Source: Nitrospira sp. (GTDB taxonomy: Bacteria > Nitrospirota > Nitrospiria > Nitrospirales > Nitrospiraceae). Taken from it: DNA of 37,177 nt. The notes under the pieces are model-generated. The model saw only the letters and a program-made list of their open reading frames with translations, was not told the DNA's origin and searched no databases. The translations under genes were made by a program, and so were the position numbers. Positions 1 to 37,177 of this stretch are shown here, in pieces. Position 1 is the stretch's first letter; each line of letters opens with the position of its first letter. The stretch covers positions 1 to 37,177 of the forward strand of contig JAEURV010000102.1 in assembly GCA_016788465.1 (NCBI GenBank). The letters run 5' to 3'.

Positions 1-3000
1 CGGGTGTGTATAAAGCGCATAGGTACTACCGATAATTTCACGCTCCTCATATCCCGTCAACTCGCACAAGGCTTTGTTGGCGCTGATGGCACGCCAATTG
101 TCATCGAGGATGCAGAGTCCCACCGGGGCATCAGCCACAAAACGCTGGAGTCTGAACTCGCTTAGGCGTAATGCCTCCTCGGCACGCGTTTGCTTGGTCA
201 CGTCTCGGAAACTCCAGACACGTCCTACGATTGTCCCGTCCAACACTTGCGGTCGTGAGTAGCGCTCGAAAACCCGACCATCTTTAAAGCTCAGTACATC
301 GAAACTTTCTTGGTCTGGATGTGCGTACAACTCGTGGACTTTTCGTAAAAACGTTTCCGGTTCCGTGAGCTGGTCCACGACAAAGTTCAGCAGTGCCCCG
401 TCGTCTCCGCTGTCCGTGAGCGTCTGAGGGATGCTCCAGAGGTGCAAGAACCGTTGGTTGGTACTGGTGATTGTTCCCTGTCGATCGACAATCAGTAAGC
501 CGTCTGTGACTGAATTCATGGCGGCTTGCAGCAGTGAGTAGGAACGTTTGCGGTCGGAAATATCGCGAACAAATGAGAAGTAATATTCGCGGCCGTCGAC
601 CACGACAAAGTTTGCCACAACTTCGACGGGGTATGTTTCTCCTGACTTGCCTTGGTGGCGACGTTCAAACCGGATCATGCCCTTCTGGCGCAAGTCTTCC
701 CAATGTGCAGGCCACCGGTCCCACTGACATTCTGGGTCGATGTCTGCCACGGTCATGCCGTGTAGTTCGTCGCGCGTATACCCGAGCCGTTGGCAGGCTG
801 CATCGTTGACGTACAGAAATTTGGCTGATTGGTCGATCCAAAAGATCAGATCGGCAGACCGGTCGACGGCGGTTTGCGCCAACCTCAATGCCTGTTCCGC
901 ACGTCGTTGATCTGTGACGTCGAGTCCGATGGTGACCATGCAGTGTTTGCCGCTCAGTTCTATGTGCTCAGCGGAGATCAAACAAGTCCGGTACTCTCCA
1001 GATTTCATACGGAGTGAAGTCTCCACGTTCCGGACCGATCCGGTTTGCTTCAACTTCGTAACAAACCGATGCCGATGGTCGGGAGTCGGCCACAATCCAA
1101 GCTGCTCGGCTGTTTTTCCGGCGACCTCTTCCCGGTGATATCCGAAGAGGTGAATGGCTGCGTCGTTTGCGTCCAGGCAGAGGCCTGATTCCAATTCGGA
1201 GAGGACAATGGGATAGGGACTGGATCGGAAGGCCTTTGCGAATCGCTCTTCGCTCTCGCGCAGCGCCGCTTCCGCCTGCTTGTGTTCGGTGACATCGTTG
1301 CCGACTGTAATTAAACATGTGGTCCCATTCAGTTCAATGATCTCGCTTGAGACGAGTAATTCACGGACCTTTCGGTCTTTGGTCCTGAGCGAGATCTCAC
1401 GATTGCGGACAGCGCCCTCCTCACGTAATTGCTGAAAGAACCGTCCACGATCTTCAAGTGTTGGCCAAATTCCGAGCATGATGGTCGTCCGGCCGATGAC
1501 TTCGTCGCGTTCATAGCCGAACAACTTCAGCGATGCATCATTGACTTCGAGGCAGCGCCCACTCGCAAGCTCGGTAATGATGACCGGATGAGGGCTTGCA
1601 CGAAAGGCGATCTTGAAACGTTCCTCACTGATGCGGAGCGCTTCTTCGGTCTGCTTCACCGCGGTGATGTCCCGCGCGACACCGACCAATCCTACGACAC
1701 GACCACTCTGATCCCGGTGGGGAGTTTTGATGGTAGCGAATGTCCGAGGGGTTCCGTTCAGCTTGACCAACTCTTCAAAGTTGCGCGGGGCCGACTCAGC
1801 AAACACCTCCTGATCGACGGTCATCAGCCGAGTGGCTCTCTCCTGGGGAAAAAGTTCATCGTCTTTTTTTCCAATGATCTCAGCTTGGGTTTTCCCGATA
1901 TTACGTGCGCTGGCGGAGTTGACGAATCGATACCGACCCTCTCGGTCTTTCATGAAAATCGCATCCGTGGCTGTTTCAATGACCGAGCGCAAGAGGGCTT
2001 CCTGTTCTTTGACTGCCTGTTCGGAGTCATGCCGTGATAGTTCCCCACTGACCCATCGGGCCATCAACTGTAAGAAATCTTTGTCGGCCTGACTAAAACA
2101 GCGTGAATAGGGTTCAGGTCCTGCGAAACAGATAGTTCCGTGGAGCTGCCCTCGGTCCATGAGGGGAGCCCCGATGTAACACTGAAACCCAAACTTCTCG
2201 TGCCCTGGATGCTTGGACCACTTTGAGGTGCTGGCCTGTTCGATTGCAATGAGACTCTTGGATTTGAGCGTCTCGCCACAATAGGTTTCAGCGATAGGGA
2301 AGTGGATGCCCGGTGCCAGAGTTGTGCTTGGGGCCCAGACATGCCGAAGTTTGAGCTGATCACCATCGGCGTCGGTCACGAGACCGATCGGAAGCGAAAA
2401 CCGTCGACACCCAAGTTCCAGGACCGTCTGAATGCGCTCATCGAGGGTGAGTCCGGGATGGGATGTGGCCTCGAGCAATGAGCGAATCGCTTGTTCGCTG
2501 TCGCGCAGTTGCTGCTCAGCTTGTTTCCGTTCATTGATATTTTGAATGACAGCGATGAAATAAGCCGGAGCACCGGAGGTCGCACGGACCAGCGAAACGG
2601 TCACCTCAACCCACAACCAGGTATTGTCGCTCCGACGGAAGCGCTGCTCCACGGAGCATGAGGGCTGTGTGTTGGTGAGCAGCTCATCCAGGCAACTCAT
2701 ATTGGCGGAAGGGTCGTCCGGATGGGTGAACTCTTGAAATGTCCGCTGAAGCATCGTGTCCGGTGAGTACCCCAATGTCTCACAGAGCTGAGGGTTTATC
2801 CTGATGAATCGACCGCTCACGTCAAGCTGGGCGATACCTACCCCTGCCTGTTCGTAGAACGCTCTCCAGCGTGCCTCCTTCTCCCGAAGCTGTTCTTCGG
2901 CATTACGATGTTCCGTGATGTCTTCACAGGAGACGAGGACGACGAGCTGCTTGGCTTGGTCGTGAACGGCTCTGGCTCGTTCCTTAACCCATAGCTTCGT

Positions 3001-3864
3001 CCCGTCCTTTCTGATCTTTTGAACGTCCCACTGAAACGGTGTGTACGGGCGTGCCGCACAGGCGTGCAGCTGTTCAAGTATCGCCTGGTGGTCCTTCCCT
3101 TCAAACAGAGTCAGGATAGAATGACCAATGAGGTCTTCCTTCTCGTACCCAAGTTGACCCGCTCCGAAATGATTAACGGAGATCACGGTTCCGTCAGGCA
3201 ACAGCGTAAAGTACATGGAGGGGTTGTGCTCATAAAGCAATTGATAGCGCTGTTCACTTGATTTGAGTGAAGATTCAATCTGCTGTTTTTGCTCAAGGTG
3301 ATTCTTGAGATCTAGGATAGCCTGCTCCAGTCCTGCCGTTCGTTCTTGCACGAGTGCTTCCAAGGTTTCTCGAACCGCGTGCTGAGTGAGCTCGAATTCT
3401 TTACGGGCAGTGATATCTTCAACAGTGCCCATCATGTCAGAAATCGGTTCGTTTCCACCGCGCGTAGCGCGACCGCGGCAGGCCACCCACCGAGTCATTC
3501 CAGAAGGAGTAATGATGCGGTGTTCTATTCTCAAGGGAGCATGGTCCTCAACCACCTTTGCAATGGCATCACTGAGGCGGTGGCGGTCATCCGGATGCAC
3601 GAGGGCAAAAAACCCTTCGTAGGAGCCATCAAAAGTTCCGGGAGAAAGGTCGAAGATCTGCTCTGTTTCCGACGACCATCTCACTCGATTGGTCCTTCTG
3701 TCCCACTCCCACGTCCCCACTTGTCCAGCTACGGAAGCCATAGTTTCCGTTGAAGGACCGCCTTGTTTCATCTGAACAAGGGCCTGCTGCAGCTCAAGAG
3801 TCTGGTGACGTTGTGTGGCAAGCTTGTGGAGCGGTGAGCCGTCCTCCTCAAACAATGAATTCAT
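1..3864 (-). CDS. Multi-PAS/GAF sensor protein, probable hybrid or histidine kinase (C-terminus outside window)
   Basis: This reading frame is open from an ATG at 3864 to the window edge, giving at least 1288 residues with no stop. An AGAGG lies 9 bases before the ATG. By eye the domains are PAS at about 45-160, PAS at 208-320, PAS at 330-450, GAF at about 470-605 (with a typical CGETL-type segment), then six more PAS domains starting near 622, 748, 873, 995, 1108 and 1233, joined by E-x-R-x-K-Q-A-E coiled linkers. The PAS domains near 748 and 873 resemble each other closely and look like a tandem duplication. No membrane segment is seen, so it is probably cytoplasmic. No kinase, GGDEF or receiver domain is inside the window; the output domain is expected beyond the left edge. 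It lies 178 bases downstream of a two-component pair on the same strand and may join that pathway. The sensor architecture is clear; the output type is not known. Confidence 0.85.
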   Translation of the reverse strand, partial: MNSLFEEDGSPLHKLATQRHQTLELQQALVQMKQGGPSTETMASVAGQVGTWEWDRRTNRVRWSSETEQIFDLSPGTFDGSYEGFFALVHPDDRHRLSDAIAKVVEDHAPLRIEHRIITPSGMTRWVACRGRATRGGNEPISDMMGTVEDITARKEFELTQHAVRETLEALVQERTAGLEQAILDLKNHLEQKQQIESSLKSSEQRYQLLYEHNPSMYFTLLPDGTVISVNHFGAGQLGYEKEDLIGHSILTLFEGKDHQAILEQLHACAARPYTPFQWDVQKIRKDGTKLWVKERARAVHDQAKQLVVLVSCEDITEHRNAEEQLREKEARWRAFYEQAGVGIAQLDVSGRFIRINPQLCETLGYSPDTMLQRTFQEFTHPDDPSANMSCLDELLTNTQPSCSVEQRFRRSDNTWLWVEVTVSLVRATSGAPAYFIAVIQNINERKQAEQQLRDSEQAIRSLLEATSHPGLTLDERIQTVLELGCRRFSLPIGLVTDADGDQLKLRHVWAPSTTLAPGIHFPIAETYCGETLKSKSLIAIEQASTSKWSKHPGHEKFGFQCYIGAPLMDRGQLHGTICFAGPEPYSRCFSQADKDFLQLMARWVSGELSRHDSEQAVKEQEALLRSVIETATDAIFMKDREGRYRFVNSASARNIGKTQAEIIGKKDDELFPQERATRLMTVDQEVFAESAPRNFEELVKLNGTPRTFATIKTPHRDQSGRVVGLVGVARDITAVKQTEEALRISEERFKIAFRASPHPVIITELASGRCLEVNDASLKLFGYERDEVIGRTTIMLGIWPTLEDRGRFFQQLREEGAVRNREISLRTKDRKVRELLVSSEIIELNGTTCLITVGNDVTEHKQAEAALRESEERFAKAFRSSPYPIVLSELESGLCLDANDAAIHLFGYHREEVAGKTAEQLGLWPTPDHRHRFVTKLKQTGSVRNVETSLRMKSGEYRTCLISAEHIELSGKHCMVTIGLDVTDQRRAEQALRLAQTAVDRSADLIFWIDQSAKFLYVNDAACQRLGYTRDELHGMTVADIDPECQWDRWPAHWEDLRQKGMIRFERRHQGKSGETYPVEVVANFVVVDGREYYFSFVRDISDRKRSYSLLQAAMNSVTDGLLIVDRQGTITSTNQRFLHLWSIPQTLTDSGDDGALLNFVVDQLTEPETFLRKVHELYAHPDQESFDVLSFKDGRVFERYSRPQVLDGTIVGRVWSFRDVTKQTRAEEALRLSEFRLQRFVADAPVGLCILDDNWRAISANKALCELTGYEEREIIGSTYALYTHP

Positions 3865-4042
3865 GAGCGGAAACCTCTGTGCTAACCGGAGAAGCCAGGG
3901 GGCAGGGGGTGGTCTCAGTCGATGCCCCAGAAACCTGGGAGATAGTATAGGACTCGGTAGTCCGACAAAACCAGGGGGGAACGGGAAAACAGCGGTGTCG
4001 GCAGTGAGAGGTGAACGAGAGAGCTGCGGAGGCCGTGGACCG

Positions 4043-4723
4043 TCAGAGTTTCGGGCTTGGCGCAATACCAGGCATATGAGATTCCTTCATGAACCAGGCG
4101 ACTGCTTCGGTACGTCGTTTGACATGGAGCTTGTCGAATATATTCGCGAGGTAGTTCTTGACGGTCTTATCGCTCAAGCGTAGGTGAACGGCAATTTCTT
4201 TATTGGTTTTCCCTTCCGCAAGAAGTGGAAGAATCAAACGTTCTTGTGGAGAGAGCCGAGAGACTCCTTGTGAGGTGACTCCCAAGTGTGAGCTGGTCCG
4301 AATCCAATGCAGCGCCTGCTGTGTCACTCGGGGATCGAGGTAGCCCTGGCCGGAGGCGACGGTGCGAATGGCCCGAATGAGATCATCCATACGGACATCT
4401 TTGAGCACATAACCATGGGCGCCATTCTGGACGGCAGCCATCACTGTCGTATCTTCTGCGTAGCTGGTGAGGATAAGAATCCGGATTTTTGGCGAAACGG
4501 CCAGCAAACGGCGGATGGCTTCCGTAACGGTGGCATCGGGGAGTTTGACATCAAGCAAAACCATCTGGGGTGTGAGGCGTTCGACGAGAGCCACGCCGCT
4601 GGCGACGCTTGCGGCCTCGCCCACAATGGCCAGATCCCCCTCGAGATGGAGGAGCGCACGCAGTCCCCGGCGGACCATTTCATGATCGTCGATGAGTACG
4701 ATGCTGGTTTGTGGTTGTTTCAT
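4043..4723 (-). CDS. NarL/FixJ-family response regulator
   Basis: A 226-residue two-domain transcription regulator. The receiver domain (about 7-125) has the acidic pair D12/D13, the phospho-acceptor D58 in VLLDVK, T86/S87 and K108. A LuxR-type helix-turn-helix follows at about 157-215 (LSPQERLILPLLAEGKTNKE, then the recognition helix around SDKTVKNYLANI). The length is typical of the NarL/DevR group. Its ATG overlaps the stop of the upstream histidine kinase gene by 4 bases (ATGA), implying translational coupling and a cognate pair. Phosphorylation by that kinase should drive dimerisation and DNA binding. The targets cannot be read from sequence; the neighbouring multi-PAS gene and the dyads at 5696-5715 and 5850-5875 are candidates. 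It is unlikely to be an AHL receptor because it has a receiver domain and no autoinducer-binding domain. Confidence 0.93.
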   Translation of the reverse strand: MKQPQTSIVLIDDHEMVRRGLRALLHLEGDLAIVGEAASVASGVALVERLTPQMVLLDVKLPDATVTEAIRRLLAVSPKIRILILTSYAEDTTVMAAVQNGAHGYVLKDVRMDDLIRAIRTVASGQGYLDPRVTQQALHWIRTSSHLGVTSQGVSRLSPQERLILPLLAEGKTNKEIAVHLRLSDKTVKNYLANIFDKLHVKRRTEAVAWFMKESHMPGIAPSPKL

Positions 4724-5544
4724 ATAGTTGCCAGTAAGGGTTCTAAGGAAAATTCGACCATGATCTGCGTGCCTTTTCCTGTCCGAGACTGTACACGTAA
4801 CGTCCCACCAAGTCTCTTGGCACGCGTCTCCATGTTGGTCAGTCCATAGCCACGTGACGGTCCTGGAACCTGAGTAAAGCCAATGCCGTCATCGTGAATG
4901 CTGATTCGGATTCTTGTTCCCTTCATGCGAATCGAGACAGCGACCTGGGTTGCATGGGCGTGGCGGACACAGTTGCTGAGGGCTTCGCGAACAATATTCA
5001 GGATCTCCCGCTCTTCCTCGCTCGTGAGAACCTCGATTGCGTTGCGATGAAGATCAAGTTTTACCTGTAGTCGTCCTGATTGTTCATAGACCGTACACAG
5101 TGTTGAGAGTTCCGATGACAGGTCGAACTCCTGAACGGTCCCTGACTCTAACTCCCGAATCATCCCACGGACTTCATGAATCAGTTGGTTGATCTGCTGG
5201 ACTATTCGGTCGTTGAGCTCTGTTGTGTCCGTTGTTTGATCGCGTGAGACCCGCCGCGCCATTTCAACATTCAGACCAATGGCATATAAGGATTGCAACA
5301 GAGAATCATGCAGATCGCGACCGATACGGGATCGGTCTTCCAATAGTCTTCTCAAACGGCCTTCGGTTGCGTTGAACGCAGTGGATAATTCGCCGGCGTA
5401 AGGCTTGAATTGGTAGAGGTCGGCTGATTCTTTAGATGGGCACACGGCTGGCGGGGGAGACAATGCTCCGCTTGACCGAAGTCCCCCGTCCAAAAGCTGT
5501 AAACCGGCTTTGCCTTCCGTCACGCTGGTGTCTCTCCATTTCAT
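4720..5544 (-). CDS. Soluble NarX/DegS-type sensor histidine kinase
   Basis: A histidine kinase of the HisKA_3 plus HATPase_c type, about 274 residues. Numbered from the upstream in-frame ATG at 5550, the phospho-acceptor H81 lies in RDLHDSLLQSLYAIG, the N box has N193 in REALSNCVRHAHA, the DDGIGF motif is at 220-225, and a GYGL lid motif is at 234-237. I prefer the ATG at 5544 because AGGGGA sits 6 bases before it, whereas it abuts the ATG at 5550. The first 65 residues hold no recognisable sensor domain and no membrane helix, so the kinase is cytoplasmic and either senses through an unknown N-terminus or takes input from a partner. It is coupled to the downstream response regulator by a 4-base overlap. 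A lux-box dyad lies 71 bases upstream, placing the pair under likely quorum control. Confidence 0.92.
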   Translation of the reverse strand: MKWRDTSVTEGKAGLQLLDGGLRSSGALSPPPAVCPSKESADLYQFKPYAGELSTAFNATEGRLRRLLEDRSRIGRDLHDSLLQSLYAIGLNVEMARRVSRDQTTDTTELNDRIVQQINQLIHEVRGMIRELESGTVQEFDLSSELSTLCTVYEQSGRLQVKLDLHRNAIEVLTSEEEREILNIVREALSNCVRHAHATQVAVSIRMKGTRIRISIHDDGIGFTQVPGPSRGYGLTNMETRAKRLGGTLRVQSRTGKGTQIMVEFSLEPLLATI

Positions 5545-5614
5545 AATCATTCCCCTGTTGAGTTAAGGCTAACCCGCACAGTTCGACCTTGTACGCTAGC
5601 AAGGCACGGAATGC

Positions 5615-5634
5615 ACCTGGCGGATACGCCAGGT
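5615..5634 (-). promoter_or_regulatory. lux box A (LuxR operator) facing the kinase operon
   Basis: The 20-mer ACCTGGCGGATACGCCAGGT is a perfect dyad with 8-base arms around GATA; two further bases on each side extend the symmetry to 10-base arms. It fits the classical lux-box pattern of NNCT, 12 bases, AGNN. If centred near -42.5, transcription leftwards would start near 5582, with a TACAAG -10-like hexamer at 5588-5593 and the kinase ATG at 5544. A luxI and a luxR gene within 3 kb make LuxR binding the natural reading. Binding itself is inferred. Confidence 0.75.
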
Positions 5635-5695
5635 GCCGTTAAACGCTACTAATAGAGCGCTTTCGGCATTGGAACCCTACAGGACGACACGAGAG

Positions 5696-5715
5696 GCTCT
5701 CAAAGTATTGAGAGC
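5696..5715. promoter_or_regulatory. Inverted repeat of unknown role between the lux boxes
   Basis: GCTCTCAA-AGTA-TTGAGAGC is a perfect 8+8 dyad with a 4-base centre, the same geometry as the lux boxes but a different sequence. No T-run follows on either strand, so it is not an obvious intrinsic terminator. It could be an operator for a second dimeric regulator, such as the adjacent NarL-type protein, or an RNA hairpin. This rests on symmetry alone. Confidence 0.45.
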
Positions 5716-5849
5716 GCCCTTCTCACCCGCGCGCAAGTGAGTCATAAGCAGGCACTCGTAAAAATGGCCCATATGGACCTATGCATGAATACGCATATCT
5801 CGCTTTAATCCGGGCCTTGCAAGCATGCAGTTCCCCCAGTCTAGCAGCC

Positions 5850-5875
5850 AGTACTTGTACCTTCAGTACTTATAC
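5850..5875. repeat. Tandem 11-base direct repeat upstream of lux box B
   Basis: AGTACTTGTAC (5850-5860) and AGTACTTATAC (5865-5875) differ at one base and are 15 bases apart. They end about 20 bases before lux box B. Such spacing could bind two regulator protomers upstream of the luxI promoter, but the function is unknown. Confidence 0.4.
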
Positions 5876-5894
5876 GTCCGAATCCTAGTAAAGA

Positions 5895-5914
5895 ACCTGG
5901 CGGACACGCCAGGT
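5895..5914 (+). promoter_or_regulatory. lux box B (LuxR operator) facing luxI
   Basis: The 20-mer ACCTGGCGGACACGCCAGGT has the same 8-base arms as lux box A, with GACA instead of GATA at the centre. It ends 111 bases before the luxI start codon. A centre at -42.5 would put the luxI transcription start near 5947, with a GAGTAT hexamer at about the -10 position. This arrangement predicts LuxR/AHL autoinduction of luxI. Confidence 0.78.
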
Positions 5915-6025
5915 GACGTGTGGCCCACCTCAGGAGGAGTATGTGCCCCGATTCACAGGGGTTAGACGGTAGCTCTCATGTTCGGCTGTTCAGCCCTACT
6001 TAGACAAGACTGAAAGGAGACGCCA

Positions 6026-6811
6026 ATGCAGGCACTTGAGATGGGAGTAGACAGGGCAATCGCATTTAATGAGGAAGGCCTCCAGGTCAGGACGCTCGAA
6101 GGCAAAGCGGATATGATTCAGGCGTACAAGTTGCGGCATCGCGTGTTTGCAGAACAGCTTCAATGGGTTCCCAAGAATCATCATGGGTTGGAGTTTGATG
6201 CGTACGATGCGTTTGCAACATCGATTGGCCTATTCGACGTGAATAGTGTGCTTCGTGGGGTGTTTCGGATGGTGAATTCGTCGTTCCCATTCATGCTTGA
6301 AGACGAATTCCGCACCTGTCTGCTCCCGACGTGTGAAGTCCGGAAATCACCAGAGGCGGCGGAGATAACGAGGTTAGCGGTTGATCCGATGTTGACCGAT
6401 AAAGGTCTTTCCAATCGTGTGATGCAGGTTCTCTTTAAAGGTGTCTACCAGTGGTCGATGCACAATGATGTGCGCTATTTGTATATGGTTGTTGAAAAGC
6501 GATTCCTGCGGGTACTGCGGGGGATGGGTTTTACATGCGAGGCCATCAGTCCCGCCGTGTCTCTTCCTCCGGCGCAGGCAGTTTCGATTGCCGCAGTGCT
6601 TGATTGGGAACAGTTTCATCATAGCTGTCCCCAGCAACAACCGTCTTTTTATCGTTGGATGAACGCCATTGATGGTACTCAGTCGTTCGCACGGAGTGGG
6701 TTTGCCGCTAAGGATTCTAAGGAAGGCTACGGTAAGCCGCACTCTTGCCACCAGGGCCTGCGTAACCACCAGGCGCAAGTAGAAGCACCCGGTGCACTGG
6801 TAGCAGCGTAG
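6026..6811 (+). CDS. luxI: LuxI-family acyl-homoserine-lactone synthase
   Basis: LuxI enzymes make acyl-homoserine lactones from S-adenosylmethionine and acyl-ACP in the cytoplasm. The protein is 261 residues with a GNAT-like core. The family's invariant residues appear with correct spacing: R37, F41 and W47 in LRHRVFAEQLQW, D58 and D61 in EFDAYD, R81, and E113 and R116 in EITRLAV. AAAGGAG lies just before the ATG. The core ends near residue 212; the last 45 or so residues are polar, contain His and Cys, and extend beyond the usual 190-225-residue length. Lux box B precedes the gene and luxR converges on it, separated by a hairpin. The acyl chain length cannot be read from sequence. No other family fits as well. 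Confidence 0.92.
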   Translation: MQALEMGVDRAIAFNEEGLQVRTLEGKADMIQAYKLRHRVFAEQLQWVPKNHHGLEFDAYDAFATSIGLFDVNSVLRGVFRMVNSSFPFMLEDEFRTCLLPTCEVRKSPEAAEITRLAVDPMLTDKGLSNRVMQVLFKGVYQWSMHNDVRYLYMVVEKRFLRVLRGMGFTCEAISPAVSLPPAQAVSIAAVLDWEQFHHSCPQQQPSFYRWMNAIDGTQSFARSGFAAKDSKEGYGKPHSCHQGLRNHQAQVEAPGALVAA

Positions 6812-6812
6812 C

Positions 6813-6837
6813 CGCCCTCTGGTAGGGACAGAGGGCG
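6813..6837. terminator. Hairpin between convergent luxI and luxR
   Basis: CGCCCTCTG and CAGAGGGCG form a perfect 9-base-pair stem with a 7-base loop, directly after the luxI stop and just before the luxR stop. There is no clear T-tract, so the role may be a bidirectional, T-poor terminator or an mRNA 3' stabiliser. Confidence 0.55.
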
Positions 6838-6842
6838 CCGAC

Positions 6843-7778
6843 TTACATATTGGGGAATAGACCCTGTTCTATGGCACAGGCGACTGCCTGAGTACGGGAA
6901 CCGACATCAAGTTTCTCGAAGATGCCTTCAACGTGAAAACGAACGGTTCGTTCGCTAACGCCAATGATGCGCGATATCTCCCAGTTCGTCTTTCCTTGTT
7001 TCATCCACTCGAGCACAGTCAATTCACGCTGCGAAAGTCCCTTTACACGGTTGGTGGAAGGGGTGTGCACATTTGAAATCAGGATTCGGTGGAAATAGGG
7101 AAGGAGGTATTCGAGCAATTTTTTGTATCGCAGGTTGTAGGCAAGCTCGCCACCGGCAAAAGAAAAAAATGAGGCGAAGTTTCGGCCTGGTTCGAGCATC
7201 CCAATAGTAATTCCATGTGTGAGGCCGTAAGAACGAGCCTCTTCTACGAATTCTAGTTGCTTCGCGGAACTGGCACCCTTGTAGCTCTGCTCCCATACCT
7301 GGGTCTCAAAGGTCGAAAGGGCCGACTGAAGGACGGGGTCGACCGTCGCATATCCCCTGGTGCCATAATGATACAGCCAGTCGTTTGAGTAACTGACATT
7401 GATGACGCTATTGAAGTCCTGGAAGGTCCCTCTGGGGGTTAACTGAGCGATGCCACCAATAACCAACGGGGAGTCCAGTACGTGCTGAACTAGCTGAAGC
7501 AGGTGGTGGACGTCGGTTCCAGTGGTCGCTTGCATTGTATGGTGGAGGATTTCCAGCACACACTGCATCTCATTTTTTGAGAGATCATCAAAAATCTCGG
7601 TCTTAAATGGATGAGTGGGCCCCTTAAGCAAAGAGGGAACCCCAGGGAGAGACTCCCCTGCAAGTTGGGCAGAGGGAGACCCTGTAACGGGGCCCTCTCC
7701 ATTTTGTCGAATGAACGGAAAGACTCGGTGTAGCTGGCTACTAGAAACTGAATTGTTGAGCTTAAGAGCTTCACCCAT
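6843..7778 (-). CDS. luxR: LuxR-family AHL-responsive transcriptional regulator
   Basis: An autoinducer-binding domain followed by a LuxR helix-turn-helix. Numbered from an upstream GTG at 7832, the six ligand-pocket residues conserved in LuxR/TraR appear with LuxR spacing: W152, Y156, D165, P166, W180 and G207. The HTH residues E270, L274 and G280 match the conserved E, L, G positions. I choose the ATG at 7778 (311 residues) because GGAGG lies 10 bases before it. Typical LuxR proteins have about 240 residues, so there is an extra N-terminal segment of about 70 residues; an internal ATG at 7568 would give a standard length but has no ribosome binding site. The gene converges on luxI and is the natural ligand for the two lux boxes. 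Intact pocket residues suggest a functional AHL receptor. Confidence 0.92.
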   Translation of the reverse strand: MGEALKLNNSVSSSQLHRVFPFIRQNGEGPVTGSPSAQLAGESLPGVPSLLKGPTHPFKTEIFDDLSKNEMQCVLEILHHTMQATTGTDVHHLLQLVQHVLDSPLVIGGIAQLTPRGTFQDFNSVINVSYSNDWLYHYGTRGYATVDPVLQSALSTFETQVWEQSYKGASSAKQLEFVEEARSYGLTHGITIGMLEPGRNFASFFSFAGGELAYNLRYKKLLEYLLPYFHRILISNVHTPSTNRVKGLSQRELTVLEWMKQGKTNWEISRIIGVSERTVRFHVEGIFEKLDVGSRTQAVACAIEQGLFPNM

Positions 7779-8042
7779 GGCGGCAGAACCTCCAAAGAGG
7801 CGAATAGTTGGGGTTGGGACTGACGGTCCCACAATGTACGCATCCTGAAAGCCAAGATCAACAAGGAAATATGAAAATATTGGCCCCCTCGCTTTGGAGG
7901 AGTAATTGGTCTCAGTAGGTACATTTAGCTCTATGTCGGCGTTTCCGTATGGCGCTATCCTGAATGCGTATTCTCTGTAAGACAGTACATGCCATCGTTT
8001 AGGCAGGATGTTTCCTTGTTGACCTAGTGGAGTACCTGTTCT

Positions 8043-9398
8043 TTGCGTCTCCTACTCTGCACACTGATGGGAGTCGTCACCGTAGTAACGTGGTCGGCGG
8101 CTCATGCTCAGGCTCTTCGCTTTCAACCACAGGGGGCTGGAGCTGCCGGTCAAGGAAATGCCTTCGCAGCGCAAGCTGATGATGCCTCAGCCATCTACCA
8201 TAATCCTGCAGGTCTGACGCAGGTTCAAGGTATTCAGATGGTCTTTGGTATTGCCTTGGTGGGCGGTTCTATCAAGGCTAAGAGCGCTACGGGACTGGAT
8301 ACACGAGGAGACTACGGGGGAAGTGTCAGCTTCCCTCCTCCGGGACATACATACCTTAGTGCGAATCTTGGCGCGATTGGAAATCCGAGATTCTCAGCTT
8401 TCACAATCGGGCTGGGGCTGACCTCGCCCTTCGGCTTGAGGGTCAGGTTCCCCGTCGACAGTCCCTTTAAGACAGCCGTGACATCGGCGGAGTTGCCACT
8501 CATCGCGATCAAGCCGACGATTGCCTATAAGATAAGCGATGCTCTTTCTGTTGGTGTGAGCGCTGATATTTATACGTTTGCGAGCTTTCTGGGTGAAGGG
8601 CATGTCGAACAAAAGCAAATCAGTGCAGGGAGTCCAGGCATTCCAGCCGGAGCAGAAGTTGAGTTGAACGGGTCTGGTACAGGAGCGGGAGTGACGGCCA
8701 GTCTCCTCTATACCCCTTTTAGAAATGAGGCAGGGAAGCCTATCGTTTCTGTCGGACTGGTCTATCGCAGTCAGTCCGTGCTTCCGTTGAATGGTGCATT
8801 GCTTGTCAGCGGAGTGAAGCTTGCTGATGCGTCAACGGATTTGGTGCTGCCACAGATGGCTAAGGGGGCCATTGCCTTTTGGCCGGTACGTACGAATGAG
8901 CGTGAGTGGAAGGTAGAGCTGGACGTGGAGTATGTCGGGTGGAGCTCTAATAGAAATCTCGATGTCCGAATATCGAATGGTGGAACAATTCCCCAGCTCC
9001 AACAGTGGAAGAATGTGCCGGTGGTTGCACTCGGTACCGAATATCGATGGTTGAATCCACGGTGGCTGTCAGATTGGGAGGTGGCCGTTCGATCAGGGTA
9101 TACCTATACGGGAGATCCTGTCCCTGATCGGACCTTTAATCCCGGTATCATCTCATTGCCCGCCCATACACTATCGCTTGGCTTAGGTTTTCACTGTACG
9201 GGCGCTGGTCGATTGCTTGGGATAATCCCTTGCAGCGGGGATTCAGCCTTCTGGCCGAAAGGGATTGGGTTTGATCTTGCGTATCAGGAATGGTTTTATG
9301 AGGCCCGTACGGTTGTCGGGAACCTAAATCCAACAGTAGACGGGACCTATCACGCCTTTGTGCATTTGGGAACGTTTAGTTTTCGGTATCTGTATTAG
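8043..9398 (+). CDS. fadL: FadL/OMPP1/TodX-family outer-membrane transporter
   Basis: FadL-type beta barrels carry long-chain fatty acids and other hydrophobic molecules across the outer membrane. The 451-residue protein has a signal peptide (about 1-22, ending AHA) and the family's N-terminal signature GQGNAFAAQADDASAIYHNP followed by AGL (37-58). The rest alternates polar and aromatic strands and ends with F-R-Y-L-Y, as is usual for outer-membrane barrels. The start is TTG at 8043: an in-frame stop lies at about 8022, GGAG precedes the TTG, and the next ATG (residue 9) would leave a poor signal peptide. It is divergent from luxR, with about 264 bases between the two starts, and ends 19 bases from the convergent uvrC. 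The substrate is unknown; proximity to luxI and luxR makes a hydrophobic AHL a reasonable guess. Confidence 0.88.
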   Translation: MRLLLCTLMGVVTVVTWSAAHAQALRFQPQGAGAAGQGNAFAAQADDASAIYHNPAGLTQVQGIQMVFGIALVGGSIKAKSATGLDTRGDYGGSVSFPPPGHTYLSANLGAIGNPRFSAFTIGLGLTSPFGLRVRFPVDSPFKTAVTSAELPLIAIKPTIAYKISDALSVGVSADIYTFASFLGEGHVEQKQISAGSPGIPAGAEVELNGSGTGAGVTASLLYTPFRNEAGKPIVSVGLVYRSQSVLPLNGALLVSGVKLADASTDLVLPQMAKGAIAFWPVRTNEREWKVELDVEYVGWSSNRNLDVRISNGGTIPQLQQWKNVPVVALGTEYRWLNPRWLSDWEVAVRSGYTYTGDPVPDRTFNPGIISLPAHTLSLGLGFHCTGAGRLLGIIPCSGDSAFWPKGIGFDLAYQEWFYEARTVVGNLNPTVDGTYHAFVHLGTFSFRYLY

Positions 9399-9417
9399 GC
9401 CGATGGGGCGGAAAGAG

Positions 9418-11229
9418 CTACGCTTGTGGAAGTCTCTTGCGAAGGTTTGCGACAGCCTGGGGATTGAGTCCCGCGTCGCGTAGCGCTTCATCACTGGCTG
9501 CGGCCACCGCGTCGAGGCTGCCGAATTGCTCCAAAAGGTGCTTGCGTCGTATTTCACCGATGCCGATGACTTGATCGAGTGTGGAGCTGACCAGCGCTTT
9601 GCCGCGCAACTTCCGGTGGAAGGTGATCGCAAAGCGATGGGCCTCATCGCGAATGCGCTGGAGCAGGTGTGTGGAGGGCGATTGCGGTTTCAGCACGATG
9701 GGGTTTTTCCTTCCCGCCAGGAAGACACGCTCCTCCTTGTCCCCACGAGCCTTGGCCAATCCGAGTATCGGCAAACGTTGTTGTCCAACGGCTTTGAGCC
9801 CATCCAGGGCGGCTGCCAATTGACCTAACCCCCCGTCGATCAGAATCAGATCCGGTTGAGGCAGGTTGTCTTCTTGTCCATAACGACGGGTGACCACTTC
9901 CTTCATACTGGCGAAGTCGTTGGCGCCCACGACGGTTTGAATCTTGAAGCGCCGATAGTCGGCTTTCTTCATCTGCCCGTCTTCCCAGACGACCATCGAC
10001 GCAACAGATTGGTTGCCCATCGTATTCGAAATATCGAATCCTTCAATCCGATGAGGAACTGTGTCCAGTCGCAACAGTCGTTTCAGCTCCTCGCCGGCTT
10101 GTCGGTCCCGCTCTTCGTCACGTAAGTGATTAGCCACCGCCGCCGCCGCATTCTCTTCAGCCAAGAGAACGAGTTGATGTTTGGTGCCTCGCTCGGGCGA
10201 ACAGACACGAACGGATTCGCCTCGCTTCTCGGAGAGCCATTGTTGAATCAGTGCGGTATCTTCGAGGTCTGTCGGAACAAGGAGTTCTCTCGGGGGTTGC
10301 CCATCCTTGTTGTAGAATTGCTCGATGGCAGAGCGAACAAGCTCCTCGTCTGAGGCGTCAGCCGACTGCGGCCAGAAAAAATCCTTCCGTCCAATCAATA
10401 AGCCGCCGCGGACGAACAGAATTTGGAGATCGACGGCTGCGCCTTGCCTGGATAAACCGATCACATCTTGATCGACGGCCGAGGTTTGAGTGATCCGTTG
10501 CCGTTCCAGCATCCGTTCGATCTTGAAAAGGCGATCGCGGAGTCGTGCGGCTTCTTCGAATTCCTCCCGTTCCGCTGCAGCTTCCATGCGTGCACGCAGA
10601 TCGTCCAGCAACTCGCGATCGCGACCTTCCAAAAACTGGCGGACCTGTCTGACGATCTGGTGATACTCGTCTTTGGACTGATTCCCGGTACAGGGAGCCA
10701 TGCATCGTTTGATTTCAAACTCGATGCAGGCACGGTCGGCCGTCCCGTTGATATCGATGGTACAGGTCGCAAGTGGGAAGACATGTTTGATGACTTTCAA
10801 GGTTTCTCGCAGGGCGTTCGCCGGGGTGTAGGGGCCATAGTAAAGAGCCCCGTCCTTTTGTACACGTCGGACGATCGACAGGCGTGGAAAATCGTCCTTG
10901 ATCGGCAATCGCACATAGGGATACTGTTTGTCGTCCCGCAATACCACGTTGAAGCGGGGTTTGTGGCGTTTGACCAGATTACTCTCGAGAATCAGGGCTT
11001 CAAGTTCCGAGCGGGTCACCATCGTTTCAAGATCAGCGACTTGATTGACGAGAAGGCTGGTCTTAGGACTGTGGTCGGCATTCTTCTGAAAATACGATCG
11101 AACACGGTCGGCGAGTACCGCAGCTTTCCCGATGTAAATGATCTCTCGCTGCTCGTTTTTGAACAGGTATACGCCAGGTTGATTGGGCAGGTGCGCGAGT
11201 TTGGATTGCAAATCGGAAGAGGCAGCCAT
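9418..11229 (-). CDS. uvrC: UvrABC system protein C, excision nuclease subunit
   Basis: UvrC makes both incisions in nucleotide excision repair. The 603-residue protein has an N-terminal GIY-YIG nuclease domain (PGVYLFKNEQREIIYIGKA near 18-38), a UVR motif near 205-240, the RNase H-like nuclease half (FDISNTMGNQSVASM, LILIDGGLGQ, RDEAHRFAITFHRK) and a C-terminal helix-hairpin-helix region (550-603). Its length is normal. I chose the ATG at 11229 rather than the TTG two codons upstream. It lies 126 bases downstream of the dapF-like gene on the same strand and converges with fadL, with only 19 bases between the stops. This is a housekeeping gene with no oddities. Confidence 0.97.
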   Translation of the reverse strand: MAASSDLQSKLAHLPNQPGVYLFKNEQREIIYIGKAAVLADRVRSYFQKNADHSPKTSLLVNQVADLETMVTRSELEALILESNLVKRHKPRFNVVLRDDKQYPYVRLPIKDDFPRLSIVRRVQKDGALYYGPYTPANALRETLKVIKHVFPLATCTIDINGTADRACIEFEIKRCMAPCTGNQSKDEYHQIVRQVRQFLEGRDRELLDDLRARMEAAAEREEFEEAARLRDRLFKIERMLERQRITQTSAVDQDVIGLSRQGAAVDLQILFVRGGLLIGRKDFFWPQSADASDEELVRSAIEQFYNKDGQPPRELLVPTDLEDTALIQQWLSEKRGESVRVCSPERGTKHQLVLLAEENAAAAVANHLRDEERDRQAGEELKRLLRLDTVPHRIEGFDISNTMGNQSVASMVVWEDGQMKKADYRRFKIQTVVGANDFASMKEVVTRRYGQEDNLPQPDLILIDGGLGQLAAALDGLKAVGQQRLPILGLAKARGDKEERVFLAGRKNPIVLKPQSPSTHLLQRIRDEAHRFAITFHRKLRGKALVSSTLDQVIGIGEIRRKHLLEQFGSLDAVAAASDEALRDAGLNPQAVANLRKRLPQA

Positions 11230-11355
11230 CAACAATAGCCTTTGGATTAGACAAACAATACGGTGATACTCAACATCGTATGGTGTGAAGGGGGCCCGAA
11301 CAATCCCGAGACTGCCCGTCCATCCGTCGGCTGACAGCTGTTTGCCGAGCGCCCG

Positions 11356-12225
11356 CTACTTTAGCGAGCGGACAAACGACGGGCTCAAGGTGCCGCGCGC
11401 GACTTCAGCAACGGGGCCCTTCATCGTCAGGCTGAAGTCTGAAGCGACGTCGATATTCAGCGTACCTCCCGGCATCTTTACCGTCACAGGACTTTTCACG
11501 AGACCGAGGCGTACCGCGGCGCTGGCTGCCGCACAGGATGATGAACCGGAGGCTTGGGTTTCTCCGGCTCCTCGCTCCCAAATCAGAATGAAGATTTCTT
11601 TGGGCCCGGTGGGAACCGCGAGCTGCACATTGGTTCGTTTGGGAAACAGCTTGTGGTTTTCCAAGGCCGGCCCAAGTGTCAGAAGTTCTTCACGTGTCCA
11701 AGATTGTCCGGTTGGTTTGAAGATGACACAATGGGGATTCCCGACGCTGACGCCGGTGAACGTCAGGTTTCGCTCTGCTGCCGAAATCGGCTGCTGAATC
11801 AGTTCCGGCGCATCGAGCGTGCAGGGAAGGGTCCCCGGGGTGAAGGTGGCTTGGCCCATTTCGACCGTTGCGGCACTGGCGTCGCCATGGCGATCCACAT
11901 GCAGGGTAATCGTGACTACTCCGCCCTTTGTGTCGACCGTGAAGTGTTTCTTCTTCGTTTTTCCGGTTGCATGGAGGTAGCGGGCAAAAATGCGCAGCCC
12001 ATTCCCTGACTTTTCGGCTTCACTTCCGTCCGGGTTGAAAATGCGCAACCCGAAGTCAGCTCTCTTTGAGGGGACTAAAGCCAGAATCCCGTCACTCCCC
12101 AGCCCCCAGTTGCGGTCGCAAAGTGCTTTGATAGTCTTTGGCGTCAGTTTGAACGTCAGCTCCTTGGGATCCATCACGACATAATCGTTGCCCAACCCGT
12201 GTCCGCGGAAAAACCCGTTCTTCAT
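11356..12225 (-). CDS. dapF: DapF-fold protein lacking both catalytic cysteines (annotated class: diaminopimelate epimerase)
   Basis: Diaminopimelate epimerase interconverts LL- and meso-DAP for lysine and peptidoglycan synthesis using two cysteines as acid and base. This 289-residue protein is DapF-like throughout: GLGNDYVVMD (11-20), NPDGSEAEKSGNG (64-76), VGNPHCVIF (161-169), RTNVQ (198-202) and ERGAGETQASGSSSCAA (218-234). Substrate-contact residues N13, N64, N163, N199, E218 and R219 are kept. However, the catalytic positions are serine: S73 (TCA) where family members have Cys73, and S226 (TCC) in place of the second Cys. GGAGG sits 6 bases before the ATG. In the related proline racemase superfamily, Ser or Thr at these positions goes with dehydratase activity, so the reaction here may differ. 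The family is certain; epimerase activity is doubtful. Confidence 0.85.
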   Translation of the reverse strand: MKNGFFRGHGLGNDYVVMDPKELTFKLTPKTIKALCDRNWGLGSDGILALVPSKRADFGLRIFNPDGSEAEKSGNGLRIFARYLHATGKTKKKHFTVDTKGGVVTITLHVDRHGDASAATVEMGQATFTPGTLPCTLDAPELIQQPISAAERNLTFTGVSVGNPHCVIFKPTGQSWTREELLTLGPALENHKLFPKRTNVQLAVPTGPKEIFILIWERGAGETQASGSSSCAAASAAVRLGLVKSPVTVKMPGGTLNIDVASDFSLTMKGPVAEVARGTLSPSFVRSLK

Positions 12226-12370
12226 TCTTATCCTCCGTTACTCGTTGTTCGTCAAATCCGAAGCGTATCGGTCATGGTTTTGCGCGATAGGTTTCTGCTG
12301 CATAGCTATGAAACATAGTAGGTTAAACTTGGAACCCGAAACTGAAAAGGTGAGCGACGCGTCACGTGTG

Positions 12371-12769
12371 TCAAACAATCTTCACGTCTGCCGGTCGTTC
12401 GATCAACTCAATCTCGTAACCGTCCGGGGCGTCGATGAAGATGAATCGACTGCCGGAAGACGTTCTCGTGGGGCCGTCGGTGATTTTCACCCCCTGGGCA
12501 GTGAGCACTGCCATCGTTGCGTCGAGGTTCTCAACCTGAAAGGCGAGATGAACAAGATCCTCCTGGACTTTCACCGGTCCGCTTGGGGGAAAGCTGGTCA
12601 GTTCGATCAATTCGTCGCTGTTGGGCACCTTCAAGAAGGCCAGCTGAGATCCACGTGGGGAAACTTTCCGCTCGATTACTTCAAGTCCCAACACAGTTGT
12701 GTAGAATCGTATGGTTTCGTCCAAATCACTGACGCGCATGCGGGTATGGAGGAGCTTCTTAACCTTCAT
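12371..12769 (-). CDS. Glyoxalase I/VOC-superfamily metalloenzyme
   Basis: A 132-residue vicinal-oxygen-chelate protein with two beta-alpha-beta-beta-beta modules (about 5-60 and 71-125). The metal ligands of glyoxalase I are all at the expected places: H8 in LLHTRMRV, E56 in IELTSF, H74 in VHLAFQV and E121 in YEIELIE. This supports an active Ni- or Zn-dependent lactoylglutathione-lyase-type enzyme that detoxifies methylglyoxal, but whether the thiol cofactor is glutathione is not known. It stands alone between the GNAT gene (87 bases upstream) and the dapF-like gene (145 bases downstream), on the same strand. Another VOC activity, such as methylmalonyl-CoA epimerase, is less likely given the length and motifs. 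Confidence 0.82.
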   Translation of the reverse strand: MKVKKLLHTRMRVSDLDETIRFYTTVLGLEVIERKVSPRGSQLAFLKVPNSDELIELTSFPPSGPVKVQEDLVHLAFQVENLDATMAVLTAQGVKITDGPTRTSSGSRFIFIDAPDGYEIELIERPADVKIV

Positions 12770-12856
12770 GAGAAGAGCTTATAGCAGACAGCGTAGTGCT
12801 AATGGCAAGAGCTAAATCAAACAGGCGATCAGCGTTATGCCATTTGCCATAATCCA

Positions 12857-13330
12857 TCAGCTCCTTCTGGCCGGTCCCGCAGTCTTTCTTAGGAGTATTT
12901 CAGCGCTGCCAGGAATCAGGAAATTCGGCATGGGGCCGATTTCTTGATAGCCTTGTTTCTTGTAGAAAGCCCTGGCTGGTGCATTGAAATCCGACACACA
13001 GGCAAAGAGGTTTTGGGTTCTCTGAAACACAAGCTCTTCGATATGCTCCAATAGGTGACCTCCGACTCTCTTCTGTCGGGCCCATCGGGCCACCCCCAAG
13101 AGCTCAAGATAGTCGCCTAGGAGAAACTTCTGTTTGAGGATCGCAACGCCCGCCACTTGTCCTTCGAGTTCCGCGATATAGCAGTCTCGCCCAAGAGGTA
13201 GCGGGCAGAAGATGCGATTCCAATCATCCGCCCCATAGCCAAGAGTATTCCAGGGCTCAGAATCACTCAATAATTGAACGACCGCCAACCGATCATCCGG
13301 CACCATGGTTCTGATGGCCAAGGTTGTCAT
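12857..13330 (-). CDS. GNAT-family N-acetyltransferase
   Basis: A 157-residue single-domain GNAT protein. It has an N-terminal beta strand and helix (MTTLAIRTMVPDDRLAVVQL), a core strand YIAELEGQVAGVAILKQK, the acetyl-CoA pyrophosphate loop around QKRVGGHLLEHIE (about 86-98), and the late motif FNAPARAFYKKQGYQEIG (114-131) typical of RimI-like enzymes. The substrate is not predictable. Its ATG overlaps the stop of the upstream polysaccharide deacetylase gene by 4 bases (ATGA), so the two are translationally coupled. A shared role in modifying an amino sugar is possible but speculative. Confidence 0.85.
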   Translation of the reverse strand: MTTLAIRTMVPDDRLAVVQLLSDSEPWNTLGYGADDWNRIFCPLPLGRDCYIAELEGQVAGVAILKQKFLLGDYLELLGVARWARQKRVGGHLLEHIEELVFQRTQNLFACVSDFNAPARAFYKKQGYQEIGPMPNFLIPGSAEILLRKTAGPARRS

Positions 13331-14043
13331 GGCGTGGAGGATTGACAGTCCAAGAGTTCGCTCACGGTCATCGGACGAAGTTGTTTAGCCGGGAGAATCT
13401 CACGCGTGAGGTGCTCGATCACCACTCGGGTCTGTTTGCCCTTCCCATTGGCATGAAGCACGATGATACTGCCGGGTTTTGCGCGCTTGGCAACTCTCAG
13501 CAGAATTCTCCCTGCGGAAAGGGTAGGGTCCGGATCACCGGATTCAATATTCCATTGGATAAACTGCAGGCCGAGTAGTTTGACCACGGCAACCGTCACA
13601 TCATTGTACTCTCCATACGGCGGGCGAAAGAGTGTCGCATGGTGGCCGTAGTGGTCCTGCAGCAGTTTGACGGGGGTTAGGATTTCCTTTCGTTGTTCGT
13701 CGGCATCGTGCATTGGAAGGTGGGCGTGCACGTCACCATGGGTTCCAACTTCAAAAAAGTCCAGATTCAGAAGCTGTTCCACTTCCGATTGGTGTTTGGC
13801 CATCCACTTGCCGGACATAAAGAACGTGGCTGGAATGCGATGTTTGATCAAATAGTCAATTAAGGGCTTATCATAGCCGGAGCCAGTGCGCACCGGGCAG
13901 AGATCAAAGGTGAGGGCCACACCTGGGCAGGTGGGCGGACCGGCGGTGATGACTTGAGCCAAGCTGTCGGGGGAGGGCACGGCCTCGAGAGTCAAGAGGG
14001 AGAGCCAGCATAACAATGCGCGCCGCGAAACGAGTCGTCTCAT
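13327..14043 (-). CDS. Exported polysaccharide deacetylase (CE4/NodB domain)
   Basis: A 238-residue protein starting at the ATG at 14043, followed by a signal peptide (MRRLVSRRALLCWLSLLTLE, ending near AQ at 29-30). A longer frame begins at 14169 but its first 42 codons lack signal-peptide or domain features. The NodB domain covers about 40-235: motif 1 TFDLCP (45-50), motif 2 THGDVHAH (101-108) with H102 and H106, motif 3 RPPYGEY (140-146), and motif 5 LHANG (196-200). Motif 1 keeps the first aspartate (catalytic base) but has Leu where most CE4 enzymes have a second, metal-binding Asp. It probably acts outside the inner membrane on an N-acetylated glycan. It is coupled to the downstream GNAT gene and divergent from the M50 gene. 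Confidence 0.87.
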   Translation of the reverse strand: MRRLVSRRALLCWLSLLTLEAVPSPDSLAQVITAGPPTCPGVALTFDLCPVRTGSGYDKPLIDYLIKHRIPATFFMSGKWMAKHQSEVEQLLNLDFFEVGTHGDVHAHLPMHDADEQRKEILTPVKLLQDHYGHHATLFRPPYGEYNDVTVAVVKLLGLQFIQWNIESGDPDPTLSAGRILLRVAKRAKPGSIIVLHANGKGKQTRVVIEHLTREILPAKQLRPMTVSELLDCQSSTP

Positions 14044-14112
14044 GAGGGTCAGTATACATGAACACACGGAGAAGATTGACCCCTTCCCCGTTCCGCTGTT
14101 ACGGTGTCCGGT

Positions 14113-15273
14113 ATGCAAATACGTTCGTGGGAAATCGGCCGAGCGTTGGGCATTCCCATTCGCATCCACGCGTCCTGGTTTGTGGTGTTTCTCCTTGCCA
14201 CGTGGACACTTTCCACAGATTATCTGCCGGAGACTCTGCCCGGACTCAGTCCCGGGCGCTATTGGATGATGGGAGCCGTGGCGGCGGTGCTGCTCTTTCT
14301 ATCCGTTCTCCTGCATGAATTGGGGCATTCGTACGTGGCGCTGTATTACCGAATTCCGATTGAGCAGATCACGCTGTTTCTCTTCGGCGGAGTCGCGCAC
14401 ATGCGGCAAGAGGCCCCGTCACCCAAGGCGGAGTTCCTCATCGCGATCGCAGGCCCGATCGTCAGCTTTGTGATCAGTGGAAGTTGCTTGGCGATCGTCG
14501 CTCTGGCGGAGGCGATTCAACAGGAGCAGACGCTGCGTGGGGTGGTCATGCTCGGACTCTTACTGGGAATGGGGAATCTCCAACTTGGGATGTTTAATCT
14601 GATTCCCGGGTTTCCGCTGGACGGAGGGCGAATCTTACGCGCCGGCTTGTGGGCCTGGGGGAAAGATTATTATCGTGCGACGAAACAAGCGGCAGCGGCG
14701 GGTCTCGGGTTTGGTGTGATCTTTGTACTATGGGGGCTGCTGCGGATCCGCCAAGCGGCAATCGGTGAGCTGGATGCGTCGATGGTATGGACGGGAGGAT
14801 GGTTGGCACTGATCGGGATCTTTCTCTACACTGCGGCGTTGGCGAGCCGTCGGCAAGCGATATTACGGCAGTCCATCGCAGCGACTCAGATTCGAGACAT
14901 GATGGTCACCACGGTTGTGTCGATTCCTTCCCAAATGCCGCTTGATGAAGCCGTCAATCGGTATTTCCAAGCGTATGGGTACGGGGGATTTCCTGTCGTG
15001 GAGGATCAGCGTCTGGTCGGACTCGTGAGCGTGCCCGACATTCAGGCTGTGCCGGCGGCCACTTGGTCCTGGCGTCGGGTTGATCAGGTCATGCGTCCAT
15101 ATTCGGAATCGATGGTCATCTCGCCGGATGTTCCAGCGATTCAGGCGATGGGGCGCATGGCTCGAGAGGGACGAGATCAACTCATTGTCGTCCAAAATGG
15201 AGAGATCGTCGGGATGGTGACACAGTCAGCCCTTATACATTTCCTTCAGCTTCATAGCCGCACCTCTCGTTGA
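14113..15273 (+). CDS. Site-2-protease-like M50 metallopeptidase with CBS domain pair
   Basis: An intramembrane zinc protease of the M50/S2P (SpoIVFB-like) group. The ATG at 14113 is preferred over a GTG three codons upstream; neither has a strong ribosome binding site. From the ATG (386 residues), membrane helices include segments near 20-35 and 53-72; the active site HELGH is at 68-72, and the second motif NLIPGFPLDGGR supplies the metal-binding aspartate. More helices follow near 195-250, then two CBS domains (about 258-315 and 325-380) in the cytoplasm, where adenosine nucleotides usually bind to regulate activity. The substrate is unknown, typically a membrane-bound anti-sigma factor or similar. 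It ends 1 base from the stop of the convergent yihY-type gene. Confidence 0.92.
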   Translation: MQIRSWEIGRALGIPIRIHASWFVVFLLATWTLSTDYLPETLPGLSPGRYWMMGAVAAVLLFLSVLLHELGHSYVALYYRIPIEQITLFLFGGVAHMRQEAPSPKAEFLIAIAGPIVSFVISGSCLAIVALAEAIQQEQTLRGVVMLGLLLGMGNLQLGMFNLIPGFPLDGGRILRAGLWAWGKDYYRATKQAAAAGLGFGVIFVLWGLLRIRQAAIGELDASMVWTGGWLALIGIFLYTAALASRRQAILRQSIAATQIRDMMVTTVVSIPSQMPLDEAVNRYFQAYGYGGFPVVEDQRLVGLVSVPDIQAVPAATWSWRRVDQVMRPYSESMVISPDVPAIQAMGRMAREGRDQLIVVQNGEIVGMVTQSALIHFLQLHSRTSR

Positions 15274-15274
15274 A

Positions 15275-16159
15275 TCACCCGATTCTTTGTGTGGCCTCAG
15301 CACTGCTCTCAACGGACGTTTGAGGCGATGGCCAGGCGATCTGCTTGAGATTGTGCGCGATGATGCCACCGAAGAGAAGAAGTCCAGCGGAATAATAGAC
15401 CCAGAGCAACAAGAGCACGACCTCGAGCAACGATCCGTAGAGCCGCGCGTAGACTGTCGCAAAATCGGCATAATTGATAAACAAGAGCTTCGCGGCGACC
15501 CACAGCAGGCCGAACGTGAGGGCCCCGGCCATGGCGTCTCGCCATCGTGGACGACGTCGGGGGACAAGGCGATAGAGCAGGCTGACCGTCAAGAATGCAA
15601 GAGCAAAGGGGAGAGTGTAGGTCAGGTGAAAGTCATGCGCAGCTAAGGCGACAAGATCCAGTCCCCAAAGCCGGGGTGCGTAGGCAGTCAACAGAGTAAT
15701 GGTTTGGGTGGCCACGTAAGAAAGGAACAGCAAGAGGGCAGTCGATCCCAGTAGCGCAATCGAAATCGCTGTGGAAATGAGCGGGTGGCGTTTTTGAGTA
15801 CTTTGAAACACGACATTGAGAGCATAGTCGAGCTCGTAGAACACCAGTCCACCGAACCAGAAGAACGACAAGAGAACAAGCCAACGGACGCTGTCCAATG
15901 AACTGATTCGATGGAGTTCTTGCGCTAATCGTTCCCCCAAAGAAGGAAGAAAACCTTTAAGGAAGCTGAGCATAAACTGCTCGCCGATCACGTTCTGGCT
16001 CACAAGGAAACCGACTCCATACAGGAGGAGAAAGACCAGAGGAAATAATGAGAGGAGGGAGAAAAACGCCAATGCCGCAGCGAGGCTGGGGCACCCGTGG
16101 CGTAAAAACGATGTCACTGCTTCACCCACGAAGCGGAGGATGTTTACAAGATTACGCAT
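15275..16159 (-). CDS. YihY/BrkB-family inner-membrane protein
   Basis: A 294-residue integral membrane protein with about six hydrophobic helices (roughly 24-52, 90-112, 134-160, 178-198, 213-230, 240-270), matching the YihY/virulence-factor BrkB family. Characteristic pieces are the PSLAAALAFFSLLSLFPLVF start of helix 1 and YGSLLEVVLLLLWVYYSAGL near the C-terminus. Older annotations call this family ribonuclease BN, which is a misassignment; the true function is not established. It begins 25 bases after the nuoN stop on the same strand, so it is probably the last gene of the nuo transcript. There is no evidence that it is a complex I subunit. Confidence 0.87.
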   Translation of the reverse strand: MRNLVNILRFVGEAVTSFLRHGCPSLAAALAFFSLLSLFPLVFLLLYGVGFLVSQNVIGEQFMLSFLKGFLPSLGERLAQELHRISSLDSVRWLVLLSFFWFGGLVFYELDYALNVVFQSTQKRHPLISTAISIALLGSTALLLFLSYVATQTITLLTAYAPRLWGLDLVALAAHDFHLTYTLPFALAFLTVSLLYRLVPRRRPRWRDAMAGALTFGLLWVAAKLLFINYADFATVYARLYGSLLEVVLLLLWVYYSAGLLLFGGIIAHNLKQIAWPSPQTSVESSAEATQRIG

Positions 16160-16184
16160 GCAAACCGCCAGGGCACAGGTGGTC

Positions 16185-17651
16185 CTACTTCAGCGTCAAC
16201 ACGGCTTGCAGGGCTAAATTGACCAGCGGGTTAGGGTAGATACCAAAGATCACCACTCCAGCAACCGCGCAGGCTAATACAATGGACAGGGTTGGGGACA
16301 TAACCAGCCGAGGAGCAGGATCCGTTCCGTCGATGGGTTCCCGCATGTACATGACCATGACGATCCGGAGATAGTAATAGGCTGAGATGGCCGCAAAAAG
16401 GAGCGCAATGGCCGCCAGCCAGGCCATGCCGGCTTCGACGGCTGATCTAAAGACGTATAATTTTCCGATAAAGCCGGCGGTCGGGGGAATGCCGGCCAGA
16501 GATACCATGAAGACCAGCATCAGCAGTGCTGGAAGAGGATGGCGTTTTGCCAGGCCGGTGAAATCCTCGATCTCCTCACCCTCAAGCGTACCCTTTCGCA
16601 GCATGGCGACAATGGCGAATGCACCAAACGTCATGAATGTATATAGAGCGATGTAAAGCAGCACGCTCGCAAGACCGGACGAGTGCTCAAGACGCCCGGC
16701 GGCGACCACACCGATGAGGGCATAGCCCGCGTGCGCAATACTCGAATAAGCCAGCATCCGCTTGATGTTGGTTTGCACCAGAGCGACGATGTTACCCACG
16801 ATGAGAGTCGCAAGACAGAGCAAGAGGAAGATCGCAGACCAATCAGCTTTCACTCCGTTCAGCCCTTCCACGAACACCCTGAGAAACGCCCCGAAGCTGG
16901 CGGTTTTGGATGCGACTGCCATGAACGCCGTGACGGAAGTCGGGGCCCCTTGATAGACGTCCGGTGTCCACATGTGAAAGGGGACTACGGCCAGTTTGAA
17001 TCCGAACCCCACCGCCAACAGGATTGTTGAAAATAACAGCAATGGGTCCGTGAACCCCTGAGTCGCTATTGCTGAGGCGATCGCCGGTAGTCTCGTGCTG
17101 CCGGTCGCTCCATAGAGCAGCGAGATGCCGTAGAGGAGGATCCCGGAAGAAAATGCCCCCAACACAAAGTATTTTGCCGACGCTTCGAGGGAACGGGGCT
17201 CCTTCCGTTTGAGACCTGTCATGACGTACAGGGAAAGCGACATTAACTCCGTACCCAGATAGATCGTCAACAAATCTGCTGCGGAGACCATGACCATCAT
17301 GCCGCATAACGAGAGCAAAATGAAACCATAGTACTCACCAAAATACAGGCGTTCTTCTCTTAAATAGGAGTAGGACAGGAGGATTGTGAGTCCGGTGACG
17401 AAGTACAACAGCAGTTTCCAGAAGACGCCATAGGTGTCGATGACGACCAGGCCGCTAAAGATCGAGGAAGATGTTCCCATTTGAGACGCCGTCAGGCCCA
17501 TGCAAACGGCGAGCGTCGCCAAGCTGAGCCACACCAGGCTGTCCTTGTCGGATGTGCGAAGCACAGGATCGAGCACGAGCACGACACAGGCGGCCGTGAT
17601 GACGAGTAACTCAGGAAGAACGAGGAAGAGATCAGCGGCAGAAAAGGTCAT
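16185..17651 (-). CDS. nuoN: NADH:quinone oxidoreductase subunit N
   Basis: A proton-pumping antiporter-like membrane subunit of complex I, 488 residues with about 14 transmembrane helices. It carries the helix-5 glutamate (IYLGTELMSLSLYVMTGL), the helix-7 lysine segment (FKLAVVPFHMWTPDVYQGAP) and the following TSVTAFMAVASKTASF stretch typical of NuoN/M/L. Its length is normal. The ATG overlaps the nuoM stop by 4 bases. It is the last nuo gene and is followed 25 bases later by a YihY-type gene. Confidence 0.97.
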   Translation of the reverse strand: MTFSAADLFLVLPELLVITAACVVLVLDPVLRTSDKDSLVWLSLATLAVCMGLTASQMGTSSSIFSGLVVIDTYGVFWKLLLYFVTGLTILLSYSYLREERLYFGEYYGFILLSLCGMMVMVSAADLLTIYLGTELMSLSLYVMTGLKRKEPRSLEASAKYFVLGAFSSGILLYGISLLYGATGSTRLPAIASAIATQGFTDPLLLFSTILLAVGFGFKLAVVPFHMWTPDVYQGAPTSVTAFMAVASKTASFGAFLRVFVEGLNGVKADWSAIFLLLCLATLIVGNIVALVQTNIKRMLAYSSIAHAGYALIGVVAAGRLEHSSGLASVLLYIALYTFMTFGAFAIVAMLRKGTLEGEEIEDFTGLAKRHPLPALLMLVFMVSLAGIPPTAGFIGKLYVFRSAVEAGMAWLAAIALLFAAISAYYYLRIVMVMYMREPIDGTDPAPRLVMSPTLSIVLACAVAGVVIFGIYPNPLVNLALQAVLTLK

Positions 17652-19261
17652 GGCCGTTCTCCCTGCTGTTCCGTGAATGGCAGGTTCCCGATGGGGTCAG
17701 CGGGTGAAGCCTGGACCATGTCGAATGTCGATCCCCAGTAGTTGTGCCGCGAGGACGTCGGCTGACCCAGCATGGACGGAACCGAAGTCTGTTGATGGGA
17801 AGCGGGTACAACACGAGCGATGACCTGTTCGACAGTCGCGTGCATCCGACTGAGCAGAGGGTTGGGAAACAGGCCGATTGCAAATATCAGAATCCCTAGC
17901 GGTAGCAGCGTCGCCATTTCTCGATGGTTTAGATCGGAAAGTTTTTGGAGTGTGTGAGGAGCCGGTGTCCCGAACGCGACTCGTTGAACCATCCACAATA
18001 AATATGCTGCGGCCAAGATAATGCCCAGCGAGGCAAAGGCCGTTGCGGCTTTACTCCAAAGGAACGTGCCGGCGAGAATCATAAACTCACCGACAAAACT
18101 GTTGGTGCCGGGAAGTCCCAGTGAGGAGAGGGCAAAAATAACCAGAAATATTGCATAGCGAGGCATCGGTTTGGTCACCCCGATATTGTCGGCAATCTGG
18201 CGGCTGTGGGTACGTTCGTAAATCATCCCGACACAGAGGAAGAGTCCGCCGGTCGTGATGCCGTGGTTGACCATCTGCATGACGGCGCCTTCGATCCCTT
18301 GGATATTGAACATGAACAGGCCGAGGGTAACGAATCCCATGTGGCTGACGCTCGAATAGGCAATCAGTTTCTTGAGATCGGTTTGGGCCAGCGCCATATA
18401 GGCCCCATAGATGATCGCCACGATCGAGAGGACGACGACCAAGGGAGTGAAGAGGCGAGAGGCATCGGGTAGCATCGGCAGACTGAAGCGCACAAAGCCA
18501 TAGGTACCCATCTTGAGCAGTACACTGGCAAGAATCACGCTGCCGGCGGTGGGGGCCTCCACGTGTGCGTCGGGCAGCCAGGTATGGAATGGGAACATCG
18601 GGACCTTCACGGCAAATGCGGCAAAGAAGGCAAAAAACAGCCAGGTCTGAAGAGAAAGGGGATAGGTCTGTCGACTCAGCTCAAGAATGTCGAATGTATG
18701 GCCGCCCTGGAAATACAGCACTAAAATCGCGACCAACAGCAAGACACTCCCGGCAAGTGTGTACAAGAAGAACTTGATCGCGGCATAAAGGCGATTGGGT
18801 CCGCCCCACACTCCGATCAGGAGATACATGGGGATCAGCATCGCTTCCCAAAACACGTAGAACAGTACAAAGTCGAGGGCTGCGAATACGCCGATCATGG
18901 CGCCTTCCATGATGAGCAACACCGCCATGAAGCTTCGGAGTCTCGTTTCAACGGCGTGCCATGAAATCAGGACACACAGCGGCATAAGAATCGTCGTCAT
19001 GAGAACCAGCGGGAGGCTGATTCCGTCCAGGCCAAGACGGTAGGCAATCGACAGTGATGGGATCCATGCCGCTGATTCGAGGAATTGCATCTGACCCGAC
19101 GTGGCGTCAAATAACCACCACAAGGGCAGCGAGATCACGAGATCGACAAGAGTGACGGAAAGGGCTGTAAGCCGGACAGAAGTATCTTTTACGACAAAGA
19201 CCGCCACCGCTCCCAGCAAGGGAAGAATGATCAATACGGTTAACCAAGGAAAGCCAGTCAT
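17648..19261 (-). CDS. nuoM: NADH:quinone oxidoreductase subunit M
   Basis: An antiporter-like proton channel subunit of the complex I membrane arm, 537 residues. It shows the key glutamate in FYVFWEAMLIPMYLLIGVWG and the AVKVPMFPFHTWLPDAHVEA segment with the pumping lysine, then GSVILASVLLKMGTYGFVRF. The C-terminus carries a polar tail of about 60 residues (from about 475) beyond the last helix, slightly longer than in E. coli NuoM. It lies 58 bases or more downstream of nuoL and overlaps nuoN by 4 bases. Confidence 0.97.
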   Translation of the reverse strand: MTGFPWLTVLIILPLLGAVAVFVVKDTSVRLTALSVTLVDLVISLPLWWLFDATSGQMQFLESAAWIPSLSIAYRLGLDGISLPLVLMTTILMPLCVLISWHAVETRLRSFMAVLLIMEGAMIGVFAALDFVLFYVFWEAMLIPMYLLIGVWGGPNRLYAAIKFFLYTLAGSVLLLVAILVLYFQGGHTFDILELSRQTYPLSLQTWLFFAFFAAFAVKVPMFPFHTWLPDAHVEAPTAGSVILASVLLKMGTYGFVRFSLPMLPDASRLFTPLVVVLSIVAIIYGAYMALAQTDLKKLIAYSSVSHMGFVTLGLFMFNIQGIEGAVMQMVNHGITTGGLFLCVGMIYERTHSRQIADNIGVTKPMPRYAIFLVIFALSSLGLPGTNSFVGEFMILAGTFLWSKAATAFASLGIILAAAYLLWMVQRVAFGTPAPHTLQKLSDLNHREMATLLPLGILIFAIGLFPNPLLSRMHATVEQVIARVVPASHQQTSVPSMLGQPTSSRHNYWGSTFDMVQASPADPIGNLPFTEQQGERP

Positions 19262-19324
19262 TGAGGTCTCAATTCATCTCAGTTCGGATACCATCAGTCG
19301 CACGCATATCTTCATGGGCTCGCT

Positions 19325-21220
19325 TTAGAACAACAGATAGGCCGTAATGATCACGATCCCCATCGCCATGGCCAATGCATAATGTTGGGTTTGTCCGCTC
19401 TGGACTAACCTCAAGATCCATCCGCCCCACTTGATCGTGTGCCCGACACCGTTGACTGCGCCGTCGATCACGGCGACATCGACTCGTTTCCAGAGTACGG
19501 AGGCGACCGTACATGTGGGCTGGACGAGCACACGGTCATAGGCTTCATCGACATACCACTTGTTCAGCGACGCCTGGTACAGACCGTTCCACTGTTGGGC
19601 CAGGCGCTCCGGGAGATCAGGTTTGAGCACGTAGGCATAGTAGGCTGCGGCAATACCGATCAAGCCAAACATCGTGGCCGTGATCATAATGACGACCCCC
19701 GCTGCTCCATGGTGCACCACCGGGTCTTGACCGGTGGCGAAGACCGGTTCAAGAAACGAGGGAATGCCCAGGTAACCGGTGACGATACTGAAAAATGCCA
19801 GAATGAGGAGAGGGGTTGTCATCGTTTTCGATGGTTCGTGGATATGGTCTGCGTGATGAGGATCGACACGGGACTCGCCCCAGAAGGTCATAAACACCAG
19901 CCTGAAACTGTAGAAGGCAGTCAGAAGGGCGGTCAGTAGTCCGGCAATTGCCAGGCCCTGCCCAAGACTGCCGGATGACCAGGCGGAAACCAAGATCTCG
20001 TCCTTGCTGAAGAATCCAGCCGTGAGGGGGAATCCTGCAAGGGCCAGCGATCCAACGACAAAGGTCCAGTAGGTGGTGGGCAACTGCTTCTTCAAGCCGC
20101 CCATGTGGCGGATGTCCTGCTCGTGGTGGAGCGCGATAATGACCGAGCCACAGCCGAGGAACAGCAACGCTTTAAAGGCTCCATGCGTGAGGAGATGATA
20201 CATACCGGAGGTGTAGGCTCCGAGCCCACAGGCCATGACCATGTACCCAAGCTGGCTCACCGTCGAATAGGCCACGACACGTTTGATATCGGTTTGCGTC
20301 AATGCGATGGTTGCTCCGAGAAGCATGGTGGCGCCTCCGGTGACGGCGACGACGCTCATGGCGGTCGGAGAGAGGTTGTAGATGGGTGACAGACGCGCGA
20401 CCATGAACACCCCTGCCGTGACCATGGTCGCGGCATGGATAAGAGCCGAAATCGGGGTGGGGCCTTCCATGGCATCCGGGAGCCAGACATGAAGAGGGAC
20501 TTGGGCCGATTTACCAACCGCTCCGGTGAACAGCAGGAGGGCAATCAGTGTGAACAGGGACACGTCCCAAGTGCCGCCAAAAAGGCTCAGGAGATTGATC
20601 GTCATGCCCGTCGCTTCTTGAAGCGACGGAAAGATCTCCAGGTAATTCAGGGAGCCAAACTGATACCAGACGAGAAGTAGGCCGAGCAGAAATCCGAAAT
20701 CTCCGACACGATTCACAAGAAATGCTTTAGTTGCCGCGGCACAAGCTGATGCCCGTTCGTACCAATGACCGATCAACAGATAAGAGCACAGACCAACGGC
20801 CTCCCAAAATACAAACAACTGAAGAAGATTGTCCGCCAACACGAGCATAAGCATGGAGAAGGTAAAGAGCGCGATATAGCTGAAGAAACGGGCATAGCCT
20901 GGGTCCCCGTGCATATAGCCGATGGTATAGACGTGCACCAGAGAGCTGACTCCGGTGACCAGGAGCAACATGACGGCAGTCAGTCTGTCGATGTAGAGGC
21001 CGATATGAATATCAAGGTGGCCCGAGGTCAGCCAGGTATAGAGGGGGATGGAAATGACTGAGCCGGAAGCCACTTGGATAAAGGCCGACAATGCCAGTAG
21101 CAGCGACAATAGCACCGCCGGAACCGCGATCATATGGGCGTTCTCTTTGAATCGTGCGCCGGCCAGTCCGAGGACAAGGAACGCGGCGAGGGGAAGCAGT
21201 GGAATGAGCGCGTAGACCAT
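19325..21220 (-). CDS. nuoL: NADH:quinone oxidoreductase subunit L
   Basis: The distal antiporter-like subunit, 631 residues from the ATG at 21220 (a TTG directly upstream is not needed). It shows the glutamate in LFVFWEAVGLCSYLLIGHWY, the lysine in VGKSAQVPLHVWLPDAMEGP, the TPISALIHAATMVTAGV helix and the downstream GAFKALLFLGCGSVI helix. The C-terminal part (about 480-631) contains the long lateral helix that clamps NuoM and NuoN in known structures. Its order after nuoK and before nuoM is standard. Confidence 0.97.
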   Translation of the reverse strand: MVYALIPLLPLAAFLVLGLAGARFKENAHMIAVPAVLLSLLLALSAFIQVASGSVISIPLYTWLTSGHLDIHIGLYIDRLTAVMLLLVTGVSSLVHVYTIGYMHGDPGYARFFSYIALFTFSMLMLVLADNLLQLFVFWEAVGLCSYLLIGHWYERASACAAATKAFLVNRVGDFGFLLGLLLVWYQFGSLNYLEIFPSLQEATGMTINLLSLFGGTWDVSLFTLIALLLFTGAVGKSAQVPLHVWLPDAMEGPTPISALIHAATMVTAGVFMVARLSPIYNLSPTAMSVVAVTGGATMLLGATIALTQTDIKRVVAYSTVSQLGYMVMACGLGAYTSGMYHLLTHGAFKALLFLGCGSVIIALHHEQDIRHMGGLKKQLPTTYWTFVVGSLALAGFPLTAGFFSKDEILVSAWSSGSLGQGLAIAGLLTALLTAFYSFRLVFMTFWGESRVDPHHADHIHEPSKTMTTPLLILAFFSIVTGYLGIPSFLEPVFATGQDPVVHHGAAGVVIMITATMFGLIGIAAAYYAYVLKPDLPERLAQQWNGLYQASLNKWYVDEAYDRVLVQPTCTVASVLWKRVDVAVIDGAVNGVGHTIKWGGWILRLVQSGQTQHYALAMAMGIVIITAYLLF

Positions 21221-21331
21221 CAAAGTGCGTCTTTCGTCGTTCGTCGTTGGTGAAGCCTGGGGCCAACGAATGGCCGCAAAGTTCTCCGATGTTCTGCAAA
21301 AAGCGCTTCACGCTTCACGAGTCACGACCCT

Positions 21332-21637
21332 TTACCATTTCAACAAATTGAACTCTTCAATATTGATGGTAGACCGGGAACGATGGAGGGCGATGATGAT
21401 CGCCAACCCCACAGCCACCTCCGCCGCGGCGACGGTGAGGGCAAAGAAGACGAACACTTGTCCCCCCAGGTCTCGAAAATAATCGGAGAATGCCACGAAG
21501 TTAATATTGGTCGCATTCAGCATCAGCTCGACGGAGAGCAGAATGGCAATGATGTTACGGCGAATGAGCACCCCGACGATTCCTGTCAGGAACACGATCC
21601 CGCTTAAGATCAGATAATAGGAGATGGGAGTGGTCAT
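21332..21637 (-). CDS. nuoK: NADH:quinone oxidoreductase subunit K
   Basis: A 101-residue protein with three transmembrane helices, homologous to MrpC. The two membrane glutamates needed for proton transfer are at E37 (LLSVELMLNATNINF) and E73 (AAAEVAVGLAIIIAL). The ATG overlaps the nuoJ stop by 4 bases. A 111-base gap with degenerate short repeats separates it from nuoL. Confidence 0.97.
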   Translation of the reverse strand: MTTPISYYLILSGIVFLTGIVGVLIRRNIIAILLSVELMLNATNINFVAFSDYFRDLGGQVFVFFALTVAAAEVAVGLAIIIALHRSRSTINIEEFNLLKW

Positions 21638-22191
21638 TCGGCGGCCTTCGTTCGAAGCATGGGGTTGGGATTGTCCGGCTCGCCGATCTCTCGCTTGGCG
21701 AGGACGATGGCGCCGATCATGGCGACTAAGAGTACCAAGGAGGCGACCTCAAAGGGGAAGAGATAGGTCGAAAAGAGCGTTTGCCCGATCGCCAAGGTAT
21801 TATCCGGAGCAAGTGACTCGGCTGAGGGGCCTGGCACAGCCTGCGTCCCAGTCATACGAGCCTTGGCTCCACCGGATAGGAGAACCATGGCTTCGATCAG
21901 CAGAGGCGCGCACACGAATCCGGCCGCTCGCCATTGGTTGTGATAGCGGTCATCTTGCTTGACGTTCAAGATCATAACGACGAACAAATACAGCACCAGA
22001 ATGGCTCCGGCATAGACGATAATTTGTACGGCGGCTAAGAACTCCGCATGCAGCGTGACGAACAGTCCCGCCACGTGGAAAAACATCACGAGAAGGGAGA
22101 GCGCGCTGTAGACGGGGTTTTTCAACGCAACCACAAGAATGGAGGTCGCGATGATCATACTGGCAAAATATCCGAAAAAGAGGTGCGACAT
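21634..22191 (-). CDS. nuoJ: NADH:quinone oxidoreductase subunit J
   Basis: A 185-residue membrane subunit with five helices. The segment VQIIVYAGAILVLYLFVVMI (about 55-75) is the conserved NuoJ third helix, which carries the pi-bulge linked to coupling in structural work. A loop of about 40 residues rich in Ala and Pro (near 105-145) precedes the last helix. It overlaps nuoK by 4 bases. The 87-base gap after nuoI holds a CTGACGG/CCGTCAG inverted repeat. Confidence 0.95.
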   Translation of the reverse strand: MSHLFFGYFASMIIATSILVVALKNPVYSALSLLVMFFHVAGLFVTLHAEFLAAVQIIVYAGAILVLYLFVVMILNVKQDDRYHNQWRAAGFVCAPLLIEAMVLLSGGAKARMTGTQAVPGPSAESLAPDNTLAIGQTLFSTYLFPFEVASLVLLVAMIGAIVLAKREIGEPDNPNPMLRTKAAE

Positions 22192-22251
22192 CTGACGGTT
22201 CCTGTGTTCGAGAGCGACTGGGCCGGACGAGCACCCGTAGGCTGCCGTCAG
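22192..22251. repeat. Inverted repeat in the nuoI-nuoJ gap
   Basis: CTGACGG (22192-22198) and CCGTCAG (22245-22251) are perfect 7-base arms separated by 46 bases. They could pair in the transcript just before nuoJ. There is no T-run, so internal termination is not expected; it may be a remnant of a short repeat. Confidence 0.35.
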
Positions 22252-22278
22252 CGGTCTATCGACGCGTCATCCTTTTAT

Positions 22279-22845
22279 TCAGTTCGGCTTGGGTGGCACG
22301 TGGTTGAACGCCACGTTAAAGAACGCCACGTTTGGATGCTGCAGTTCCAAGCGTTTCTCACGAACGGGAAACGAACGATCCCCGATCGCGAGCAACTGCT
22401 GTTTGTTCAGATGAAGTTGCCGTTTGTCGTATACGGCCCATTCAAATTCTCGTGTCATCCCCAGTGCATCGACGGGACAGGCATCCACACACATCCCGCA
22501 GAACAAGCATCGGGTCATGTCCATGTAATATTCTTTGGAATACCGTTTCGTTGGTTCCCCCGGCACTTCCGCACTGACCACCCGGATGACGCGGGACGGA
22601 CAAGCCGCCTCACAGAGATCACAGCCCACGCATTTCTCGGTTCCGTCGTCGTAGCGGAGGAGGGCCAGCATGCCGCGATAGTTGTCCGGCAGCGTACGCT
22701 TCTCGTGGGGATATTGCAGCGTGATCGGACGGTAATTGAGAAGGTGCGAGAGCGTTGCCTTCATACCGACGAGGATTTCGTAAAATGTAATCGTCTTGAA
22801 CCACTCGGACAGGCTCAGGCGCTTGGTCGTGTGAGAAGATCTCAT
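22279..22845 (-). CDS. nuoI: NADH:quinone oxidoreductase subunit I
   Basis: A peripheral-arm ferredoxin-like subunit, 188 residues. It binds clusters N6a and N6b through two CxxCxxCxxxC motifs: C72, C75, C78, C82 and C113, C116, C119, C123. An N-terminal amphipathic helix (about 12-40) contacts the membrane arm. Its position after nuoH, with a 14-base gap, is standard. Confidence 0.97.
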   Translation of the reverse strand: MRSSHTTKRLSLSEWFKTITFYEILVGMKATLSHLLNYRPITLQYPHEKRTLPDNYRGMLALLRYDDGTEKCVGCDLCEAACPSRVIRVVSAEVPGEPTKRYSKEYYMDMTRCLFCGMCVDACPVDALGMTREFEWAVYDKRQLHLNKQQLLAIGDRSFPVREKRLELQHPNVAFFNVAFNHVPPKPN

Positions 22846-22859
22846 AGTGGTTCCGTACC

Positions 22860-23939
22860 TTACTTGATCTGTTGAGCGATAAACACGGCAATGGCCGTCA
22901 CCACGATATTGGCCAGTGCGATGGGTAGCATCACCTTCCAGCCGAATCGCATCAGCTGATCATAGCGCAGCCTCGGCAATGTCGCTCTGAGCCAGAAAAA
23001 CAGGAACAAGAGCGAGTAGGTCTTAATTGCAAACCACATCGTGCTCTCGATCCAGGACCAGGATGACAAGCCGACCAGGTCCATCAGGGTCCCTGGATAG
23101 GGTGCGTTCCAGCCGCCAAGAAACAGGGCAGACGCGACACAGGACACGAGGACCATATTGGCGTATTCAGCGAGGAAGAAGAACGCGAACCGTAGGCCGC
23201 TGTATTCGGTGAAAAAACCAGCCACAAGTTCGCTCTCCGCCTCGGGCAAGTCGAACGGGACCCGGTTCGTTTCGGCGACGACAGAAATGACGTAGACGAC
23301 GAACGCAAAGAGTTGGGGGGCCGGCAGGGCGAAGATATACCAATTCCAAAACCAGCCGGTCTGGCCATCGGTAATTTTTACGAGACTGAGCGAGCCGGCT
23401 AAAATCAACACACCGACAATCGCCAGTCCGACGTTGAGCTCGTAGCTGATCACCTGTGCGGCCGATCTGAGGCCTCCCAATAAGGAGTATTTGCTGTTGG
23501 AAGCCCATCCTCCCAGGATGATGCCATAGGCAGCGAGTGAGGCGAAGGCCAGGATATAGAGGATGCCGATATTGATGTCGCTGATGACGAACGGCTTCAC
23601 AATGATGCCGTTCACTTCGAACGTCCAGTTAGGTCCCCAGGGAATCACGGCGAATCCGATAAAGGTCGGGATCAAACACAGGATCGGCGCCATGGTAAAG
23701 ATGAGCTTATTGGCGCCGGCGGGAACGATGTCTTCCTTGAAAAACAGCTTGATGGCATCCGCAAACGGTTGAAGAATGCCGTAGGGACCGACTTCCATCG
23801 GGCCCATGCGATCCTGCATCCATCCTAAGACTTTTCGTTCCGCCAAGGTGAGGATGAGCACCGTAAGGACCACGATGCACATGACCGCACCGATTTGAGT
23901 CAGGGAAATAGCAAGACGTAATCCGAATTCAGTTACCAT
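22860..23939 (-). CDS. nuoH: NADH:quinone oxidoreductase subunit H
   Basis: The membrane subunit that forms the quinone chamber with NuoB and NuoD, 359 residues with about eight helices. Conserved stretches are RMGPMEVGPYGILQPFADAI (about 44-63), the charged quinone-site loop ETNRVPFDLPEAESELVAGF and the EYSGLRFAFFFLAEYANMVL helix. Its length is slightly above E. coli NuoH (325). The gap to nuoG is 41 bases. Confidence 0.97.
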   Translation of the reverse strand: MVTEFGLRLAISLTQIGAVMCIVVLTVLILTLAERKVLGWMQDRMGPMEVGPYGILQPFADAIKLFFKEDIVPAGANKLIFTMAPILCLIPTFIGFAVIPWGPNWTFEVNGIIVKPFVISDINIGILYILAFASLAAYGIILGGWASNSKYSLLGGLRSAAQVISYELNVGLAIVGVLILAGSLSLVKITDGQTGWFWNWYIFALPAPQLFAFVVYVISVVAETNRVPFDLPEAESELVAGFFTEYSGLRFAFFFLAEYANMVLVSCVASALFLGGWNAPYPGTLMDLVGLSSWSWIESTMWFAIKTYSLLFLFFWLRATLPRLRYDQLMRFGWKVMLPIALANIVVTAIAVFIAQQIK

Positions 23940-23980
23940 GGGGCTCCTCGATTCGCATAGTCGCAGTGCTCAATAGATCC

Positions 23981-26647
23981 TCAGGCCACTCTCATCATGG
24001 ACACGGTTGCCGTGCGGAAGGATGGCACATGTGTGATGGGATCAATGGCACAGTCAAATAACCGGACGGCAGCTTGGCCGAAATGGTCCGGGAACCAAGC
24101 CGTTCCTTGAGGGACCCGTTCGACAAGCTTCACTTCCGTCGTCATTTCTCCGGATGTACTGGAAAGGCGAACTCGGTCGCCATCCACCAAGGCAAAGCGG
24201 GCGGCATCAACGGGGTTGATCCGAAGTCGTCCGTTGTCTTCGATCTGCAACAAACCTTTCGAATGCGTCGAAAACTTTCCTGAGTGAAACAGACTCTGGG
24301 CGAAGTCGAGCCTCAACGTGCCGTCCGGACGCGATTTCGGTACCACGAGTCGGTAGCGTGCTGCAATGTCGGGTTGATAGCCTTCGGTGAGGTAGCGATT
24401 CATGGTTTCGTGATCGACCTTCGGCGGCAATGGGGTCGGTCCGAGGGAGCCATAGCCCGGAATAAGGCTGCGAATCTCCTTGAGGATCTCCTTGCTCTCA
24501 GCGTATTCCATCGGGGCGCCCAACAAAATGGACAGCGCCGAAAAGACTTCCCAGTCCGGCCGGCTTTCTCCGCGAGGGTCAATTGACGGACGAACGGTTT
24601 GGACATGCCCTTCCGTGTTCGTAAACGTCCCGCTTTTTTCCAGGGAGGACGCGGCCGGCAGCACTACGTGGGCAAGCGCGGCGGTCTCAGTCAAAAAGAG
24701 TTCCTGACAGACCAATAGTTCGAGCTTACGCAAGGCTTCCTCCGCGCGTACGGATGTAGGAAGGCTTCCAACCGGATTCTCCCCAACAATGAACATAGCC
24801 TTCAACGATCCAGTTTTTGCGCGATCCAGCATTTCGACAAGGGACGCTCCCGTGTCGAGGTGAACGCTTGCACCCCACTGCTTCATCATCCGGTCACAGT
24901 CGGATCGGCTGGTTACGGAACAAACGCCGGGAAGAAATTCTGCGACGGCACCCATTTCCACCGCGCCTTGGTCGTTATTTTCTTCCGCAAGCGGCGCAAA
25001 TCCACAGCCCGGTTGATCCAGTTTGCCGGTCAGCAGCAGCAGATCGAGGAGATTCAAGGATCCGCTATAGCCTCGTTCGCTGCGTAGGAGCAGTTGGCCG
25101 GCGAGCACAACGACCCGTTTTCCGGAAGCCAGGACCTTCGCAGCCTGCGCGAATGTGTCGGGTGCCATTCCTGTCGTTGCCTGGAGATCCTGCCAGGAGA
25201 TCTCTTGCAGTGCATGTGTGACGGCGCCGACATAGGCAGGGTATTGCTGTGTCAGGTGCAGCGGCATCAGATTCTGTTCGACGATGGCCTTCAACAAGCC
25301 AAGGACGGCACTGGGCATATCGCTCGGCGCGGTGCGGAAGTGATGGTGTGCAAGAGTCGCAATATTACTGATCCTCCCAATGACCGGCTCCAAGGATTCA
25401 ATCGTGATCAAGGTCGCCCGACGCTTCTTGACCGCTTCTTTGACCTTGAGTCCAGTAATCGGGTTGGTTTCGGTAATGTTCGTCCCGACAAGGAGCAAGA
25501 CGTCGGCCTCCAGAATATCTTCGAAGGCGACCGCCCAGCGATGAGTCCCCTGCACCCGTCGCATCGCATGAAGGCCGTTCACATGCCCGTAGCGGGCGCT
25601 GCTGTCGATGTGGTTGGTGCCGACGGCAACGCGCATGAATTTTTGGAAGAGGTACAGCTCTTCATTCGTACATCGGCCCGAGATTAACCCGCCGACACTC
25701 GTTGCTCCGTGTGCGGTCTTGATCCCGCTCATGCGATCGGCGACATATTCCAAGGCTTCTTCCCATGTGGTTTGGACCAATGTGCCATTGCGACGAATGA
25801 GCGGGTGGGTCAGGCGTTCCGCATGGGTGGTTGCATGGAAGCCAAAAAATCCGCGAGCACACAAGTCTCCATTGTTACGTCCTGCCCCATGTGCAGAGTT
25901 GACTTCGATCAACTCCTGGCCCTTCGTATGTACGGTCATCTGGCATCCGTCTCCACAGTACCCGCAGATGGTATCGGCGCGCTTGAGCATCCACGGCCGA
26001 TATTCATACATGGACAGACGGCTGGTAATGGCCCCGACCGGGCAGATCTGCACGCAGCCTCCGCAGAACTCGCAGTCTAATGGGTGTGGGCCGAAGTGCT
26101 TGATCTCCGTCATGGTGCCGCGCCCAACCGGCGCCAAGGCTTTCACGTCCATCACTTCATCGCAGTATCGGACACAGCGGAGACATTGCACGCAGCGATT
26201 CATCTGAGTCTCGATCAGCGGGCTGAAATACTCCTTGTGAAACACGCGCTTGGTTTCAATGAACCGGCTGGTGGCCGTGTACTGATGTGAAAAATCTTGA
26301 AGATCGCATTTCCCGCCTTGATCACAGACCGGACAATCGAGCGGGTGATTGGCGAGGATAAACTCCAGCACTGATCGATGGGCGTCGTTGACCACGGTTG
26401 TGGCGGTGCGCACGCTCATGCCTTCATCGACCGGGGTGCTGCAGGCGGTTTGAAGCTTCGGCATCTTTTCGACTTCGACCAGACACATGCGACAGTTGGC
26501 GTCCGGTTTGAGCTTCGGGTGGTAGCAGAAATGTGGAATCATGACGCCGACACGCCGGGCAGCTTCGATCACCAAGGTGCCTTTCGGGACCTTGACCGTC
26601 ATCCCATCGATTGTCATGCGAACCATTGGGGCTGTCGTGTCAGACAT
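23981..26647 (-). CDS. nuoG: NADH:quinone oxidoreductase subunit G
   Basis: The large electron-transfer subunit, 888 residues. Cluster ligands seen: [2Fe-2S] N1b C41, C52, C55, C69; His-ligated N5 H101, C105, C108, C114; a ferredoxin-like region with C152, C155, C158, C162 and C192, C195, C198, C202; and the molybdopterin-type domain opening with C228, C231, C235 plus a later Cys near 262, matching the extra N7 cluster known in E. coli and Thermus. The molybdopterin-oxidoreductase fold follows to the end and is expected to be empty of cofactor, as in other NuoG. It is longer than Thermus Nqo3 (783) and close to E. coli NuoG (908). Confidence 0.96.
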   Translation of the reverse strand: MSDTTAPMVRMTIDGMTVKVPKGTLVIEAARRVGVMIPHFCYHPKLKPDANCRMCLVEVEKMPKLQTACSTPVDEGMSVRTATTVVNDAHRSVLEFILANHPLDCPVCDQGGKCDLQDFSHQYTATSRFIETKRVFHKEYFSPLIETQMNRCVQCLRCVRYCDEVMDVKALAPVGRGTMTEIKHFGPHPLDCEFCGGCVQICPVGAITSRLSMYEYRPWMLKRADTICGYCGDGCQMTVHTKGQELIEVNSAHGAGRNNGDLCARGFFGFHATTHAERLTHPLIRRNGTLVQTTWEEALEYVADRMSGIKTAHGATSVGGLISGRCTNEELYLFQKFMRVAVGTNHIDSSARYGHVNGLHAMRRVQGTHRWAVAFEDILEADVLLLVGTNITETNPITGLKVKEAVKKRRATLITIESLEPVIGRISNIATLAHHHFRTAPSDMPSAVLGLLKAIVEQNLMPLHLTQQYPAYVGAVTHALQEISWQDLQATTGMAPDTFAQAAKVLASGKRVVVLAGQLLLRSERGYSGSLNLLDLLLLTGKLDQPGCGFAPLAEENNDQGAVEMGAVAEFLPGVCSVTSRSDCDRMMKQWGASVHLDTGASLVEMLDRAKTGSLKAMFIVGENPVGSLPTSVRAEEALRKLELLVCQELFLTETAALAHVVLPAASSLEKSGTFTNTEGHVQTVRPSIDPRGESRPDWEVFSALSILLGAPMEYAESKEILKEIRSLIPGYGSLGPTPLPPKVDHETMNRYLTEGYQPDIAARYRLVVPKSRPDGTLRLDFAQSLFHSGKFSTHSKGLLQIEDNGRLRINPVDAARFALVDGDRVRLSSTSGEMTTEVKLVERVPQGTAWFPDHFGQAAVRLFDCAIDPITHVPSFRTATVSMMRVA

Positions 26648-26685
26648 CGTTCACCGTTACTCAACTCTCAAGCGCACAGGGGCGC

Positions 26686-27990
26686 TCAGTGTCGTACCAC
26701 CGTCTCAGGTCTGATCAGATTAGCGGCGTCTGCTTCGTGGATGAGGTCCACGTACTCCTGCCGCCAGTGCTTCAGGGTGCTCTGAATCGGGGCCACTTCC
26801 GCATCGCCGAACGCACAGACCGTTCGGCCTGCGATGTTTTTGCATAGATCCAACAAGGTTTCAAGGTCTTGCATCCGGCCGCGTTTCGCCAAAATTCTGC
26901 GCAACGTCTGAACCAGCCATGAGCTGCCTTCTCGACAGGGACTGCACTTCCCACAAGACTCATGGTAGAAAAACTCCATCAGTCGGAGCGCCGCCCAGAC
27001 CATGCTGGTGCCTTCCTCCATGACGGTAACCCCTCCGGATCCCAGCATCGATCCTGCCGTCGCGACATGCTCAAAATCCAATTTCACATCGAGATGCGCT
27101 GGCGTCAGAAAAGGGGCTGAGGCTCCACCGGGGATAAAGGCTTTCAACGGCTTATCCGACCGCATCCCGCCGGCATGTTCGAAGACCAATTCTCGAACGG
27201 TCACGCCCATCGGAACTTCGTAGTTCCCTGGCCGTTTGACATGGCCGCTCACGCAAAACACTCTGGTCCCCGTACTCTTCGGAGGGGAGCCGATCGCTGC
27301 AAACCAGTCGGCCCCGCGGTTCATGATATGGGGGAGGTTCGCCAAAGTTTCAACGTTATTGACCACCGTCGGCTTATTGTAGAGGCCATGCGTAGCCGGA
27401 AACGGCGGTTTAATGCGTGGGAGCCCGCGTTTGCCTTCGAGAGATTCCAGCAAGGCGGTCTCTTCGCCGCAAATATAGGCACCGGCTCCTCGATGTACCC
27501 ACACATCGACGTGGACACCCGTTCCAAGAATGTTCTTCCCGATGTAACCGGCCGCCCTTGCTTCATTGATCGCATGTTCTAAAATCTTGGACCCCAGGAC
27601 CATTTCTCCGCGGATATAGATGTAGGCCGATTCCGCTCCGATGGCATAGCAGGCCAACACAATACCTTCCAAGACCTGGTGAGGATCGCGCTCCATCAAC
27701 TGTCGATCCTTGAATGTGCCAGGCTCGCTCTCGTCGGCGTTGCAACACAGATAGCGGGGACCTTGATAATCTTTTGGCAAAAAGCCCCACTTCACACCGG
27801 TCGGGAATCCGGCACCACCGCGTCCGCGGAGGCCTGACTTTCGAACCACCGCGGTGACCTCTGCCGGAGCGATCCTCCCCAGCGTAGTGCGAACCGCTTG
27901 ATAGCCGCCGGCCTTCTCATAATCGTGCAACGACCCGGTATAGCCGGGCTGCATCATGTTCTTTAGCAAGATCAGTTCGTGTTGCGGCAT
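26686..27990 (-). CDS. nuoF: NADH:quinone oxidoreductase subunit F (NADH-binding)
   Basis: The 434-residue flavoprotein that oxidises NADH. It has the FMN/NADH glycine-rich motif LRGRGGAGFPTGVKWGF (54-70), the CCNADESEPGTFKDR segment, the GAGAYICGEETALLESLEG motif and the N3 [4Fe-4S] ligands in ESCGKCSPCREG plus a later Cys in GRTVCAFGD. Its length is typical. The 74-base gap after nuoE holds a GTGAAAAG inverted repeat that overlaps the nuoE stop. Confidence 0.97.
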   Translation of the reverse strand: MPQHELILLKNMMQPGYTGSLHDYEKAGGYQAVRTTLGRIAPAEVTAVVRKSGLRGRGGAGFPTGVKWGFLPKDYQGPRYLCCNADESEPGTFKDRQLMERDPHQVLEGIVLACYAIGAESAYIYIRGEMVLGSKILEHAINEARAAGYIGKNILGTGVHVDVWVHRGAGAYICGEETALLESLEGKRGLPRIKPPFPATHGLYNKPTVVNNVETLANLPHIMNRGADWFAAIGSPPKSTGTRVFCVSGHVKRPGNYEVPMGVTVRELVFEHAGGMRSDKPLKAFIPGGASAPFLTPAHLDVKLDFEHVATAGSMLGSGGVTVMEEGTSMVWAALRLMEFFYHESCGKCSPCREGSSWLVQTLRRILAKRGRMQDLETLLDLCKNIAGRTVCAFGDAEVAPIQSTLKHWRQEYVDLIHEADAANLIRPETVVRH

Positions 27991-27998
27991 AGTACTCA

Positions 27999-28085
27999 GT
28001 GTGAAAAGTAAAAGGTGAAAAGTGAAAAGTTGAAAGAAGACCGCATGTGCATACGTCTCACCTGTTACCTTTCACTGTTCACTGG
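27999..28085. repeat. GTGAAAAG-type inverted repeat between nuoE and nuoF
   Basis: The plus strand has a purine-rich arm of reiterated GTGAAAAG units (about 27999-28036) and a pyrimidine-rich arm with TTACCTTTCACTGTTCACTG (about 28064-28083). The arms are largely complementary and could form a long imperfect hairpin. The right arm runs into the 3' end of nuoE. Similar structures occur at 28615-28696 and 31056-31139, which points to a dispersed short repeat family. Confidence 0.65.
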
Positions 28086-28595
28086 TTCCGGCCACATAAA
28101 GGGCCCGCTCTTCAAGGCGCTGGTTCCCGTCAATCGTAAATCAGACAAAATCCGGTCGAGTTTGTCCTCGGTCACGCGTTCATAATAGTCCTCATTGATC
28201 TGCATCATAGGACCGGTCCCGCAGGCCGCCAAACATTCCACCGCACTGAGAGTAAACAGGCCGTCGGTCGTCGATTCCCCGGGGGCAATCCCAAGCTTGG
28301 TTTTTATCCACCCGATCATCGTATCCGAGCCGACCAACGCGCACATGAGGGATTTACAGACCTGAATATGAAACTTGCCCACGGGCTTCAGGTTGAACAT
28401 TGTATAAAACGTAACGGTTTCGTAGACCTGAGGCGGTGTCAGCCCGAGCAATTTCGCTATTTCTTGCATGGCCGCCTCGCTCACATAGCCCTGATCGCGC
28501 TGGGCGACATAGAGCAGCGGAATCAACGCCGAGCGTTTGACCGGATAACGGCTCAGGATGTCGTCGAATTCTTTTTGATACTTGTCGCGCAGCAT
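28065..28595 (-). CDS. nuoE: NADH:quinone oxidoreductase subunit E
   Basis: A thioredoxin-fold subunit holding [2Fe-2S] cluster N1a, 176 residues. The ligands are C80 and C85 (QVCKSLMCAL) and C121 and C125 (VECLAACGTG). The N-terminal helical bundle (1-70) is standard. The last codons (EPVNSER, then TAA) lie inside the right arm of the neighbouring inverted repeat, so the very C-terminus looks derived from repeat sequence. The gap to nuoCD upstream is 102 bases and also contains a repeat hairpin. Confidence 0.96.
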   Translation of the reverse strand: MLRDKYQKEFDDILSRYPVKRSALIPLLYVAQRDQGYVSEAAMQEIAKLLGLTPPQVYETVTFYTMFNLKPVGKFHIQVCKSLMCALVGSDTMIGWIKTKLGIAPGESTTDGLFTLSAVECLAACGTGPMMQINEDYYERVTEDKLDRILSDLRLTGTSALKSGPFMWPEPVNSER

Positions 28596-28614
28596 GTACG
28601 TCTGGTTTACCTCT

Positions 28615-28696
28615 TGTGAAAAGTGAGAGGTGAAAGGCGAGAAGCTGAGGTCTTTAGTTGGACCGACCTGTTACTTTTCACTTCTTACCGTTCACT
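28615..28696. repeat. GTGAAAAG-type inverted repeat between nuoCD and nuoE
   Basis: Left arm TGTGAAAAGTGAGAGGTGAA (from 28615) and right arm TTACTTTTCACTTCTTACCG (from about 28671) are imperfectly complementary, separated by about 25 bases. It lies wholly in the intercistronic gap. It resembles the copies at 27999-28085 and 31056-31139. Confidence 0.65.
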
Positions 28697-28697
28697 C

Positions 28698-30449
28698 CTA
28701 TCGGTCACATTCCCCCATGACCACATCGTATGTTCCAAAAATCGTGATGATGTCCGAAATCAAATAACCTCGTGCCATATGATCGAACGCGCCCATGTGG
28801 ATAAAGGACGGCGAGCGAATCTTCAAGCGATAGGGGCGTGGACTGCCATCACTGATGATAAAGAAGCCGAGTTCTCCTTTGGGGGCTTCAGTCGGACAAT
28901 AGGTTTCGCCTTTGGGCGGTTTGAACCCTTGCGTAAAGATGATGAAATGGTGAATCAAGCTTTCCATATCCCGCATTACCAGTTGCTTCGGTGGCGGAAT
29001 ATATTGCGGTATCTCAGCAATGATAGGTCCGGGCGGCATCTGATCGAGACATTGAGAGATGATGCGTGCGCTCTGGCGCATCTCTTCGACACGTATCCAA
29101 TACCGGTCATACGTGTCGCCGTTTTTCCCGACAGGAACCTCCCAATCCACTTTGTGGTAGACCCCATAGGGTTCCAATTTGCGGACGTCATACGCAATCC
29201 CGGATCCTCGCAAGGACGGACCCGTCATGCCGAAATTGATGGCGTCTTTCCCGGAGATTACGGCCACATGTTTCGTTCGCGCCAACCAAATGCGGTTGCT
29301 GGCAAGGAGCGAATCGTACTCATCGACTTTCTGTGGAAACGTTTCCAAAAATGTTCTTAGGCGGGTCACCAATTCCGGGGTGAAGTCGCTGTCGACGCCG
29401 CCGATCCGATAGTAGTTCAAGGTCAGCCTGGCGCCGCAGAGTTGCTCGAACATATCAAGCAGAATTTCACGTTCGCGAAACGTCCAGAAGAAGACCGTCA
29501 TCGCACCGATGTCCAAGGCCTGGGCGCCTAACCAGAAGAGATGTCCGAGAATGCGCTGCATTTCCGCGACGATGGTGCGGATATATTCAGCGCGCTCGGG
29601 GACGGTGATCCCAAGGAGCTTCTCAACCGCTCGGACATACGCGTAGTTGTTCGCCATGGCACAGACATAGTCCAGTCGGTCGGTGTGCGGAATGATCTGC
29701 ATGTACGCCAGGCCTTCGGCCAATTTTTCCACGCCCCGATGGAGATAGCCGAGATCCGGCGTGGCCTTAACGATCCGCTCACCATCCAACTCGAGGACGA
29801 CGCGCACGACACCATGGGTACTCGGATGTTGCGGCCCCATATTCAACAAGAGTTCTTCCCGCCGATTGGACGACGAGGCATCGGGATTCGCCAGGTACAA
29901 TTTCTTTTCAGCCTCAGGCACCTCGCTCTCGACCTGCTCCACCGGTGGTTCATCCAGTCGGGGGATAAAGTCGAATTGACTGCGCCAACCACGACCTTCG
30001 GCGGGAAAATCTTTTCGCAAGGGATAGCCTTCGGCATAGTCTTCCGGGAGGAGAATGCGGCGCAGATCCGGATGTCCGGTAAAGCGGATTCCCATCATGT
30101 CGTACACTTCACGCTCGAGAAAATCCGCGCCGCGCCAGATGCTCGTGACGGAATCGAGCGAGGGATTTTCTTCGGTGAGCCTGGTTTTGAGGCGAATGCG
30201 TTTTCCACGGGGGATGGAGAGTAACTGATAGATGACCTCAAATCGCTGTTGATCAGACGGGTAGTCGGCGGAGCAGATATCGGTGATGTGGTCAAAACTG
30301 GCTTCTGGCGCATCATGAAGAAAGCGCATCACGTCCAAGATCCCAGATGAGGCGATCTGCACGGTTGTTTCCGAACGCGCGGCATCCTCGTCGACCGAGA
30401 GCACGGTATCCGGGAACTTGTTGAGCAATGTTTCGATGAGAGCTTGCAT
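28698..30449 (-). CDS. nuoCD: NADH:quinone oxidoreductase fused subunit C/D
   Basis: A fused 583-residue protein. The NuoC (30 kDa) part covers about 1-160 with EREVYDMMGIRFTGHPDLRR (112-131); a linker of about 35 residues follows; NuoD (49 kDa) begins near 198 with LLNMGPQHPSTHGVVR (201-216). NuoD shapes the quinone pocket next to cluster N2; the HGVVR arginine (R216) falls in the region where mitochondrial NDUFS2 is dimethylated by NDUFAF7. The C-terminal DPVMGECDR-type ending is present as DVVMGECDR. C/D fusion is known in enterobacteria and several other lineages. A midA-type methyltransferase gene stands at the head of the same operon. Confidence 0.97.
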   Translation of the reverse strand: MQALIETLLNKFPDTVLSVDEDAARSETTVQIASSGILDVMRFLHDAPEASFDHITDICSADYPSDQQRFEVIYQLLSIPRGKRIRLKTRLTEENPSLDSVTSIWRGADFLEREVYDMMGIRFTGHPDLRRILLPEDYAEGYPLRKDFPAEGRGWRSQFDFIPRLDEPPVEQVESEVPEAEKKLYLANPDASSSNRREELLLNMGPQHPSTHGVVRVVLELDGERIVKATPDLGYLHRGVEKLAEGLAYMQIIPHTDRLDYVCAMANNYAYVRAVEKLLGITVPERAEYIRTIVAEMQRILGHLFWLGAQALDIGAMTVFFWTFREREILLDMFEQLCGARLTLNYYRIGGVDSDFTPELVTRLRTFLETFPQKVDEYDSLLASNRIWLARTKHVAVISGKDAINFGMTGPSLRGSGIAYDVRKLEPYGVYHKVDWEVPVGKNGDTYDRYWIRVEEMRQSARIISQCLDQMPPGPIIAEIPQYIPPPKQLVMRDMESLIHHFIIFTQGFKPPKGETYCPTEAPKGELGFFIISDGSPRPYRLKIRSPSFIHMGAFDHMARGYLISDIITIFGTYDVVMGECDR

Positions 30450-30463
30450 GGTTGATTCAGTCG

Positions 30464-30527
30464 CAAAGTATGAAAGTTAGGACGTCGAGAGGTTATCGGT
30501 CCTGAGGTGTCAAAACTTTCAACTTTG
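30464..30527. repeat. Short imperfect inverted repeat in the nuoB-nuoCD gap
   Basis: CAAAGTATGAAAGTT (30464-30478) and AACTTTCAACTTTG (30514-30527) are complementary except for an indel and form a possible hairpin in the 117-base gap. It looks like a shorter, diverged member of the same GTGAAA-type repeat group. Confidence 0.4.
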
Positions 30528-30566
30528 AGAACGTTTCCAGTTTACAACTCGTATTGCTTGCGCAAC

Positions 30567-31046
30567 TTACTTCACGAATACCCTTTCACGCTGGATCTTT
30601 TCCTGTAATTTCAGTAGTCCGTCCAGCAAGGCCTCCGGTCGTGGCGGGCATCCAGGTACATACACATCGACCGGCACGATCTGATCTACGCCCTGCACGA
30701 CCGCATAGCTGTTGTAGTGATTGCCGGAGGTCGCACAGGATCCCATGCAAATGACATAACGGGGCTCAGGCATTTGATCGTAGATCCGGCGAATCACCGG
30801 TGCCATCTTTCGCGAGACGGTTCCCGCGACGATCATGAGATCCGATTGTCTGGGGGATGCACGGAAGACGCCGGCGCCGAAGCGATCTAAGTCATAGCGG
30901 GAGGAGACGCTGGCGATCATCTCAATGGCACAGCAGGCCAACCCGAACGTCATGGGCCAGAGCGCGGACTTCCTCGCCCAGTTTACGACCGCGTCCAGGT
31001 TGGTCGTGATGATGTTGGCGTCAAACTGGCGTTCAAGAAGACTCAT
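30567..31046 (-). CDS. nuoB: NADH:quinone oxidoreductase subunit B
   Basis: The subunit carrying cluster N2, the last iron-sulphur centre before quinone, 159 residues. Ligands C38, C39, C104 and C133 have the same spacing as in E. coli NuoB (adjacent pair, +65, +29). Other signatures are the [15 protein letters not shown] loop and [15 protein letters not shown]. It is shorter than E. coli NuoB at the N-terminus, as in many bacteria. It is separated from nuoA by a 97-base gap with a repeat hairpin. Confidence 0.97.
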
Positions 31047-31055
31047 GAAGGATCC

Positions 31056-31139
31056 TGTGAACAGTGAAAGGTGAAAAATGAAAAGTGAAGCGAACGATTA
31101 CTGTTCGAACCTTTCACATTTGACATTTCACGTTTTACA
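31056..31139. repeat. GTGAAAAG-type inverted repeat between nuoA and nuoB
   Basis: Left arm TGTGAACAGTGAAAGGTGAA (from 31057, continuing to about 31090) and right arm from about 31103 containing CCTTTCACATTTGACATTTC pair imperfectly, with a short spacer. It lies between the nuoB start and the nuoA stop. It is the third clear copy of this repeat type in the operon. Confidence 0.65.
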
Positions 31140-31143
31140 TCTG

Positions 31144-31566
31144 CTAATCCCACTCCAGGGCTCCCTTTTTCCAGGCATACCAAAATCCCACGACCAAAAT
31201 GGCGATGAAGACGATCATCTCTACTAGTCCAACCAGACCAAGTCTGGTAAAGGCGACAGCCCAGGGAAACATAAAGACGATTTCGATATCGAAAATGACG
31301 AACAGCATGGCGATGACGTAATACCGCATCGGAAACTGCACGCGGGCGTCCTGAAAAAGCGGGCTACCGCTTTCATAGGGTGCTAACTTGGCTCGATAGG
31401 GTTGGTTGGGGCGAACAAACTTCCCAACGTAGAGCGTCAATGTCCCAAGGACAATCCCTATGGCGATGAAAAGGAGAATGGGTAAATAGTTTTCTGGAAC
31501 GGGAGCGATGACGACATCGTGAAGCGTGACACGTGAACTGTCACTGAATACTGGAGAGGTCATCAT
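31144..31566 (-). CDS. nuoA: NADH:quinone oxidoreductase subunit A
   Basis: A 140-residue membrane subunit with three helices (about 28-48, 80-104, 112-133). The conserved loop KLAPYESGSPLFQDARVQFP is present, as is YYVIAMLFVIFDIEIVFMFP. AAGGA lies 7 bases before the ATG at 31566, and the gene starts 10 bases after the stop of the methyltransferase gene, so the two are co-transcribed. The usual family cysteine in the E-x-G loop (E-C-G in E. coli and mitochondria) is serine here. Confidence 0.96.
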   Translation of the reverse strand: MMTSPVFSDSSRVTLHDVVIAPVPENYLPILLFIAIGIVLGTLTLYVGKFVRPNQPYRAKLAPYESGSPLFQDARVQFPMRYYVIAMLFVIFDIEIVFMFPWAVAFTRLGLVGLVEMIVFIAILVVGFWYAWKKGALEWD

Positions 31567-31576
31567 GCGTCAGTCC

Positions 31577-32773
31577 TTACGCCGCCGACTGTGTGGTGAG
31601 TGCCGAACGGAAAAACGGTTGATACTGCAATCCATCGAGTTTCGGATTCGGCACGGCTTTATGCTGCACGAGAACTTTGAACGTGGTGCCCATTCCGTTG
31701 GGCCTCAGTAACTGAATCGCTGCGGCAAGTTCCGGGCTGTCCTGGGGTAGCCCTGTGAGCATCTGTTCGATGCCCAGTCCCATGAGGAAGCTCATCTGGT
31801 TAGTGAAGCCCGTCGTCTGGAGCCCCTGGGCTTCACCGGCTATCGCCAAGCTCGAAAAGTCCACGTGAGTGGTCATGTCCTGTTCACCCACGTGCAGGAA
31901 CGGATCCTCATGAACGGTATGTTGGCGGTAACAGAGGAATGTTCCGCGTTTCCGATCGGCAGAGTATAGATCCTGTGTCGTATGGCCGTAATCAATGGTG
32001 AGCACAAAGCCCCGATCGAGACGTTGCGCCACGTGGGCCATCCACTCGAGTGCCTGGAGATTGACCTCCGTGCGGTACCCTTCCGCCCAATCCAACCCGA
32101 TACGGCGAAGCTGAGTCGCGAGCTGCTCCGATGACAGCGGCTTGAGACATTCGACGAATTGCCCATCCTGATAGTCCACCCAGAGTTCCTTAAGGCCTTG
32201 TGCCGTCATCTGGATGCGGTGAACCGGAAACGAGTCCACGAGTTCGTTGCTAAAGAACAGACCGGTCAGGCTGTGTGTGGGGATCTGTGCAAGATTGTCG
32301 ACCCAGGTGACGAGCTCGGGTCGATCGAGCCAAGGGGCGAGATTGTGACGTTGTGCCTCGCGCATCGCCGGGCTTCGTTCAATCAGGACATAACGCAGAC
32401 GGTGGAATAACGAGGGATAGTCGCGTTGAGCAGCCGACAGGATTTGTCGAGCCAAGAGCCCCTTACCTGACCCCATCTCCATGATCGTGAAGGGACTAGG
32501 GCGGTCCAACAAGCGGTCCATTTGCTCGGCTTGCTTGGTCAGCACTTGCCCGAGGATCGGATGGACATCCGAGCTGGTGTAGAAGTCACCCGTCCGCCCA
32601 ATGCGGCTCGTTGCCGGTTTCGATGCGCATACGTAGTAGCCGAATCGTGGATGGTACAGGGCCAGCTCCATGAATCGTGCAAACGGAATTGGACCGGAGG
32701 CGGTCACTTCGGATGCGATGGCAGCGACGAGTTCCGGATGTCCAGCGCTCACAACTGGGCTCCAAATTTTCAC
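31577..32773 (-). CDS. midA: MidA/NDUFAF7-family SAM-dependent methyltransferase, likely complex I assembly factor
   Basis: A 398-residue class I methyltransferase of the DUF185/MidA family. Diagnostic motifs are TGDFYTSSDVHPILGQ (61-76), the SAM-binding loop IMEMGSGKGLLARQ (97-110), FFSNELVDSFPVHR and VLTIDYGH. In mitochondria NDUFAF7 dimethylates an arginine of NDUFS2 (NuoD homologue) early in complex I assembly. Here the gene lies 10 bases upstream of nuoA as the apparent first gene of the nuo operon, which strongly supports the same role on NuoCD. The start is a GTG at 32773, just after an in-frame TAG; no good ribosome binding site is seen and a second GTG (32752) is possible. A sigma70-like promoter lies upstream. 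Confidence 0.87.
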   Translation of the reverse strand: MKIWSPVVSAGHPELVAAIASEVTASGPIPFARFMELALYHPRFGYYVCASKPATSRIGRTGDFYTSSDVHPILGQVLTKQAEQMDRLLDRPSPFTIMEMGSGKGLLARQILSAAQRDYPSLFHRLRYVLIERSPAMREAQRHNLAPWLDRPELVTWVDNLAQIPTHSLTGLFFSNELVDSFPVHRIQMTAQGLKELWVDYQDGQFVECLKPLSSEQLATQLRRIGLDWAEGYRTEVNLQALEWMAHVAQRLDRGFVLTIDYGHTTQDLYSADRKRGTFLCYRQHTVHEDPFLHVGEQDMTTHVDFSSLAIAGEAQGLQTTGFTNQMSFLMGLGIEQMLTGLPQDSPELAAAIQLLRPNGMGTTFKVLVQHKAVPNPKLDGLQYQPFFRSALTTQSAA

Positions 32774-32844
32774 GAGCTATGGGAAAAATGACACCACTGG
32801 AGCATGGGCCATATGTACCCATCTCCTGGTATTGAAAGGGGGAT

Positions 32845-32874
32845 AGGGTAGCGTCTTGAACTGCGTTAAGTCAA
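32845..32874 (-). promoter_or_regulatory. Candidate promoter of the midA-nuo operon
   Basis: Read on the minus strand: TTGACT (32874-32869), an 18-base spacer and TACCCT (32850-32845). It lies about 70 bases before the midA start. The -35 is near consensus and the -10 is weak. It is the only clear sigma70-like pair in the 268-base gap between secA and midA. Confidence 0.45.
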
Positions 32875-33041
32875 GGTGAGATCAGGGAGAATTGCCATTT
32901 ACCGGGCAACCCATCGAGCCATATTTGTATACAATCGGCGGCCGTGGTGAGTTCCTCTATTCACGGTTAATCCAGCTTGAGTTCCAAGGGTTGCTCCAAG
33001 CGGTATGGAACGAAGTCAGTGTGACGACTGCGGCCTCGCAC

Positions 33042-35765
<2,724 letters not shown>

Positions 35766-35844
35766 AAAAAGTTGAATGAGTGTGTGGTGAGAGACAGTTG
35801 TTCTTGATGATAGTTTGGGTGTCGGTGCCCTAAATAACCGACGC

Positions 35845-35850
35845 AGTATA
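35845..35850 (-). promoter_or_regulatory. Candidate -10 element for secA
   Basis: On the minus strand TATACT lies about 80 bases before the secA ATG; no strong -35 is seen 17 bases upstream. The predicted leader includes GTCGGT/ACCGAC arms (near 35818-35842) that could form a small hairpin. No secM-like leader frame was recognised. Confidence 0.35.
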
Positions 35851-35902
35851 CAGCATCTTTTCGGTGAATCCTACCTGATCCTCCGGCAGCCTGTGCGATG
35901 CC

Positions 35903-35932
35903 TTGACAGGCGTTGATTCGGTCGCCTACGAT
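35903..35932 (+). promoter_or_regulatory. Sigma70-like promoter for the small His/Cys protein gene
   Basis: TTGACA (35903-35908), an 18-base spacer and TACGAT (35927-35932) on the plus strand. Transcription would start near 35939, about 70 bases before the ATG at 36009. The perfect -35 makes this the strongest promoter-like pair in the window. Confidence 0.55.
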
Positions 35933-36008
35933 ACGCGAGCTGTTGCATCTGTAGCATTGGTAAGCATGGTTAGGCAGGAACAGCCCTAATCGGGAAGCGC
36001 AGTCGAGC

Positions 36009-36314
36009 ATGAGCCACACAGTCCGAAAATTCTTGTCGATATTCCTTGTGCTCGGTGTTCTTGCTATCGGCGGTTTGGCTCAGGCGCAAGCTGCCGAACA
36101 TGCCGGGCACCATGCGCAGCATCAAGCGGCCACCCACGGGACCGTGCTCTGCTCCTGGATGTGTGCCGCCGGTACGATCCTCGACACCGAAGCCGTTCTG
36201 GTTCAATCAGAACCGCGTCCAATCGCGGTTGTCTTTCATACTCATTCTAACCGCATCGGCGCAGAGCATCCGTACATCACGCCGAGTCGAGCTCCGCCAG
36301 ATCTGCCGGCATAA
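36009..36314 (+). CDS. Small secreted His/Cys protein, copy 1 (unknown function)
   Basis: I do not recognise a named family. The 101-residue protein has a signal peptide (about 1-29, MSHTVRKFLSIFLVLGVLAI then GGLAQAQA). The mature part opens with a His-rich stretch, H31, H34, H35, H38, H43, followed by C48, W50 and C52 in LCSWMCAAG. The remaining 45 residues are polar with several prolines. The frame starting at 37013 encodes a paralogue with the same residues at the same spacing. Clustered His plus CxxxC in an exported protein suggests metal or haem binding, or a redox thiol pair; this is inference. A TlpA-type thioredoxin gene lies between the two copies, and a good promoter precedes this one. 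Confidence 0.75.
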   Translation: MSHTVRKFLSIFLVLGVLAIGGLAQAQAAEHAGHHAQHQAATHGTVLCSWMCAAGTILDTEAVLVQSEPRPIAVVFHTHSNRIGAEHPYITPSRAPPDLPA

Positions 36315-36323
36315 GCAGTCGCC

Positions 36324-36357
36324 GGTCTCTATACATTCACCCGTACGGTAGAGATCC
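36324..36357. other. Hairpin-forming segment between the small His/Cys gene and the tlpA-like gene
   Basis: GGTCTCTA (36324-36331) and TAGAGATCC (36349-36357) can pair with one bulged base, and the loop contains CCGTACGG (36341-36348), itself a palindrome. It lies 10 bases after the stop codon. No T-run follows directly, so partial termination or mRNA stabilisation are both possible. Confidence 0.35.
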
Positions 36358-36447
36358 TGGCCCAGGTCAGAATCCGTTAGGACGGAAGCTGAGCTGGGAG
36401 TTTTCTCCATTTCATATTCATCGTGGATAGTGTGGAGGGCCATGAAC

Positions 36448-37002
36448 ATGAGTCGAATGAATAGTCAGAGAATCGTTGCCAGGCTCCTGCTCACAGGTGT
36501 GATGCTGATGCTCGGCAGCAGCCTCGTGTGGGCCATGGGCTCACGTGTGCCGGCGGTGGGGACAGCGGTTGAGGATTTTCGTTTGGTTGACTTAGAGGGC
36601 AAGCAGCAAAGTCTGAGCCAGTATCGCGGAAAGGTCGTATTGGTGAATTTCTGGGCGACCTGGTGCAAGCCCTGCACGACGGAAATGCCGGCGATGCAGG
36701 CCATGTATGACAAGCTCCGAGATAAGGGATTTGTGGTGCTGGCGGTCAACGAACTGGAAGATGAGGTCAAAGTGCGCGATCACATCAAACAGCATGGCCA
36801 TACCTTCCCGGTACTCATGGATCGAGATAATAAGGTGGCGAACCAGTTCGGAGTGTTCGGGTTGCCGGTCAGTGTGTTCATTGATGAAAAGGGTGTCGTG
36901 CAAGAATACATCAAGGGCGGGCTGTTGACCGAACAGGTGATCCTCGACACCGTGGCACGGATCCAGAAACCGGAACCGATGAAGGCGGCGTCGCTCAAGT
37001 AG
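36448..37002 (+). CDS. TlpA/ResA-family exported thiol-disulfide oxidoreductase
   Basis: A 184-residue thioredoxin-fold protein exported by an N-terminal signal (helix around RIVARLLLTGVMLMLGSSLVWA) and possibly retained as an anchor. The thioredoxin domain covers about 45-175, with the active site NFWATWCKPCTTEMP, a cis-proline in FGVFGLPVSVFID, and the TlpA/ResA central insert. The first usable start by Shine-Dalgarno spacing is ATG 36448 (GGAGG 9 bases before); ATG 36442 and GTG 36430 are alternatives. It lies between two His/Cys-rich small secreted paralogues, the second starting 10 bases after its stop, so it probably reduces or loads their cysteines. Cytochrome c maturation is another known role for this family. 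Confidence 0.9.
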   Translation: MSRMNSQRIVARLLLTGVMLMLGSSLVWAMGSRVPAVGTAVEDFRLVDLEGKQQSLSQYRGKVVLVNFWATWCKPCTTEMPAMQAMYDKLRDKGFVVLAVNELEDEVKVRDHIKQHGHTFPVLMDRDNKVANQFGVFGLPVSVFIDEKGVVQEYIKGGLLTEQVILDTVARIQKPEPMKAASLK

Positions 37003-37012
37003 TCGAAGAAGT

Positions 37013-37177
37013 ATGTTGGCAAGATTGAAACAATCATGGTTTGTGTGGTCGCTCTTGACCTGTCTCGTGCTGGTGAATGGAGCGATGGCCGCACCAAGCG
37101 TGGGCCACGCGGAGCACCACGCAGACCATAAGGCCGGGACTCATTCGACTGGACTCTGTGCCTGGCTCTGTGCGGCA
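37013..37177 (+). CDS. Small secreted His/Cys protein, copy 2 (cut by window edge)
   Basis: An ATG at 37013, 10 bases after the tlpA-like stop and preceded by GAAGAAG, opens a frame that stays open for 55 codons to the window end. It has a signal peptide (about 1-27, ending AMA-A) and then H32, H35, H36, H39, H44, C49, W51 and C53, the same residues and spacing as the protein at 36009 shifted by one. The shared pattern is HAxHHAxHxAxTH, three residues, LCxWxCAA. The signal peptides differ, so the conservation is concentrated in the motif. Co-transcription with the thioredoxin gene is very likely. The function is unknown. Confidence 0.75.
   Translation, partial: MLARLKQSWFVWSLLTCLVLVNGAMAAPSVGHAEHHADHKAGTHSTGLCAWLCAA

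Follow-up and report, generated by a model that had tools for sequence, protein, structure and literature searches.

In the Nitrospira genome studied here, a gene pair encoding a histidine kinase and a NarL-type response regulator is very likely under direct LuxR control, and cell-cell signalling probably sets how much of this second sensing circuit is made. Gene order, box geometry and comparison with relatives lead us to hold with good confidence that LuxR-AHL activates the kinase-regulator operon from a lux box (box A) centred near -43, and that quorum sensing in this way determines how much of a phosphorylation circuit is present. The window, the whole stretch of 37,177 nucleotides that was analysed, is contig C201 of a 3.7-Mb genome (99% complete), and its nearest named relative is Nitrospira sp. 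ACE_NIT7 (91% identity in the kinase). Nitrospira is a dominant nitrite oxidiser and includes comammox species. For quorum sensing in the genus, the comparison points to a single conserved target, which the cultured N. moscoviensis also has.

The luxI locus and its two lux boxes

The minus strand of the window carries luxR, the kinase, the regulator and a multi-PAS gene, with luxI opposite in direction. The luxI product (6026-6811, plus strand) is a LuxI-type AHL synthase (PF00765 Autoind_synth, 70.8 bits against a cut-off of 24) that aligns with LasI and EsaI. The luxR product (6843-7832, minus strand) has the Autoind_bind and GerE domains of an AHL receptor; its best match among solved structures is CviR (1.3e-37), and the pocket residues W, Y, DP and W are conserved in the CviR alignment. 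It is like LuxR/CviR-type receptors in this architecture and differs from them in belonging to the phylum Nitrospirota and in a strict-box direct regulon that appears limited to one locus.

The kinase (4720-5550, minus strand) combines HisKA_3 and HATPase_c, with the H-box RDLHD at residues 78-82 and intact N, G1 and G2 motifs. Its gene overlaps by 4 bases that of the regulator (4043-4723, minus strand; Pfam and NCBIfam), a Response_reg and GerE protein with the acceptor aspartate in the receiver (LLDVKLPD from residue 56), and the two thus have the kinase motifs and adjacent receiver-GerE regulator of a two-component system. All these Pfam matches lie above their cut-offs. Pfam found no domain N-terminal to residue 73 of the kinase, where the sensor input domain of a HisKA_3/NarL-type system was looked for, and the protein therefore looks soluble and sensor-less. 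The pair shares its kinase catalytic core and regulator architecture with NarX/NarQ-NarL and related HisKA_3 pairs but lacks the membrane and sensor parts of those kinases, and the kinase scores far below the curated cut-offs of named HisKA_3 members. The multi-PAS gene (1-3864, minus strand) starts 178 bases after the regulator and is cut by the contig start. Most relatives have a long PAS-kinase open frame after the regulator, and the intact multi-PAS proteins among them end in HisKA_3 and HATPase_c (Pfam). An earlier note on this DNA had described a soluble kinase-regulator pair with a multi-PAS gene downstream on the same strand, and both descriptions agree with these annotations.

Lux box A (ACCTGGCGGATACGCCAGGT, 5615-5634) is a perfect 8+4+8 palindrome and the predicted operator for the kinase and regulator genes. 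A genome pattern search and locus comparison identified box B (ACCTGGCGGACACGCCAGGT, 5895-5914) upstream of luxI. Apart from boxes A and B the 3.7-Mb genome has no perfect copy; just two further sites have up to two mismatches, both within long open reading frames, which leaves box B as the sole other intergenic site at this threshold. Because of this genome-wide distribution, and because 60/60 genus loci have a box at this position, box A is not a chance match. A search for Vibrio-like lux boxes gave nothing of clear meaning beyond the known site, and no Rfam family was found in the window.

The predicted promoter of the pair (5588-5616, minus strand) consists of a -35-like GTGCAT (5616-5611) that overlaps the end of box A, a 17-base spacer and a -10-like TACAAG (5593-5588). 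From these elements transcription is predicted to start at about 5581, which places the centre of box A near -43, so that a 20-bp palindromic lux box lies near -42 of a target promoter with a predicted start. The activation position proposed in the earlier note is upheld by this geometry and by a TA(C/A)A fixed at +22 in relatives. The note's distance of 71 bases before the operon needs a small correction: the box is upstream as it said, 64 bases from the first ATG (5550) and 70 bases from the second (5544). Both the -35 and the -10 are weak, and a generic sigma-70 scan did not list the promoter because its -10 has no final T. The usual luxI-type -10 is missing from box B both in the window and in the nearest relative, and luxI control may therefore differ in these two.

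Conservation within and beyond the genus

Among 79 genomes of the genus, 62 carry luxI, and in 60 loci the kinase ortholog is divergent from luxI and adjoins it. Between the two genes every one of these loci has a box with no more than one mismatch, and 53 include a perfect one; this answers the earlier note's suggestion to examine conservation of box A at syntenic kinase loci. Outside the luxI-kinase intergenic regions, 775 kb of surrounding sequence held no site with two or fewer mismatches. The cultured N. moscoviensis NSP M-1 has the same arrangement with the box ACCTGGCGGATCAGCCAGGT. One genome (G014) has luxI without an adjacent small kinase and without a box; at this locus (L130, 5364-9793) 19 bases separate luxI from the divergent gene of a multi-PAS kinase of 1006 residues, after which comes a NarL-type regulator.

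A single box is present in 44 of the 60 loci, and two or three boxes in the other 16. On the kinase side of the single-box loci we found a sharp TA(C/A)A peak at positions 22-25 after the box, and on the luxI side an invariant GAC followed by GGAACCATCC. A matrix built from these 44 loci was applied to the 16 held-out multi-box loci, where the kinase-proximal box scored above background (p about 1e-10); box A of the window had the best score among the held-out kinase-proximal boxes (p = 0.0003). In the multi-box loci, the luxI-type -10 marks the luxI-proximal box (p = 0.00016 relative to the other one). By the kinase-type -10, boxes A and B cannot be told apart there (p = 0.39), since box B often has it as well. 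The earlier note had placed a LuxR-AHL circuit above the pair. Control from box A is strongly supported by the box itself, its geometry, synteny, the scarcity of other sites and its persistence after loss of luxI; in most species, judging from the single-box loci, luxI and the pair are controlled from one divergent region that they share, and there is no separate circuit on top of the pair.

The kinase, the regulator and the box persist in five genomes that have no luxI. The box there has one or two mismatches and precedes the kinase open frame by about 50 to 105 bases; the -10 is TATGAT or TATAAT. In four of these genomes a LuxR relative of 180-184 residues is encoded upstream on the same strand, with an intact HTH and without Autoind_bind, and the LuxR relative of the fifth (L133) likewise lacks Autoind_bind. 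The luxI-less genomes fall in more than one place on the kinase tree: L136 is paired with the luxI-bearing L107, and L132, L134 and L135 stand beside the luxI-bearing L115 and L109. Since the box before the kinase is kept where there is no luxI to serve, these loci are the best evidence that the box is part of the kinase operon. The truncated LuxR without an AHL pocket, upstream of the box and kinase, also adjoins a cytochrome P450-like gene in L132, L134, L135 and L136 (at 5.2-5.8 kb, and at 7.6-8.2 kb in L134).

Across 175 genomes of the Nitrospiraceae, a lux-box-type site was detected in 98 and luxI in 92. The 20 loci that we took from four other genera all have the box beside luxI, and the divergent gene is the same type of kinase in 18. 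The two others have a kinase-like protein without a Pfam match (L295) and the NarL-type regulator itself (L294), and GGDEF/EAL was the divergent gene in none of the 20. No stand-alone ortholog of the small kinase was recognisable in the 28 box-less relatives screened. The kinase-luxI arrangement is the rule among luxI-bearing Nitrospiraceae.

Proposed control of the pair and alternative readings

Together with C8-HSL, the LuxR-type NspR1 of a sludge Nitrospira activated two divergent promoters sharing ACCTGGCGGTTCCGCCAGGT, 196.6-fold and 14-fold, the promoter divergent from luxI being the stronger (PMC8553950). LuxR bound the shared box by EMSA with RNA polymerase present, reporter work was done as well, and 61 predicted targets were tested with three found (PMC8553950). 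This system resembles that of the window in its LuxI/LuxR proteins, in a box of the same class and in a divergent promoter, activated there by LuxR with C8-HSL; it differs in having one shared box, Nspbox1, and a divergent gene, 125 bp from it, reported as GGDEF/EAL, not a kinase (PMC8553950). In every locus with the exact ACCTGGCGGTTCCGCCAGGT box that we inspected (L071, L277-L280 and L290) the divergent gene is the kinase, and either the published species differs or its divergent gene was misnamed. N. japonica is reported to produce AHL (PMC5767232), as is cloned NspI (PMC8553950).

The mechanism we propose would begin with AHL made by LuxI binding LuxR. LuxR-AHL would bind box A over the -35 region and recruit RNA polymerase to the promoter with the -10 TACAAG, and a rising signal would raise transcription of the pair (sensor-less kinase, NarL-type regulator) and perhaps also of the multi-PAS kinase. 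Facing the other way, the same class of box would drive luxI, and a single control region would provide both autoinduction and output. Quorum sensing would then set the amount of the cytoplasmic circuit, and its activity would depend on a second cue, probably read by the multi-PAS kinase. The genes, domains and boxes, their geometry and conservation, and the near-restriction of the boxes to this locus are observed; for this organism we infer the sign and size of the effect on the operon, that the PAS gene is co-transcribed, that its kinase may feed the regulator, and what the regulator does.

That the box serves luxI autoinduction only, its place by the kinase being a by-product of divergent gene order, seems improbable to us. 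A single box serves both directions in 44 of the 60 loci and its conservation could come from luxI alone, but the multi-box loci, including the window, have a separate box near the kinase with its own -10, the five luxI-less genomes keep the box before the kinase, and of the two promoters in PMC8553950 the divergent one was stronger. The palindrome might instead be the site of the operon's own NarL-type regulator; both this protein and LuxR have a GerE-type HTH, and the regulator always accompanies the box. The EMSA and reporter results nevertheless assign the box to LuxR (PMC8553950), the box tracks luxI/luxR across genera, and we regard this explanation as highly improbable.

Direct control could also have the opposite sign, with LuxR repressing the pair from box A and AHL relieving the repression. 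Some LuxR-family proteins do act in this EsaR-like manner, and the sign of control is not fixed by sequence alone. Yet the box lies upstream and overlaps the -35, not the -10 or the start, and activation was measured in a relative (PMC8553950), which makes repression very improbable in our view.

Activation by LuxR-AHL would place the amount of a phosphorylation circuit under quorum sensing, a layering that the earlier note called unusual. This was too strong, given precedents (PMC4046655, PMC8553950) and the regular occurrence of the arrangement in luxI-bearing Nitrospiraceae. In Dinoroseobacter shibae, LuxR1/I1 controls CtrA phosphorelay genes, and AHL quorum sensing there likewise sets phosphorelay gene expression (PMC4046655). 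The components differ: CckA, ChpT and CtrA in Dinoroseobacter, and in Nitrospira a HisKA_3/NarL pair next to luxI, the box being shared or adjacent. Neither gene of the window pair is a component of the Roseobacter cascade (CckA, ChpT, CtrA), the kinase being of HisKA_3 and the regulator of NarL type. The passages found in a 2025 Nitrospirales survey list luxI and luxR without mention of the kinase neighbour. Our literature search found the kinase nowhere reported as a Nitrospira target, and an earlier mention in work on Nitrospira AHL genes may exist.

We give about even chances to a broader reading, in which Nitrospiraceae AHL quorum sensing would be a single-output circuit, with the kinase-regulator operon as its only strictly conserved direct target beyond luxI, and cell-cell signalling would act as pure gain control on a second sensing circuit. 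Some lineages would have lost the synthase and the AHL pocket of LuxR and kept the HTH, the box and the operon as an AHL-free wire. The natural series of one shared box, split boxes, and luxI lost with the wire kept allows study of how a signal is coupled to, and uncoupled from, a phosphorylation circuit.

Other candidate sites and neighbouring features

Sites with at most one mismatch lie at the luxI-kinase locus in nearly all of the 79 genomes, and about five lie elsewhere (three of them listed individually, two deduced from the counts for G068 and G077); a reversed-pattern control gave three, which puts these sites at control level. These are pattern searches with up to three mismatches, and direct sites of lower similarity may exist; within that scope, and luxI aside, the pair appears to be the principal and perhaps the sole direct target that is strictly conserved. 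A recurrent two-mismatch site, ATCTGGCGNNCNTGCCAGGT, found in most of 12 genomes, was considered as a second target and rejected; it is coding here (IWRACQV, within a 759-codon open stretch).

The spacer between boxes A and B (5635-5894) has features of its own. A kinase-type -10, TATAAG (5869-5874, minus strand), identified by matrix and geometry comparison, points left from box B into the spacer, and a terminator-like hairpin lies at 5779-5766 (minus strand). Between the boxes there is also a third perfect 8+4+8 palindrome, GCTCTCAAAGTATTGAGAGC (5696-5715), unique in the genome. We rejected it as an operator of the regulator; outside the window it occurs only in the nearest relative, and near-matches to it are no commoner across the genome than those of a control. 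The spacer may be either a vestigial duplicated promoter or the source of a LuxR-driven short RNA of about 100 nt. Three other loci (L077, L079 and L112), and more weakly L082, have remnants of the kinase 5' coding region between two lux boxes. A small RNA between the boxes was set aside for these four loci, where the remnants (weaker in L082) make a duplicated promoter the explanation of the spacer; in L077, L079 and L112 they are, on their sequence, the trace of a tandem duplication of the box and gene start.

A gene for a FadL-like outer-membrane channel (8043-9398, plus strand) neighbours luxR. It is syntenic in nearly all luxI loci, those of other genera included, and absent at four of the five luxI-less loci. 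FadL has been linked with long-chain AHLs in Sinorhizobium fredii (PMC9938287), and by analogy the FadL-like protein is possibly an AHL channel.
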